A stretch of 64,000 nt of DNA from Thiorhodococcus drewsii AZ1 (GTDB lineage Bacteria > Pseudomonadota > Gammaproteobacteria > Chromatiales > Chromatiaceae): the NCBI RefSeq assembly GCF_000224065.1, contig NZ_AFWT01000019.1:1-64000 (forward strand), read 5' to 3'. The translations under genes and the position numbers were made by a program. The notes below the pieces were generated by a model. It saw only the letters and a list, made by a program, of their open reading frames with translations, did not search any database and was not told the DNA's origin. This document shows, in pieces, positions 1-64,000 of this stretch. Position 1 is the stretch's first letter. Every line of letters begins with the position of its first letter.

Positions 1-139
1 AATGCATCGCAGGTCTGTCGCACCAATTCGCGAACCCTCTCCTCTAGTCCCCTCTCAGCACTTTGTAGCGATACTTGGTAACCCAGACAAAGTGGTACTC
101 AATCCGGAAAACCGTGTGGCTACCGTAGCGATAATCCAT
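1..139 (-). pseudogene. tnpA: IS200/IS605-family TnpA transposase, 5' fragment with frameshift
   Basis: Read leftward from an ATG at 139, the translation begins MDYRYGSHTVFRIEYHFV and continues through the VWVTKYRYKVLRG motif, the N-terminus of the Y1 transposase TnpA. The frame then meets a TAG at 44-46. Shifting frame near position 47 restores the family-like sequence LEERVRELVRQTCDA up to the window edge. This is what loss of one base would produce. The gene is therefore both frameshifted and cut by the window start, so the missing part, including the catalytic tyrosine, cannot be judged. Family assignment is from the motif; inactivity is inferred from the frameshift. Confidence 0.82.
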
Positions 140-204
140 CCTCTCTCCGCTCGTTGCTCCAGGGGCCAGGATCAACCGTAGCAGCGAGAGGGCTGAAGAT
201 GAAA

Positions 205-232
205 TCTGCCCGCCTGAAAGGCGGGGGTTTGA
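205..232. mobile_element. Hairpin at presumed left end of the IS200/IS605-type element
   Basis: CCCGCC at 209-214 pairs with GGCGGG at 220-225 around a TGAAA loop. It lies 70 bases upstream of the tnpA start. IS200/IS605 elements end in subterminal hairpins instead of inverted repeats, so this fits as the left-end recognition hairpin. The exact tip and target tetranucleotide cannot be fixed from one end. Confidence 0.5.
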
Positions 233-246
233 ACCCTAGATATCGA

Positions 247-280
247 AATCAAAATCTTAATTTTAAATGTACTGTACTGA
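247..280. repeat. Solitary copy of an IS4-type element end
   Basis: These 34 bases match 18487-18520, the right end of the complete IS4-family element in this window, with one mismatch (position 255). Sequence diverges right after position 280, the expected outer tip. The rest of the element is absent here because the IS200/IS605-type hairpin and tnpA fragment lie immediately to the left. From 281 to 429 I see no gene or clear signal. Confidence 0.7.
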
Positions 281-429
281 GGTGGTCTGGTTTGGTCATA
301 GTGTTCGGTGCGGGGACGAATCTTTGGGCGATCAAGCAATTTGACTCCGGCCTCGCTCTAAGGGCAAGCCTGCTTCGAGATCCGAATTGCGTCTTGCGAT
401 GTTCTCGGGCGACCCGCGAGTGATCGCGT

Positions 430-2745
430 TCAGCCGGTCGTGGTGCGTCTGACGGGTTGGCTGTCAATCGGGGGCGGCGCTAGCCATGTGGCCAGCTTGG
501 CATAGAACGCTGAGGGGTCGAGCGGCTTGGAGATGAAATCGTTCATGCCCGCTTGCTCGCACAGACTGCGGTCGTCGTCGAAGGCATTGGCCGTCGTGGC
601 GATGATCGGCATTCGATGGCCTAGGGCGCGGATGCGCCGCGTTGCCTCCAAGCCATCCATGACCGGCATCTGTATGTCCATCAGGATCAGATCGAAATCC
701 TGCCGTTCGAGCGCTGAAATGGCCTCCGCTCCCTGGTTGGCGAGCGTGACCTCCAGGTCGAGATGGCTCAGGAGTTCCAATGAGACGAGCTGGTTGATTT
801 CGTTGTCCTCGACCAGAAGCAGTCGACTCCCGGCGCGGATCTGATGCTCCTCTTGGTTCGTGCGTTCGACGACCTGTCGCGTGCCGTGCTTCAGCGGTAG
901 CCTGAACCAAAAACGGCTGCCAGCCCCAAGTTGGCTTTCCGCTCCGACCTTTCCGCTCATCAGCAATGCGAGTCGCTTGCTGATTGCCAACCCCAGACCG
1001 GTCCCCCCGTATTTGCGGGTGGTTTGGGTCTCGGCCTGTTCGAAGGCGTCGAAGATGCGTTGCAAGGCGTCCTCGGCGATGCCTATTCCCGAGTCCTCGA
1101 CTTCGAAGTAGACACGGACCCGCTCCGCGTTCCTGTCTTCCAGTCTGGCGCTCAGTTTGACGTAGCCGTGCTCGGTGAACCGAAGCGCATTGCTGACGAA
1201 GTTGATCAGGATCTGGCTGATTCTCAATGTATCGCCCAGCAGCGGTAGGTCGATCAGTTCGGGGTCGACATCCTGCTCGAATCGGACCTTATTGGAGCGT
1301 GCGCGTTCGGCCATCATGTTGTCGATCTGATCGAGGATGCTCGGGATGTCGACTGCCGTTTCCTCGATCCGGATCTGCTCGGCCTCGATCTTGGAGAAGT
1401 CGAGTATGTCGTTGATAATGCCGAGAAGATGCTTTGCCGCACTCAAGATGCGGCCGATCTTTTCCTGATGCGTGGGTTCTTCTATCTCCCGCTGAAGGAC
1501 ATGAGTAAAGCCCAGGATTGCGTTCATGGGGGTGCGGATCTCGTGCGACATGTTCGCCAGGAACGTGCTTTTGGCTCGGTTCGCCATCTCCGCAGATTCC
1601 TTGGCAACACGCAGATCTTGGGTTTGGGCCGCGACCAGAGTGGCGAGATTGTCTCGATGCTGGGTGAGTTCTTTCGCCGTCTGTCGTAATTGGCGTTGGT
1701 TCTCGCGTAGATCCGATTCGCGGGCCTTGAGCGCGGAGATGTTGGTGGCGACCAGAAGGGCTCCCTCAAGCTTGCCTGATGCGCCGTGGAGGAGGGTTGC
1801 GTTGACCAGATAGGGGATATCCTGTGCCCCGCCGCTGTGGCGGAGCCCGATCTCGACGCTGAGATGGCCGCCCCGAAAGCGAATGGCGTCGATGAGCGAC
1901 GGTCCGCCCGGCAGGTCGGTAGGGAGATCGTCCAGAAGCCGTGCGCCGTCCTCGGCCAGATAGGACTCCAGGGGTGTGCCGAGCACCTCGGTTCTGGCAT
2001 GGCCCAGCTCCCGCTCCAGCACACCATTGACCTTGAGGATGCGACCGTTCTCATCGAGCAGGACGAAGATTTCGGCCATGGTGTCGATGGCCCGTTCCAT
2101 GGCGCTGTTGAGCTGGGAGAGCTCAACCGAGCGCTGCCGCAGCTCGTCTTGTTGCACCTCTTGCCGTTCGATCATGAGATCCAGCGTCTCGGCGCTACGG
2201 ATCAGCTCGGCTTCCAGTGCCTGGTTGGCTTGACGTAGCATCTCCAGCTCATCGGTGAGTTCCCGATCGCCGACCGGTGTCGGGTTCCGTGTGGGTCGCA
2301 GCCAGCGGTCATGAATGACATAGACTGCCTCGCCGACGGCGGCGGCGACTTCGAGCGAGAGGCCCGGCGAGAAGGGCGTGCAGCGGGTGATCTCGGCCGC
2401 GATGCAGTGGATGGGCGGCAACGCGTCATAGGCCGCGCGGGCGGCGGCAATCAGGTGTCCAAGTCCTGCATCGTGGCTGCCGGGATGCGCGGATTCGAGC
2501 GGGATGTCCGAGGCTGAAAGGATTTGGAGTCGGCCTGGCTGGTCGCCTTCAAGCGCATCGATCAGGAGCAGTTCGGGGCTGTCCTCGAAGAGATCCAGCG
2601 TGTCGAGCCCACGGGTTCCGCACTCGATGAGGCGCACCCCGTCCGGCAATTGGTGGCGCTGCAGACTCTGGGCGACCGCCGGTCCGAACCCGTCGTCGCC
2701 GTGCAGCGGATTGCCGAAGCAGAGGATGCGGAGTCGATCAGGCAC
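430..2745 (-). CDS. Hydrogenase-maturation-protease / PAS / hybrid histidine kinase / receiver fusion
   Basis: About 771 residues. From the N-terminus: residues 1-150 are an M52-type hydrogenase maturation protease domain ([13 protein letters not shown] near 10-22, LLLIDALEG with Asp63, SHDAGL with His91); 155-215 look coiled-coil; 215-340 are a PAS domain; the HisKA motif is NMSHEIRTP with His401; the HATPase domain carries DSGIGI and GGTGLGLAI; a C-terminal receiver has LMDIQMP with phospho-acceptor Asp690. The three protease positions correspond to the nickel ligands of E. coli HycI (Asp16, Asp62, His90). I chose the GTG at 2745, which overlaps the stop of the upstream hydrogenase large-subunit gene by 8 bases. 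The frame stays open further upstream, but there it only shadows that gene. No partner transcription factor is encoded nearby. Likely role: signal output of the hydrogenase; whether the protease domain cleaves or only binds is unknown. Confidence 0.85.
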
Positions 2746-4255
2746 AGGGGTAGCGTCTTCTGCCGCGTCCGATGAAGTGAACGGTACAGACCAGGCAGGG
2801 ATCGTGCGATCGCACGATATGACCCACCTCGACCGGATCCTCCGGATCCTCGACACGAACCCCGATGAGCGATCGCTCCCAGTGTCCGGGCTGACCGTTG
2901 CTGTCGCGTGGCGAGGCATTCCATGCGGTTGGCGTGACGATCTGGTAGCCGTCGATGACACCGTTCTCGATCCGCATCCAGTGCCCAAGGGCACCGCGTG
3001 CCGCCTCGATCATGCCGTAGCTCTCGCCGTCCGGCCAGTCGCGGATGTTCGGATCCGCGAAGTGTGGTTCGTCCAGCACATCTTTGAGCGCGGTCAGCGT
3101 TTCCCTCATGGCGCGGATGCTCCAAGCCGCGCGGCGCAGTCGCGCGAATTGACGCAGCCAGGTGTTGTCGCCCTCCAGCGCCAGTAGATCCGCGATCAGC
3201 GGGTCTCCGCCGATGCGTAGTTCTGCGAGCGGGCCGGTCTGTACGACCTTGTCGTCGTAGCGCGGGGCTTTGGACCAGGTGTAACGGTCGTTCCCCGGCA
3301 TGTAGTCGGGGATGGTCTCTCCCTGCCAGGGATGGCGACCGCCCGGATAATGCTGGAACCAGCTGTGCCGGACGTGCTCATTGATGCGCGATTGATCGAG
3401 TGATTCAACCTGGCTCTTGTCGGCGTCATAGAAGCCGGGCCGAAAACCGCCGTAGCTACCGTCGGGGAGTGGATTCACGCCGTAGCTGATCAGGTGCCCG
3501 GTGCCGCACCCGAGCTGGTGCAGCCCGACCGAGCGCGCGAAGCGGCAGAATAGCCCGAGTGCGGCGTTTGCGACGGTTGGCGATGACTCCAGCCACTGAA
3601 AGAAGTCCTCGGCCCGTTCGATGGTCAGCCAGTGGTCGAGGTCGTCCCCCAGGACGCAGGTTTCCATCCAGTCGCGCGTCCTTGAAACCAGGTCCTGGGC
3701 CTCGATCAGACGTGTGCCATTGGCCGGCAGGGTGACGCCACCCGGGATCATGAAGCTTGAATGCGGCCATTGTCCGCCGAAGATTGCCACGATCTCCAGT
3801 ACGCGCCGTGTGACCTGCAGACATTCGCGCGCCACACGCCCCTTGAAGGGCGTGAATGATGCGGTGATTGCGTCCGCGAGTGGGTGTTTGGCGTATCTGG
3901 GATGACAGAAGTCGGGTGTGAAGAAGAGAAAGCTCTGGCGCAGATCGCTTTGCAGATTCTCGGCCATCAGGCAGAGGTTGCGGATATGCGCGGCATGGGT
4001 GGGGGGGCGGATGCCGCCGAGTTGTTCGAGCGCGCGGACGGTGGCATAGAGATGGGCGGTTCCGCAGATGCCGCAGACGCGCGGGGTGATGACGAGCGGG
4101 TCGCGCGGCGCGCGGCCGATCAGGATCTGCTCGAATCCCCGATAGAGGGTGCCGATGCAGCGCGCGTCCGCGATGACGTCGTCCTCCAGGTCCACCTGAA
4201 GTTCTAGGTCGCCCTCAACCCGGTTCAGATCGATGTTGACAGTCACGCGAGCCAT
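2738..4255 (-). CDS. [NiFe] hydrogenase large subunit, group 2 (regulatory-type)
   Basis: 505 residues, carrying the Ni-Fe active site. The N-terminal ligand motif [10 protein letters not shown] (Cys61, Cys64) and the C-terminal motif DPCLVCTVH (Cys487, Cys490, His493) are intact. Only 12 residues follow His493. Most catalytic large subunits carry a longer peptide that a protease removes, while regulatory hydrogenases (HoxC/HupV) by family knowledge lack it. The gene starts 3 bases after the small-subunit stop and overlaps the fusion kinase gene, so the three are one transcription unit. Co-encoding with a kinase favours an H2-sensing role (group 2b or 2c). A catalytic uptake role is not excluded. 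Confidence 0.88.
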
Positions 4256-4258
4256 CGT

Positions 4259-5194
4259 TCAAGGCTCCATCTCGCGATTGATGATGCGCTCCGGTGCGGC
4301 CGCCTTGGCCAGGTTCTTGTATGCCATGTACTTGGCGCGCGAGACGCCGAGCGGGAGCATCTTGGGTATGGTGCCGATCTTGGGCGTTTCGAAGAGGTCG
4401 CGATTCGGCGGAAAGGCGGGGGAGACGCAGCCGAAGCAGGGGACGCCCGCGCGCGTCTTGCTGCTGCGTCCGTTCCATAGATCGACATTGCAGGGCGCTG
4501 GGGTCAAGGGTCCCCGGCAGCCGAGGCTGAAGAACATGCAGCCGCGTCCGCCAAGCACATCGTCCTCGGCATCGTATTCGTGATACTCGTTGCGGGTGCA
4601 GCCCTGATGCACCAGGCTGGAGAAGAAGGGGGCGGGGCGATTCAGCTCGTCCAACGGAATTGGCGTCCCTTCGAGCAGCATCGCGAGCACCTTGGTCATG
4701 GTATTCGGATGGGCTGGGCAGCCCGCGACATTGATGACGGGTTGCCCGCCTCGGCTGCGCCAACCCGGGCCTAGAAGGCCGCCAGGGGTTGCTTGCATGA
4801 ATTGCATTCCGGTGCAGTCTGTCGGGTTCGGTGGTGCGGCATGCACTCCACCGAAAGCCGCGCAGGTGCCCATGGCGACGACAGAGCCGGCGATCCCGGC
4901 CAGTTCGCGCACGATCTCGATCTTGGGGCGCGATCGCCAGGTGTCGTAGAGACCGCTGCCCGAAGGGCCGGTCATGAGGCTGCCCTCGATGCAGAGGATA
5001 TCGAGCGGTTCCCTTCCGCTGGTCACGGCATCCAGCACGGACCCGAAACGGGTCTCGGCGGTCAGCGACGGGTGCCAGAGCAACCGCGCTCCGGCATGTT
5101 CCAGCAGGCTTTCGAGGCTAGGTCGTTCCGCGCACAGCAGCGTCATCGAATCGCCGCTACAGGCGCCGGTTTGCATCCACACCAGATTGGCCAT
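4259..5194 (-). CDS. [NiFe] hydrogenase small subunit, group 2, no Tat signal
   Basis: 311 residues. The protein starts directly with the Fe-S domain (MANLVWMQTGACSGDSMTLL) and has no twin-arginine leader and no C-terminal membrane anchor, so it should be cytosolic. This is typical of cyanobacterial HupS and of regulatory HupU/HoxB. Further cysteines for the relay clusters are seen in MGTCAAFGG, VAGCPAHPN, QGCTRNEYHEYD, GCMFFSLGCRGP and CFGCVSPAFP. It is the first gene of the operon. The 299 bases to the divergent Rieske gene (5195-5493) must hold its promoter, but I see no convincing sigma-54 or other site there. Confidence 0.88.
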   Translation of the reverse strand: MANLVWMQTGACSGDSMTLLCAERPSLESLLEHAGARLLWHPSLTAETRFGSVLDAVTSGREPLDILCIEGSLMTGPSGSGLYDTWRSRPKIEIVRELAGIAGSVVAMGTCAAFGGVHAAPPNPTDCTGMQFMQATPGGLLGPGWRSRGGQPVINVAGCPAHPNTMTKVLAMLLEGTPIPLDELNRPAPFFSSLVHQGCTRNEYHEYDAEDDVLGGRGCMFFSLGCRGPLTPAPCNVDLWNGRSSKTRAGVPCFGCVSPAFPPNRDLFETPKIGTIPKMLPLGVSRAKYMAYKNLAKAAAPERIINREMEP

Positions 5195-5493
5195 GGGTTC
5201 TCCCCTTGGAAGCCTGGACCCGGAGGTCTTCGATATTGATATTGTTATACTCGAAGAATCCTCTCCTTGCTGTGACGGGCAAATCGAATCGGGCTGCCTA
5301 CTGCCGGTCCGGCATCAGGCATGGCTTTTCATCTCATCGCGATTCCCTCCGATTGATAAATGTCTGGGTATTTTGGTTGGTTTCTGGCGGAAAATACCTC
5401 TTAACAGCGACGCAGGGTCGCAGATTCAACCATGACCCAAGCGACCGAAGCAGTCGCTCGGTTGGCGTATCTGCTTTGGTCAGGAGTGAATCC

Positions 5494-6087
5494 ATGAACA
5501 CAGAGGTTGAGAACAGAGGAAGGCGGCGTTTATTGGTTGCCGCAACCAGTCTGGTCGGTGCCGTTGGGGTTGGTTACGCCTTGGTACCGTTCGTTCAGTC
5601 CATGAACCCGAGCGCACGAGCAAGGGCCGCAGGTGCTCCGGTCGAGGCCGATATCGGCAAGCTGGAGCCGGGCGCGCTGCTGCGCGTCAAATGGCGCGGC
5701 AAGCCGGTATGGGTCGTCCATCGCACACCCGCGATGCTGGCGGCACTGCCGAGCAACGATCCCAAGCTGGTGGATCCAGAGTCCAGCGTGCCGCAGCAGC
5801 CGAGTTACTGTCAGAATCCGACCCGATCGATCAAGCCGGAGTATCTGGTGGCGATCGGCATCTGTACCCATTTGGGGTGTTCGCCGACCTATCGACCCGA
5901 GGTGGCCCCCGACGATCTGGGCGCCGATTGGAAGGGCGGCTTTTTCTGCCCTTGTCACGGATCGCGTTTCGACCTGGCCGCGCGCGTCTTTAAGGGCGTT
6001 CCGGCCCCGACGAATCTGGTCATTCCGAAGTACACCTATCTGAGCGATACCACCATCCTGATCGGCGAGGATCGCGAAGCCGCCTGA
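5494..6087 (+). CDS. petA: Rieske iron-sulfur protein (ubiquinol-cytochrome c reductase type), orphan
   Basis: 198 residues. An N-terminal RRR followed by a hydrophobic segment (about residues 9-30) is a Tat-type signal anchor. The cluster-binding motifs CTHLGC (Cys127-Cys132) and CPCHGS (Cys152-Cys154, His155) are complete, as in the Rieske subunit of cytochrome bc1, which passes electrons from quinol to cytochrome c1. I chose the ATG at 5494, preceded by AGGAG; the open frame extends upstream without family similarity. Cytochrome b and c1 genes do not follow: the next gene (ubiX) is convergent and ends 9 bases away. The usual petABC operon is therefore absent here, and this may be an extra copy. 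Confidence 0.85.
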   Translation: MNTEVENRGRRRLLVAATSLVGAVGVGYALVPFVQSMNPSARARAAGAPVEADIGKLEPGALLRVKWRGKPVWVVHRTPAMLAALPSNDPKLVDPESSVPQQPSYCQNPTRSIKPEYLVAIGICTHLGCSPTYRPEVAPDDLGADWKGGFFCPCHGSRFDLAARVFKGVPAPTNLVIPKYTYLSDTTILIGEDREAA

Positions 6088-6096
6088 TGGATCAGG

Positions 6097-6744
6097 CTAG
6101 GCGCCCTCCGATGGCGTCTCACTCCCCCAAGGCCGCATGAGTTGGTGCGGCACCCCCAGATGATCCAGAACGCGGGCCACCATGAAATCCACGATGGCCT
6201 CGACACTGGTCGGCTTGTGATAGAAGCCCGGACTGGCCGGCATGATGATCGCGCCCGCCTGGGTGAGTCGCAGCATGTTTTCGAGATGGATGCTGCTGAA
6301 GGGGGTCTCCCGAACCACCAGTAGCAGCGGCCGGCGCTCCTTGAGTGCGACGTCGGCGGCGCGCTCGATCAATGACGAGGAGAGCCCGGCGGCGACGCGT
6401 CCCAGCGTGCCCGAGGTACAGGGGCAGATGACCATGGCGTCGGGCGGATTGCTGCCGCTCGCGACCGGGGCGGTCCATTCTTGGCGTCCGAAGACCCGGA
6501 TGGAGCCGGGTTGGGGGCCGAAATGGGTGCGGAAGAACTGTTCGGCCTCGTTTGGGCGCGAGGGGATTTCGAGGTCGGCCTCCATCTTGAGTACGACCTG
6601 TCCGGCCTGGGAGATCAGCAGATCGACCTGGACGCCCGAGGCCGCCAGACAGTGGATCAGCCGCAGCCCGTATTGGGCACCCGAGGCACCGGTGATGGCG
6701 ACCGTGACCCTGTTGGGCTGGCGCGGATCCTTCATCGATCGCAC
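6097..6744 (-). CDS. ubiX: Flavin prenyltransferase UbiX
   Basis: About 215 residues from the GTG at 6744 (212 from the ATG at 6735, equally possible). The N-terminus VTVAITGASGAQYGLRLI is the FMN-binding signature of the UbiX/Pad1 family. It makes prenyl-FMN, the cofactor of UbiD decarboxylases, in ubiquinone synthesis. The motif PCTSGTLGRVAAGLSSSLIERAADVALKERRPLLLVVRETP is also family-typical. The start follows the mpl stop by 3 bases, so the two are co-transcribed. Confidence 0.92.
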   Translation of the reverse strand: MRSMKDPRQPNRVTVAITGASGAQYGLRLIHCLAASGVQVDLLISQAGQVVLKMEADLEIPSRPNEAEQFFRTHFGPQPGSIRVFGRQEWTAPVASGSNPPDAMVICPCTSGTLGRVAAGLSSSLIERAADVALKERRPLLLVVRETPFSSIHLENMLRLTQAGAIIMPASPGFYHKPTSVEAIVDFMVARVLDHLGVPHQLMRPWGSETPSEGA

Positions 6745-6747
6745 CGT

Positions 6748-8112
6748 TCAGTTGGCCGGTTGGCCCTGCAGCGCATCCAGAAGGCGTTGGTGGATGCCGC
6801 CGAATCCCCCGTTGCTCATCACCAGGATCTGGTCGCCCGGCCGGCTCTCGGCGGCGATGTGCTCGACCGTTGCTTCGATCGAATCCAACACGGTCACGCG
6901 CCCTTGCTGCTCGGCGAAGACGGCGGCCGCGTCCCATCCCAGATCCGGCGGTGCATAGAGAAAGACCTGGTCGGCTTCGGCGAGCGAGGCGGCGAGCTCC
7001 TTGTTGTGGATCCCCAGCCGCATGGTGTTCGAGCGGGGTTCGAGCACGGCCAGGATGCGCTGCTCGCCGACCTGACGGCGCAGACCGTCGAGCGTGGTGG
7101 CGATGGCGGTCGGGTGATGTGCGAAGTCGTCGAAGATTCGAATGCCCCGGACCTCGCCGCACAATTCCATGCGGCGCTTGACCCCCTGGAAACGCCCCAG
7201 CGCATCGATCGCCGTTTCGGGCGGGACGCCGGCATGACGTGCGGCGGCGATGACCGCGAGTGCGTTCTGCACGTTGTGCAGACCCGTCTGTTGCCAGGCG
7301 AGGGTTCCGACCTCCTCGTCCTTGAACAGGACCCGGAATTCGGATCCGTCGGCCTGAACGAGCTCGGCGCTCCAGTCGCCGTCCGGTCCGAATGATTCGC
7401 GTGGTGTCCAGCAGCCCATGCCCAGGACATGATCCAGTGCCGGCGAGCGGCCCGGATGCAGAATCAGTCCGCTGCCCGGAACCGTGCGCACCAGATGATG
7501 GAACTGACGCTGGATCTGCGACAGATCGTCGAAGATGTCGGCGTGATCGAACTCCAGGTTGTTGAGGATCAGGGTCCGGGGACCGTAGTGGACGAACTTG
7601 GAACGCTTATCGAAGAAGGCGGTGTCGTACTCGTCCGCCTCGACCACGAAGAAGGGGGCGGAGCCGAGCCGGGCCGAGAGACCGAAGTCGAGCGGAACAC
7701 CACCGATCAGGAAGCCGGGCTGGAGTCCCGCGTCCTCCAGCACCCAGGCCAGCATGCTGGAGGTGGTGGTCTTGCCGTGGGTCCCGGCGACGGCGAGCAC
7801 CCAGCGTTCGCGCAGCAGGTTGTCGTGCAGCCACTGGGGGCCGGAGCAGTAGCGCAGGTCGCGGTCGAGCATGGCCTCGATGGCCGGGATGCCGCGCTTC
7901 ATGGCATTGCCGACCACCACCACGTCCGGGGCCGGGTCCAGTTGGGAGGCGTCGTAGCCCTCCGTGAGCTTGATTCCCGCCGCCTCCAGCTGGGTGCTCA
8001 TCGGTGGATAGACGTTGGCATCCGAGCCTGTGACCTGGTGGCCTTGTTCGCGCGCCAGCAGGGCGATTCCGCCCATGAAGGTGCCGCAGATTCCGAGGAT
8101 ATGAAGATGCAT
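6748..8112 (-). CDS. mpl: UDP-N-acetylmuramate:L-alanyl-gamma-D-glutamyl-meso-diaminopimelate ligase
   Basis: 454 residues, the normal length. Mpl re-attaches recycled murein tripeptide to UDP-MurNAc in the cytoplasm. The N-terminal nucleotide-binding start MHLHILGICGTFMGGIA, the ATP-binding loop AGTHGKTTTSSML and the Mur-ligase motif FDDFAHHPTAI are all present. The gene is followed closely by ubiX. Confidence 0.93.
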   Translation of the reverse strand: MHLHILGICGTFMGGIALLAREQGHQVTGSDANVYPPMSTQLEAAGIKLTEGYDASQLDPAPDVVVVGNAMKRGIPAIEAMLDRDLRYCSGPQWLHDNLLRERWVLAVAGTHGKTTTSSMLAWVLEDAGLQPGFLIGGVPLDFGLSARLGSAPFFVVEADEYDTAFFDKRSKFVHYGPRTLILNNLEFDHADIFDDLSQIQRQFHHLVRTVPGSGLILHPGRSPALDHVLGMGCWTPRESFGPDGDWSAELVQADGSEFRVLFKDEEVGTLAWQQTGLHNVQNALAVIAAARHAGVPPETAIDALGRFQGVKRRMELCGEVRGIRIFDDFAHHPTAIATTLDGLRRQVGEQRILAVLEPRSNTMRLGIHNKELAASLAEADQVFLYAPPDLGWDAAAVFAEQQGRVTVLDSIEATVEHIAAESRPGDQILVMSNGGFGGIHQRLLDALQGQPAN

Positions 8113-8171
8113 GTCTGGACCTTTACGAGAACCAGTGGGATTCGTGTCTGGGCGGAGCGGGCCGATGAACC

Positions 8172-8687
8172 TCAGGCGCCGCCGAATAGGCTGGTCACGA
8201 GGGTGACGGCGAAGATCTCGAAGGCGATGGCGATGGCTGCGCCCTGGCCGAGCGTGATGCCGAAGCTGTGGCGCAGGATATGTCCGGTGACCACAACCCC
8301 CCAGATGATCAGTCCCAGCAGCAGGAAGGCGCCGAGCGTGGCCAGATCAGTCGTCTCGCTGCCGGTTGGATTGAGGCTGAGCGGAATGAGCGCGATCAGT
8401 CCCAGCAGTGTGCCGCTGCCGAGCAGGGCGGTACCGGATTGGACGAAGCGCTGGGCGAGCCGAAGCTGCTTGAGGGTCAGATAGAGCGCTGTCAGCATCA
8501 GCGCCACCTCGACCAGGCTCTGGAGGAAACCCTCTATCCAGCTCAGTCCGGCGGTCATGCCGACCAACATTCCGACGATGAGGTCGGTGACGAGCACCAT
8601 GGCGAGGAGCACATCGGAGGCCGGCAGGTCCTGCGGCGGGCGGCGGAGCAAGCAGAGCTCAATGAAGAACGTGATCAGGGCTTGCAC
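8172..8687 (-). CDS. Conserved integral membrane protein, function unknown
   Basis: 171 residues with about five hydrophobic segments (roughly 24-48, 50-72, 83-106, 112-137 and 146-170) and no soluble domain. I chose the GTG at 8687. No signature motif is recognised; a Yip1-like arrangement is possible but not shown. It lies between lnt and mpl, all leftward, and may belong to the same unit. Confidence 0.6.
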   Translation of the reverse strand: MQALITFFIELCLLRRPPQDLPASDVLLAMVLVTDLIVGMLVGMTAGLSWIEGFLQSLVEVALMLTALYLTLKQLRLAQRFVQSGTALLGSGTLLGLIALIPLSLNPTGSETTDLATLGAFLLLGLIIWGVVVTGHILRHSFGITLGQGAAIAIAFEIFAVTLVTSLFGGA

Positions 8688-8780
8688 GAGTAGATCCTAC
8701 ACCGGCGAAAGGAGGGACAATGATAACCGCCCACGCCCGGAAAGGGACAATCCGCGTTGTGTTTCACGGGCGGCGGTCGC

Positions 8781-10298
8781 TCATGTGGCGTTCGATCTGG
8801 CGCGGCGGGAGCGCGCGACGGCGATGCCGAGCATCGCCAGAGCGAGCCCGATCGCGAGCTGGTTGTGCAATCGTGCGAATGGCGTCGCGCCTTGGCGCGG
8901 CTGGATTTCGGCGCTGGTGGCGCCACGGATGAACGAGGGCAGGGTCGCGGCGAGTCGTCCACGCTGGTCGATGATGGCCGAGACGCCCGTGTTGGTGGCG
9001 CGAACCAGAGCGCGACCGTTCTCCAAGGCGCGCATGCGTGCCATCTCCAGATGCTGGTGGGGTGCGAGCGAGTCGCCGAACCAGGCGTCGTTGCTGACAT
9101 TGATCAGATACTCGGCCTCCGGTAATGCCTCGACCACCTCGCTGGGGAAGGCGTCTTCGTAGCAGATCGAGACCCCGACCTGATACCGGCCCACGGTGAG
9201 CAAGGGGCGTTCCGCATCGCCGGGGCTGAAGTCCGACATGGGAACCTCGAAGAGTTCGACCAGCGGGCCGAGCCAATTCTTGAAGGGCATGAACTCGCCG
9301 AAGGGGACCAGATGGCGCTTGGCGTAGAGGTCCTCATGGCTGCCGATGCTGAGGAGTCCGTTGTAGTACCGCCGCGTCTCCACATCCAGAACCGGGATGC
9401 CGAGCACAATCTCGGTGCCCTCAGCGCGGGCGCGCTCGGCCAGCGGATCGATGAGCGGGGCGCGGAGCTGGTGCAGGAAATCCGGGAGCGCGGTCTCTGG
9501 CCAGACGATCAGATCCGAGTCCAGGTGATCGCGGGTGAGTTCCAGATAGGCCTGGGCGATCGCCATGCCTCCCTCGGGCGTCCATTTCATGGACTGCGGG
9601 ATGTTGGCCTGCAGGACGCTGACCTTGAGCGGCGGTCCGTTCGGGTGGGTCCACTCCACCTGTTGCAGCCCGGCGCCGCTGAACCAGATGGCCGCGAGCG
9701 CTGCGCCTGCCAGGGCGCGCGCCCGACCGGACCAGCGCACCAGGGCCCAGAGCAGCCCGCTCGACAGTGCGGCGAGCAAGGTGACCCCATAGACCCCCAT
9801 GACCGGGGCATAGCCGGCGAGCGGTCCGTCGATCTGTGTGTAGCCGAGGTTGAGCCAAGGGAAGCCGGTGAAGAGCCAGCCCCGCAACCACTCTGTCAGG
9901 AGATAGATGGCAGGGAAGACCAGGACTGGGGTGGTCCAGTTTCGGCTGAGATCCAGTCGTCGAATCAGCCAGCCCGCCAGACCGTAATAGAGGGCCATGG
10001 CCGCGATGAAGAGCGCGGTGAGCAGCTGCGCGACCCAGGCGTCCATGTTGCCGAACTCGTTCAGGCTGATGCGGATCCAGAAGACCCCGAACCCGAAGAG
10101 TCCGACCCCGAACAGCCAGCCGCGCCAGAAACCCTGTCGTGGCGAACTCTCGATCAGTTGGTCGTAGAAGAGCGCGAGGCTCAGGATGGCGATGGGGAAC
10201 CAGTTGAAGGGTGCGAATCCCAGGACCGTGAGTGCACCGCTCGCCAGCGCGATCAAGGCGGGCCATAGAGGGCCGAAACGCTGAAATAGGGAGGGCAT
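8781..10298 (-). CDS. lnt: Apolipoprotein N-acyltransferase
   Basis: 505 residues. Hydrophobic segments fill the first 200 residues and a nitrilase domain follows. The catalytic triad can be read: Glu in IVWPETALP, Lys in YAKRHLVPFGEF and Cys in GVSICYEDAF. Lnt adds the third acyl chain to lipoproteins at the periplasmic face of the inner membrane. Several lipoproteins it would process (BamB, PilW, the YkuD protein) are encoded in this window. Confidence 0.94.
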   Translation of the reverse strand: MPSLFQRFGPLWPALIALASGALTVLGFAPFNWFPIAILSLALFYDQLIESSPRQGFWRGWLFGVGLFGFGVFWIRISLNEFGNMDAWVAQLLTALFIAAMALYYGLAGWLIRRLDLSRNWTTPVLVFPAIYLLTEWLRGWLFTGFPWLNLGYTQIDGPLAGYAPVMGVYGVTLLAALSSGLLWALVRWSGRARALAGAALAAIWFSGAGLQQVEWTHPNGPPLKVSVLQANIPQSMKWTPEGGMAIAQAYLELTRDHLDSDLIVWPETALPDFLHQLRAPLIDPLAERARAEGTEIVLGIPVLDVETRRYYNGLLSIGSHEDLYAKRHLVPFGEFMPFKNWLGPLVELFEVPMSDFSPGDAERPLLTVGRYQVGVSICYEDAFPSEVVEALPEAEYLINVSNDAWFGDSLAPHQHLEMARMRALENGRALVRATNTGVSAIIDQRGRLAATLPSFIRGATSAEIQPRQGATPFARLHNQLAIGLALAMLGIAVARSRRARSNAT

Positions 10299-10375
10299 GG
10301 AGTCTGTCGACCGAGACTGGTGTGGAGGCGGTGCCGTTTCTAGCAGCCTGGGGCGCGTGGGTCAACTTAGCTGGC

Positions 10376-10451
10376 AGCTTCCAGCTTCCAGCTTCCAGCC
10401 GTCAGCGGCTGGCCGCTGGCCCGAGCCGCCCTGGAGGGGCGGGACTCGGGC
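10376..10451. repeat. Heptamer tandem repeat followed by two GC-rich hairpins
   Basis: AGCTTCC occurs three times head to tail at 10376-10396. CAGCGGC (10403-10409) then pairs with GCCGCTG (10412-10418), and GCCCGAG (10419-10425) pairs with CTCGGGC (10445-10451), with CCGCCC/GGGCGG inside. The block lies between the fdxB stop (10467) and the lnt start (10298). The hairpins may end or stabilise the nif transcript, but no U-tract follows. Confidence 0.55.
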
Positions 10452-10466
10452 ACGTACGAAGCCGGA

Positions 10467-10781
10467 TCAGGCGGCTGCGGCCGAGGGCTCGTGGGTCAGA
10501 CAGCCCTTCGGACAGACGCGCGAACAGGCCTCGCAGCCGATGCAGTCGAGCGTGTCTTTCAGGTTCATGACCATGCCTGGGGCTTCGTCATCGAAATCGT
10601 CGTCCATGTCCTCGAAATCGTCATCGTCGTCGAGGTCGTCGCGATCGATCAGCTCGAAGACGTTGCGCGGGCAGACCTTGTAGCAACGGCCGCAGCCGAT
10701 GCACTTGCCCTGGTTGAGCGCGATGACGAATGAGGGCGTCCATTCGACGCCGCCCCGGGTAATACCTGTGATGACCGACAT
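10467..10781 (-). CDS. fdxB: Nif-specific ferredoxin III with acidic insertion
   Basis: 104 residues from the ATG at 10781. Two cluster motifs are complete: CIGCGRCYKVCP (from Cys27) and CIGCEACSRVCP (from Cys80), typical of 2[4Fe-4S] FdxB/FdxN-like ferredoxins of nif operons. The N-terminus SVITGITRGGVEWTPSFV is characteristic of ferredoxin III. Between the clusters, residues 46-66 hold 16 Asp/Glu in 21 positions, making the spacer long and very acidic. It is the last gene of the nif unit and probably carries electrons to nitrogenase or cofactor assembly. Confidence 0.9.
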   Translation of the reverse strand: MSVITGITRGGVEWTPSFVIALNQGKCIGCGRCYKVCPRNVFELIDRDDLDDDDDFEDMDDDFDDEAPGMVMNLKDTLDCIGCEACSRVCPKGCLTHEPSAAAA

Positions 10782-10837
10782 GTCTGTACTCCGAATGCGA
10801 CGCCCCAGCGCCGCCTGAGAGGGTTGATGGAAAAGGG

Positions 10838-11056
10838 TCAGTTGGATGCCGCAGCCTGTGCTGCGGCGAGTTGGGCACTTGCCTCTGCCCATGCCTTGCA
10901 AGCGTCGTAGGTCGTCTGCGCGATGACCGGGATTTCCTCATAGGCGCCCGGCAAGCGGTCCTCGACCAGATCGTGCAGCTCGCCGGCCTTTTCGGAGGCG
11001 ATGCGCTTGGCCTTTTTGACGGACTTTTCGAGGTCTTTGAGTTCTTCGGGTGTCAT
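10838..11056 (-). CDS. CCE_0567-family (DUF683) nif-associated small protein
   Basis: 72 residues, mostly helical (MTPEELKDLEKSVKKAKRIAS, then EEIPVIAQTTYDACKAWAEA). It matches the small helical proteins encoded next to the DUF269 gene in nif clusters; one cyanobacterial member was described as a metal-binding helical protein. The exact role is unknown. It sits between the DUF269 gene and fdxB in the same direction. Confidence 0.85.
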   Translation of the reverse strand: MTPEELKDLEKSVKKAKRIASEKAGELHDLVEDRLPGAYEEIPVIAQTTYDACKAWAEASAQLAAAQAAASN

Positions 11057-11100
11057 GGTTGGCGTTCCCTTGGCGAATGTAGAGCGAGGGGCAGGATGCC

Positions 11101-11133
11101 GTGCCCGCCCGGTCTGTTCGACCGGGCGGGCAC
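11101..11133 (-). promoter_or_regulatory. Perfect 14-bp stem-loop inside the nif operon
   Basis: Bases 11101-11114 pair perfectly with 11120-11133 around a TGTTC loop. All 14 pairs are GC-rich. It lies in the gap between the DUF269 gene and the CCE_0567 gene. No U-run follows on the transcribed strand, so a stability or processing element is more likely than a full terminator. Confidence 0.65.
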
Positions 11134-11157
11134 GCGGCTCGATCTTTTAGGGGCTGC

Positions 11158-11631
11158 TCAGAGTCCGGCGACCTTGGAGTGGTTGCCGATGAGCTCCAGC
11201 GCGACCGAGAGGATCTTGTCGGCCTCGTCCTTCATCTTGGACAGGCTGGGGAAACCGAAGCGGTGGACGTCGCGCACCGTGCGGTCCATGACCACCAGCT
11301 TGCCGACGGTGATGAGCGCGCGGCCGAATCCCTCGTGGGTGAGGTTGACCAGAGGCACGGCCATCAGACCGCATTCGGACTCGATCAGGGCCGAGATGGC
11401 GTTGTAGAAAACCTTGACGCGTGCGACCACGAGCTCGTCCGGGTCGCCGATGATGGGGATCTCGCGCTTCTTTTCCTTGGTCAGGATGAAGGGCTCGAGG
11501 ATCTCCAGTGTGGACATCGCGTCGTAGTGCCCATAGGGGTCGATGGCGCGCATCTGGCGCACCATTTCAACGACGAATGCGGACTCTAGGAGCCCTGCGT
11601 TTTCGGTGCTCGCCGTAGCGGTCTCGGTCAT
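11158..11631 (-). CDS. NifX-associated nitrogen fixation protein (DUF269)
   Basis: 157 residues. Family-typical stretches are FVVEMVRQMRAIDPYGHYD, ILTKEKKREIPIIGDPDELV and VKVFYNAISALIE. The family is nearly always encoded just downstream of nifX; a role in FeMo-cofactor handling is presumed. Here rseC lies between it and nifX. Confidence 0.92.
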   Translation of the reverse strand: MTETATASTENAGLLESAFVVEMVRQMRAIDPYGHYDAMSTLEILEPFILTKEKKREIPIIGDPDELVVARVKVFYNAISALIESECGLMAVPLVNLTHEGFGRALITVGKLVVMDRTVRDVHRFGFPSLSKMKDEADKILSVALELIGNHSKVAGL

Positions 11632-11674
11632 GATGGATGCCTCGAAATGGATGTTGAAGCCGTATCGTTCGCGA

Positions 11675-12187
11675 TCAGGCGGTGAAATGTTTGTGATCGT
11701 GCAGGGTGCTGCCTTGGGTCAGACTCGCGAGCGAGACCTGGCTGCCAGAGCCGTCGCGTCGGACCAGCTCGGGTCGGTAGCGCGCCTGCCCGGTCGCTCC
11801 GCCGGTGAGCAGGCGGGCCAGCAGGAGACCCAGTGCCAATCCGGCGATTCCGGACAGCGCGACCATGCCTTCGCTGAACTGGAGGTGCGTCGCCACTGCG
11901 GAGGCGCCGATCAGCGTGATCATCGGCAGCATGTAGGCCATCAGGGCCGCGCGGTTCAGGGTGGCGTCGGCGATGCCGATGACGACCTGCTCGCCGGTTT
12001 GCAGTCCGATGGGATCGATGATCTTGAGCCGGTTGCTAGTCGGGCGGAACAATTTGGCCAGGATCGATGTGCCGCAGCTCGCCGAACTCGCGCACTGGGT
12101 GCAGGACGAGCGGCGCTGGGTCTCGACCCAGGCAAAGCCGTCGCCGACCTCGACTACGGTGGCGCGTTCCTCGATCATTCGCTCCAT
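11675..12187 (-). CDS. rseC: RseC/MucC-family membrane protein in the nif operon
   Basis: 170 residues from the ATG at 12187 (another ATG at 12178 is possible). The N-terminal part holds the cysteine cluster CTQCASSASCG; two membrane helices follow (about 75-120, MAYMLPMITLIGASA and ALSGIAGLALGLLLARLL). In E. coli, RseC belongs to the SoxR-reducing system with the RsxABCDGE (Rnf) complex. Its start overlaps the nifX stop by 13 bases, so it is translationally coupled to nif expression. An electron-transfer role for nitrogenase is inferred from position. Confidence 0.85.
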   Translation of the reverse strand: MERMIEERATVVEVGDGFAWVETQRRSSCTQCASSASCGTSILAKLFRPTSNRLKIIDPIGLQTGEQVVIGIADATLNRAALMAYMLPMITLIGASAVATHLQFSEGMVALSGIAGLALGLLLARLLTGGATGQARYRPELVRRDGSGSQVSLASLTQGSTLHDHKHFTA

Positions 12188-12606
12188 CCCTCCGATTCCA
12201 TAGCGTCGAAACGGTTGGCGCGATCGGGATTCTGGTTCTCGATGGCGCGGGCGAGCCAGGCGCGCGGCCCATCGCGCATCTCGGTCTGGAGCGAGCAGAT
12301 GGCATGGCTCAGCGGCGTGCCGGGCGTGACCTTGACCGGTTGGATGCCCTTGGGGCGCAACTGGTTGACCGCCGAGGCGCCGATCGCCTGGCAATAGATG
12401 GCGATGCAGCCCTGGAGCGCGTCGATCTTGGAGGCTAGCTTGTCCTCGTTGCCATCCATGCTCAGTTGGCCGAACTGCACCACCTCGACCAGATCGGCCG
12501 CCTCTTCGTCCACCGAATAGATGGCGAACGCCTCTGCCGTACCGAAGTGCTGATCGATGTGCTTCATGTCGGAGGTCGCGAAGGCCACCTTGATCACTGT
12601 ACCCAT
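12175..12606 (-). CDS. nifX: Nitrogenase cofactor carrier protein NifX
   Basis: 143 residues from the ATG at 12606. The start MGTVIKVAFATSDMKHIDQHFGTAEAFAIY is the NifX/NifB C-terminal/VnfY fold signature, with the conserved HFG. It binds FeMo-cofactor precursors in transit between NifB and NifEN. The frame is open for a further 1.2 kb upstream, but that part is only a shadow of nifN. It lies 128 bases after nifN. Confidence 0.93.
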   Translation of the reverse strand: MGTVIKVAFATSDMKHIDQHFGTAEAFAIYSVDEEAADLVEVVQFGQLSMDGNEDKLASKIDALQGCIAIYCQAIGASAVNQLRPKGIQPVKVTPGTPLSHAICSLQTEMRDGPRAWLARAIENQNPDRANRFDAMESEGWSE

Positions 12607-12707
12607 GGGTTTTGCCTCGCTACAGCAATTCAGAATTCTCAGTCGTCGTTCCATTGGTTTGGGACTCCAGTCCTCCCATGAGTGGCGCGGCGCGAGCGCA
12701 TCGGGTC

Positions 12708-12734
12708 GATGGGTTTCGCCGCGCTCTACCCATC
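12708..12734. repeat. Palindromic intergenic repeat between nifN and nifX
   Basis: GATGGGT at 12708-12714 is the inverse of ACCCATC at 12728-12734, with a GC-rich 13-base centre. It touches the nifN stop codon. I recall very similar GATGGGT-N13-ACCCATC elements scattered in many gammaproteobacterial genomes; this cannot be confirmed from one copy. Confidence 0.5.
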
Positions 12735-14132
12735 CTATGCGGCGTGTTTCACGTCGGCATGGCGTTCGTCGTCCGGCCATTGTTTGAGTCGTGAGCGATA
12801 GGGATGGATCTCGCCCTTCTCCAGGGTCAGCAGGATGTTGGCCAGCTCGAAGAGCGTGGCGCGCGTCCCCTGATAGCCGATCCAGGTGCGGGTGTAGCCG
12901 CCGAGCTGGTCGTACTGCGGAAAACCGGCACGCAGCAGCGGGATGCCCAGCCGCGCGGCGGTATGGACGCCGTGCGAATTGGTGATGAGCACCTCGGCAC
13001 CGCGTGCGCGCGCGGCGATCTCCAGGTCTTCCAGATCGCCGATCTTGACCTGATCGCAGACGGCCCTTTCCAGTGCCGGCGCGTTGCTCGGAGCGACCGC
13101 GACCACCGTCTCGGCGCCGACGCCGGCGAGCATCTGGGTCAGTCCGACCAGAAGGTCCGGGTCCGCAGCGATGGCGAAGCGTGACATGCCGAGCATGAAA
13201 TGGCTGTCGAGCATGGCGTCCTGAAGCTGGGCGCGCTGGCGCTCGATCTTGGCCGGAACCGGCACGGCGGCCAGCTCGGTCAGGGTCGAGATCAGTGCAT
13301 CGACGGCGTCGATCCCCATGAGATGGGTGAATCGATGATCCGGTACCCCGGTGCGCGCCTTGAGCGCGTCGGCCGGCGCGTCCATGGAGGGGCCGATCAC
13401 CAGGGTCGCCAAGGCGTCGCCCACCGTGGCCAGCTCGCTGACGAGCGCGCCGCCGATGGTGAGCGGGCTGAAGTCGCTCTCGGGCAGATGTCCGTCGAGC
13501 GAGTCGGAGAGGTCGGGCAGCACCACTGGACGCAGATCGAACGCCTCGATCAGATCCTTGAGGTGCTCCAGGTCGCCCGGAGTCAGATGGGATCCGGCCA
13601 GCACGTTGATCTGGCGGCGGCGCTGTCCCGGCTGGGTGCCCGCCTCGGCGGCGGTCGGGACCAGGGATTCGATGATCGCCTTGGTCGCATCTGCGTAACC
13701 GGACTCCATGGATCCGACGAAATCGGGTGTCGAGACTGGCACGACCGGAATCCGGTTGAACTCGGGGTGGGTCTGACGGAAGGCGCGTACCGCCATGCGG
13801 ATGTCGGCGCCCTGGGTCTCGACCAGCCCGGTGGTCGGAAGCCCGATCATGTCGGGGTTGTTCTTTTCGCACAGGGTCTTGAGCCCCTCGATCACCAGAT
13901 CCTGGCTGCCCATGACGGCGCTGACCTGATCGATGGCGGTCGTCTGCAGCGGGATGGGCTCGCGGAAATGACGCACGAACAAGATCTTGCCGAAGGCGGT
14001 ACAGCCCTGCGAGCCATGCAGCATGGGGATGGTGCGACTGAAGCCGAGGAAGGCGAGCGCAGCGCCGACGGTCGAGCTGGCCTTGAGCGGATTGACCGAA
14101 AGGGCCTTTTTACGTTTGACGATCTCAGGCAT
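12735..14132 (-). CDS. nifN: Nitrogenase iron-molybdenum cofactor biosynthesis protein NifN
   Basis: 465 residues from the ATG at 14132, overlapping the nifE stop by 8 bases. NifN resembles the beta subunit of MoFe protein and forms with NifE the scaffold on which the cofactor matures. The start [17 protein letters not shown] and the motif [13 protein letters not shown], holding the conserved cluster cysteine, are typical. Confidence 0.95.
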
Positions 14133-15597
14133 GACTGTTGGCCTCCACGGCGATGGGCTCGACCTCTGGGGCATCATCGGCGCTCGACGTGGTCGCGGCG
14201 CCTGGAGGGATCGCGGGCTGTGCCTGCGTCCAGGGTGCGGGGCGACGTACCGCCTCCCAGATAGGGCTCTCGACGGTCAGGCAGAGCTGTTTGGCCAGTT
14301 CGAGCATGCCCACGTACCCGGCATAGCCGAATTCGCGCTCCTGGTTGATGTCGAGGAAGGGGATACGCGCCTTGAGCGCCGTGTAGAGGTTGCGTCCGCC
14401 GGCGATCAGGATGTCGACGTCATTGTCGCGCACCATGTCGATGAGCTTGCGCGGATTGCCCTCGTCGATCATCACCGCATCCTCGCCCATGAGCTCGCGG
14501 ATGCGCGCCTTGTCTTCCTCGGTCGACTTGCGGGTGCCTGTGGCGACCACGGTCATGCCGAGATCCTGCAGCGCCGAGATCACCGACCAGGACTTCACAC
14601 CGCCGGTATAGAGCAGCACCTTGCGGCCCTTGAGTCGGGCGCGCCAGGGTTCGAGCGCCTCGTGGATGCGTGCCTCTTCGCGGGCGATCAGCTCCTCGGT
14701 GCGGGCGGTCAGGTCGGGGTCATCGATCAGACGGGCGAAGTCGCGCAGCGACTGCGAGACGTCCTGCACCCCATAGAAACTGCCCTCGAACCAGGGCGTG
14801 CCGAAGGCGTCCTTGAGCTTGCGGGCGACGTTCACCATGGCCTTGGAGCAGACCATCATGTTCGCCTCGGAGCGGTGCATGGTCTGCACCTCGCGGAAAC
14901 GGGCGTCGCCGGAGAGGGTGCAGAGCACGCGCAGTCCCAGTTCGTCGAACAACGGCATGACGTGCCAGAGCTCGCCGGCGATGTTGTATTCCCCGACCAG
15001 ACCGATGTCGTGGACCTTGAATCCTTCCCTTTCGATCCCTTCAGGAACCGGATCCGGCTCGCGTCCGCCGCAGACGTAACGCACCATGGATTCGCCGGCG
15101 ATGCGATTGCCGAGATTCTTGGTGCCGTAGAAGCCGGCCGCATCGACCGGGACCACCGGCGTGCCCCAACGCTTCTCGGCCTCCTTGCAGACCGAATCCA
15201 CGTCGTCGCCGATCAGGGCCGGGACGCAGGTGTTGTAGACGAAGACGGCCGCCGGATGATAGCTGTCGATCGCCTGTTTGATGGAGTGGAAGAGCCGCTT
15301 CTCGCCGCGCCCCATGATGATGTCCTGTTCGGTCAGATCGGTCGTCATGCCGATCTTGAACAGCGTGGGTCCGGTGGAGCGGGTGCCTCGGTTATCCCAG
15401 GAATTGCCGGCACAGGCGATGGAGCCATGCACGATATGGGCGACATCCGCGATCGGCAGCAGCGCGATCTGAGCCCCGTCGAAGGTGCAGCCGCCCGCCG
15501 TGGCACCCGGTTTGGGCTTGGCGCAACCGGACTTTTCCTTCTTGTTGTGGGCACAGGCCGGCTCATCGAGCAGTGCTGAGATGTCTTTCTGCTTCAT
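14125..15597 (-). CDS. nifE: Nitrogenase iron-molybdenum cofactor biosynthesis protein NifE
   Basis: 490 residues from the ATG at 15597 ([18 protein letters not shown]). Conserved cysteines occur in [25 protein letters not shown] and [13 protein letters not shown], as in the alpha-like scaffold subunit. I preferred this start to an upstream ATG at 15633 because the upstream one lies inside the sigma-54 promoter. First gene of the nif unit. Confidence 0.96.
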
Positions 15598-15632
15598 GCA
15601 AGGCTCCGAGGCGTTTGCTATAGATACAATCA

Positions 15633-15648
15633 TGCAGAGCCCGTGCCA
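15633..15648 (-). promoter_or_regulatory. Sigma-54 promoter of nifENX
   Basis: On the minus strand TGGCACG (15642-15648) is followed, after four bases, by CTGCA, giving the GG-N10-GC spacing of sigma-54 promoters (consensus TGGCACG-N4-TTGCA). It lies 36 bases upstream of the nifE ATG. No base of the -24 box deviates from consensus. Confidence 0.85.
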
Positions 15649-15693
15649 ATAGAAAAATGTCTGTTTTGGAAGGGAAAATGTTCGGTGTAAGGG

Positions 15694-15709
15694 TGTAGCT
15701 TTCCCGACA
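15694..15709. promoter_or_regulatory. NifA-type upstream activator site
   Basis: TGT-N10-ACA (15694-15696 and 15707-15709), the NifA binding consensus, lies about 46 bases upstream of the sigma-54 -24 box. That is closer than is common (80-150 bases), but plausible. The triplet pattern alone is short, so this call rests on position. Confidence 0.6.
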
Positions 15710-15815
15710 ATCGGATGGATTGCAGCAACCGCGACAAACGCGGTTCGTTTCTGTTGGCTTTGTGACCGCGACCTGCTACCAAGCGTATGCAGCCGAGACG
15801 TGCCACTTGATGCGC

Positions 15816-15840
15816 GTACGCAATAACGTACTATAAGTAC
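15816..15840 (+). promoter_or_regulatory. Possible autoregulatory operator of the toxin-antitoxin pair
   Basis: GTAC occurs three times (15816-15819, 15828-15831, 15837-15840), two of them forming the palindrome GTACTATAAGTAC, which also contains a -10-like TATAAG. YefM-type antitoxins bind short palindromes centred on GTAC. It is 27 bases upstream of the antitoxin ATG. Confidence 0.5.
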
Positions 15841-15866
15841 ATCTAACTCTCGTTGTGAGGTTTGTC

Positions 15867-16109
15867 ATGACTGCAATTACGGCCAGCAAGGCACGCGCTA
15901 ACCTGTATGGCCTGATCGATGAGGCCGCATCCTCGCATCAGCCGTTGCTGATTACAGGGAAGCGGAACAGTGCGGTGCTGGTTTCCGCAGAAGACTGGGA
16001 GGCGATCCAAGAGACGCTGTTCTTGCTATCGACTCCAGGTATGCGCGAGTCGATCCGGGAAGGCATGGAGACGCCTGTTGACGAATGTGCCGAGGACCTG
16101 GATTGGTGA
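15867..16109 (+). CDS. yefM: YefM/Phd-family antitoxin
   Basis: 80 residues from the ATG at 15867. The N-terminus MTAITASKARANLYGLIDEA and the stretch PLLITGKRNSAVLVSAEDWEAIQETLFLL are the Phd/YefM DNA-binding fold, which neutralises the toxin and represses the operon. The stop overlaps the toxin start. Confidence 0.9.
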   Translation: MTAITASKARANLYGLIDEAASSHQPLLITGKRNSAVLVSAEDWEAIQETLFLLSTPGMRESIREGMETPVDECAEDLDW

Positions 16110-16369
16110 AGTGGCAACTGGTCTATACGAAGCAAGCACAGAAGGACGCGAAGAAGTTGGCTTCAAGCGGATTGAAGCCCAAGGCGCAGGAGTTGTTTGC
16201 AATCCTCGCAGAAGACCCATTCCAGAGGCCGCCCCCTTTCGAAAAACTCGTTGGCGATCTTGCAGGGGCCTATTCGAGGCGAATCAATATTCAGCATCGG
16301 CTGGTATATCAAGTGCTGGAAGAGGATAGGGTCGTCAAAGTGTTACGGCTATGGAGCCATTACGAATAA
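16106..16369 (+). CDS. yoeB: YoeB/Txe-family mRNA interferase toxin
   Basis: 87 residues from a GTG at 16106 (VKWQLVYTKQAQKDAKKLA), overlapping the antitoxin stop by four bases. Family features are PFEKLVGDLAGAYSRRINIQHRLVYQV and the C-terminal LRLWSHYE, with the expected catalytic Glu, Arg and His candidates. YoeB cuts mRNA at the ribosome. The module looks intact. Confidence 0.92.
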   Translation: MKWQLVYTKQAQKDAKKLASSGLKPKAQELFAILAEDPFQRPPPFEKLVGDLAGAYSRRINIQHRLVYQVLEEDRVVKVLRLWSHYE

Positions 16370-16607
16370 TGCACGGCGCTTCTTTTTTCTGGTGACGAAG
16401 CGTCTAATTTGCCACCTGTTCCTCGTTGGCCATTTTAGTATTTGTTCAGACCGCTAACTGCCGGAAGCTTCAGGAGTGCGGAAAATGAGGAGGCATGAAA
16501 CCCGAACGTCGAAATTGCCCTGATCGAAGTTACGGGCTTAAGATGCAAACTGTATGCGTCAGTCATATCCGTTTGGCATCGGGAGAAGCCTGATTGGCGT
16601 CCTCGTT

Positions 16608-16817
16608 TCCGTCTAGCACGGCGGGTTGCGTTTACGCATAGACGGTGTGAGGCCGTTGGCGGCAGTGTTGGTGCGACATCTTCGGGGTGTACGGAACGGC
16701 TCGGATGGACGGGCTCAACTCGGGAGGGAGAGCTAGACAGCATCTGTCTAGCACATAAATTAGAGAATCCGTCTAGCGCAGTAATTATCGATTCTGTCTA
16801 ATCAACTGTTATGCCTT
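16608..16817. repeat. 25-bp-period direct repeats with a 9-bp palindrome
   Basis: TCTGTCTAGC-like units begin at 16743, 16768 and 16793, exactly 25 bases apart, with similarity through the AT-rich second half of the first two. GCTAGACAG (16732-16740) and CTGTCTAGC (16744-16752) form a perfect inverted pair around CAT. A further TCCGTCTAGC copy is at 16608. The block ends about 65 bases upstream of the disrupted gene. Function is unknown: iteron-like protein sites are possible. The rest of 16370-16882 shows no gene. Confidence 0.7.
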
Positions 16818-16882
16818 TGATATGGCATGCAGAGAACTCCAACTATACTGGGTAACCTTTAACCCGCATCAGGAGATGCTAA

Positions 16883-17304
16883 ATGGAAGCTACGAACGAA
16901 TCTCTCTTTCAGCTAATGCGTTTCAATATTCTAAATTCTGGGCGTTCAGATCTAGATAATTCTCCATTTACATCAGCATATATTTATGCATGGGAGTCCG
17001 GCGTATTCCCGGCATTTAACGAAGCAGCAGATTGGCACAAACCTTTTGCTGAACAGTTTGACATTACTGAAGAAGAAGTTTTAGAGCTTGGCAAGCTATT
17101 GGATGAAAAGTGGTTGGCGAAGACGCCACTTACATTTTATGAGCTTGAAACACATTATGGCGTAAGTGGTTCCGCTTATTCATCAGGAAGCTGGAATCGC
17201 ACAAAGTTGGTGGTGACATGTAGATACATGTATTTAAATCGTATGTTTGATGACTCTTTCTGGAGTGCCCTGGCTAAGAACGGCGAATGTCCAAGTGAGG
17301 CACC
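16883..17304 (+). pseudogene. 5' part of an AT-rich unknown gene split by the IS element
   Basis: Starts at an ATG with AGGAG ten bases upstream. About 140 codons can be read before the IS begins at 17305 (MEATNESLFQLMRFNILN, later SGSWNRTKLVVTCRYMYLNRMFDD). Base composition is visibly more AT-rich than in the neighbours, suggesting transfer. Joined to 18521-18560 the frame gives about 153 residues and a stop. I do not recognise the family. The uninterrupted frame runs on into the IS to 17374, so a chimeric protein could still be made. Confidence 0.7.
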
Positions 17305-18520
17305 TCAGCACAGTACAAAACGAATAGCTTCCCCAGCTAATACAGCACGCGCCTCATGTCATGTTGGACGTTGAACGGTCGCCCATCGAGCATGAAACCG
17401 AGGACGCAGAGCAACTCGGCAGCGAAACTGGCCTGCAGGGTGATGAGGCGCTGAAGGAGGTCGAGTCCATAGCGAAAGAAGCTGAACTGAGGGCGCTCGA
17501 GTGTTTTTTTTGGCGAATCGGCTGTTGCTCGTGCGCCCAGACACCGGCATGAACCGCCCACAGGGTGGTCAGCGTCAACAGCGCGAACAGTCGCTCGAGG
17601 CGCTCGGGCTTGGTGAGATGGGTCTCTTCGAGGTGGAACCCGTGCGATTTCAAGGCGGCAAACAGGGTTTCAATGGTCCAGCGTTGGGCATACTCCTCAA
17701 TGGCCTGGCGGCTGAAGGACTCGCTGACGATGAGCAACCATTCATTGGTTTCCAGGCGTTTGGCACTAAGAAAGGCCTTCTGTCCCCAGAGCTGTCGCGG
17801 CTGGCGCAGCACCCGTGTGCCCCCGACGGGCAGGGTCTGGAATTCGCGCAGCAGCGGATAGGCCCCCTTGGTGGACGTGAGGTTGACGTTGGCCTTCAGG
17901 CGCAAGCGAAATGGCAGCTCGCGTCGCAGGAGATACGCCAGCCAGTCGCGCCCGACGAACTCGCGATCGGCCAACAGGAAGGCCACTGGCTGATCCGGAA
18001 AGGTCGCGAAAAAGCGCTCCATCAGCGCGATGCGCTCTTTGGTGTTGGAGTTGCCGGCCTTGGGCAAAGCGGTCCACAGCAAGGGGATCGCCAATCCTCG
18101 GTAGGCGACACCGAGCACCAGCAGATTGATCTCGGCACGTCCGAGTTTCCAGTTGGTGCGATCGAGCGTCAGCACCCATGGCTGCTGCGCGGGCAGGAGA
18201 TCGCCAACCGTGCGGGCGATGTCCGACTGATCAATCGTGAAGGAGCGCATGAAGCGCTGTAACCGGATGTAGTTCGAACTGGGCTTCGCGCGGCTCGAGA
18301 GCACCGGCGCCAGGCGGGCCAGGTTGACCGAGCGCACTTGCAGGACGGCCAGGATGAAACGGGCGAGAAAATCGAGACGAGAGCCATGCCAGTCGAGGTG
18401 AGTGGCAAGCAGGGTTCGGAGCAGTCTGACAGTGCGGGTTTCGGGCATCGTGACATTGGGGCGGAGTCTCAAGAAGACGCCATTATAATCAAAAGCTTAA
18501 TTTTAAATGTACTGTACTGA
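17305..18520. mobile_element. Complete IS4-family insertion sequence, about 1.22 kb
   Basis: The left tip TCAGCACAGTAC (17305-17316) and the right tip read inward, TCAGTACAGTAC (18509-18520), differ at one base in 12; further inward the similarity is looser and ends at AAGCTT/TAGCTT. One transposase gene fills the interior. No target-site duplication is obvious in the flanks (GTGAGGCACC versus GCCGCCGCGC). A one-base wider element (17304-18521) is equally possible. Confidence 0.85.
17354..18472 (-). CDS. IS4-family DDE transposase, probably frameshifted at its C-terminus
   Basis: 372 residues in the single frame. Catalytic motifs are complete: Asp in LTLDRTNWKLG, Asp in FLLADREFVGRDWL, and the YREK-type signature YAQRWTIETLFAALK with Glu. 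Near the end, a run of eight A on the coding strand (17504-17511) precedes a low-complexity serine-rich tail that does not look natural. In the -1 frame the sequence continues as TLERPQFSFFRYGLDLLQRL to a stop at 17337, only 32 bases from the IS tip, and looks like the true C-terminus. Either one A was lost or slippage makes the long form. Confidence 0.88.
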   Translation of the reverse strand: MRLRPNVTMPETRTVRLLRTLLATHLDWHGSRLDFLARFILAVLQVRSVNLARLAPVLSSRAKPSSNYIRLQRFMRSFTIDQSDIARTVGDLLPAQQPWVLTLDRTNWKLGRAEINLLVLGVAYRGLAIPLLWTALPKAGNSNTKERIALMERFFATFPDQPVAFLLADREFVGRDWLAYLLRRELPFRLRLKANVNLTSTKGAYPLLREFQTLPVGGTRVLRQPRQLWGQKAFLSAKRLETNEWLLIVSESFSRQAIEEYAQRWTIETLFAALKSHGFHLEETHLTKPERLERLFALLTLTTLWAVHAGVWAHEQQPIRQKKHSSALSSASFAMDSTSFSASSPCRPVSLPSCSASSVSCSMGDRSTSNMT

Positions 18521-18560
18521 GCCGCCGCGCTTTATTTTCGCCATTTATTTTCAGCGTTAG
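18521..18560 (+). pseudogene. 3' remnant of the gene split by the IS element
   Basis: Joined in frame to the segment ending at 17304, these bases read PPPRFIFAIYFQR and then TAG (18558-18560). The aromatic, hydrophobic ending is plausible for a small soluble protein, but no family is known to me. A shift of one base at the IS border would instead open a longer frame reading KELAKIKADLGAPGKFGRLE, so the join is not certain. 18561-18853 holds no gene that I can support. Confidence 0.5.
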
Positions 18561-18853
18561 TCCTCAAAGAGCTTGCGAAGATCAAGGCAGATCTTGGTGC
18601 GCCAGGGAAGTTTGGTCGCTTGGAATCGTCAGGCGGAGCTTGGCGTGAAATGACGAGGAGGAGCCCGGCGGGTGATCAGTCCCGCTCGGCAAGGGTTGGC
18701 CACCCACCGGAAGCGAGTCTGCTTTGGGCGCGCGGGTCGGCCGGCGCTGCCTGCCCGTGCATCGGTTCCATCAGGTTAGCGGCGGGGTGTTCCCGCTGTT
18801 TGCGGCATTGATGCTGACGAAGGTGTTCCGAGTGGCGGTGGAAACTACCGTCG

Positions 18854-20113
18854 GTGTATCTGGGAGTCCTGGCCTTGACCGCCTTTGTCCTCACCGTCTT
18901 CCTGCTGGTCTATCTCGGGCTCTTTCTTGGCCGGCTGCCGTTCCTGCAGCTCGACCGCACGGGGGTCGTGCTCTTGGGCGCGATCGCCCTGGTCGCCACC
19001 GAGGTCGTGCCCCTGTCCGGGATCGGCGAAGTGGTCCATCTGCCGACGCTCGCCTTGCTGTTCGCCTTCATGGTGATCTCGGCGCAGTTGCGGCTCGGTG
19101 GTTTCTACGACTGGGTGGTCGTCTGGCTGGATCGTCGCGCGCTGGCCCCGCCGGTTCTGCTGGGGGCGGTGATCGCCGTGGCTGCAGCACTCTCGGCCGT
19201 GTTCAGCAACGACATCGTCTGTTTGGCGATGGCGCCGGTGCTCGCCCAGCTGTGCCGGGCGCGCGGCTATGCCCCGCTGCCGCATCTGCTGGCGTTGGCC
19301 TGCGCGGCCAATCTCGGGTCGGCGCTGACGCTCATTGGCAATCCGCAGAACATGCTGATCGGCGAGGTGCTGCGACTCGACTTCGGCGACTACCTACGCG
19401 TGGCGGCGCTGCCAGTGCTGCTCGGTCTCTTGAGCACTTGGGTGATCATCGCTGGGCTCAGCCGCGGGCACTGGCTGGAAGCCTCCGCGTCGCTCCTGCC
19501 GTCGGCGCTCGGGCGTGCCGGCGAGGTCGGCGTGCCGCTCGATCGCTGGCAGACGTTCAAGGGTCTGACGGTCGCGGCCCTGCTTTGCGCGGCCTTTCTC
19601 TGGGCGCACTGGCCGCGCGATCTGCTCGCTCTGGCCGGGGCTGGATTGTTGCTCACGAGCCGGCGTCTGCATTCACGCCAGATGCTTGGACTGGTCGACT
19701 GGCAACTGCTGGTGCTCTTCGTCGGACTCTTCATCGTCAATCATGCCATGCAGCAGACCGGACTGCCGGCCCAGGCGGTCGCCGTTCTGGCCGACGAGGG
19801 ACTCGATCTGCAGGAACCTGCGCCGCTCTTCGCCGCCAGTGTCCTGCTCAGCAATCTGGTCTCCAACGTCCCGGCAGTGATGCTCCTGCTGCCGGTGGCG
19901 CAGGCGCCGGTCGATGGGCCGCTTCTGGCGCTCTCGAGCACCCTGGCCGGAAACCTGCTGCTGATCAGCAGCATCGCCAACCTCATCGTCGTTCAGGCTG
20001 CGGCGCGACAGGGCGTCGTCATCGACTGGCGAGCCCATGCCCGGGTCGGGCTGCCGGTGACCCTGGTCAGCCTCGTCATCGCGGCTGCGGCGTTGCTGCC
20101 GTGGCGTGCATGA
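18854..20113 (+). CDS. SLC13/ArsB-type ion permease
   Basis: 419 residues, about 11-12 hydrophobic segments. Two family motifs recur in each half: FSNDIVCLAMAPVLAQL with NLGSALTLIGNPQNMLIG, and LLSNLVSNVPAVMLLLPV, typical of the ion transporter superfamily (ArsB, NhaD, SLC13). The ion is unknown: arsenite, dicarboxylate, sulfate or sodium are possible. No arsR or arsC is nearby. The start is a GTG at 18854 with only a weak ribosome site. Confidence 0.8.
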   Translation: MYLGVLALTAFVLTVFLLVYLGLFLGRLPFLQLDRTGVVLLGAIALVATEVVPLSGIGEVVHLPTLALLFAFMVISAQLRLGGFYDWVVVWLDRRALAPPVLLGAVIAVAAALSAVFSNDIVCLAMAPVLAQLCRARGYAPLPHLLALACAANLGSALTLIGNPQNMLIGEVLRLDFGDYLRVAALPVLLGLLSTWVIIAGLSRGHWLEASASLLPSALGRAGEVGVPLDRWQTFKGLTVAALLCAAFLWAHWPRDLLALAGAGLLLTSRRLHSRQMLGLVDWQLLVLFVGLFIVNHAMQQTGLPAQAVAVLADEGLDLQEPAPLFAASVLLSNLVSNVPAVMLLLPVAQAPVDGPLLALSSTLAGNLLLISSIANLIVVQAAARQGVVIDWRAHARVGLPVTLVSLVIAAAALLPWRA

Positions 20114-20232
20114 GGGTGTCGTGGCGTCAGACTGCAAGTGCCCGAGGAGACGCTGGTTCGATGATCGTACAGGCTGTCCTCCCGGATCGAGCTCTGGACA
20201 CTCGACTCGGGATGAGGTTTGCGTGAAATATA

Positions 20233-20252
20233 AATCAATCATATGATTGATT
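20233..20252. promoter_or_regulatory. Perfect 20-bp palindrome, likely TetR operator
   Basis: AATCAATCAT followed by its exact reverse complement, ending one base before the tetR-like ATG at 20254. It occupies the place of the ribosome binding site, and no Shine-Dalgarno sequence is visible. This suggests a leaderless or very short leader transcript repressed by its own product. Confidence 0.75.
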
Positions 20253-20253
20253 C

Positions 20254-20880
20254 ATGTCAGATACCAAACCGACCCAACAGTACATTCGCAAGGACGACCG
20301 CCGCGAGATGATCGCGGAGGCCGCGCGTGCCCTGATCTTGGAAAAGGGCTACGCCGCGCTGCGCACCCGCAGCGTTGCCGAGCGAGTTGGCATCAACATC
20401 TCGACCCTGCATTTCCACGTGCCGAACAAGACCGCGCTTGTCAGGTTGGTGGCGGAAACGAGCCGGGACGCCTTTCTGGCCCTGCTGCCTCCCCGGCCTG
20501 ACGCCCAGCGCCCAGCCCTTGCGCAGTTGCGGGCCGAGGTTCGGGCCTATCACGACAGTCTGCGCGACCGGCCGGAGTTGGCGGCCTGTTTTGGCCAGCT
20601 CACCCAGGTCGCGACTGCGGAGCCGGAGGTTGCAGGGATACTCGATGCCTTCACCCAGGACTGGTGTCGGCGTTATGCGGAGATCGTCGCCATCGGCCGC
20701 AGCCAGGGCGTGTTCCGCTCGACACTCCAACCGTTACCCGCCGCGTTGATGATCACCGGCGCATTGGCGTCCTTTGGCCCGCGCGGGCCGAAGGGGTTGG
20801 CGATGTTCTGGCCGGTGGTGGACGAGATCGAGCGCTCGCTGCTCGTCCCTGAGTCGAGGGAATGCTCCGATGCCGATTGA
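20254..20880 (+). CDS. TetR-family transcriptional regulator
   Basis: 208 residues. The N-terminal helix-turn-helix is clear (MIAEAARALILEKGYAALRTRSVAERVGINISTLHFHVPNKTALVRLV). The ligand domain is not assignable. It overlaps the efflux gene start by 11 bases, so it most likely represses this two-gene operon through the palindrome at its own start. Confidence 0.9.
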   Translation: MSDTKPTQQYIRKDDRREMIAEAARALILEKGYAALRTRSVAERVGINISTLHFHVPNKTALVRLVAETSRDAFLALLPPRPDAQRPALAQLRAEVRAYHDSLRDRPELAACFGQLTQVATAEPEVAGILDAFTQDWCRRYAEIVAIGRSQGVFRSTLQPLPAALMITGALASFGPRGPKGLAMFWPVVDEIERSLLVPESRECSDAD

Positions 20881-22300
20881 GGCGCACTCCTCACCGCACA
20901 AAAGGTCTTGGGTGGCGTTAGGCTTGCTTGCAGCGGTCAATTTCCTGGTGCTGCTGGACGTCACGATCATCAACGTGGCGCTGCCCTCCATCCAACGCGA
21001 TTTGGGCGCCGAGAGCGCTGCTCTGGCCTGGCTGGTCTCGGGCTATATCTTGACCTACGCGCTGGGACTGATCCCCTGCGGCCGAGCTGGGGACCGGCTT
21101 GGGCCTGATCGGGTCTTGTTGGCGGGGCTGATGGTCTTTGGTTCGGCATCGCTCCTTTGCGCGCTGGCCCCGGAGATGGCATGGCTGCAACTCGGCCGCG
21201 TGGCGCAGGGCGTGGGCGCGGCCATGGTCTCGCCTCAAACGATGGCGCTTGCGCACCGGATGTTCCAAGGCAAGAGCCGCACCACCGCCTTTGCGGTCTT
21301 CGGCCTCGTGGCTGGTCTCGCCTCGGTGATGGGACCATTGGCCGGGGGATGGCTGGTCGAGCACGACCTCTGGGGGTTTGGATGGCGGGTGATCTTTCTC
21401 ATCAATCCGCCGCTTGCGCTGACGCTCGGCGTTTTGTTGTGGCGGTTTCTGCCGCACGCTGAGGGCGATCCCCGCATTCGCTTCGATCTTGTCGCCACAG
21501 TGCTGGCGGCCCTTGCCTTGCTGTTGATCCTGGTACCGTTGATCGAAGGCCGTCAATGGGGTTGGCCGCTCTGGGGTTGGGCGATGATGATCGTCGCCCT
21601 GCCGACGCTCGCTGCACTCATCTGGTGGGAGCGCCGCCGCGCTCGGTTTGGGCAGAGTCAGCTTCTGCCGCTGTCGCTGTTCGAGGCGGGTGAATACGCG
21701 TGGTTCGGGATCGGTGTCGGCCTGTTCTTTGCTGGTCTGCCAGGCTTTTTCATGATCCTCGCACTCTTTCTTCAGACGGGGTTTGGGTTTTCACCTTGGC
21801 AGTCGGGTCTGACGGCCTTTCCCCTATCGCTCGGCATCATGGTCACCTCCATGCTCGCCCCGGCCATGCGGGGCCTTTCCGACCGGCTCCGCCTTGTGCT
21901 GGGCGCCGGAATCGCGCTGGCGGGTCTGGTTCTGTTGCGAGCCGCCGTGCCGGGATTTACCGGTTTGGCTCAGCAACCGATTGTCATGGCATGCCTGGGG
22001 CTGATCGGGCTGGGATTCGGCATGGCGGTCGGGCCGCTCTTCCATCTGGCGCTCGAGCCGGTGGCAGCGGCCGAGGCCGGGATTGCCTCGGCGTTGCTAC
22101 AGGCATTCCAGCAAGTGGGCGGCGCCTTGGGCGTAGCGCTGACCGGCGCGGTCTTCTTTTCCGGGCTCGACGGTATGACGGAGTCCGCCTTCCGCCATGC
22201 GCTGACGGCTGGGCTGATGGTGCCGCTGGCCTGCTTCTCCACCTTTCTTGTCCTGATGCTGGTCCGCTGGCCCTTGGCGAGGGCCCTGGCGTCAAGATAG
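20870..22300 (+). CDS. MFS drug-efflux transporter, DHA2 (EmrB/QacA) family
   Basis: 476 residues from the ATG at 20870, about 14 hydrophobic segments. Motifs LLDVTIINVALPSIQRDLG in helix 1, LIPCGRAGDRLGPDRVLLAG (motif A) and the motif C-like GPLAGGWLVEHDLWGFGWRVIFLINPPL are those of 14-helix drug:H+ antiporters. Substrate unknown. It is coupled to the TetR gene by an 11-base overlap. Confidence 0.9.
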   Translation: MPIEAHSSPHKRSWVALGLLAAVNFLVLLDVTIINVALPSIQRDLGAESAALAWLVSGYILTYALGLIPCGRAGDRLGPDRVLLAGLMVFGSASLLCALAPEMAWLQLGRVAQGVGAAMVSPQTMALAHRMFQGKSRTTAFAVFGLVAGLASVMGPLAGGWLVEHDLWGFGWRVIFLINPPLALTLGVLLWRFLPHAEGDPRIRFDLVATVLAALALLLILVPLIEGRQWGWPLWGWAMMIVALPTLAALIWWERRRARFGQSQLLPLSLFEAGEYAWFGIGVGLFFAGLPGFFMILALFLQTGFGFSPWQSGLTAFPLSLGIMVTSMLAPAMRGLSDRLRLVLGAGIALAGLVLLRAAVPGFTGLAQQPIVMACLGLIGLGFGMAVGPLFHLALEPVAAAEAGIASALLQAFQQVGGALGVALTGAVFFSGLDGMTESAFRHALTAGLMVPLACFSTFLVLMLVRWPLARALASR

Positions 22301-22474
22301 CCCTGTGAGACCTGGGGCAGATCTTGTTTCTTTTTCAAAAACAAGGCGATGTCTGCGTCGGAAAGCTGTTGTTCGCGGGGGGCGAGGCAGGCGCTTCGGT
22401 ACCAGAGTCAACAGCTTCCCTGCTGTCGTCCTCCAGCCAGCCGTTTGACCGACCCTCTCGGGATCGGAACGCAT

Positions 22475-22509
22475 GACCGGCGTCGGCGGGATGTCTCTGT
22501 CCGCCGGTC
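22475..22509 (-). terminator. Hairpin abutting the der stop codon
   Basis: GACCGGCG (22475-22482) pairs with CGCCGGTC (22502-22509), adjacent to the der stop at 22510. No T-run follows. The gap 22301-22474 also holds CTTGTTT paired with AAACAAG near 22323-22345, perhaps the terminator of the efflux gene. Confidence 0.45.
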
Positions 22510-23901
22510 TCAGCGCTTGCGGTTGGTGAATTTCTTCAGGCGATCGCGGTGCTTGATCTGACGCTCGGTCAGTTGATTGCGCTTGCCCTGGAAAGGGTTG
22601 CTGCCGCTTTTGAACTCCAGTCGCAAGGGTGTGCCGAGTAGGTTGAGTGCCTTGCGGAAGCGGTTGATGAGGTAGCGCCGATAGGTCTCGGGGACGTCTT
22701 CGGTCTGGTTGCCGTGGATGACGATGATCGGCGGGTTGCGTCCGCCCTGGTGGGCATAGCGCAGCTTGATGCGGCGTCCCCTGACCAATGGGGGCTGATG
22801 CTCCTGAACTGCGGATTCGAGCAGGCGGGTCAGTTCCGGGGTGGCGAGGTTGCGGGTGGCATTGGCGTAGGCCTTGTCGACCTCGTCGAGCAGCAGTCCG
22901 ACCCCGCTGCCGTGCAAGGCCGAGACCAGATGCAGCTTGGCGAAGTCGAGGAAGGCGAGCTTACGCGAGAACTGTTCGCGGACGTGCTCGCGCTCGTCGG
23001 GCTGGAGTCCGTCCCATTTGTTGATGGCGACGACCAGTGCCCGTCCGCTCTCGATGATATGGCCGGCGAGGGTCGCGTCCTGTTCGCCGACACCCTCGTG
23101 GGCATCGATCACCAGGATGACGACGTTCGATTCCTCGATCGCCTGCAGCGTCTTGATTACGCTGAACTTCTCGATGGCGTCTTGGACGCGTGCTCGGCGT
23201 CGCAGGCCGGCGGTGTCGATCAGGGTATAGCGACGTCCCAGTCGCTCGAAGGGGATGAAAATGCTGTCGCGCGTGGTGCCTGGGCTGTCGAAGGTGACCA
23301 GACGCTCTTCGCCGAGCAGACGGTTGATCATGGTCGACTTGCCGGCGTTGGGGCGCCCGACCAGAGCGACTCGGATGCCCTGATCGTCATCGGCGGTCTC
23401 ATCCGTGTCGATCGGTAACTGGCCGAAGACGTGCTCGATCAGTTTGTTTACGCCAAGGCCCTGGCTGGCCGAGATGGCCCAGGGGTCGCCGAGTCCCAGC
23501 CCGTGGAAGTCGGCGACGGCCAGATTGGGGTCCGTGGTGTCGCTCTTGTTGACCACCAGCGCGATGGGCTTGCCGAGGCGTCGGAGTCGCTGGACGATCT
23601 CGATGTCTTCCGGTGTGGCCCCGTCCTTGGCATCGACCAGGAAGAGCAGGTGGTCCGCCTCCTCGATGGCGCGCTGGACCTGGCGCTCCATCAGCGCCTC
23701 GACGCCCTCGGCAGCGGTGCCGATACCGCCGGTATCCACGATGATGTAGGGGCCGGGGCCGACGCGGCCGATGCCGTACTGACGATCGCGGGTCAGGCCA
23801 GGGAAGTCGGCCACGAGGGCGTCCCGAGTGCGGGTCAGCCGGTTGAATAGGGTCGACTTGCCGACGTTGGGGCGGCCGATGAGGGTGATGACGGGTAACA
23901 T
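22510..23901 (-). CDS. der: Ribosome-biogenesis GTPase Der (EngA)
   Basis: 463 residues from the ATG at 23901. Two GTPase domains in tandem, each with a P-loop: GRPNVGKST near residue 10 and GRPNAGKST near 190, with DTAG/DTGG and NKSD/NKWD motifs; a KH-like C-terminal domain follows. Der helps assemble the 50S subunit. It starts 5 bases after the bamB stop. Confidence 0.96.
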
Positions 23902-23906
23902 GTGAT

Positions 23907-25193
23907 TTATGGCGCCTGACTCGATGCCTCGGCTGCGCTCGCCGCATCGGCTGGGGAGGCAGCTGTGGGTCGCGAGGTGGCCGCTGGGGTGGTTGGCCGT
24001 GTGGCCGAATTCATGGTTTGGCCGATGCGTAGCGCCGCAATGGTGCCATCCTCCGCATAGACGTAGAGGCGGCCGTCGGCATAGAGCGGACGGGCCGTGA
24101 TGCCCGCCTTGGCGATTCGGGTCCGTCCCACGAGCCGCCCATCGCCCTTGTCCAGCAGATGCAGATAGCCGTCTAGGTCGCCGACCGCGACCAGATTGCC
24201 GACGAGCGCCGGGGCGGTGAGTTTGCGATAGCGCAGTTGATCCTGCTTCCAACGCCCGCTGCCGTCCACGAGGTTGGCGCCCCAGATTTGATCCTCGGAA
24301 TCCGTCACGAAGAGTCCCGTTTGGTCTGCGGTCAGTCCGGCGTGGGCGGACAGGTCGCGACGCCAGAGGACGTCGCCGGTTGCCGTGTCGACGGCGGCCA
24401 GATCGCCATGGTAGGAGCCGACGTAGAGCGTTCCGCCGACCAGGATCGGGTCGGCGTCGATATCCGCGATGCGCGCGAGTTCGGAGCGACCGCTCGGTCG
24501 GGTGACGACGACCTCCCACAAGGGGATGCCATCTTTGGGGTCGAGCATGACCAGCTTGCCGCCCGAGAGGCCGACGCTGATGCCGATGGGGGTGACCACT
24601 GGGGTGCTGCTTCCGCGCAGGGTCAGCACCGGTGCCGGATAGCTGGTTCGCCAGAGCTCCTTGCCGGTGGCGGCATCGATGCCGAAGATGCTGTCATCGA
24701 GCGTGTGCACGACGATCCGACCGTCGCCGACGAATCGCGGCTCGGACAGCACCTCGCTCGCAAGCGTCGTGCGCCAGCGCTCCTTGCCGTCGGCGGTGGC
24801 GAGTGCGACCAGCAGGCCCTGGCTGGTGCCCAGGATCAAGGTGTCGCCGGAGACGTCGGGTCCGCCGCTGAAATTCAGGCGGGTCTCGATCTTCCAGAGC
24901 TCGCGCCCGCTGTCGGCTGCGAGTGCGACCACCCGTCCACGCGAATCGGCGAGATAGAGATGTCCGCCTGCGAGTGCCGGAACCAGATAGAGGCGTCGGC
25001 CATCGCTGCCGTGGGTGGGTCGTTCCGACCAGAGACGATCGATGGAGACCTCTTGAACGATTTTGGTCAGCTTGGTTGGGGGCGTCGGGTCCTTCTCCTG
25101 ACCCAACCAGGGAATGATGCCACAGCCCGTCAGCATGCCCGTTGCCAGGAGGACGCCGAGTAGCGAAGACAGCGATCTGAGTTGGAAGCCCAT
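23907..25193 (-). CDS. bamB: Outer membrane assembly lipoprotein BamB
   Basis: 428 residues. Signal peptide with lipobox LTGC (cysteine near residue 24), then PQQ-like beta-propeller blades (repeated GxxLWxxxL-type units such as [46 protein letters not shown]). It belongs to the BAM complex that inserts outer membrane proteins. The last 40 residues are Ala/Thr/Ser-rich. Confidence 0.94.
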
Positions 25194-25213
25194 GGACTGT
25201 GCCCCTAATGTGA

Positions 25214-25840
25214 TTAGCTGGCCGAGGGAAGGTTATCGAGCTTGAGACGCACGAGCTGGGACAGCCCAGTGCCCTTGTCGATCGCCTCCTCATAGGCGGC
25301 GCGGGCCTTCGCGGTGTCGCCGCGCGCCAATGCCAGATCGCCGCGCACGGCCGCAAAGTCTCCGGCGAAGGCGGGGCTGTCATCGTATTTGTCGATGATC
25401 TTCTCGGCTGCGTCGAGCTTGTTCTCGGCCACCTGAATGCGGGCGAGACGCAGCGCAGCGATGCGGGCGATGGCCGGGTCCGGGGCGTCGGCGATCACGC
25501 TCTCAAGGGCGGCGATCGCTTCGTCGGTCTTGCCATCCTCGTACAGGGTTTTGGCCGAGACCAGAGATCCCAGTGCGGCATAGGGCGTGGAGCCATAGTC
25601 GTCGCGCAGCGTTTGGGCCTGCTTGGCGACCGTCTCGGCGGTGCCGGCCCTGGTTTCGTTCAGGAGCACCTCGAAGGCATTGGAGGCCATGGCCGCTTGG
25701 TCTGCTTGGTAGCCGACCCAGTAGCGCCAGCCGTAGATGACGCCAAGGCCGATCACGGCGCCAGCGATCACGGACAGACCATTCTCCTTCCACCATGTCT
25801 TGATGGCTTCGACCTTTTCCTCATCGGTTTCGTAAGACAC
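25214..25840 (-). CDS. yfgM: YfgM-family TPR membrane protein
   Basis: 208 residues from a GTG at 25840 with GGAG upstream. The N-terminus YETDEEKVEAIKTWWKENGLSVIAGAVIGLGVIYGWRYW has the family's short cytoplasmic tip and single membrane helix, then TPR repeats in the periplasm. YfgM works with PpiD at the Sec translocon in E. coli. It sits between hisS and bamB as usual. Confidence 0.93.
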   Translation of the reverse strand: MSYETDEEKVEAIKTWWKENGLSVIAGAVIGLGVIYGWRYWVGYQADQAAMASNAFEVLLNETRAGTAETVAKQAQTLRDDYGSTPYAALGSLVSAKTLYEDGKTDEAIAALESVIADAPDPAIARIAALRLARIQVAENKLDAAEKIIDKYDDSPAFAGDFAAVRGDLALARGDTAKARAAYEEAIDKGTGLSQLVRLKLDNLPSAS

Positions 25841-25987
25841 AGACTTCTCCGTCGGGCGAAATCGGCACTGGAGAGTGCCGGGGTCGATTCGGATGCGCGC
25901 TGATCGAACCGGTCGGACGATAGGCGCGCACACTATAAGATTCAGAGCCGAGCCGCCAAGACTGGCGGCTCGGCCAGGGGTTCGATG

Positions 25988-27262
25988 TCAGTCGCGATGC
26001 GTGAGCTGCTCGGAGAGAAAGGCCGCGAGCGCCTCGAATCCGAGCTCGCACTGCTCGCTGTCGTCGCGTAGCGGCTTGACGCCGAAGGTGTTGCGCGTCA
26101 GCTCATCCTCACCCAGTACGAGCGCGAATCGCGCTCCGCTCTTGTCGGCCTTTTTGAACTGGCTCTTGAAGCTCCCGCCTCCGCAGTGCGTCAGCAGACG
26201 CAGTTGCGGGACGGCGTCGCGCAGACGTTCGGCCAGCAGTGGAGCGGCACTCTGAGCGGCGTCACCGACCGCGACCAGATAGGCATCGACCGACGCCTCG
26301 GTGCCGTGACCGGCGAGACTCATGAGTTCCACCAGCCGCTCGACCCCCATCGCGAAGCCGAAGGCCGGGGTGGGGCGTCCGCCGAGCTGCTCGACCAAAC
26401 CGTCGTAACGGCCGCCGGCGCAGACCGTGCCCTGGGCGCCTAGATCTTCGGTGATCCATTCGAAGACGGTTCGGTTGTAATAGTCGAGACCGCGCACCAG
26501 GCGGGGGTTGACGCTGTAGGCGACGCCTGCCTCGTCCAGTCCCTGGCGGATGTGCTCGAAGTGGCTGCGCGTTTCCTCGCCCAGATACTCCATCAGGGTC
26601 GGTGCGTCGGCGACGATCTGCTGGGTCTGCGGGTTTTTGGAGTCCAGGACGCGCAGCGGATTGGTATGCAGACGCTTGAGGCTGTCCGCGTCGAGCTGGT
26701 CGGCGTGGGCGCTCAGATAGGCGATGAGCTGCTCGCGGTAGACGAGTCGCTCGGCGTTATCGCCCAAGGTGTTGATTTCGAGTCTGAAGCTGTCGAACCC
26801 GAGTAGGCGCCAGAGGCGCGCGGTGAGCAGCAGCAGTTCCAGGTCGATGTCCGGTCCGGCGAGACCGAATGCCTCGACACCGATCTGGTGGAACTGTCGG
26901 TAGCGTCCGCGCTGCGGGCGCTCGTAGCGGAACATGGGACCGCGATACCAGAGGCGCTGCGGCTGTACCAGCAGGCCGTGTTCGATGGCCGCGCGCACGC
27001 AGCTCGCCGTGCCTTCCGGGCGCAGGCTCAGGCTGTCGCCGTTGCGGTCCTCGAAGCTGTACATCTCCTTCTCGACGATGTCGGTGACCTCGCCGATCGA
27101 GCGCTTGAAGAGATCGGTGACCTCGACCAATGGGGTGCGGATTTCCGCATAGCCGTAGGCGGAGAGGACCTGGCGCGCGGTGTCTTCGAGTCGGTGCCAG
27201 AGCGCGATGCGCTCGGGCAGGATGTCGTGCATCCCACGGATCGCTTGGATGTTTTTGCTCAT
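25988..27262 (-). CDS. hisS: Histidyl-tRNA synthetase
   Basis: 424 residues, usual length. Class II motifs are seen: [14 protein letters not shown], the motif 2 region [27 protein letters not shown], and the histidine-specific [15 protein letters not shown]. Charges tRNA-His in the cytoplasm. Confidence 0.97.
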
Positions 27263-27313
27263 GCTGGATATGTCGAGAATCTATTGGGATGCGAGGATCC
27301 GGGTCTAATTCAT

Positions 27314-28273
27314 TTAGGGCGCGGTCGGATCCAGCGAGAAGCGGGCGACATTTCCTCGCGCGCGTGACTCGATATCGAATGGTTTGTCGCCGATCGTCAT
27401 TCGGGTTGCGGCCGCGTTGCCGATCACGAGCTTGTAGGGCGGCTCTCCGGTAAGGACGCGGCGTTCGCCCTCGCCCATCTCGCCGTTCAGCACGACCTTG
27501 CCCTTTGCGTCGCGCACGTCGATCCAGGTGGTGCCCGTGAATTCGAGCGCGACCTCTGGAGGACCGGTCTGTTCGGGCGGTGCCTCTTCCTCCTGGGGGG
27601 CGGGCTCTTCGGTGTCGGCTGCGGCCTGCGTCGTCGATTGGGTGGCGGTTGTGGGTTCCTCTGTCGCCGCTGTCGAGGCGGGCGTCGGCTCCAGTGTCCG
27701 CAGCGGTATCGTGTCTGGTGGGACCTGCGTCTCGGAGTCTTGCGGCTGTCCCTCTTCCGACTGCGCGCTGGTTTCCGCGTTGTCAGCGGCGGCTGTGTCA
27801 ACGGCGTTATCGGTGGAGGCCGGGTTTTCCGCTGTGGCCTCGGTTGTCGTCTTCTGTTGGTTTTGCCACCAGAAGAAGGCGCCGGCCGCGCCGCCGCCGA
27901 TCAGGGCCAAGATAATAATCCATGCCCAAGGTACGCTGGACCGACGTGGCGGGAGCAGGGCACCAGCGGTGCTGGTGTGCTGCACGTAATCAGGGAGACT
28001 GGCCCGGTAGGCGGCCACGATGGGCGCCGGATCCGTGCCGAGCAGGCGGGCGTAGTTCTTGAGATAGCCGGCGACGAAGACCGGGGGCGGCAGGTCTTCG
28101 TAACGGTCTTGCTCCAACGCATCGACAACGCCGCGTTGAAGGTGCAGTTGGGCGATGACGCGTTCGATCTCGATGCCGCGCGATTCCCGTAGTTCACGCA
28201 GTCTGTGGCCGGGTCCCTTGGACAGGTCGGCCGGATTCTGGTTGCCCGATTGGATGTCTTGCGACGGATTCAT
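27314..28273 (-). CDS. rodZ: Cytoskeleton protein RodZ (HTH domain plus membrane helix)
   Basis: 319 residues. N-terminal helix-turn-helix of the XRE type (GHRLRELRESRGIEIERVIAQLHLQRGVVDALEQDRYEDLP), a membrane helix near 113-133 (WAWIIILALIGGGAAGAFFWW), a long Thr/Ala/Glu linker, then a DUF4115 beta domain (EVALEFTGTTWIDVRDAKGKVV). RodZ ties MreB to the membrane and maintains rod shape. ispG, usually next to it before hisS, is absent. Confidence 0.93.
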   Translation of the reverse strand: MNPSQDIQSGNQNPADLSKGPGHRLRELRESRGIEIERVIAQLHLQRGVVDALEQDRYEDLPPPVFVAGYLKNYARLLGTDPAPIVAAYRASLPDYVQHTSTAGALLPPRRSSVPWAWIIILALIGGGAAGAFFWWQNQQKTTTEATAENPASTDNAVDTAAADNAETSAQSEEGQPQDSETQVPPDTIPLRTLEPTPASTAATEEPTTATQSTTQAAADTEEPAPQEEEAPPEQTGPPEVALEFTGTTWIDVRDAKGKVVLNGEMGEGERRVLTGEPPYKLVIGNAAATRMTIGDKPFDIESRARGNVARFSLDPTAP

Positions 28274-28287
28274 GACAACTGGTGTTC

Positions 28288-29082
28288 CTAAAGCTCTTTG
28301 GTTTTGGGGGCGACAGGGAAATTCTGCTTGAGCGCCTTTGCGTAGTATCTGGCGCGCTTGTTGTTCCCAAGGCGGCGTTCAACCTGAACCCCGACGGTGA
28401 GGGCCGTGTAGGAGGTGCTGGGGGTGCGTATGGTTCCCTTGTCGAAATAGCGGTCGAGATAGCCCTTGGCTGTCTTGGCATCACCCCGCTTGAAGGCGGT
28501 TTCGGCCATTTTGACCAATGCCGGTCCGAAGTTCGGATTGGCCCGGATGGCGTCTTGATAGTAGCCCTCCGCCTTTGTGTTGTCCCCGGACGCGCTGGCG
28601 CAATTGCCGGCGTTGGTCATGGCTATCCAAGGTGTGGTGTAAAGCGGGTTTTTAAGCGCCTTTTTGAAATAGGTATCGGCCTCGGCATAGCGTTTCTGCC
28701 GGCACTGGAAGGAGGCATAGGCGTTTAGGATATCTGAGCTTTTGGGGGCGAGATCTACGGCCTTCTCGTAATGATCCTCGGCGAGGTCTTTTTTGTCGAT
28801 TTCCTCGTAGAGGAAGGCGATCCACACCTGGGCGCGCGCATAGCGCCGGTCCGCCTCGATCGCCTGCTGGGCGCGGCGGAAGGCGACCTCGATCTGGCCG
28901 CGCGCATAATATTCCTCGGCCATGCGCACATAGAGTTCAGCCGGGCTGTCCTGGGGGTCCAGTCCGAGTTCGTCGTCGTGCTGCTGTGTGCCCATGCTCG
29001 AGCAGGCGCCAAGCAGCCAGCAGAGGCCGATTACGGCCAGCGGCCTGTGAATCAATCGGGACCTTGCATCCAGCACGCTCAT
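28288..29082 (-). CDS. pilW: Type IV pilus assembly lipoprotein PilW (PilF)
   Basis: 264 residues. Signal peptide with lipobox LLGAC, then TPR repeats (SPAELYVRMAEEYYARGQIEVAFRRAQQAIEADR and following). PilW/PilF is the pilotin that places the PilQ secretin in the outer membrane. Start overlaps the rlmN stop by 4 bases. Confidence 0.9.
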   Translation of the reverse strand: MSVLDARSRLIHRPLAVIGLCWLLGACSSMGTQQHDDELGLDPQDSPAELYVRMAEEYYARGQIEVAFRRAQQAIEADRRYARAQVWIAFLYEEIDKKDLAEDHYEKAVDLAPKSSDILNAYASFQCRQKRYAEADTYFKKALKNPLYTTPWIAMTNAGNCASASGDNTKAEGYYQDAIRANPNFGPALVKMAETAFKRGDAKTAKGYLDRYFDKGTIRTPSTSYTALTVGVQVERRLGNNKRARYYAKALKQNFPVAPKTKEL

Positions 29083-30176
29083 CGCGGGATCTCCATGCGG
29101 CCGTCTTCGACCCGGATGCGTCCGAGCCGGCGCGTGCGATCTTCGACGCGTCCGACGAGCTGACCGCAGGCGGCTGAGATCTCGTCGCCGCGCGTCTTGC
29201 GCGTCATGGCGAAGATCCCGGCGCGGGTCAGGCGCACACGGAATGCCTCGATGCGCTCCGGCGTCGAGGTTCCGAAGTCGTTTCCGGCGAAGGGGTTGAA
29301 CGGAATCAGGTTGAGCTTAGAGGGAACGCCTTCGAGTAGCCGGATCAGCTGCTTGGCGTGGGCGATGCTGTCGTTGACGCCGTCCAGCATGACGTATTCC
29401 CAGGTTACCTTGCGGCGTTTGTCGTTGGCGATATAGGCCTTGCAGGCGGGGATGAGCTCCGACAGCGGATATTTGCGGTTGATCGGTACCAGCTGATCGC
29501 GTAGCTCGTCGTTCGGCGCGTGCAGTGAGACGGCGAGCGAGACGTCGCTGACCTCGCGCAGCCGGTAGATGTTGGGGACGATGCCCGAGGTGCTGAGTGT
29601 AACGCGCTGTTTGGCCAGCATGTAGGCGAGATCGTCCTGCATGATGTCCATGGCCTTGACCGCCGCCTCGAAATTGGCGAGCGGTTCGCCCATGCCCATC
29701 ATCACGACGTTGGTGGGCGCCGTGCCGAGTTGGCGGGCTGCATGCCAGACCTGGCCGACGATCTCGGCGACGCTGAGATTGCGGTTGAAGCCCTGGCGGG
29801 CGGTGGCGCAGAAGGCGCACTCCAGTGCGCAACCGACCTGAGAGGAGACGCAGATGGTGCTGCGCTTGCCCTCGGGGATGAAGACGGTCTCGATACGTTG
29901 GCCGTCGGCGAGTTCCATCACCCATTTGGTGGTCCCGTCCTCGGACGGATGGTCGGCGATGATGCGCGGCAGATAGATGTCTACCGTGCCGCGCAATGCC
30001 TCGCGCAACCGTTTGGGCACATCGGTCATGGCGTCATAGTCGGTGACGCCATGCTTGTGGATCCACTTGAAGAGGTTGCGACCATGAAAGGCCTTGAAAC
30101 CCAGGTCGACGACCAGCGCCTCGCAGTCGGCGAGGTCGAGATCCAGCAAGTTCGTCCTGGTTTCGTTGGCGATCAT
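29079..30176 (-). CDS. rlmN: 23S rRNA/tRNA adenine-C2 methyltransferase RlmN
   Basis: 365 residues. Radical-SAM motif CALECAFCATARQG gives the 4Fe-4S cluster. The C-terminal ISAACGQL and the cysteine of SSQVGC are the family's methyl-transfer positions. It methylates A2503 of 23S rRNA and A37 of some tRNAs. Confidence 0.96.
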   Translation of the reverse strand: MIANETRTNLLDLDLADCEALVVDLGFKAFHGRNLFKWIHKHGVTDYDAMTDVPKRLREALRGTVDIYLPRIIADHPSEDGTTKWVMELADGQRIETVFIPEGKRSTICVSSQVGCALECAFCATARQGFNRNLSVAEIVGQVWHAARQLGTAPTNVVMMGMGEPLANFEAAVKAMDIMQDDLAYMLAKQRVTLSTSGIVPNIYRLREVSDVSLAVSLHAPNDELRDQLVPINRKYPLSELIPACKAYIANDKRRKVTWEYVMLDGVNDSIAHAKQLIRLLEGVPSKLNLIPFNPFAGNDFGTSTPERIEAFRVRLTRAGIFAMTRKTRGDEISAACGQLVGRVEDRTRRLGRIRVEDGRMEIPR

Positions 30177-30188
30177 GGTGTTTCTCGA

Positions 30189-30617
30189 TCAGCGGGTGCG
30201 GGGGCAGAGCCCTTCGGGGAAGAAGAAGGCGATCTCGGTGGCCGCATTCTCGGCGGAGTCGGAGCCGTGTGCCGCGTTCTCGGTGAAGGAGTCGGCGAAA
30301 TCGGCGCGGATGGTGCCGGGGGCTGCGTCGGCCGGGTTGGTCGCGCCCATGATCTCACGATTCTTGGCCACAGCGTTCTCGCCTTCCAGCACCTGGACCA
30401 TAACCGGGCCGGAGATCATGAAGTCGACCAGTTCGTCGAAGAAGGGCTTGCCCTGATGGATGGCGTAGAAGGCGGACGCCTGCTCGCGGCTCATGTGCAG
30501 CATGCGTGCGGCAACGATGCGCAGTCCGGCCGACTCGAAACGGCCGAGGATGGCACCGATCGCGTTCTTGGCGACGGCATTGGGTTTGATGATGGACAGC
30601 GTGCACTCGATAGCCAT
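30189..30617 (-). CDS. ndk: Nucleoside diphosphate kinase
   Basis: 142 residues from the ATG at 30617 ([18 protein letters not shown]). The active-site histidine lies in NAAHGSDS. It balances NTP pools. It is the first gene of the cluster running to der; the 30618-30888 gap to the divergent DHH gene shows a T/A-rich stretch near 30715-30725 but no certain promoter. Confidence 0.96.
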
Positions 30618-30888
30618 GGTGGCTCCTGCTAAAGGCGTGATTGGTGAGGGGTGGATATAGGGAGGCGGAGGGATCCCCCCGCTGAGAAATGCGGGTCGGT
30701 GGAAACCATCTGCTTCAGTATAAGTCAACCCATAAGTCTAACGACAGCGGCATGCCCCGGCAATGGGACGTTGATCGCGTCCGTCGGGTCGATCGGGTTT
30801 CGCTCGCACGAGCGGTTCGTGCCGATCGGCGCCTTGGGCGATAATGAACCGCTTCGATTTCAATCCATCGATACATTCGACACCCGCC

Positions 30889-31848
30889 ATGCAACATTTC
30901 GACGTTTTCAATGGGGATGCAGATGGTCTCTGCGCCCTGCAGCAGCTGCGTTTGGCCGAGCCCCGCGACAGCATCCTCGTGACCGGCCCGAAGCGCGAGA
31001 TCGACCTGCTCGGGCGCGTGCCCTCCGGTGCCGCCGGCAGTGTGACCGTGCTCGATGTCTCGATGGAAAAGAACCGGGCCGCCTTGGATCGATTGTTGGC
31101 CGAAGGCGTTTCGGTGACCTACTTCGACCATCACTTCCCGGGCGAGATCCCATCACATTCCGCGTTATCCACGCATATCGAGACACTTCCGGACAAGGGA
31201 ACGAGTCTGTTGGTGGACGACTATCTCGCCGGCCGTCATCGCGCCTGGGCGGTGGTGGGAACCTTCGGCGACAACTTCGACCGTGCCGCCCGCCGTGCGG
31301 CCGAGCCCCTGGCACTGGGGGCGGAGGCGATCGAGCAGCTCCGTCAGCTGGGGATCCTGCTCAATTACAACGGCTATGGGGCCAAGGTCGAGGATCTGCA
31401 CTATGCACCCGACGATCTATTCGGTCGTCTGCGCCCCTATGCCGACCCGCTCGATTTCGTCGCCGAGGATGCCGCCTTCCGTGCGTTGCTCGATGGCTAC
31501 CAGAGCGACATGGCAGAGGTCGGCTCGCTACGACCGGCTGTCGAGGACGACGCGCATCGTCTTTTCATCCTACCGGCCGAGCCCTGGGCACGGCGTGCCA
31601 GCGGGGTCTTCGCCAACGACCTGGCCCAACAGGAGCCAGGGCGCGCGCATGCCATCCTCACACGGCTCGCCGACGCGTCCTTCCTGGTGAGCGTTCGGGC
31701 GCCGATCGCGCGACCGACCGGTGCCGACGACCTCTGTCGTCAGTTCGCGACGGGAGGGGGACGCAAGGCCGCAGCTGGAATCAACCGGCTTCCCGAAGCA
31801 GACTACGACCGCTTCGTCGACGCTTTCCAGGCGGCATTTCGGTCCTGA
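30889..31848 (+). CDS. DHH-family phosphoesterase
   Basis: 319 residues from the ATG at 30889; an ATG at 30844 in frame would add 15 residues, but family members begin near FDVFNGDADG. Motif DGDAD-like NGDADGLCAL, the DHH motif YFDHHFPG, and the DHHA1 glycine loop GGGRKAAAG are all present. The family includes oligoribonuclease-like and cyclic-dinucleotide phosphodiesterases; the substrate here is unknown. Its stop is 14 bases from the convergent transpeptidase gene. Confidence 0.82.
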   Translation: MQHFDVFNGDADGLCALQQLRLAEPRDSILVTGPKREIDLLGRVPSGAAGSVTVLDVSMEKNRAALDRLLAEGVSVTYFDHHFPGEIPSHSALSTHIETLPDKGTSLLVDDYLAGRHRAWAVVGTFGDNFDRAARRAAEPLALGAEAIEQLRQLGILLNYNGYGAKVEDLHYAPDDLFGRLRPYADPLDFVAEDAAFRALLDGYQSDMAEVGSLRPAVEDDAHRLFILPAEPWARRASGVFANDLAQQEPGRAHAILTRLADASFLVSVRAPIARPTGADDLCRQFATGGGRKAAAGINRLPEADYDRFVDAFQAAFRS

Positions 31849-31862
31849 TCGCCGTCCGGCCA

Positions 31863-32417
31863 TCATCGGGTTACGGTAACCGGATCCCCGATCTGTAATC
31901 GCTCGAAGAAGAATCGGGCGTCCGGTTCTCCGACCCGCACGCATCCATGAGAGTCCGGATAGCCCGGTAGCCAACCTTCGTGCAGAAAGTAGTTGCCGTG
32001 GAATTGGATGGCGTAAGGCATCCAGGCCTGCATACCGAGCTGGTTGGTATAGCGCGAGGAGACCTTGTCCTCGTCCTTGCTCAACACCGCGAACTGTCCG
32101 GTGGGGGTCGGATATCCGTCCGCGCCGGAGGAGATGGGGCCGGTGCGGACGGTTTCGCCGTCCTCCGAATAGTCAAAGGTTTGATCCGCGAGTGAGATCA
32201 CCAAGGCACGTTTTTTGACGGTGGAGGGATCCGCTGCCGGTTCGCTCGTGGTGTCCGTTGGGCTGGAAGGCTGGTGGTCTTGAGCGGGTTGCGCAGTCTG
32301 CTGGCCGGCGGTTTTGGGAGGCTGTCTCTCCGGGGCGCGGCGCTCGGGAGCACCGGCACAGGCGGCGAGGATCAGCGGTAGGAGAATAACGACGAGCGGG
32401 ACTTTGCATCGGGGCAT
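31863..32417 (-). CDS. YkuD-family L,D-transpeptidase lipoprotein
   Basis: 184 residues from the ATG at 32417, chosen because GGGAG lies just upstream (an in-frame ATG exists at 32438). Lipobox LAAC, a Pro/Gln-rich linker, then the YkuD domain with HGNYFLHEG and the active-site motif SHGCVRV. Such enzymes make 3-3 crosslinks or attach proteins to murein. The domain is short, but the catalytic Cys and His are there. Confidence 0.88.
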   Translation of the reverse strand: MPRCKVPLVVILLPLILAACAGAPERRAPERQPPKTAGQQTAQPAQDHQPSSPTDTTSEPAADPSTVKKRALVISLADQTFDYSEDGETVRTGPISSGADGYPTPTGQFAVLSKDEDKVSSRYTNQLGMQAWMPYAIQFHGNYFLHEGWLPGYPDSHGCVRVGEPDARFFFERLQIGDPVTVTR

Positions 32418-32486
32418 GGCGCTCCCTCGGAACGACAACGGATGATCAGACTATAGTCCGGCGTCGGCCCTTGGGGGCGCGATGGG

Positions 32487-33758
32487 TCAGTCCGCCATGG
32501 TGACAAGGATGCGTCCCATCCCCGGGGCCAGGTCGAACTCGAACGGCGTCGGGAGAAAGTCCATCGTCCATTCTGGTGATAGATCCTTCAGGGTGCGCGG
32601 CCGCGTAAGGTGGTCGTAGAGATTCTCGACCCGCAGAGACTGACGGTTCCAAGGGTCCTTATTTAGCGCCAGGAGTGCCTCTTCGTCGCCGTCGGTAAGA
32701 CGCTTGTGCAGCAGCAGGACTGCCGGGTTGGACGTCTCGATCACCGTGATCGGACCCTCGCTGCTCAAGACCGGATGGCTGTCCTTGATATGGTTGATCT
32801 GGGTGATGAATGGGGTCAGGTCGATGTTCGGAGACTCCCAGTGATCCGGCTGGGTGTTGACCACGTCGAGTCGGCGGCGAAATCCGTACTCGAACCCCAT
32901 AGGGATCATGACGCCGGTCGCGAAGAGCGCGGCGAAGAAATAGCGTTGCTGCATGGCGTGCGGATTGTCGCCCGATTCGCTGAACAGACGTTCGGTATCG
33001 TGGCTCTCTGGAAAGCTGATCGAGGGAACCTGATCGCGGGTTGCCGCATATTGATCGAGCAGCCAGTTGCCGGAGAAGTCCCACCATTTGGAGCTGTTGA
33101 AAATGGCGTTGAATCCGGCCTCTGCGGTGCTGCGCGTCTGCTCGGGCGAGCAGCCCAGCGTTTCGGCGACGAAGACGGTTCGCGGATGCGTGCGTCGGAT
33201 CCGCGTGATCAGCGTCTCCCAGGTTGATGTGGGGAGCTGGTAGGCCGCATCGCAGCGAAAGCCCGTGAACCCGAGATCGATCAGATGCTCGACCAGTTTG
33301 ACGCAATAGTCGAGCAGTGCGTCGCGGTTGCGTGAGCCTGCGTGATCGAACTGGGCCAGATCGCGCCAGACGACGCGGGTACCGTCTTCCTCGACGCAGA
33401 ATGGATTGGCGACCTTCTTGCCGTCGCGCACGAACCAATCGGCGTGCCGTTTCACCAAGGCCGAATCGATCGCGCAGTGATTGATGACCAGGTCGATCAT
33501 GACCGAGAGACCCTGGCTCTCGGCCTTTGCGATCATGTCCCGCACCTGATCGTCCGGCGATCTGGCGGATGTGGGCTCGATAAAGTCGGGATCGATCGCG
33601 AAATAGTCGGCAATCGAATAGAGGCTGCCGGAACGGCCGGTGCGCTGGATCGGGTTGACGAAGATCCAGTCAAACCCCATAGCGGCGGCGCGGCTCAGAT
33701 GCGGATCCCAGTCCCCGAGAGGTCCGGCGAGACGCGGGAAGAGGTTGTATATCTTCAT
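32487..33758 (-). CDS. GH13 alpha-amylase-family enzyme beside glycogen synthase
   Basis: 423 residues. Region II carries the nucleophile (GFTGFRCDAAYQ), region III the acid/base Glu (TVFVAETLG), region IV SFPESHDTERL, so the catalytic triad is intact. The layout recalls GlgE-type maltosyltransferases or short alpha-amylases, without N-terminal domains. Together with glgA, which lies upstream in the same direction, it suggests an alpha-glucan function. Exact reaction not assignable. Confidence 0.85.
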   Translation of the reverse strand: MKIYNLFPRLAGPLGDWDPHLSRAAAMGFDWIFVNPIQRTGRSGSLYSIADYFAIDPDFIEPTSARSPDDQVRDMIAKAESQGLSVMIDLVINHCAIDSALVKRHADWFVRDGKKVANPFCVEEDGTRVVWRDLAQFDHAGSRNRDALLDYCVKLVEHLIDLGFTGFRCDAAYQLPTSTWETLITRIRRTHPRTVFVAETLGCSPEQTRSTAEAGFNAIFNSSKWWDFSGNWLLDQYAATRDQVPSISFPESHDTERLFSESGDNPHAMQQRYFFAALFATGVMIPMGFEYGFRRRLDVVNTQPDHWESPNIDLTPFITQINHIKDSHPVLSSEGPITVIETSNPAVLLLHKRLTDGDEEALLALNKDPWNRQSLRVENLYDHLTRPRTLKDLSPEWTMDFLPTPFEFDLAPGMGRILVTMAD

Positions 33759-33816
33759 TGGAAAATGGGGCGCCCTGGTGATTCTGTGTCAGTGTCGAGT
33801 GCTGGGCGCGAGGCGC

Positions 33817-35883
33817 TCAGGCGTCGCGGATATAGTCGTAGATGTTCAGATAATCCTGGCCTGGGATGTTCCACGAATAGTCCGATCTCATGGCGTTCAA
33901 CATGAGGTCGCGGAAGTGGTTGGGGAAGTCGTTGTAGCAGGCGATGGCTCGGCCCAGTGCCGACTCCAGACCGGCGTTATCGTAGTCCTTGAAGACGTAG
34001 CCGTTGCGTTCGTGCAGTGGGCGCGCCGAATGATCCTTGTCGAAGACGGTATCCGCGAGTCCGCCGACGGCGCGCACCACGGGAATGGTGCCGTAGCGTA
34101 GAGCGATAAGCTGTGTCAGTCCGCAGGGTTCGAAGCGACTCGGCACCAGCATCATGTCGGCGCCTGCGTAGATGAGATGCGACAGCTCCTCGTCGAATCC
34201 GATCTCCAGATGACAGTCCGGGCTGTCGTTCAACATCTGCTTGAGGCCCCAGAAGTCGGCGTTGATACGCGCGTCGGGGCTCGATCCCAACAGCACGAAT
34301 TGGGCGCCGCGCTCAAGGGTGTTGAAGATGGCGTGACGGACCAGATCCAGTCCCTTCTGCGGATCGAGTCGGCCGATGAAGGCGACGATCGCCTTCTCGT
34401 TTTCGGCCAGCATCAGACGGTGGCGCAACGCGCGCTTGTTGTCGTATTTGCGCTCGATGGAATCGAGTCCGTACTGGACCGGGATGTGGCGGTCAATCTC
34501 AGGGTTCCAGACGTCGTAGTCGATGCCGTTGATCACGCCGCCGTACTTGATGTGATGGGTGTGAAGGGTGGGCTCCAGCCCGAATCCCTGGCCCTGATCC
34601 TTGGTCTCGTAGGCATAGCGGGGCGAGACGGTGGTCACGAAGTTCGAATAGACGATGCCGCCCTTGAGCAGATTGAGCGCTTGGCGGTAACGCTTGTCGC
34701 CCATGCGCACCTGGTCGAGGAAATGTTCGGGGCGGTGCAGTCCTGTGGCGGTCAGCACCTCCTTGCCGGTGACGCCCTGGTGAGCGAAGTTGTGGATGGT
34801 CAGACAGACGCGCGGGTGCGTCATGCCCATCGGTTGGTAGAACTCGTAGAGGAATACGGGGACCAGCGACGTCTGCCAGTCATGGCAGTGGATGATGTCC
34901 GGGTGCTTGCCCGACTTCCAGAGAAACTCCATCGCGGCGCGCGAGAAGAAGGCATAACGCAGGATGTCGTCCTGGAAGCCGTAGATGCTGGGGCGATTGA
35001 AAAAATCGTCCTGCGAATGGGGTTCGATGAAGAAGCACTTGCGTTCGTGGACGAATCCGAAATAGACGGTGCAGTGGATGGCAGCGTCATACCAGGGCAC
35101 CCATAGATCCTTGTAGACCTCATGCAGATCATGGATCTGGTCGTAACGCATGGAGGCGTATTTGGGCAGGATGATCTCGACATGGTTGCCGCGGATCGCC
35201 AGTTCGCGCGAGAGCCCGAACACCACGTCGGCCAGACCGCCCACCTTCGCCACGCCAGCCAGCTCCGGCGTGATATGGACGATGAAGAGGCTTGGGCGCG
35301 GTGGCTCCTGATAAGCGGGCGGTGCTGGCTCGGGTTCGGGTTCGGGTTCGCGGGACTGAGGCTCCAGTGGGCGCTCATTATCCTGGGACTGAGTCTGATG
35401 CTCTTCGGGCTCGGTAGCTGGACTCCTGTTCGCTTGCGATGGCTCCATCGGTTGTTCGGCTGCTTGGGGCGGATCGCTTGGTTCCAGGGTCCGAGAGGAT
35501 GCTTCGCTCATCTCCTGGCTTACATCAAAGATGTCAGACTCTTTTGATATGGTCTGGAGAGGCTGTCTGACGTCGGACGAAGACTCAGGTGTCTCAGGTG
35601 AGTTTGTCGCGTTCGAATCCAGGCTGAGTGTCGCTTGGCTATCCTGTTTGGTCGAAGTCGAGCGTTTGCGCGCAACTGCCTTCTTGGGTGCCTTGGACAC
35701 CTTGCGCACAGGCTTCTGGCTGGCGGTGTCGTCGATCGGCTCTTGGGAGGTTGGCGCCGCTGATGATGAGGCTGTGGCTTCGGTCGTTTCTTTCCCGGCG
35801 TCTCCGGTTGGTTTGCGGGTCTCGTCGGCCACGGCGAGCCGCGCGGTCTGTTTCTCTTTGGATCCAGTCGGCTTCTTCGCCAT
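33817..35883 (-). CDS. glgA: Glycogen/starch synthase (GT5) with a long N-terminal extension
   Basis: 688 residues, some 200 more than a usual GlgA. From about residue 199 the GT5 fold begins (SLFIVHITPELAGVAKVGGLADVV, the KxGGL ADP-glucose motif); AFIGRLDPQKGLD and PSRFEPCGLTQL follow in the C-terminal half. Residues 1-195 are low-complexity, rich in Lys, Ala, Ser, Glu and Pro, first basic (KKAVARKRST) and then acidic (EPEPEPEPAPP). The extension is not seen in textbook GlgA and probably is disordered. It makes alpha-1,4-glucan from ADP- or UDP-glucose. Confidence 0.92.
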   Translation of the reverse strand: MAKKPTGSKEKQTARLAVADETRKPTGDAGKETTEATASSSAAPTSQEPIDDTASQKPVRKVSKAPKKAVARKRSTSTKQDSQATLSLDSNATNSPETPESSSDVRQPLQTISKESDIFDVSQEMSEASSRTLEPSDPPQAAEQPMEPSQANRSPATEPEEHQTQSQDNERPLEPQSREPEPEPEPAPPAYQEPPRPSLFIVHITPELAGVAKVGGLADVVFGLSRELAIRGNHVEIILPKYASMRYDQIHDLHEVYKDLWVPWYDAAIHCTVYFGFVHERKCFFIEPHSQDDFFNRPSIYGFQDDILRYAFFSRAAMEFLWKSGKHPDIIHCHDWQTSLVPVFLYEFYQPMGMTHPRVCLTIHNFAHQGVTGKEVLTATGLHRPEHFLDQVRMGDKRYRQALNLLKGGIVYSNFVTTVSPRYAYETKDQGQGFGLEPTLHTHHIKYGGVINGIDYDVWNPEIDRHIPVQYGLDSIERKYDNKRALRHRLMLAENEKAIVAFIGRLDPQKGLDLVRHAIFNTLERGAQFVLLGSSPDARINADFWGLKQMLNDSPDCHLEIGFDEELSHLIYAGADMMLVPSRFEPCGLTQLIALRYGTIPVVRAVGGLADTVFDKDHSARPLHERNGYVFKDYDNAGLESALGRAIACYNDFPNHFRDLMLNAMRSDYSWNIPGQDYLNIYDYIRDA

Positions 35884-35979
35884 TCGCTCGATTCCTACAG
35901 CTGGGTCGGGTCAGGTGTTAGCACGTCGTCGGTTACGTGCATTCTGCCATGATCCCTCATTTAGGGGGGAGATGATGGA

Positions 35980-36137
35980 CATAGCTTTACCCATATCTTC
36001 TAGCGCTTTTTGTGTGCGGCGAGATAAGTGCCTGATTGAGCGACTTGGAGTCATGAGTTGCCAGCTTCGTGGGACGAAAACCGGGTGCCGTAAGTGTCTG
36101 AGCGGGAACGCGGACTCGACTTATGGGTAAAGCTATG
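35980..36137. repeat. 158-bp segment bounded by perfect 16-bp inverted repeats
   Basis: CATAGCTTTACCCATA (35980-35995) recurs as its exact reverse complement at 36122-36137. The segment lies in the 359-base gap between glgA and the DUF4214 gene and codes for nothing I recognise. Size and ends resemble a MITE-like non-autonomous element. No clear flanking duplication is seen. Confidence 0.6.
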
Positions 36138-36162
36138 ATGATGGAGGCAGGAATGTGTGGCG

Positions 36163-36197
36163 CGGCTCCGACTGGGCGTGATGCCGAGTCGGGGCCG
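36163..36197 (-). terminator. Hairpin downstream of the DUF4214 gene
   Basis: CGGCTCCGACT (36163-36173) pairs with AGTCGGGGCCG (36187-36197) with one mismatch. It lies 46 bases past the stop of the leftward DUF4214 gene. No T-run is visible, so termination is only possible. Confidence 0.4.
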
Positions 36198-36242
36198 TCT
36201 ATTGAGTCTCCCGCCTTTACAGGTGAGGAGGATAGCAAGTGT

Positions 36243-37865
36243 TCACAGTTGGTCCAGGAGGCTGGGGATGTTGTCGATCGCAGCCTTGCGAGTGGCTGAG
36301 TCGTCCGTCACCGTGGCGAGTACCTCACGACCGATTTGGCGCAGCATGACCTGCTGATCCTCGCTGAGTTGGCTGTAGACGATTCCGCGCTCGGCCTGTT
36401 CGGCAGCAAAGGCCAACCCAACCTGAATCCGGTGACCAAAGCGTGCCATATCGCTTGTCGCATCGGCATTGGCCCAACCGCCCTCGATCAAGGCAATAAT
36501 CATCTGATTACGCTGGACGCGACCGGAATCGAGTTCGGCCAACCAGTACTGGTAGCCTTCTGCATCCGGAGCACGCCCGAAGAGGTTCTCGTAAAGCGCC
36601 TCGATGAAGGGGCCGTAACCTTGGTCGGTTGGATACATCTCCTGAACCAGTGGCGCATCAAAAAAACTCTGTGCCACTTCCGTGGGTGTCCAGCCGCCAT
36701 TCTGGAGATTGGCGACCCAATATTGCAGCCCTTCGTTGTCAGGTGCATAGCCAAGGGTTGCGGTGTAGATCTCGGTCACGAGCCAGGAATCGTCGCGCTG
36801 CAGCTCGAGAATCCTTTCGAATGGGAGCAGGTAGCAACCGGAGTTTGCCTCGTCAAGCGGGGTGTAGTTGGGAGAGGACGCGGGGTGCGCATACAAGCTG
36901 ACCGAGCGAACCCCTACCGGGAGAATGTCGAGATCGAAGCTCGCCTCTAGCGCGCTGCCTTGATAGGCCGATTCGACTGGATAGTCGATATCGAGGTCTT
37001 GTGTGGGATCGTACGGAGAGACGACTGTCGTGCGTTCGCCGTCGGCTGTGGCGTAATCGTTGTAGATATAGATTTTGTCTTCGACCTGGCAAAATTGATC
37101 CCAGTGATAGTTGAAGCTCAAGTGGTAATGCGAATACTCTTGCGAGGGCGTATGTGGCATCTGGATCGTGCCCTCGACCTGCATCAGGAATCCCATCCGC
37201 TCGGCTTCTTCGTCGATGGCGGCATAGACCGCCCGAATGTCGGTCGCACTACTGCCTTCTTGATCATCTGCAGGGTCCGTTATAACGGGTTCAATATCAC
37301 TCCAGTCGTCCGTTAGACCGTCGACCTGGATCGCTGCAGAGGGTAGGGTCGCGAAACCGGGTCCCTGTGCGCATGGCTCCGGCGCTTGAGTCATCGAGGA
37401 TGCATAATCGAGCGCCTCTTGGCGGTCGAAAAAATACAAGTCTACATTATCGACTTCATTCTCATACATATAGTGTGTGCGAATGAATTCATCTGTATGG
37501 TTGCATGCGATCAGATTGCCTTCGGTCGCATCGCCATCGAAATACAGCAATCCTGTATCATCTACCGCCCAGGTTGCTGTGGTGTCACCCGAGTTCAATA
37601 GGCCGCTGATGACTGCTGTACCGTTGGCTTGAAGCTGAACCTCAAGTGCAGCGGGCACGTCATCAAGCTCATTTCCGCTTTCATCTTCACCGCTGCCGAA
37701 CCACACCAGATAAAATGTCTTTCCGGCAAGATATGCCTCTGAGAACTGCGAAGGTATTGATTCTGTAGTCTTGGTTGAAATAGGGTTGAAGGCGCAGATG
37801 CTGGAGCTGAAAATTAGAAGGCTGACTGAAACTGCGACGAAATAAAGTGATTTTTTTTCGAGCAT
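36243..37865 (-). CDS. Secreted protein with C-terminal DUF4214 domain
   Basis: 540 residues from the ATG at 37865, which has AAGGAAG upstream. Signal peptide about 1-26. The middle holds a beta-rich stretch containing LTDDWSDIEPVITDPADDQEG, reminiscent of CBM9-like domains. The last 170 residues contain two DUF4214 units (YTATLGYAPDNEGLQYWVANL and YENLFGRAPDAEGYQYWLAEL), common in secreted and surface-associated proteins. Base composition is lower in GC than the neighbours. Function unknown. Confidence 0.72.
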   Translation of the reverse strand: MLEKKSLYFVAVSVSLLIFSSSICAFNPISTKTTESIPSQFSEAYLAGKTFYLVWFGSGEDESGNELDDVPAALEVQLQANGTAVISGLLNSGDTTATWAVDDTGLLYFDGDATEGNLIACNHTDEFIRTHYMYENEVDNVDLYFFDRQEALDYASSMTQAPEPCAQGPGFATLPSAAIQVDGLTDDWSDIEPVITDPADDQEGSSATDIRAVYAAIDEEAERMGFLMQVEGTIQMPHTPSQEYSHYHLSFNYHWDQFCQVEDKIYIYNDYATADGERTTVVSPYDPTQDLDIDYPVESAYQGSALEASFDLDILPVGVRSVSLYAHPASSPNYTPLDEANSGCYLLPFERILELQRDDSWLVTEIYTATLGYAPDNEGLQYWVANLQNGGWTPTEVAQSFFDAPLVQEMYPTDQGYGPFIEALYENLFGRAPDAEGYQYWLAELDSGRVQRNQMIIALIEGGWANADATSDMARFGHRIQVGLAFAAEQAERGIVYSQLSEDQQVMLRQIGREVLATVTDDSATRKAAIDNIPSLLDQL

Positions 37866-38039
37866 GATTCTTCCTTTAAAATCATGCGTTTTTTGATGGT
37901 GTCTCATGAATTGATACCTATAGTCATCCAGTGTGATGTCTCCATGGATCCTCTGTTGGTAAGGATCTGGGAAATCAGATTGCATCAGAGGGCGCACGAT
38001 TATTACACTGAATGTCTATAGGCTCAATCTATTCGGCTG

Positions 38040-39884
38040 TTAGACCGTATGCCCCCTTGTGTTGAAGGAAACGTTCCAGTGTTCGCCGCTGCCATCGACA
38101 GAGATTGCGGCCAACTCTAGCGTACCCACCTCTGTGACGGCTGCCTGTAACCGCACAGCCACTACCTCTCCTTTTTTGCGGTCCTCGGCGTTCAAGGTGG
38201 TCTGAATCTCGTCGAGTTCAGCTAGCTCGTCTTCGTTCCATTCCTCTAACAGTTCGCCGATTTGATCGTCGCGTCTCACGCTGGAGCCGAAGAAGCGGAA
38301 GCGGACCGGTTCACCGACCACCAGTCCGAATTCCTGCGGTGGCGCGACCGGGTCGGAGCCTTCTTCCAGGCCGAAGGGGACCAGGCACAGCGCCTGGAGT
38401 TCGGGGTCCATGCCCGGAATGGCGGGCATGGTGCTTTCGACGCCGACGTAATAGGTGTGCGAGGTACCGCCCCGGATCCGGATGCCGCCGTGCCGACGGA
38501 CATGGGCGTAGAAGGCTGCGCCGCGCGCGACGGCCAGATCGAGATCGCGGGATTCCAGCAGACGCGCGGCGGGTGCCTCCTCGGCGTCCAGCCACTGATT
38601 GAGAATGTCCAGCACGCGCTCGCGCAGCACCGAGGATTTGAAGACGCCGCCATTGAAGAGCACGGCCGTGGGACGGATGAAGTTGGCGTGCTCCGGTTGG
38701 TCCAGGAAGCCTGGCAGGTCGTGGGTTGCACCGGCCTGGCGTCCCAGGAAGGCGGCGAGGTGTCGGGTGACGGCCGGGTCCTGGGCGTACGGGAGACCGA
38801 CCTTGGTCAGTGCGCCGCGCGAGCGGCTGGCCGGGCGACTGTCCGAGTCCACCTCGGGGAAGAAACCCTCGATCAGGCTTTTGTGTACCTCGTCGCGGGT
38901 GAGTTCGGTGCGGATGCTGCCGCCGATCAGGCGCGAGCCTCGGCTCGGTACCACCACCGGCATGCGCTCGAGATCCGGGTCGGCCAGCAAGGCCTCCTTG
39001 GCCTGACGGCAGCCGTGGGTGAGCGCCTGCAGCTGCCAGCGATCCAGCTCGACCCCCGTCTGGGCGAGCTTGTTCTTGAGCAGATAGGCCAGGGCCAGGT
39101 CCATGTTGTCGCCGCCGAGCAGGATGTGCTCGCCGACGGCGATGCGGGTCAGTTCCAGCGCGCCCTCGTTTTCGGTGACCGCGATCAGCGAGAGGTCCGT
39201 GGTGCCGCCGCCCACGTCGACGACCAGGATAACGTCGCCGACACGCACCTGATTGCGCCAGTCGCCTTGGCTGTCGTTGACCCAGCTGTAGAGCGCCGCC
39301 TGCGGCTCTTCCAGCAGAACCAGGTGCTCGATGCCGATGGCCTTGGCCGCCTCGGCGGTCAGCTCGCGCGCGGCTGGGTCGAATGACGCCGGTACCGTGA
39401 CCGTCACTTCCTGCTGGTCGAGCGGTGCGTAGGGATGTAATCCGTTCCAGGCGTTACGCAGATGGGCCAGATACTGGATGCTGGCCTCGAAGGGCGAGAT
39501 CCGTGGGATCTCGTCCGGGGCCCCGGCCGGAAGGATGGGGGCCTTGCGGTCGACATCGGGATGGCAGAGCCAGCTCTTGGCGCTGGAAACCAGTCGGATC
39601 GGGGTGCTCGAGCCCTGACTGCGTGCCAGTTCTCCGCAGATCCGCGTCGAGTCGTCCTGCCAAGGCAGACCCAGATCGGACTGTTTGAATTCGTCCTGAT
39701 GCGGTAGGTACAGGAATGAGGGCAGCAAGGGGCGCGACTCGACCGCTCCGGCGGAGACGAGCTGGGGGATCGACAGCATCGCCTGGACGATGTTCTCGCC
39801 CTCGCTCGTCTGCGAGTCCACGAAGGAGAGTGCGCAATGCGTGGTTCCTAGGTCGATGCCGATGGCGAAGCGTGCTTGGCTCAC
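38040..39884 (-). CDS. Hsp70-family (YegD-like) ATPase
   Basis: 614 residues. The actin-like ATPase is clear: IGIDLGTTHCALSFVD (phosphate 1), VTVPASFDPAARELTAEAA, and VVDVGGGTTDLSLIAV (phosphate 2). The substrate-binding half does not resemble DnaK. It overlaps the upstream DUF2760 gene by four bases; this pairing recurs in proteobacteria. The client is unknown. Confidence 0.87.
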   Translation of the reverse strand: MSQARFAIGIDLGTTHCALSFVDSQTSEGENIVQAMLSIPQLVSAGAVESRPLLPSFLYLPHQDEFKQSDLGLPWQDDSTRICGELARSQGSSTPIRLVSSAKSWLCHPDVDRKAPILPAGAPDEIPRISPFEASIQYLAHLRNAWNGLHPYAPLDQQEVTVTVPASFDPAARELTAEAAKAIGIEHLVLLEEPQAALYSWVNDSQGDWRNQVRVGDVILVVDVGGGTTDLSLIAVTENEGALELTRIAVGEHILLGGDNMDLALAYLLKNKLAQTGVELDRWQLQALTHGCRQAKEALLADPDLERMPVVVPSRGSRLIGGSIRTELTRDEVHKSLIEGFFPEVDSDSRPASRSRGALTKVGLPYAQDPAVTRHLAAFLGRQAGATHDLPGFLDQPEHANFIRPTAVLFNGGVFKSSVLRERVLDILNQWLDAEEAPAARLLESRDLDLAVARGAAFYAHVRRHGGIRIRGGTSHTYYVGVESTMPAIPGMDPELQALCLVPFGLEEGSDPVAPPQEFGLVVGEPVRFRFFGSSVRRDDQIGELLEEWNEDELAELDEIQTTLNAEDRKKGEVVAVRLQAAVTEVGTLELAAISVDGSGEHWNVSFNTRGHTV

Positions 39885-40432
39885 AGTTCGACCTCCGCGG
39901 CAGCAAGGATGCTCAGATCGTGACCGCTGGTGATGTGCGGCAGCCGGGTCTCGACCACGCGCCAGCCTCTGTGGACGAGCGCGCCGCTGAAGGGCGGGCT
40001 GCCAACGACGTTGCCGGTCGGGCGGATGGAGGCGGCGTCGAAACCGGCTGCCAGGGTGACGCGGCTACCCTCTGGTTCGTCGCGAACGGGTGCGATTACG
40101 AGGCATTCCTGTAGCACGCGCTGGCAGCCCTGATGAATGACCCGAGCGGCTGCGCCGACCTCCTGATCGGAATAGCCCTTGATGTCCTCATGTAGGAAAT
40201 CGACCAGGCGACCTTCCTTCTGGAGGAGTCCGAGCAGCAGCAGCGCCGAGTCGGGGGCCGATGACGAGGGCGGGGTGGATGCCGGCGCGGCCGGGCGCGA
40301 CGCGGGATGTGGCGGATCTCCGGCCGCGAGCGACGCGACCGATTGCGCGAAGCTGGGATCCTTGAGTACGCGTCGAAAACAGCGGAAGGCAATGAAGGTC
40401 CTTCGAAGGAAGGACGGCGCCCGTGCAGACAT
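39881..40432 (-). CDS. DUF2760 protein, partner of the Hsp70-like ATPase
   Basis: 183 residues. The N-terminus is basic with a Pro/Ala/Ser linker; from about 60 the stretch LLLGLLQKEGRLVDFLHEDIKGYSDQEVGAAARVIHQGC is the DUF2760 core. The conserved operon with the YegD-like ATPase suggests a joint function, not yet known to me. Confidence 0.82.
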   Translation of the reverse strand: MSARAPSFLRRTFIAFRCFRRVLKDPSFAQSVASLAAGDPPHPASRPAAPASTPPSSSAPDSALLLLGLLQKEGRLVDFLHEDIKGYSDQEVGAAARVIHQGCQRVLQECLVIAPVRDEPEGSRVTLAAGFDAASIRPTGNVVGSPPFSGALVHRGWRVVETRLPHITSGHDLSILAAAEVEL

Positions 40433-40637
40433 GAATGGTTCCTCTTCGAAAACGGGGAAAGACGTGGAATGAGGGTCGAATGGCGATGCGCGATGGCATC
40501 CATGTTAACCCGCCAGGCGGCGAGGCTCGACCTGGATCGAGCTGGCGGTTCCGATGGGCATCCTGGTGCGTGGCATAATCCGGGCCCATTCTGAACGTCG
40601 GCCTCACCCGATGATGATCAATTGGAGTTACCAAGAT

Positions 40638-40874
40638 ATGAACGTGGATCCGAACGACTCGCCGACGCCTGAGCAACGACACGAGATGATCGAGATCGCG
40701 GCCTATTATCTCGCCGAGTGTCGAGGTTTTTCTTCCGAGGAAGCGGAGTCCGATTGGTTCGCCGCCGAGCGCGTGATCGATGCCCTAATCGCCGAGCGTC
40801 GGCTCGATCGCTCGATGGAGCGCGAGAGACGTAGCGTGGCCATCCGCAACGCCCTGGTCATCCAAGAGTCGTGA
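40638..40874 (+). CDS. DUF2934-family small protein
   Basis: 78 residues from the ATG at 40638, which has GGAG about 10 bases upstream (ATG at 40611 is the alternative). The motif IEIAAYYLAECRGFSSEEAESDWFAAERVID matches DUF2934, small soluble proteins of unknown role. Divergent from the DUF2760 gene. Confidence 0.75.
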   Translation: MNVDPNDSPTPEQRHEMIEIAAYYLAECRGFSSEEAESDWFAAERVIDALIAERRLDRSMERERRSVAIRNALVIQES

Positions 40875-40971
40875 GGCGCGAGATCGATTCGATGTGTTGC
40901 TGGGTGTGGAAAAAAAGAAGCGCGACAAGCGCCGCGCTCTCAAAATTACCACCAAAGGAGGATGGAGGAGT

Positions 40972-40997
40972 GTACTGGAGCCGTGAAGCTTCAGTAC
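40972..40997. terminator. Stem-loop in the 434-base gap before the exopolysaccharide genes
   Basis: GTACTG (40972-40977) pairs with CAGTAC (40992-40997), with an inner AGC/GCT. It may end the DUF2934 transcript. A short reading frame with GGAGG immediately before ATG overlaps it, but nothing supports a gene. From 41000 to 41308 I see only an unassigned leader; a promoter for the following genes must lie here. Confidence 0.35.
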
Positions 40998-41308
40998 ATA
41001 ATAAGTTTCTTATTTACTTGTCGATTTGTCAACCGCGTGTATCCCTTTGCTAATGTCGCAGTCCGCGCGTGATCTTCGGCTTGAGGTGATGCCTGCTAGA
41101 ATGGGCTCCCGGACCTGAGTGTGATTTCCGCGGGTGCTGACCGAGGATTCAACTGGCGGCTCAGTCTATCCGGTTGGTCCGCCAAAGATTCGAATCCATC
41201 GTCTTGGGCTGTGTGTCGAATCGGTGGCGCCTGAATGAGTGCGTCGCGCAACGCCTTTGGCGTCTCTAATGATCGCTGGCGCGTCTGTGCGCTATCCAGG
41301 GGGCTTGA

Positions 41309-43087
41309 GTGGACGAACAGTTATTAACGCTTGAAGACTATCTGGCGATTTTGCGGCGACGTAAATGGCAGCTGATCGTACCGATGCTGCTGTTGTCGGT
41401 GATCGCGGTGTTGGCGGCGTTGCTGATTCCGGCGACCTATCGTTCGAGCGCGACCATCCTGATCGAGCGTCAGGAGATCCCCGACGATCTGGTGCGTACC
41501 ACCGTGACGGGCTATGCCGATCAGCGTATCCAGGTCATCAGTCAACGTGTGATGACCACGGCCAATCTCAGTAAGCTGATCGAGCGTTACGACCTCTACC
41601 CAGAGATCCGTGCCAAGGAGAGCATCAACATGGCGGTCGAGGAGATGCGTAAGCGCATCCAGCTCGACATGATCAGCGCCGATGTTATGGACCCGCGTAG
41701 CGGTCGTCCCCAAGAGGCGACCATCGCCTTTTCGCTCGCGTTCGAGGACGCCTCCCCGGCTGTGGCTCAGAAGGTTACCAGCGAATTGGTCTCGCTGTTC
41801 CTGAGCGAGAATCTGGAGCGGCGCACGGCAGCGGCGAACGAGGCGACGACCTTCCTCAAGGCCGAGGCCGACCGGCTCGGACAGCAGATCAGCACGCTCG
41901 AGGCGCGTCTCGCGGAGTTCAAGGAGAAGAACGGCGACAACCTTCCTGAACTCATGTCGCTCAACCGCGAACTCATGATGCGCACCGAGGAACGGTTGCG
42001 CGACAACACCCAATCCAAACGCACGCTCGAGCAACAGGCCATCTATCTGGAGTCCCAGCTGGCTCAGCTCAGCCCGACCGCAGCCGGGTCCGGTGGCGCC
42101 AGTTTGGAAGGGTATCTGGAACAGCTCCAGGCGCAGTACGTGCGCATCAAGGAAAAATACTCGCCCGAGCATCCGGACCGGATTCAGATGGAGCGCGAGA
42201 TTGCGTCATTGCAGCAGATGATCGGTGATTCGGGCACTGGCGCAATCGAGGCGCGACTGGCCGATCTGAACAAGGAGCTCGCCTCGCTCCGCAAGCGGTA
42301 TTCGGACGATCATCCGGATGTCGTCGCGCTCAGGCGCAGTATCGACTCGACCAAATCTCAGCTGGCCAAGTCGCGCAAGGCCGCTCTCAACGGCGATACT
42401 TTGGCGGCCGCGTCCAACAATCCGGCCTATGTCCAGCTACTTGCCAAGTTGGACTCGACCCGGATCGAAATCGATTCGCTGACCAAGGCGCACGCTCAGC
42501 TCGAGCAACAGCTCGCCCAGTATGAGGAGCGGATCAAGGCCGCGCCCAAGATCGAGCAGGAATACCGTGCCCTGACCCGCGACTACGAGAACGCCTCGCG
42601 CAAGTATAAAGAGGTTCGCGAGAAATCGTTGCAGGCCGAGCTGGCCCAGGCACTCGAACGGGATCGTAAGGGCGAGCGCTTCTCGTTGATCGAGCCGCCG
42701 CTGGTTCCAGAGAAACCCTTCAAGCCGAATCGTCTGGCGATCGCGCTGCTGGGCTTGGTGCTTGCGATCGCCGGTGGAGTCGGAAACATCGCGTTGCGCG
42801 AGGGGCTCGACAAGGGGTTGCATGGGCCCCGTGCCATCCAGTCGGTGACCAAGATCCCTGTGCTGGCACTCATTCCTCGGATCGACACGACGCAGGATCG
42901 GGAGCGCAGGAAGCGGCGCTTCATCTATTTGATTGGTGGCAGTTTCGCTGCCCTGGTGCTCGGTGCATTGCTCTTCCATTTCCTGGTGATGCCGCTCGAT
43001 GTCCTCTGGTTTACCCTGATGCGAAGGCTCGATCTCCTGATGCTGTCCGAATCCACCACCTTGGGTGTTGTCTTATGGAACGTTTGA
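41309..43087 (+). CDS. Polysaccharide co-polymerase / chain-length determinant (Wzz-like)
   Basis: 592 residues from a GTG at 41309 with GGGGG upstream. Wzz domain at the N-terminus with membrane helix about 24-45; long coiled-coil in the periplasm (residues 170-460, such as RLGQQISTLEARLAEFKEK); a second helix near 470-492 after PEKPFKPNRLA; an additional C-terminal hydrophobic part near 535-565. It controls length and export of an exopolysaccharide. Overlaps the kinase-like gene by 13 bases. Confidence 0.87.
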   Translation: MDEQLLTLEDYLAILRRRKWQLIVPMLLLSVIAVLAALLIPATYRSSATILIERQEIPDDLVRTTVTGYADQRIQVISQRVMTTANLSKLIERYDLYPEIRAKESINMAVEEMRKRIQLDMISADVMDPRSGRPQEATIAFSLAFEDASPAVAQKVTSELVSLFLSENLERRTAAANEATTFLKAEADRLGQQISTLEARLAEFKEKNGDNLPELMSLNRELMMRTEERLRDNTQSKRTLEQQAIYLESQLAQLSPTAAGSGGASLEGYLEQLQAQYVRIKEKYSPEHPDRIQMEREIASLQQMIGDSGTGAIEARLADLNKELASLRKRYSDDHPDVVALRRSIDSTKSQLAKSRKAALNGDTLAAASNNPAYVQLLAKLDSTRIEIDSLTKAHAQLEQQLAQYEERIKAAPKIEQEYRALTRDYENASRKYKEVREKSLQAELAQALERDRKGERFSLIEPPLVPEKPFKPNRLAIALLGLVLAIAGGVGNIALREGLDKGLHGPRAIQSVTKIPVLALIPRIDTTQDRERRKRRFIYLIGGSFAALVLGALLFHFLVMPLDVLWFTLMRRLDLLMLSESTTLGVVLWNV

Positions 43088-43926
43088 AGAAGGCGATGGA
43101 GCGTGCTCGGGCCGAACGTCAGGCCTCGCTGGCAGGGTCCGCTGGGCGACCGGAACGACAGAAGGCCGGTGGCTCGCGCTTCGCCCATCGGACGCAACCC
43201 CGGCCGCCGGCGAGTGACGCCAAGGTCGATTACACCCATACCGCGACCCTCGATGTCGACGCCGATGCCATGCGCGAACGACGCGTCATCCTGGCCGATG
43301 GCGTGGATCCGATCGCCGATGCCTACAAGGTGCTGCGAACCCATGTGTTGCAGCGCATGCGGGCGAACGGCTGGAAGACGTTGGCGGTGACCAGTCCAGG
43401 GATCGGGGACGGCAAGACGATCACCTCGATCAATCTGGCGATCAGTCTTGCCAGGGAGGTCAATCAGACGGTGCTGCTCGTCGACCTGGATCTGCGGCGT
43501 CCCTCGATCGGGCGCTATTTCAGCGAGGGGCCGACGCAGGGGATCAGCGATCATCTGACGCATGGTGTCGATCTGGCCGATTTGCTCATCAATCCGGGTA
43601 TCGATCGACTGGTCGTCCTGCCCGGACACGACTCATTCACGCATTCGTCTGAGATGTTGTCCTCGCCACAGCTCGTCCAACTGGTTCGGGAGCTCAAGGA
43701 GCGTTACGAAGATCGCCTCATCCTGTTCGACATGCCGCCGCTTTTCGCCGGGGACGACGTCATCGCCTTTCTGCCCTATGTGGATGCCGTGATGTTGGTC
43801 GTCGAGGACGGCAAGGTCAGCAAATCGGAGCTGGAACAGGCGAACCAGCTTCTCGGCGACAAGAATTTCATCGGAATCGTGCTTAACAAGGCCGAGCAGG
43901 TCGGCGATGTCTCCGGTTACTACTGA
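43075..43926 (+). CDS. Tyrosine-kinase-like capsular polysaccharide ATPase
   Basis: 283 residues. Walker [10 protein letters not shown], Walker A' [11 protein letters not shown], and Walker [11 protein letters not shown] are in the BY-kinase order. The C-terminus has only two tyrosines (GYY), so autophosphorylation is uncertain. Start ATG at 43075 inside the co-polymerase gene. No glycosyltransferases are in the window; the rest of the system must lie elsewhere. Confidence 0.85.
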
Positions 43927-44012
43927 TCTCTCGTGCTCGATCGCACCTGGTCGAGCTGCAATCGCGTTCGATCGATACCCGCACGCATGATTCAAGCGTA
44001 CCTTTTGAGGAG

Positions 44013-46208
<2,196 letters not shown>

Positions 46209-46360
46209 CCTGTAGCCGATTGCGATGGGCGTGCCGAGCCTGCGGTTCCGTGGGCTGCGGCGAATCCTGCTAGACTCGAAATGTCGATGGCCGACCCTTC
46301 CCCCTGACTGCCGCGCGACGAGGTCGGACACCCACTCAGCTTCCCGCCAAGAGGCCTTTC

Positions 46361-47518
46361 ATGCCGCTTTACGAGATGCGCAAATTCGTGGCGCCCGAAT
46401 TCATCTTCGGTGTTGGATCGCGGAGACGCGCCGGCTATTACGCGCTCAACCTCCAGGCGAGACGTCTGCTGGTGGTGACCGATCCGGGCATCATCGCGGC
46501 CGGCTGGATCGACGACCTGATGCCAGTGATCGAGGATATCGGGTTGGAGATCTGCATCTTCAGTGCAATCACTCCCAATCCGCGCGATCACGAGATCATG
46601 GCGGGCGTCGACGTCTACCGCCGCGAGGAGTGCGACGTTATCCTCGCCATCGGGGGCGGCAGCGTCATCGACTCCGCGAAGGCTATCGGCATCGTCGTCG
46701 GCAATGGCGGACACATTCTGGACTATGTTGGGGTGGATCGCATCTCGCTGCCTGGGCCGCCGCTCATTTGCATTCCGACGACTGCGGGAACCGCTGCCGA
46801 CATTTCCCAGTTCGTTATCGTCAATGACTTTAAGCGTCGCTGCAAAACCGCGATCGTGAGCAAGACCGTGGTTCCCGACATTGCGTTGGTGGACCCGGAG
46901 GTCACCCTGACCATGGATCCCTATCTGACGGCCTGTACCGGGCTCGATGTACTGACCCATGCCATCGAGGCCTTCGTTTCGACGGCAAGCTCGCCGGTGG
47001 TCGATATCCATGCGCTCGCGGCCATCGCGCTCGTCAAAGACAATCTATGCCGCGCTGTCTCCGACCCCGACGATCTGGCGGCGCGCGAGAACATGATGCT
47101 GGCCAGTCTCCAAGCGGGGTTGGCCTTTTCAAACGCCAGCTTGGGTGCGGTCCATGCTATGGCGCACAGCCTGGGCGGCTTTTTGGATCTCCCGCACGGC
47201 GAGAGCAATGCGCTGCTGATCGATCATGTGATTCGATTCAACTACGCTGCCGCCGAGGAACGCTATGTGCGTGTCGCGCAGGCTCTGGGGGTCGCGCAGG
47301 AGCGGGAATCCAGCGTCTCTCAGCGGGAGGCGCTTCTGGAGGCATTGCGATCGTTGCGCACCGCTTGCGGTATCGAGGGTGGACTCGCCGAGCGAGGGGT
47401 CTCTCGGAGCGATCTCGCCGAGCTGGCGCCGCCCGTGATCCGAGATGCCTGTATCTTCACCAATCCGCGTCGCGCAGTCCTGGCGGACATCAAGGTCATT
47501 TATGCTGAAGCTCTCTGA
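46361..47518 (+). CDS. Iron-containing alcohol dehydrogenase (ErcA-like)
   Basis: 385 residues. NAD-binding loop [15 protein letters not shown], metal ligands Asp and His in [12 protein letters not shown], His in AMAHSLGG and His in LPHGE are complete. Start [17 protein letters not shown]. Its stop lies inside the PAS-GGDEF-EAL gene, so both are made together. By analogy with Pseudomonas ErcA a role in signal transduction is possible; catalytic alcohol oxidation is equally compatible. Confidence 0.88.
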
Positions 47519-49676
47519 ATTGGACGATGAGTTATTGTGGGAGCTTCAGCGCAATCGCATCATCGGGCTCGGTGAGCGCTCGTTCCGCAAGAACTATTAT
47601 CCGCAGCTGCGCTGTAGCCTCTCGCGGCTCGAACGCTTTCGTGCCCTTCTGGATTGCGCCGGAGAGATGATCCTGCTGGTCGCGTTGCCGAGCGGGCAGG
47701 TGATCGACGCCAATGCGGCCGCCGCCGAGCTGTTGGATCTGCCACTGGATGGTGTGATCGGCCAGCGTCTAGACGTGCTCGGTTTCAGCCATGCCGAGGT
47801 CATCCTCGCCGAACTCGTCGGCGAACAGGCGTCCGGCGGTTCGCCGTCATTGCATCATGAGGTTGCGCTGCAGGCCGGCGATGCCCCGCGACACCTCGAT
47901 CTGGTCTGTCGCGCCGCCGATCTCGATGGCGTGCTCTACGGCGTTCTGCTGGGGCGCGACGCGACCCGGCGCGTTGCAGCCGAGTCGCGTCTGCGTCTTG
48001 CCGCTCGGGTCTTCGCCGACAGCGCCGAGGGTATCCTGGTTGGTGACCGGCGCGGGCGCGTCGTCGAGATCAACCATGCCTTCGAGGCCATCACGGGATA
48101 CGCGCGTGACGAGGTGATGGGATGGCCGATGCACGCCTTTGTCAGTTCCAGGCACGATCCAGGATTCTTTCGCTCCGCGCGCCAGGCCCTGAAGGCGGAC
48201 AATTCCTGGCAGGGCGAGCTCTGGAGCCAGCGCAAGAATCGGGAGATCTATCCCTTGTGGCTGTCGCTCAGCCTGATCCGCGATCATCGGGGGCGGGTGC
48301 AGAATTTTGTCGCCATGTTCTCCGACATCAGCGAACGCAAGGAAAATGAGGCCCGTATCCAGCATATGGCGCACCACGATTTCCTGACCGGATTGCCCAA
48401 CCGTTTTCTGCTGATCGACCGTCTGACACAGCTGCTGGCGACGGCGCGGCGCGACGGTCGGCGTTTCGCCGTGCTCTTCATCGATCTGGATCGCTTCAAG
48501 ACGATCAACGACTCGCTCGGGCATCGCGTCGGCGACCGTTTGCTCTGTGCCATCGGGGAGCGGTTGCGTGGCCGGTTGCGCACCTCGGATACGGTCGCGC
48601 GGCAGGGCGGTGATGAGTTCATCGTGTTGCTCTCGTACATCGAGGGGCCGACCGAGGTGGTGCGCGTCTGCAACATGCTCCTGAGCGCCTTGAGCGAGCC
48701 CTGTCTGTTCGAGGGGCACGAGCTTTCGGTCACGCCCTCGATCGGCGTCGCCATCGGGCCGGATGACGGCACGGACAGTGACACGTTGCTCAAGCATGCC
48801 GATCTGGCCATGTATCAGGTGAAACGGCGGGGGAGGAACGATTTCGAGTTCTTCCGCAATGAGATGCGCGTCCATGTCACCACCCTGCTGCAACTGGAAC
48901 GGGATCTGAGGCATGCGGTCGAGCGCGATGAGCTGGAGGTCTTCTACCAGCCTCAGATGGATCTGCGCCGTGGAGGGCTCGCGGCTGTCGAGGCCCTGTT
49001 GCGCTGGCATCACCCCGAGCGCGGTCTGGTGCTGCCTGGGGATTTCATCCCGCTGGCAGAGGAGTCGCGGCTGATCGTGCCGATTGGCGAATGGGTTCTT
49101 CGCACCGCCTGCCGCCAGCTCGCCGCATGGCGTGCCGGTCAATGGCCCGAGCTGCGCCTGGCGGTCAATCTCTCCCCGGTCCAGTTCCAGCAGGCAGAAC
49201 TGATCGAGGTGGTTCGCTCCGCCCTGGATGACTCGGGTCTGGATCCCGAGGTGCTCGAACTCGAGGTGACCGAGGGCCTGTTGATGGATAACCGGGATCT
49301 CACGCTACAGGCGCTCGCGGACTTGAAGGCGATGGGCATTCGACTCTCGATCGACGACTTCGGTACGGGCTACTCGTCGTTGGTCTATCTCAAGCGTTTT
49401 CCTGTCGGGCAGCTGAAAATCGATCGTTCCTTCGTGCGCGACCTGCTCGAAGACAGGGGGGATGCCGCGATCTGCGAGACCATCATCGCGCTCGCGGGGC
49501 ATCTGGATCTGGAGGTGGTTGCGGAGGGTGTCGAGCAAGTCGAGCAGCTCGATTGGCTGCGCGAGGCTGGATGTGACCGTGCCCAGGGGTATCTCCTGGG
49601 GCGCCCGATGTCGGTTGATGCGCTTGAGCGACGCCTATCCGGCGATGCCGGACTGCTTTCGCTCGGATCCGCGTAG
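47502..49676 (+). CDS. PAS-PAS-GGDEF-EAL cyclic-di-GMP protein
   Basis: 724 residues from the ATG at 47502. Two PAS-like domains in the first 280 residues ([63 protein letters not shown]), GGDEF near residue 369 ([11 protein letters not shown]) and EAL near 497 (VEALLRW) with [10 protein letters not shown]. Both active motifs are intact, so cyclase and phosphodiesterase activity are possible. Overlaps the dehydrogenase gene by 17 bases. Confidence 0.9.
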
Positions 49677-49689
49677 CAGGGTATCCGTG

Positions 49690-49712
49690 CCGAGGGCCGG
49701 TTCGGCCCTCGG
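49690..49712. terminator. Bidirectional terminator hairpin
   Basis: CCGAGGGCCG and its exact complement CGGCCCTCGG around a GTT loop, between the convergent PAS-GGDEF-EAL gene (stop 49676) and prkB (stop 49731). Perfect 10-bp stem; no clear T-run. Confidence 0.7.
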
Positions 49713-49730
49713 GCGTTCGTGGGGGCCGGG

Positions 49731-50621
49731 TTAGACCTTGCGTGCCTCCATCATGCGCTCGATGATCGGCTGGAGAATGATCTCCATCGCCATTCCCATC
49801 TTACCGCCAGGCACCACCATGCTGTTGCGCCGCGACATGAAGGAGTCGTGGATCATCGACAGCAGGTAAGGGAAGTCCACCTGTAGCTTTTCCGGATCCT
49901 TGAAGCGGATGATGACGAAGCTCTCGTCCGGCGTCGGAATGTCGCGGGCGATGAAGGGGTTTGAGGTATCGACGGTCGGAACGCGCTGGAAGTTGATGTC
50001 GGTCAGCGAGAACTGCGGTGTGATATAGCGGATGTAGTCGGGCATACGGCGCATGATCGTATCGACGATGGCCTCCGCCGAATAGCCGCGCTCCAGATTA
50101 TCCCGGTGGATTTTCTGGATCCATTCCAGGTTGACGATCGGAACCACACCGACGCCGAGATCCACATGCTGCGCGATATTGTCCTCCTCGGTGACGATGA
50201 GGCCGTGCAGCCCCTCGTAGAAGAGCAGATCCGTGTTGCCGGGAAGTTCCTCCCAGGGGGTGAACTGGCCCGGCTTGAGATCGGTGTCGAGGCGGGCGTT
50301 GTGCTCTTGCGCCTCGTCGTCGCTGTGGATGTAGTAACGCTGCTTGCCGGTGCCGCTTTCACCGTAGTCGCGGAACAGCTCTTCGAGTAGGTCGAAGCGG
50401 TTGGCTGCGGGGCCGAAGTGGCTGAGGCTGCTACCTTGTTCCGTGTACTTCGCCATCTCGGCCTTCATCGTCACGCGGTCGTAGCGATGGAAGCTGTCGC
50501 CCTCGATGACAGCTGCACTGATGCCGTCGCGATAGAAAATATGCTCGAATGCACGCTTGACTGTGGTGGTTCCCGCCCCGGACGATCCGGTGACAGCGAC
50601 GATAGGATGTTTTTTCGACAT
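49731..50621 (-). CDS. prkB: Phosphoribulokinase
   Basis: 296 residues. P-loop-like VAVTGSSGAGTTTVKRAFEHIFYRDG and LFYEGLHGLIVTEED match the proteobacterial enzyme. It makes ribulose-1,5-bisphosphate for Rubisco. It stands alone: no other Calvin-cycle gene is in the window. Confidence 0.95.
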   Translation of the reverse strand: MSKKHPIVAVTGSSGAGTTTVKRAFEHIFYRDGISAAVIEGDSFHRYDRVTMKAEMAKYTEQGSSLSHFGPAANRFDLLEELFRDYGESGTGKQRYYIHSDDEAQEHNARLDTDLKPGQFTPWEELPGNTDLLFYEGLHGLIVTEEDNIAQHVDLGVGVVPIVNLEWIQKIHRDNLERGYSAEAIVDTIMRRMPDYIRYITPQFSLTDINFQRVPTVDTSNPFIARDIPTPDESFVIIRFKDPEKLQVDFPYLLSMIHDSFMSRRNSMVVPGGKMGMAMEIILQPIIERMMEARKV

Positions 50622-50761
50622 GTTGTCTCCCCGTTCTCTTGCTATTATTCGTATTCTTTGTGTGTATCATTAGATCCCAATGATGGCCTAATATATCATG
50701 AACGTCGCGGGCCTAAACCTGTCCTCCGCGCCGTTCAGGTCGGTCGCTTGAGGGGCGTGAA

Positions 50762-52873
50762 ATGGCTTTCGATGTCGCGAGCGAGCGGGTTCGAATCGGC
50801 TCCGGACTCAGGGCCGATGTCGTTGCAAATCCCGATCTGCAATCCGCGCTGGTACGCTTGGTCACCTGCGTTCTCGGCGCGGCCTATATCGGCCTTGCGG
50901 CCTGGACCCACTACTACCGGATCGATGTCTCGCTCTATCTCACGGTCTTCGGCATCTATCTGTTGACCAGTCTGGCCCTGTTGGTTAGCGTCATCCGGCA
51001 CCCTGGATGGCGAGTGCGGCGTTATCTGGCGCTATCGCTCGACGTCATCGTCGTCAGTCTGGCGATCTTGATTACCCAGGATGCCATCAGTCCCTTCTAT
51101 CTCCTCTATATCCTCATCTTCATCTCGGCCGGCACCCGTTTCGGTCGGAGGCACCTGATCTTGGCAACCCTGGTCGCGGTCGTCGCCTACAATTTCGTGT
51201 TGATTCAACTCGACGAATGGGAGCGTCATACCTATGAAGCGGCCTTTTTCCTGGTCCTGTTGATCTTGCTACCGCTCTATCAGTCTTCGCTGCTGCGTCA
51301 GATCCAGGAGGCCCGTGATCAGGCCCAGCGGGCCAACAAGGCGAAGAGCGATTTTCTGGCTGTCATGACCCATGAGCTGCGCACCCCGCTCACCGGGCTT
51401 GTCGGCATGGTGGAACTGCTGAAGACGACGCGCCTCGACGCGGAGCAGCGCGAGCATCTCCGTGATATCGACACGGCTGCGAATGCGCTCGCCATGCTGG
51501 TTGGCGACATCCTGGACCTGTCCAAGATCGAGGCGGGCAAGCTGGTGCTCGAACGCATTCCATTCGATCCGCGCGACCTGGTCCGTCAGGTGTGCGGCGT
51601 CGTTTCCAGCAAGGCACTGGAGGCTGGGCTCGAACTCGTGTGCCGCGTGGAGAGCGAGGTGCCGCGATCCGTCATGGGCGATCCCTTGCGGGTGCGTCAG
51701 ATCCTCTTCAATCTCGTGGGGAATGCGATCAAGTTCACGCCGCAAGGCCAGGTGCTGCTGCGCCTGAGTCTAGAGTCGCCCGAGGCGGATCGGATGGGGG
51801 CGCGGCTGCTGTTCGAGATCGTTGACAGCGGGATCGGTATCTCGGCCGACAAGCTCGACACACTCTTCGAGCGTTTTACGCAGGTCGATGATTCGACCAC
51901 GCGCCGTTTCGGCGGCACGGGTCTCGGTACCACGATCGCGCGCGATCTGTCCGGTCTGATGGGCGGTTCGATTGAGGTCGCAAGCGAGGAGGGTCGGGGA
52001 AGTCGGTTCTCGGTCCGGCTGCCGCTGGTCGAAGTCGATGACCTGCCGCTGGCGCCGGATGTGGATTGGGGTCTTGCCGGATTGCGCGTGCTGGTGATCG
52101 AACGCAATGACCTGCAGCGTGCTTGTGTCCAGGACGCCTTGGAGTCGGCCGGCTGTGTGTTATCGAGTGCGGCCGAGTCCCAGAAAATTGCGCGCGGGGC
52201 AGGGGGTTGCGATCTGCTCGTGATCGGCGATCCGCCGACCGGGTGCGATCTCGCGTCGGAGTTGTCCGAGGTCCGTCGGGCGTTGGCTGCCGAGCCGCCC
52301 TGTCTCTTGCTCACCTATGCCGGTCGTCGTCCCATTCCTCGCGCGGATACGCTGAGCTACTTGAACAAGCCGTTTCTGGCCGAGGATCTGCTGCGGCGCG
52401 CCAGTGCATTGATGGGGCGTCTGCCGGAGAGCGTCATGGCTCGGGATCGGGACATGCAATCGGCCTTGGTCGAGACCGAGTCGGCGGGCGGCATCCGGGT
52501 CCTGGTCGCCGAAGACAACCCGCTCGCGGCCAAGGTGTTGACCGCCTTTCTCTCCCGGATGGGGTTTCCATACGCGCGTTTCAGCGATGGCGAGACCGCG
52601 CTGAAGGAAGCACTGAAGGGCGTCTACGACATCGCGATCGTGGATCTGAACATGCCTAAGCTGGGTGGAATCGACTTTGTCCGACGCTATCGGGCCGAGC
52701 GCGCCGACCATCCTCTGCCGATCGTCGCCCTGACGGCGAGCGCCTCGGAAGAGGTCAGGCAAGACTGTCTGGCGGCTGGAATGGCGGGCTTCCTGGTGAA
52801 GCCCGTCAGTCCGGAGGCGCTACGCCAGACAATTGAGCGTCTGGCGCTGGTCGCTCAGCCGGTGGCGGGCTGA
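50762..52873 (+). CDS. RpfC-like membrane hybrid histidine kinase with receiver
   Basis: 703 residues. About five membrane helices in the first 175 residues, the last part reading ISPFYLLYILIFISAGTRFGRRHLILAT, as in the DSF sensor RpfC; HisKA with His204 (VMTHELRTPL); HATPase with DSGIGI and GGTGLGTTIA; a degenerate receiver-like stretch about 440-560; a canonical receiver with Asp628 (IVDLNMP). No HPt domain at the end. Signal unknown. It is divergent from prkB, and its 3' end overlaps the rnfE stop region by 19 bases. Confidence 0.87.
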   Translation: MAFDVASERVRIGSGLRADVVANPDLQSALVRLVTCVLGAAYIGLAAWTHYYRIDVSLYLTVFGIYLLTSLALLVSVIRHPGWRVRRYLALSLDVIVVSLAILITQDAISPFYLLYILIFISAGTRFGRRHLILATLVAVVAYNFVLIQLDEWERHTYEAAFFLVLLILLPLYQSSLLRQIQEARDQAQRANKAKSDFLAVMTHELRTPLTGLVGMVELLKTTRLDAEQREHLRDIDTAANALAMLVGDILDLSKIEAGKLVLERIPFDPRDLVRQVCGVVSSKALEAGLELVCRVESEVPRSVMGDPLRVRQILFNLVGNAIKFTPQGQVLLRLSLESPEADRMGARLLFEIVDSGIGISADKLDTLFERFTQVDDSTTRRFGGTGLGTTIARDLSGLMGGSIEVASEEGRGSRFSVRLPLVEVDDLPLAPDVDWGLAGLRVLVIERNDLQRACVQDALESAGCVLSSAAESQKIARGAGGCDLLVIGDPPTGCDLASELSEVRRALAAEPPCLLLTYAGRRPIPRADTLSYLNKPFLAEDLLRRASALMGRLPESVMARDRDMQSALVETESAGGIRVLVAEDNPLAAKVLTAFLSRMGFPYARFSDGETALKEALKGVYDIAIVDLNMPKLGGIDFVRRYRAERADHPLPIVALTASASEEVRQDCLAAGMAGFLVKPVSPEALRQTIERLALVAQPVAG

Positions 52874-53568
52874 GTTGGCTGCGTCGTCGAGGGGACCGGT
52901 CGGGCGCGGCGCAGACCGGAAAGGCGCTTGGCCAGTTTATCGATGACGTTCTTCAGCGCGATCATCATTCCCAGTCCGATAAAGGCGCCCGGCGGGAGGA
53001 TGGCGATCAGCGCGCCCTGATAGTCGTCGCTCAGGTAGAGGGTCAGATGCTTGCCGGCTTCACCAAGCAAGAGGTCCGCCTGGTTGAAAATGGTACCTTG
53101 TCCGACCAGCTCGCGTAGTGCGCCGAGCGAGGTCAGGACCAGCGTGGCACCGAGTCCGACCGCCAGTCCATCCACCAACGCGCGGTCGACGCTGTTTTTG
53201 GAGGCGAAGGCCTCAGCGCGACCGATGATCATGCAGTTGACCACGATCAGCGAGATGAAGAGCCCGAGCACCAGGTACATCTCGTAGAAGAAGGCCTGCA
53301 TGATGAGCTCGACCAGGGTGACGAAGGAGGCGATCACCAGTACGAAGACCGGAATGCGGATCTCGGGCCGGACCAGGTTGCGCACCAGTGAAACGGTGGC
53401 GTTCGAGCAGACCACGACCACGGTCGTCGCCAGTCCCATGCCGAGTCCGTTGGTGGCCGAGGTCGTGGTCGCCAGCAGCGGGCATAGCCCGAGCAAACCG
53501 ACCAGCATCTGGTTGTTGCTCCAGACCCCTTCTTCGACGAGCCCGGCGTAACCTTGCGAAGCCTTCAT
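52855..53568 (-). CDS. rnfE: Rnf electron transport complex subunit E
   Basis: 237 residues from the ATG at 53568. Six membrane helices expected; LLGLCPLLATTTSATNGLGMGLATT and NCMIIGRAEAFASKN are family-typical. It overlaps the rnfG stop by one base. The C-terminus is Pro/Thr-rich and overlaps the converging kinase gene. Confidence 0.95.
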   Translation of the reverse strand: MKASQGYAGLVEEGVWSNNQMLVGLLGLCPLLATTTSATNGLGMGLATTVVVVCSNATVSLVRNLVRPEIRIPVFVLVIASFVTLVELIMQAFFYEMYLVLGLFISLIVVNCMIIGRAEAFASKNSVDRALVDGLAVGLGATLVLTSLGALRELVGQGTIFNQADLLLGEAGKHLTLYLSDDYQGALIAILPPGAFIGLGMMIALKNVIDKLAKRLSGLRRARPVPSTTQPTQPATG

Positions 53569-54218
53569 CAGTCTTGGCCTCCAGCGATCTGTTGCGGCGT
53601 TTCGGCGGCTTGCTCGAACAGCCGCTCGCCCTGTTCTTGGACGTAGATGAGCGTATTCTTGACCGCGTTCACCACCGATCTCGGGGTGATGGTGGCACCG
53701 GTGAATTGGTCGAAGGCGCCGCCGTCGCGTTTGACGCCCCATTGTTCCAGCGGCGGATCGTTCAGCGATTTGCCCTTGAAGCCGTAGACCCAGTCGGACT
53801 TGAGCTCCTCGATTTTATCCCCTAAACCAGGTGTCTCGTGGTGCGAGAGAACCCGCACGCCGCCGAGCGTGCCGTCGTGCATCACGGAGACCAGGAGTCT
53901 GATCGGACCTGCATAGCCGTCGGGCACCACGGGTTCCAGGACCACGGCGACAGGGTCTTGTCCGTGGCGGACCCGATAGACTTGGGTGGCATCGCTGCCG
54001 AGCAGATCTTTGGCCTCGACCTCGATGTGATCGCGTAGCGGGTCGTTGTCGGAGGCCCCTGCTGGCAGGATGGCGGTGAGCTTGCGCTGCATCGCCTGAT
54101 ACTGGTTGTCGGCGATGCGGTCGGTCACCGCCTCGTGCGTCACGGCGACCACTGTGACGCCACCGACCGCGAAGGCGCCGAGTACGGATCCGGCAAGCAA
54201 AATGGTCTTGGTCTTCAT
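53568..54218 (-). CDS. rnfG: Rnf electron transport complex subunit G
   Basis: 216 residues from the ATG at 54218. N-terminal membrane helix, then an FMN-binding domain; the covalent flavin threonine lies in FTGATITPRSV. Overlaps rnfD by four bases. Confidence 0.94.
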   Translation of the reverse strand: MKTKTILLAGSVLGAFAVGGVTVVAVTHEAVTDRIADNQYQAMQRKLTAILPAGASDNDPLRDHIEVEAKDLLGSDATQVYRVRHGQDPVAVVLEPVVPDGYAGPIRLLVSVMHDGTLGGVRVLSHHETPGLGDKIEELKSDWVYGFKGKSLNDPPLEQWGVKRDGGAFDQFTGATITPRSVVNAVKNTLIYVQEQGERLFEQAAETPQQIAGGQD

Positions 54219-55255
54219 CCGCGTTTTCCCCCATGCCCAAAGACGCGTGGTTGGGTGTAGTGGTCGATCATCGGGGCGGCGATATTGAGCAGCAAGACCG
54301 AGAAGGCGATCGCGTCCGGATAGCCGCCCCAGGTGCGGATCACGTAGACGAGCGCGCCGATGCTGGCTCCGAAGATGATCTGTCCCCGTGTGGTGGTGCA
54401 GGCGGTGACCGGATCCGTCGCGATGAAGAAGGCGCCGAGGATGGCCGCCCCGCTGAATAGATGGAAAGCCGGGAAGGGATGGGTCTGTGGTTCGATGGCC
54501 CAGAAGAGGGTGGCGCAGACCAGCAGGCTCGACAGCAGGGACACAGGGATGTGCCAGGTGATGATCCGCTTCCACAGCAGATAGATCCCGCCGAGCAGGA
54601 ACCAGGCCGCGACCCATTCCCAGCCGCGTCCACCGAAGGCGCCCCATAGCGGGCTCTGACGGATCTCACCCATGGTCAGGTTGCGATCCAGTTTGCCGCG
54701 CATCTCGTCGAGCGGGGTGGCCGAGGTCACGGCATCCCAGCTCAGACCCTGGGGGAGGGATCCGTCGAGGATGATTCGCAGCGACTCCGTAAAGGATAGA
54801 TGGTGCTCGGTCAGCATGGTCGGGGTGAGCCAATTGGTCATGGCGACCGGATAGGACACCAGCAGGAAGACGTAGGCGGCCATGGCTGGATTGAAGGGGT
54901 TGTAGCCCATGCCGCCGTAGAGTTGCTTGACCAGCACGATGGCGAACAGCATACCCAAGAGCGTCATCCACCAGGGCAGGATGGGCGGCACCGAGATGGC
55001 GAAGAGCACGGCGGTGACGACGGCGCTCAGATCGGCGATGGCCGGGAGCGGCGAGCGTCCCCGTGCCAGGATGACGGTGCATTCGGCGGCGACGGCGAAG
55101 GTCACGGCGAGCAGGATGTTGATCAGCAGCCCCCAGCCGAAGAACCAGATCATGGCGAGGATGCCCGGCACGAGGGCCAGCAGGACCTGCAGCATGATGC
55201 TGTCGACCCGGTTGACCCGTGCGACGTGGGGAGAGGAGGCGATGAATGTCTTCAT
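54215..55255 (-). CDS. rnfD: Rnf electron transport complex subunit D
   Basis: 346 residues from MKTFIASSPHVARV at 55255 (an ATG at 55273 is possible). Multiple membrane helices; flavinylation motif DAVTSATPLDEM. It holds FMN near the membrane surface. Confidence 0.94.
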   Translation of the reverse strand: MKTFIASSPHVARVNRVDSIMLQVLLALVPGILAMIWFFGWGLLINILLAVTFAVAAECTVILARGRSPLPAIADLSAVVTAVLFAISVPPILPWWMTLLGMLFAIVLVKQLYGGMGYNPFNPAMAAYVFLLVSYPVAMTNWLTPTMLTEHHLSFTESLRIILDGSLPQGLSWDAVTSATPLDEMRGKLDRNLTMGEIRQSPLWGAFGGRGWEWVAAWFLLGGIYLLWKRIITWHIPVSLLSSLLVCATLFWAIEPQTHPFPAFHLFSGAAILGAFFIATDPVTACTTTRGQIIFGASIGALVYVIRTWGGYPDAIAFSVLLLNIAAPMIDHYTQPRVFGHGGKRG

Positions 55256-55350
55256 GGATTCAACGGAGGGCATCGTCGGCGAATAGGGTCTGTGTCACCG
55301 GAAAGTCAGTGGGATCCTGGGGGCGTTCCGCGTATCCGGCCGCCCGGGTC

Positions 55351-56916
55351 TCAGGAATCGTTTGCGGTCTCGGTTGGCGAGGCGGCGCTGGCCTGCTGCT
55401 TCGCGGCCGTCTCTGGCTTGGCCTGGGCCTTGGCCTTGGCGGCGAGCGCCTCCTTTTGCTTGCGCAGCTTGGCCTGACGCTCCTGCTCCTGGCGTTCCAA
55501 TCGGGCCTGCTTGGCCGCGTGTCTGGCGCGCGCTTGCTCGGACTTGCGTTTTTCCTGCTCGCGGGACCAGATCTCGGTCTTGGCGTAGCGATAGTACTGG
55601 ACCAAGGGGATGTGGCTCGGGCACACCTGGGCGCAGCAGCCGCACTCGATGCAGTCGAACAGGTTGTAGTCTTGCACCCGATCCAGGTCCTTGGCGCGGG
55701 CATGCCAGTACATCTGCTGTGGCAGCAGATTGGCCGGGCAGGCCTGGGCGCAGCGTCCGCAGCGGATGCAGGCAAGCGCGGGACCCGGGGCCGGACTTTC
55801 CTCCGGGGTGAGTGCCAGGACGCAGTTGGTCGCCTTGGTGATCGGGGTGTCGGCGTCACGCAGCGCGAAGCCCATCATGGGGCCGCCGCACACCAGTTTG
55901 CGGGGTGTTTCGCGATAGCCGCCACAGTGCGCGATCAGGTCGGAGGCCGGGGTCCCGATCGGAACCTCCAAGTTGCGTGGATTGGCGATGGCCCGGCCGG
56001 TTACCGTGACCACGCGCGAGACGAGCGGACGACCTTCCAGCACGGCATCCGCAACGGCTGCGGCCGTGCCCACGTTTTGGCAGACGATGCCAACCTGGGC
56101 CGGAATGCCCTTTGTCGGAACCTCCTTGCCGGTCAGGATGCGGATCAGCTGCTTCTCGCCGCCGCTGGGATAGAGCGTCGGGATGGGCACGATCTCCGTG
56201 TAGGTGTGCATGTCGGTCTCGGCCAGTGCGAGCCGCATCTCCTCGATCGCCTCGGGCTTATTGTCCTCAATCCCGATCAGCACCTGCTTGACCCCGAGCA
56301 GGTGGTGCATGATGCGTACACCCTCGAAGATGTGCCCCGAGCGTTCGCGCATGAGGCGGTCGTCGCAGCTGATATAGGGCTCGCATTCGGCCCCATTGAT
56401 GATCAGGGTATGGATGTGGCGGTCTGTGCCCGGACTCAGCTTGACGCTGGTCGGGAAGGAGGCGCCGCCCATCCCGACCACGCCGGCCCAGCGGATGCGT
56501 TCGCGGATGAGCTCCGGATCGAGTTGCGGATAGTCGGTCATCGGAGGAGGCAGCTCGGCCCAGGCGTCCTCGCCGTCGGTTTCGATGATGGCGCAGGGAG
56601 CCATCAGCCCCGAGGGGTGCGGGATCGGATGCGACTCGATCGCGACCAGTGTTCCAGAACTCGGCGCATGCACGGGCGCGCTCACCAGTCCGGTGGGTTC
56701 GGCGATCATCTGGCCCTTCAGAACCCGTTCGCCGACTGCGACGATCACGCGGGCCGGGGCGCCGATGTGCTGTTGAAGCGGAACGACGAGACGAGACGGA
56801 AGCGCGATGGGCGCGATGGGCGCGCCATTCGACAGGGATTTCTCGTCCGGGATGTGAATACCGCCGTGGAAGGTCCAGAGACGGCGGTTCGCGATCAGTG
56901 AATGTGCAACGGCCAA
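55351..56916 (-). CDS. rnfC: Rnf electron transport complex subunit C
   Basis: 521 residues. NAD/FMN-binding fold at the N-terminus, two 4Fe-4S motifs (CIRCGRCAQACP and CIECGCCAQVCP) near 370-415, and an Ala/Lys/Gln-rich coiled C-terminus of about 80 residues. It is the NADH/ferredoxin-side entry of Rnf. Confidence 0.95.
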   Translation of the reverse strand: MAVAHSLIANRRLWTFHGGIHIPDEKSLSNGAPIAPIALPSRLVVPLQQHIGAPARVIVAVGERVLKGQMIAEPTGLVSAPVHAPSSGTLVAIESHPIPHPSGLMAPCAIIETDGEDAWAELPPPMTDYPQLDPELIRERIRWAGVVGMGGASFPTSVKLSPGTDRHIHTLIINGAECEPYISCDDRLMRERSGHIFEGVRIMHHLLGVKQVLIGIEDNKPEAIEEMRLALAETDMHTYTEIVPIPTLYPSGGEKQLIRILTGKEVPTKGIPAQVGIVCQNVGTAAAVADAVLEGRPLVSRVVTVTGRAIANPRNLEVPIGTPASDLIAHCGGYRETPRKLVCGGPMMGFALRDADTPITKATNCVLALTPEESPAPGPALACIRCGRCAQACPANLLPQQMYWHARAKDLDRVQDYNLFDCIECGCCAQVCPSHIPLVQYYRYAKTEIWSREQEKRKSEQARARHAAKQARLERQEQERQAKLRKQKEALAAKAKAQAKPETAAKQQASAASPTETANDS

Positions 56917-56931
56917 TCGGGTTTCCTCGCG

Positions 56932-57501
56932 TCAGGCGGCGGCGCGTTCGGGCTGGGACTTGGCGGTTTCTTTGAGCGGGGTGCTCGGGAAGGGCCAGCG
57001 CCAGCCGGAGATCTCCTCGGTGACCGGGACCATGCTGATGCAGTTCACCGGGCAGGGCGGCAGACAGAGTTCGCAGCCGGTGCATTCCTTCGAGAGGATG
57101 CCGTGCAGCTGCTTGGCCGCGCCGACGATGGCGTCCACCGGACAATTTTGCAGACAGAGTGTGCAGCCGATGCAGCGCTCGGGGTCGATGAAGGCGACCG
57201 CAGGCAGCTTTTCCTCGGCGTCCAGCGCCACTGGCTCGCGTCCAAGCAGATCCGCCATCGCCAGGATGGTCGCCTCGCCGCCTGGGGCGCATTTGTTGAT
57301 GTCGTCATCGCCGCGCGCGACCGCCTCGGCGTAGGGGCGGCAGCCTGGGTGTCCGCATTGTCCGCATTGGGTCTGCGGCAGCAGGCTGTCGATCTGGTCG
57401 GCGATGGGATCGCCCTCGACGTGAAAGCGGATCGCCGAATAGCCGAGCATTAGACCGAAAAGGACGGCAAGTGCGGCGATAGCCAGGATAGCGGTCAGCA
57501 T
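56932..57501 (-). CDS. rnfB: Rnf electron transport complex subunit B
   Basis: 189 residues from the ATG at 57501. Membrane helix at the N-terminus, the four-cysteine motif CGQCGHPGC plus KCAPGG, and two ferredoxin motifs [12 protein letters not shown] and [12 protein letters not shown]. It accepts electrons for the complex. Confidence 0.95.
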
Positions 57502-57512
57502 GAAACGTGGCC

Positions 57513-58094
57513 TCAGTTCGCGACCAGACCGGCGAAGCCCATGAAGGCGAGCGACATGAGTCCGGCGGTGATCAGGGCGATCGCGCTTCCCTGAAAGGGC
57601 TCTGGCACATCGGCGACGGCCACCCGCTCGCGGATCGCGGCGAACAGCGTCAGCACGAGCGAGAAGCCGATCGCGGCGCCGAAACCATAGAGCGCCGATT
57701 CGACCAGGGTGTGCTGCGACTGCTGATTGAGCAGGGCGACCCCGAGCACGGCGCAATTGGTCGTAATCAGGGGCAGGAAGATTCCAAGCAGCTGATAGAG
57801 CACCGGACTGGTCTTGTGCATGACGGTTTCGGTGAACTGGACCACCGAGGCGATCACCAGAATGAAGGCGATGGTGCGCAGATAGCCGATACCCAGGGGT
57901 TCGAGCAAATACTGGTTGACCACCCAGGTGATGACGGATGAGAGCGTCATCACAAAGGTCGTCGCCAGGCCCATTCCGGTCGCCGTTTCCAGTTTCTTGG
58001 AGACGCCCATGAAAGGGCAGAGTCCGAGAAACTTGACCAGCACGAAATTGTTGACCAGCACGGTGCCGATCAGGATGAGTGCGTATTCAGTCAT
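57513..58094 (-). CDS. rnfA: Rnf electron transport complex subunit A
   Basis: 193 residues, six membrane helices (start [32 protein letters not shown]). First gene of rnfABCDGE. The region 58095-58399 upstream holds no gene; its promoter must be there, but no clear motif is recognised. Confidence 0.96.
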
Positions 58095-58399
58095 GCGGAC
58101 ACAGGCGTGAGTGCGGAGGGCGTTGAGTGGTTGACGATATCGCTCCGGCGATTTCGCTCGGGGCTGGCCGGATTGCTCAGGACCGCGAAGGATACGCCCA
58201 GTGCACCATGGCTACAACCGAGATTCCGTAGGGTTATCCGTGATCCTGCGTGTTTAACTCAGAAAGCAGGCATTGTCTCTCGAACCCCAATGTTCGAGCG
58301 CCCTAGAGCGTCATGGAGGGCTGGTACATCGGTGCCCAGAGTCTGGGACGAGGCTTGCGATTCTGTGCGTCTATATGTCCGGTTTGGATGCTTGTTGCA

Positions 58400-58440
58400 T
58401 TGAAAATCATCAATCGCAAATGATAATGGTTGTGATTTAA
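58400..58440 (+). promoter_or_regulatory. Candidate Fur-controlled promoter of the TonB receptor
   Basis: TTGAAA (58400-58405) and GATAAT (58422-58427) are 16 bases apart. They overlap an AT-rich stretch AATGATAATGGTTGTGATT, similar to the Fur box, and an inverted pair ATCAT...ATGAT. The receptor gene starts 150 bases downstream. Confidence 0.5.
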
Positions 58441-58589
58441 TGCGCGCTGTCCGTTTCGGATATCACCCCTGGGGGTTTGCTCCAGCCCCGTTCGACGGGG
58501 GATTGGGCTGGTCCGGAACGGTCCGATCAGCGTTCCGCTCGCGCATGTCTCGGCGGCCGTGACCTAATCTGGCATCCGGAGAATCCTCA

Positions 58590-60710
58590 ATGAAGTCTTC
58601 CTCGTCTATCTCCATCGGTGATCGGCCGAGCGGCGCCCTTGCGTTGCTCGCCATGGGGTGTGTCTGGCCAGCCCTCGCCGATGCCGAGGTCGAATCAGTG
58701 GCTCTGCCGACCGTCTATGTGACGACCGCGACCCGGACCGAGCACGCTCTCGCCACTACGCCCGCGCCGACTCAGGTCATCGATGAGGCGGATATCCTGT
58801 CATCGGGGGCCACTACGCTCCGCGGCGTGCTGGATTTGGCCCCCGGACTCTATGTCAGCCCCTCGGGGGGCAATCTCCAGATCCGCGGTCTCGGTGGCTC
58901 GGACACCCTTTATCTGCTTGACGGTCGTCGCATCCAGGGCGAGTTCAGCAATACCTTCGAGCTGGAGCGGATCTCTGCCTCCATGATCCAGCGCATCGAG
59001 ATCGTGCGCGGTCCGGCCAGCATGCTCTATGGTGCCGATGCGCTAGGCGGTGTGGTCAACATCATCACCAAGCGGCCGACGACAGGGCTGGAGGGCAGCG
59101 TCGACATCCAGTATGGCGCCAATGATCGTGGCGATGGCGAGCGCGCCAATTTTTCGGCCGATCTGCGCGGAGGGGGCGAGCAGTTCGGATTCAGTCTCTA
59201 TGCCAGCCATCTGAATCGCCAGCCCTATTCCGAGCGCGAAAGAGCGTGGGTCAAGGTGCCGCGATCCGGGTCCCTGATTTCGCCGTCCTCGCATCCGAAC
59301 GGGATGATCCGTAAGGGACTCCCAGACAGCTACGAGGTCGACGTCGATTACCGTGACCAGGCGGACGTCGACACCGTTGGCGGTACCCTGGAATGGCGCT
59401 TCAACCCCGATCTCAAACTGACCCTCGACCTCAATGCCATGCACGAAGAGCGCGAGGGCACCTATGTCAGTAGCCGTTACGCGACCAACTACCGCGCTGC
59501 GGGCAAGCGCATCCAGGCGGCCAGCATTCCGGCCACTCAGTTCGACGACAACGATCGGATGGATACGGCCGTCACGCTGGATTGGTCGGTCATGGAAGGG
59601 TTGGATCTGAGCTATCGACTGCATTATGGCCGTTACGAGAAGGATCGCGTGGTCTACGCCGTCCACTATGCTGATCTCGGCTATTCCACGCGGGATGCAT
59701 CGGCGAGTTCGGTGAACCGCTCGACCATGACCCAATGGACCAACGAGCTGACCGCCGTCTGGCGTCCGAATGCCGCTCACACCTTGGTCGGTGGTCTTGA
59801 GCACCGGGACAAGGAGGTCGACTCGACCGCGATGGACCTCGATACGCGCACCTTCGATTCCGTCTTCCTGCAGGATGAATGGCAACTCTTGCCGAGTCTA
59901 AACGTTGTCTATGGGACGCGTTACGATGACGACTCGGTGGGTGGCTCGCACCTGTCCTTTCAGGCCGGCGGGGTTTGGGCGCTCTCGCCCTTGGCCCGGA
60001 TTCGCGCGAATTTTTCCCAGGGCTACAAGTCCCCGGATGACCGCAGCCTCTATGTCAATCAGGTGAACCCGCAGGGCGTGCCGATGCTCGGGGCCGAGGT
60101 GATCGCCCCTGATCAGGGCAAGACCAGCGCCCATACCTTGGACCCCGAGTCCAGCGACACATTCGAGGTCGGGATGGCCGGCGGAACCACGCGCTGGGAC
60201 TATGGCGTCACGCTCTTCCAGACCAAGGTCGAGGACCGTATCGAGAGGGTGCGCGAGCGTACGGGTCTCATGATCTACAACACCTTCCGCAACATCAGCG
60301 AGGCGCGCATCCGGGGTGTCGAGGCCGAGGGCTCGATCGGTTTGACCGATGATCTGAGGGCGCGTCTTGCTTTCACCCATCTGGATACCGAGAACCGCAG
60401 TACCGGCGATCCGTTGCTCGATACCCCGGAAACCCTGGCCAACGTAACGATGGATTATTCCCCTGGAGCCGATTGGCTGCTGCAGGCGATCCTGACCTAT
60501 ACCGGCGAGCAGCGTTATTCGGGAACCGACGGCATCGAAACGGTCGCCGGCTACACCTTGGTCCATCTCAAGGCGAGCTATAATCCGCCGACGCTGCATG
60601 GGGTGGAACTGTACGGCGGTATCGACAATCTGCTCGACGAGAAGATCGATACCGCGCTGGGGTCTGATCCCGGCCCCTATGCCTATCTAGGTGCGCGCTA
60701 CCGTTTCTGA
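58590..60710 (+). CDS. TonB-dependent outer membrane receptor
   Basis: 706 residues. Signal peptide, TonB-box-like TVYVTTATRTEHAL, plug domain (LDLAPGLYVSPSGGNLQIRGLGG, RIEIVRGPASMLYGADALGGVVNIITK) and a 22-strand barrel ending in aromatic YRF. The FepA/CirA class is suggested, with an iron-siderophore likely; cobalamin is possible, but no B12 riboswitch is seen. Confidence 0.9.
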   Translation: MKSSSSISIGDRPSGALALLAMGCVWPALADAEVESVALPTVYVTTATRTEHALATTPAPTQVIDEADILSSGATTLRGVLDLAPGLYVSPSGGNLQIRGLGGSDTLYLLDGRRIQGEFSNTFELERISASMIQRIEIVRGPASMLYGADALGGVVNIITKRPTTGLEGSVDIQYGANDRGDGERANFSADLRGGGEQFGFSLYASHLNRQPYSERERAWVKVPRSGSLISPSSHPNGMIRKGLPDSYEVDVDYRDQADVDTVGGTLEWRFNPDLKLTLDLNAMHEEREGTYVSSRYATNYRAAGKRIQAASIPATQFDDNDRMDTAVTLDWSVMEGLDLSYRLHYGRYEKDRVVYAVHYADLGYSTRDASASSVNRSTMTQWTNELTAVWRPNAAHTLVGGLEHRDKEVDSTAMDLDTRTFDSVFLQDEWQLLPSLNVVYGTRYDDDSVGGSHLSFQAGGVWALSPLARIRANFSQGYKSPDDRSLYVNQVNPQGVPMLGAEVIAPDQGKTSAHTLDPESSDTFEVGMAGGTTRWDYGVTLFQTKVEDRIERVRERTGLMIYNTFRNISEARIRGVEAEGSIGLTDDLRARLAFTHLDTENRSTGDPLLDTPETLANVTMDYSPGADWLLQAILTYTGEQRYSGTDGIETVAGYTLVHLKASYNPPTLHGVELYGGIDNLLDEKIDTALGSDPGPYAYLGARYRF

Positions 60711-60764
60711 GGGATTCGACCCCGTATCATGATTCGCTTCCAAATCCTCCGCGAGTTTTCATTC

Positions 60765-61322
60765 ATGACAGAACATCCCCGCAGTCTGCGGCTCGCGGCC
60801 GTTGGCGCCACGGTGCCGGCCATGGTGGCGCTTATGTTGGCTTTGGCTCCGATGATGCCGGCTCGGGCCGCATCCGACGGTCGTGCGCCTATCGTGCTGC
60901 CGGCCGAGGATCGCGACCATCTGCTGGAGCAGATGCGCGACTACCTCGTCTATTCCAGCTCGACCCTAGGTGCGCTCGCCGAGCACGACATGGCAAAGGT
61001 CCAGGGATTGGCCGAGGCCGTTCGACCGCCGTTGGTACGGGCCAAAATGCTGGCCGGGGATGGCGCGCCAGCGTCCGCAGAGCAGTCGTCCGGGCCGCTG
61101 TTGCCGGGGCAGAATCCGGCCCGTTTCCAGCGCATGCGAAGCAATCTGCCCCAGCCATTTCGCCTCATGATGCTGCAGATGCGTCAGGGGATCGCCGAGA
61201 TCGCCAGCGATGCCGTTGCGGTCTCCGACCCAATGCATACGCTCGGACAGCTGAGCCGTGTGCAGCAGGTCTGCATTGCCTGCCACGCCACCTATCGATT
61301 GGAGACGAAAGATGGATCTTGA
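60765..61322 (+). CDS. Cytochrome c'-like periplasmic protein
   Basis: 185 residues from the ATG at 60765 (ATG at 60729 is an alternative). Signal peptide ending near AARAA. A single haem site CIACHATYRL near the C-terminus is in the place typical of cytochrome c', whose family binds NO or CO. It follows the receptor gene by about 55 bases and may be co-transcribed. Confidence 0.8.
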   Translation: MTEHPRSLRLAAVGATVPAMVALMLALAPMMPARAASDGRAPIVLPAEDRDHLLEQMRDYLVYSSSTLGALAEHDMAKVQGLAEAVRPPLVRAKMLAGDGAPASAEQSSGPLLPGQNPARFQRMRSNLPQPFRLMMLQMRQGIAEIASDAVAVSDPMHTLGQLSRVQQVCIACHATYRLETKDGS

Positions 61323-61512
61323 ATCACTGATGTGATGCAGCCTCCGTCAATCGCCTGAGCTCGCCGAAGGCATGCTGAAGTCGTGCTCTTTATCTGTCTG
61401 GCTCAACGCCACCAGCCGATTCTCCTTGAGACGCGCTACGAAATAGCCGGTCCTCGGCCTTCTGCGTAACATGAGAACAGTCAGTATGGCTGGGTGCTCG
61501 AGATTGGGGGGC

Positions 61513-61582
61513 ACGCCGACCGGAATCGGTCGGCGTCGCTGTCGAATCGAACCCCGTGGTCGACCCGGTCGGACCGGGCGAC
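61513..61582. terminator. Two hairpins between convergent genes
   Basis: ACGCCGACCG (61513-61522) pairs perfectly with CGGTCGGCGT (61527-61536), loop GAAT. A second, GTCG(A)CCCGG/CCGGGCGAC, spans 61559-61582. They lie in the 330-base gap between the cytochrome gene and metG, both of which end here. No other gene is seen in 61323-61652. Confidence 0.65.
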
Positions 61583-61652
61583 CGGGTATCGATCGAGGTT
61601 CGGTTTGAAGGGGCTGCCAGTGAGCCCCAGGGCGCTGTTTTCGGACGTTGAC

Positions 61653-63698
61653 CTACTTGACCTTCATCCCCGGCTCGGCACCTGAGTCGGGGCTCAGGAT
61701 GAAGAGATCCTTGCCGCCCGGCCCGGCGGCCAACACCATTCCTTCCGAGACCCCGAAGCGCATCTTGCGCGGAGCCAGGTTGGCAACCATGACCGTCAGG
61801 CGTCCTTCCAGATCCTTGGGGTCATAGGCCGAGCGGATGCCGGCGAAGACGTTGCGGGTCTCGCCGCCCAGATCCAGGGTGAGCTGGAGCAGCTTGTCGG
61901 CGCCCTCGACCTGTTTTGCCTCGCGGATGAGCGCCACGCGCAGGTCGGTCTTGGCGAAGGTGTCGTAGTCGACCGTCTCGGCGATGGGGTCGCGGGTCAG
62001 GTGCGGGTTGGGCTCCGCAGTGGCGGCTGGCGTGCTGTTGGCCGCGCTCAGATCCTCTTTGGATGCCTCCAGCATGGCCTCGATCTGCTTGGGGTCGACC
62101 CGGGTCATCAGCGGCTTGAATCGGTCGATCTCGTGCCCGAGGAGCGGCTCGGCGAGTGCGTCCCAGGTGAGCGGCTCGATGCGCAGGAAGGCTTCCGACT
62201 CGGCGGCGGTGGCGGGCAGGATGGGACGTAGATAGCCGATCAGGACGCGGAAGAGATTGATGCCCATGGAGCAGATGTCCTGCAGCTCGGCATCGCGTCC
62301 CTCCTGCTTGGCGACCACCCAGGGGGCCTTCTCGTCGATGTACTGATTGGCGCGGTCGGCCAGGGCCATGATCTCGCGCACGGCGCGGCTGAATTCTCGC
62401 TTTTCGTAGGCGGCGGCGATCGAGTCGCCTGCCGCGACGACGTCGGCGAACAGCTGTGGCTCGGCCAGCGTCGCGGACAGACGTCCGTCGAAGCGCTTGC
62501 CGATGAACCCGGCGCAGCGGCTGGCGATGTTGACCACCTTGCCGACCAGATCGGCGTTCACCCGCGCCGTGAAGTCCTCCAGATTGAGGTCGATGTCGTC
62601 GACCCCCGAGCCCAGCTTGGCCGCGAAGTAGTAGCGCAGGTACTCCGGGTTGAGATGATCCAGATAGGTGCGCGCCTTGATGAAGGTGCCGCGCGATTTG
62701 GACATCTTCTGGCCGTCGACCGTCAGGAAGCCGTGGGCGAAAATGGCGCTCGGCACGCGGAATCCCGCGCCCTGCAGCGTGGCCGGGAAGAAGAGCGAGT
62801 GGAAGTAGATGATGTCCTTGCCGATGAAGTGGTACAGCTCGGCCGTCGAATCCTTGCCCCAGAAGCGGTCGAAGTCCAGCCCCTCGGTCTTGTCGCACAG
62901 GTTCCGGAAGCTCGCCATGTAGCCGATCGGGGCATCGAGCCAGACGTAGAAGAACTTGCCCGGATGATCCGGGATCTCGAAGCCGAAATAGGGCGCGTCG
63001 CGCGAGATGTCCCATTCCTGGAGCCCGGCCGCGAACCACTCGTCGAGCTTGTTCGCGACCTCTTTCTGCAGGCTGCCGCCGCGTGTCCAGTTCCGGAGCA
63101 TCTCCTCGAAGTCGCCCAGCTTGAAGAAGTAGTGATCGGACTCGCGCTGCTCGGGCACTGCGCCCGAGATCGCCGAGCGGGCATTCTTCAGCTCGGCCGG
63201 CGAATAGCTGGCGCCACAGACCTCGCAGTTGTCGCCGTACTGATCGGCGGCACCGCACTTGGGGCACTCGCCCTTGATGAAGCGGTCCGGCAGGAACATC
63301 TGCTCGACCGGGTCATAGGCCTGGGTGATGGTCCGCTTGGCGATGTGTCCGCCGTCGCGGTTACGCTCGTAGATGAGCGCCGAGTAGTGCTGGTTCTCGG
63401 TCGAATGGGTCGAGTGATAGTTGTCGAAACCGATGCGGAAGGCGGCGAAGTCGGCCTGATGCTCCTCGGAGACGCGCGCGATCAGATCCTCGGGCGTGAT
63501 GCCCTCCTGGCGCGCGCGCAGCATGATGGGGGTGCCGTGGGCGTCGTCGGCGCAGACGAACCAGCAGTTGTGGCCGCGCATCTTCTGAAAGCGCGCCCAG
63601 ATGTCGGTCTGGATGTACTCGACCAGATGGCCGATATGGATCGGGCCGTTGGCGTAGGGCAGGGCGCTGGTGATGAGGATGTCGCGGGGCTGGCTCAT
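61653..63698 (-). CDS. metG: Methionyl-tRNA synthetase
   Basis: 681 residues from [25 protein letters not shown] at 63698. HIGH-type motif HIGH, zinc knuckle [23 protein letters not shown] in [10 protein letters not shown], and a C-terminal tRNA-binding (EMAP) domain are all present. Confidence 0.97.
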
Positions 63699-63824
63699 GG
63701 AAGTGCTCGGATGATCTCGACCAAATTGGCGAAGTATCTCACGAGCGGGGATTCGGCGGCGACGTTGGCGAGCGGCGAGAGGATGAGCCCCTGCCCTCCG
63801 CTCAGCCTGATCAGTAAGACTTAT

Positions 63825-63866
63825 TAGGTCATAACGCGAGCTTTGTCTGCGTGACCTATTTATACT
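63825..63866 (+). promoter_or_regulatory. Inverted repeat and -10-like box upstream of cysD
   Basis: TAGGTCA (63825-63831) is inverted as TGACCTA (63852-63858), 20 bases apart, and TATACT (63861-63866) follows. It could be a regulator site for the sulfur-assimilation operon. 63699-63824 shows no signal that I can name. Confidence 0.45.
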
Positions 63867-63909
63867 TCGCAGGACGTCCATGGACCATTTAAGGATCAAG
63901 GTATCGCCC

Positions 63910-64000
63910 ATGCTCGCGCTCGAAGCGGAATCCATCGAAATCATCCGCGAGGCCGTCGCGACGGCTCGCAATCCCGTGATGCTCTACTCCATCGGCAAGG
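63910..64000 (+). CDS. cysD: Sulfate adenylyltransferase subunit 2, start only
   Basis: The first 30 codons read [20 protein letters not shown] then [10 protein letters not shown], matching the N-terminus of CysD up to the PP-loop. The ATG at 63910 has AAGG eight bases upstream; an in-frame ATG at 63880 is the alternative. The gene runs off the window. CysDN activates sulfate to APS. Confidence 0.85.

Follow-up and report, generated by a model that had tools for sequence, protein, structure and literature searches.

An ErcA-family dehydrogenase encoded directly before a tagged PAS-PAS-GGDEF-EAL protein in Thiorhodococcus drewsii AZ1: a probable two-piece alcohol sensor with cyclic-di-GMP output

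In the window, i.e. the stretch of 64,000 nucleotides of Thiorhodococcus drewsii AZ1 contig NZ_AFWT01000019.1 that was analysed, an iron-dependent alcohol dehydrogenase (Fe-ADH) of the ErcA family is encoded directly before a cyclic-di-GMP enzyme that carries a short conserved tag near its N-terminus. The pair corresponds to the ErcA-ErcS arrangement, except that a cyclic-di-GMP enzyme takes the place of the histidine kinase; the ErcA family and this arrangement are already known, the cyclic-di-GMP output is new. We state with high confidence that the pair is real, conserved and functional as a pair. That ErcA serves as direct sensor for the cyclic-di-GMP enzyme is considered quite probable, and nearly the same holds for the reading of both proteins as a two-piece alcohol sensor. 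The features of the locus are as follows:

46361..47518 (+): ercA, iron-dependent alcohol dehydrogenase-like regulatory protein, 385 amino acids (NF041833 score, presumed iron ligands, GGGS motif)
46379..46399 (+): ErcA-specific N-terminal tail RKFVAPE (residues 7-13), candidate docking element (residue conservation, model)
47502..47518 (+): 17-base overlap, putative translational coupling (17 bases exactly in 29 of 44 related pairs)
47502..49676 (+): tag-PAS-PAS-GGDEF-EAL protein, 724 amino acids (open reading frame, domain matches)
47559..47609 (+): N-terminal tag, residues 20-36, 17 residues (profile alignment A3)
47631..47786 (+): first PAS region, PAS_8 match, residues 44-95 (domain match; PAS-like fold in the model)
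48027..48335 (+): second PAS region, PAS_9, residues 176-278 (domain match; model)
48369..48839 (+): GGDEF domain, GGDEF and RxxD motifs intact (domain match, motif reading)
48900..49607 (+): EAL domain, EAL signature intact (domain match, motif reading)

The first protein was assigned to ErcA by NF041833 with 599.6 bits against a curated equivalog cut-off of 550 (next family: 327 bits); it also matched PF00465 and PF25137, and its model showed the Fe-ADH fold with a mean pLDDT of 92.3. Asp-196 and His-200 were present in all 67 aligned ErcA rows, His-265 and His-279 in all 64 rows reaching these positions, and the GGGS motif was conserved in the ErcA rows as well; we take the four residues to be the iron ligands, and the role of the GGGS motif is likewise presumed. 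With its metal ligands invariant, ErcA is probably capable of binding metal, NAD and substrate. Compared with control Fe-ADHs, 16 positions differed, among them Ala-146, Ser-149 and Gln-150 as well as Arg-7, Lys-8 and Glu-13 of the N-terminal tail; the latter three were found without exception in the ErcA rows covering these positions, versus no more than 13% of the 16 controls. The complete tail pattern RKF[VI]x[PS]E was found in 61 of 67 ErcA rows versus none of the 16 controls (the remaining six deviate slightly from it or are truncated where the match ends). The model shows a loose tail: residues 1-6 had a pLDDT below 50, and none of residues 1-12 was part of a secondary structure element. 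A regulatory role of the window ErcA in an alcohol response is assumed by analogy with the Pseudomonas members of the family.

The ercA gene (46361-47518, plus strand) ends 17 bases inside the second gene (47502-49676, plus strand), as the preliminary description had stated: the stop codon TGA occupies 47516-47518, and the second gene starts with the ATG at 47502 (its longest open reading frame would begin earlier, at 47445). Upstream lies recQ, and downstream, on the opposite strand, a phosphoribulokinase gene; no alcohol gene adjoins the pair in the window, which was counted against the reading as alcohol sensor. A promoter scan of 46100-49760 returned no promoter-like site.

The second protein matched PAS regions, GGDEF (163.6 bits) and EAL (255.9 bits), and its GGDEF motif, RxxD inhibitory site and EAL signature are all intact; with the functional meanings that we presume for these motifs, it reads as a putative bifunctional diguanylate cyclase/phosphodiesterase. 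There was no HATPase_c match in this protein, i.e. the hybrid kinase of ErcA-ErcS is missing, and the window pair is therefore not an ErcA-ErcS pair in the strict sense. In the model of the partner, residues 23-29 (part of the tag, where the first helix ends) formed the only stretch besides residues 1-3 with a pLDDT below 50, and this stretch precedes the helix leading into the first PAS domain. A comparison of its two parts suggests a joint between the tag with the first PAS region and the remaining PAS2-GGDEF-EAL portion: residues 1-155 shared 48 and 47% identity with the Burkholderiaceae and Azoarcus partners, and none of the paralogues tested from the same genome exceeded 33% over 48 residues, while PAS2-GGDEF-EAL scored 420-517 bits with all seven own-genome paralogues tested, versus 405 bits with the Burkholderiaceae partner and 400 bits with the Azoarcus partner. 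The three closest partners (L067, L042, L043) gave the top scores over both parts; their PAS2-GGDEF-EAL portions (626-798 bits) were nearer to the window protein than its own paralogues, and a recent exchange of the cassette is thus contradicted, which was counted against the sensor reading.

ErcA was rare in the genomes surveyed: it exceeded the NF041833 cut-off in four of 146 genomes of the family of the window (plus one in which it is split in two pieces), in two of 369 genomes of the class and in 17 of 244 genomes of another gammaproteobacterial order, probably Pseudomonadales (the order of G306). When named genomes were scanned with an ErcA alignment of three rows, 48 ErcA loci were obtained, and in 45 of these a tagged protein starts directly downstream of ErcA (44 as open reading frame, one, L050, in the remaining 133 bases); in the other three the contig ends inside ErcA (L086, L088) or only an ErcA fragment is present (L087, with a GGDEF motif in a frame approximately 570 bases beyond). 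With the partner start set by a fixed rule (the ATG nearest to the ErcA stop), 29 of 44 related pairs had an overlap of precisely 17 bases, and 38 had one of at least one base. Judged by record titles and taxonomy, these loci belong to Pseudomonadota, Thermodesulfobacteriota, Chloroflexota, Verrucomicrobiota, Lentisphaerota, Ignavibacteriota, Bacteroidota, Cyanobacteriota and methanogens, many of them being MAGs in which binning may misname the organism; a Bacillota record (L158) with ErcA and tagged partner adds one further taxon. A tagged protein also followed ErcA in all 17 above-cut-off loci of the order of G306 and in five further loci of the phylum. ErcA together with a tagged GGDEF-EAL protein recurred in eight further genomes (L042, L043, L047, L064, L067, L069, L085, L141); these and the 45 of 48 tagged loci answer the question that the preliminary description had left to a conservation check, and a pairing confined to this genome, which it had named among its grounds for refutation, does not apply. 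In three loci ercA is interrupted while the frame of the tagged partner is open, by frameshifts in Thiorhodococcus minor (L067, 6001-7154) and Desulfobulbus elongatus (L083, 6001-7150) and by a stop codon in L078 (6001-7143); sequencing error and gene loss or decay are indistinguishable here, and these cases were counted against the sensor reading.

The tag is characterized by the pattern GLGxxSxRKxYYPxL near the start of the partner, with Gly-22, Ser-27 and Lys-30 invariant in 45 partners. A profile (A3) was made from an alignment of the partner N-terminal region (26 rows) and applied with an E-value threshold of 0.001. In the family of the window it matched one protein in each of five of 146 genomes, exactly the five with ErcA and directly behind it, and in the order of G306 it matched in 17 of 244 genomes, the same 17 with ErcA above cut-off; both counts are partly circular, because A3 holds rows of the window and of genomes recurring among the matches. 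At the phylum level, 17 of 398 genomes were matched, each time beside ErcA (12 by position, five checked separately). All tag counts are lower bounds, since only part of the candidates was scored in many genomes (44 of 61 and 16 of 61 in the genome of the window itself, where a single tagged protein was found with 44 of 61 candidates scored). The order of G306 gave three additional, weaker matches (E 0.002-0.0075), all of them restricted to the helix that follows the tag. Beside other Fe-ADHs no tagged neighbor was detected in any of 41 control loci, including the 16 next-best ones (340-433 bits); in two of the 41 (L015, L016) the sequence available downstream is shorter than 300 bases, and at one control locus (L012) an EAL match lies on the opposite strand, not more than 1.5 kb away. 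Six other Fe-ADH places from the order of G306 that scored below cut-off lie outside this set. The five new phylum matches and these Fe-ADH controls are the stronger part of the evidence that links tag and ErcA. Two broader interpretations of the tag were rejected, namely that of a general N-terminus of PAS proteins (at E 0.001 it matched only beside ErcA) and that of a trait common to Fe-ADHs in general (0 of 41 loci).

An ErcA-like match was present in 70 plasmid records, of which five were inspected: those of Tsukamurella and Mycolicibacterium hold kinase pairs with a weak tag, that of Acetoanaerobium holds the tag, and no tag match was obtained in those of Acinetobacter schindleri and Cupriavidus necator. 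The Cupriavidus necator Fe-ADH (L159, 3001-4131) is 46% identical to the window ErcA, and its N-terminus is not RKFVxPE; a search of the surrounding 7 kb gave no tag match, so that this locus is a useful negative control.

The outputs behind the tag were exchanged in evolution. Pfam typing of 45 partners (44 and that of the window; L050, in which the tag was read, stands outside this set) gave HATPase_c in 37 and GGDEF plus EAL in eight; these are family counts, and individual members were named by a pattern script whose kinase pattern missed kinases counted by Pfam. The eight GGDEF-EAL partners are those of the window, two Competibacteraceae MAGs, an Azoarcus MAG, Thiorhodococcus minor, a Burkholderiaceae MAG and two MAGs labelled delta proteobacterium and Desulfovibrionaceae; a ninth was found in genome G761 (L141). 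In Acetoanaerobium noterae (L158, 2974-5596; the record is labelled plasmid and comprises 2.6 Mb) ErcA is accompanied by a tag-GGDEF-HD protein, HD-GYP by sequence reading. Four of the 17 partners from the order of G306 were scanned and reached 412-436 bits with the NahK/ErcS family NF041832 (cut-off 400), with HisKA, HATPase_c and receiver domains; the tag hence belongs to ErcS-type kinases as well. The set of 17 rests on tblastn, that of the five extra phylum partners on sequence reading. All ten cyclic-di-GMP partners keep EAL (ETL in L141) or an HD domain, and in three of the ten the GGDEF motif is altered (GGDEL, GGDKF, GGNEF). A tree was computed from 67 tagged ErcAs together with 16 control Fe-ADHs; in it the tagged ErcAs stand apart (support 97/95), and at least six output changes are needed on the ErcA tree. 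A single origin of the GGDEF-EAL output, with the nine rows held together, was rejected (AU p 2.7e-6; three of the rows are long-branched).

Based on these results, the following mechanism is proposed. With NAD(H) and iron, ErcA would bind an alcohol or the corresponding aldehyde and probably also convert it, and would dock on the short N-terminal tag of its partner; its ligand or turnover state may then be passed through the helix after the tag to the PAS domains and on to the GGDEF-EAL output, and alcohol availability would thereby alter cyclic-di-GMP, most likely through the phosphodiesterase. That the latter is the main controlled activity is a guess from the retention of EAL or HD in ten partners and the altered GGDEF in three. 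Docking, ligand, direction of the cyclic-di-GMP change and the phosphodiesterase as main output are thus what we infer for this pair.

One alternative takes ErcA for a normal dehydrogenase of catabolism whose gene is transcribed together with that of the cyclic-di-GMP enzyme; the PAS domains of the latter would then sense redox state, product aldehyde or NADH without any contact between the proteins. The retained catalytic residues of the dehydrogenase would suit this view, as would the N-terminal PAS pair, the folds of which resemble in the model comparison those of the redox and oxygen sensors DosP, FixL and MmoS; yet it leaves unexplained why the link between tag and ErcA extends across phyla while the outputs behind the tag change, and why the 16 next-best Fe-ADH loci are devoid of tagged partners, and it is regarded as rather unlikely. 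Alternatively, the tag might serve dimerization or another partner, with ErcA linked only through a shared cassette: in the model it adjoins the long helix into the first PAS domain, a usual place for dimer contacts, and the two genes overlap and would therefore be inherited together. However, the same tag is kept with kinase, EAL and HD outputs, and the tail of ErcA is itself ErcA-specific (61 of 67 rows versus 0 of 16 controls), which makes this explanation clearly improbable. A functionally meaningless chance overlap within an operon, as might be supposed from the many overlaps in compact genomes and from the 99 places similar to the second protein in this genome, was rejected, being already refuted by the conservation of tag (45 of 48 loci) and 17-base overlap (29 of 44 pairs) in many phyla, and is given next to no credence.

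The two-piece sensor can be compared with several known systems. In ErcA-ErcS of Pseudomonas aeruginosa and YiaY-PP_2683 of P. putida an ErcA member is likewise followed directly by a signalling protein; in contrast to the window pair with its GGDEF-EAL output and without an adjoining PQQ gene, that protein is a hybrid histidine kinase acting on the transcription of PQQ-alcohol genes. This comparison was made through the loci from the order of G306 and the published papers rather than through named Pseudomonas sequences. In P. putida, inactivation of yiaY (ercA) or of its kinase gene represses the ped cluster, a mutation of His-281 of YiaY impairs induction, and AlphaFold3 predicts contact between the N-terminal domains of YiaY and the kinase (PMC12997753); the same paper, from 2026, calls the mode of ErcA signalling unresolved. 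In passages of two other papers ErcA/YiaY is treated as regulatory partner of the kinase (PMC7427536, PMC10308882). The link to Pseudomonas ErcA drawn in the preliminary description was thus right both by family (NF041833) and by arrangement (PMC12997753; four partners of the NahK/ErcS family).

In the actinobacterial plasmid pairs (L094, L095) an ErcA-like dehydrogenase likewise directly precedes a histidine kinase, and MnoS/MSMEG_6239 of Mycobacterium smegmatis may belong with such pairs; the plasmid pairs differ by kinases of the HisKA_3 type, one with a weak GAF match, without PAS match. L094 and L095 have a degenerate tag, GKSSYYPQYR, with weak scores (E 0.0001 and 0.002). Both pairs (L094, 3962-6468; L095, 3908-6549) lie near methanol dehydrogenase/mycofactocin or monooxygenase genes. 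According to passages of PMC11303327, MnoSR regulates alcohol genes.

DosP, FixL and MmoS share the tandem PAS arrangement with the window partner; sensors of this type carry their own cofactor sensor and have no separate enzyme sensor. The nitric oxide system NosP-NahK-NarR of Legionella, as described in part of PMC8846402, resembles the window pair insofar as a separate sensor controls a signalling protein and finally cyclic-di-GMP, but it uses a FIST sensor and proceeds via a kinase and a phosphorelay; neither window protein matches a FIST sensor or a NosP-NahK-type kinase. In the order of G306 each genome with ErcA yielded a single tagged protein, namely the partner of ErcA, so that a second, NahK-like protein is not visibly tagged there. 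The ethanol passages in this census of cyclic-di-GMP stimuli name the Wsp system only (PMC8846402), and no pairing of ErcA or another Fe-ADH with GGDEF was described in the open-licence PMC papers searched, as judged by title and beginning of the abstract.

Beyond the window, the genome encodes a PQQ alcohol dehydrogenase (TIGR03075, 761.6 bits over two pieces; L157). Such an enzyme exceeded the cut-off in all five ErcA-bearing genomes of the family (the frameshifted one counted) versus ten of the 141 without ErcA (Fisher 5.8e-6, a value that ignores kinship; the ErcA genomes span three genera); within these genera (g1, g4, g23), the listed members without ErcA (G049; G003; G022, G070, G100) were not among the PQQ matches. 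The ten genomes with the PQQ enzyme and without ErcA were counted against the sensor reading, as was the restriction of this link to three genera. The co-occurrence appears to mirror the situation in Pseudomonas, where ErcA governs PQQ-alcohol genes (PMC12997753).

In a wider sense, we incline to the view that ErcA is a detachable sensory domain that plugs into a tag of approximately 20 residues, with outputs (histidine kinases, GGDEF-EAL, GGDEF-HD-GYP) swapped behind it in bacteria and apparently some archaea, such that the alcohol state would be conveyed to transcription or directly to cyclic-di-GMP. The tag offers a small candidate docking site, and the cyclic-di-GMP partners allow a direct readout (turnover with ErcA, NAD and alcohol) that is absent from the kinase systems. 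If true, the pair would provide a one-step route from carbon-source enzymology to the messenger of biofilm formation and motility, and the tag could serve in the search for, or the construction of, alcohol-responsive receptors.

Exopolysaccharide is a usual target of cyclic-di-GMP. Just upstream of recQ, at 41309-43926, the window contains a polysaccharide chain-length determinant of the XrtA system (TIGR03007, above cut-off) together with a tyrosine-kinase-like gene (TIGR03018, below cut-off). Two genes downstream of the pair, at 50762-52873, a hybrid histidine kinase-like protein is encoded (best NCBIfam match BarA, 362 bits, below cut-off). The 99 places in this genome that are similar to the PAS-GGDEF-EAL protein point to a very large cyclic-di-GMP repertoire.
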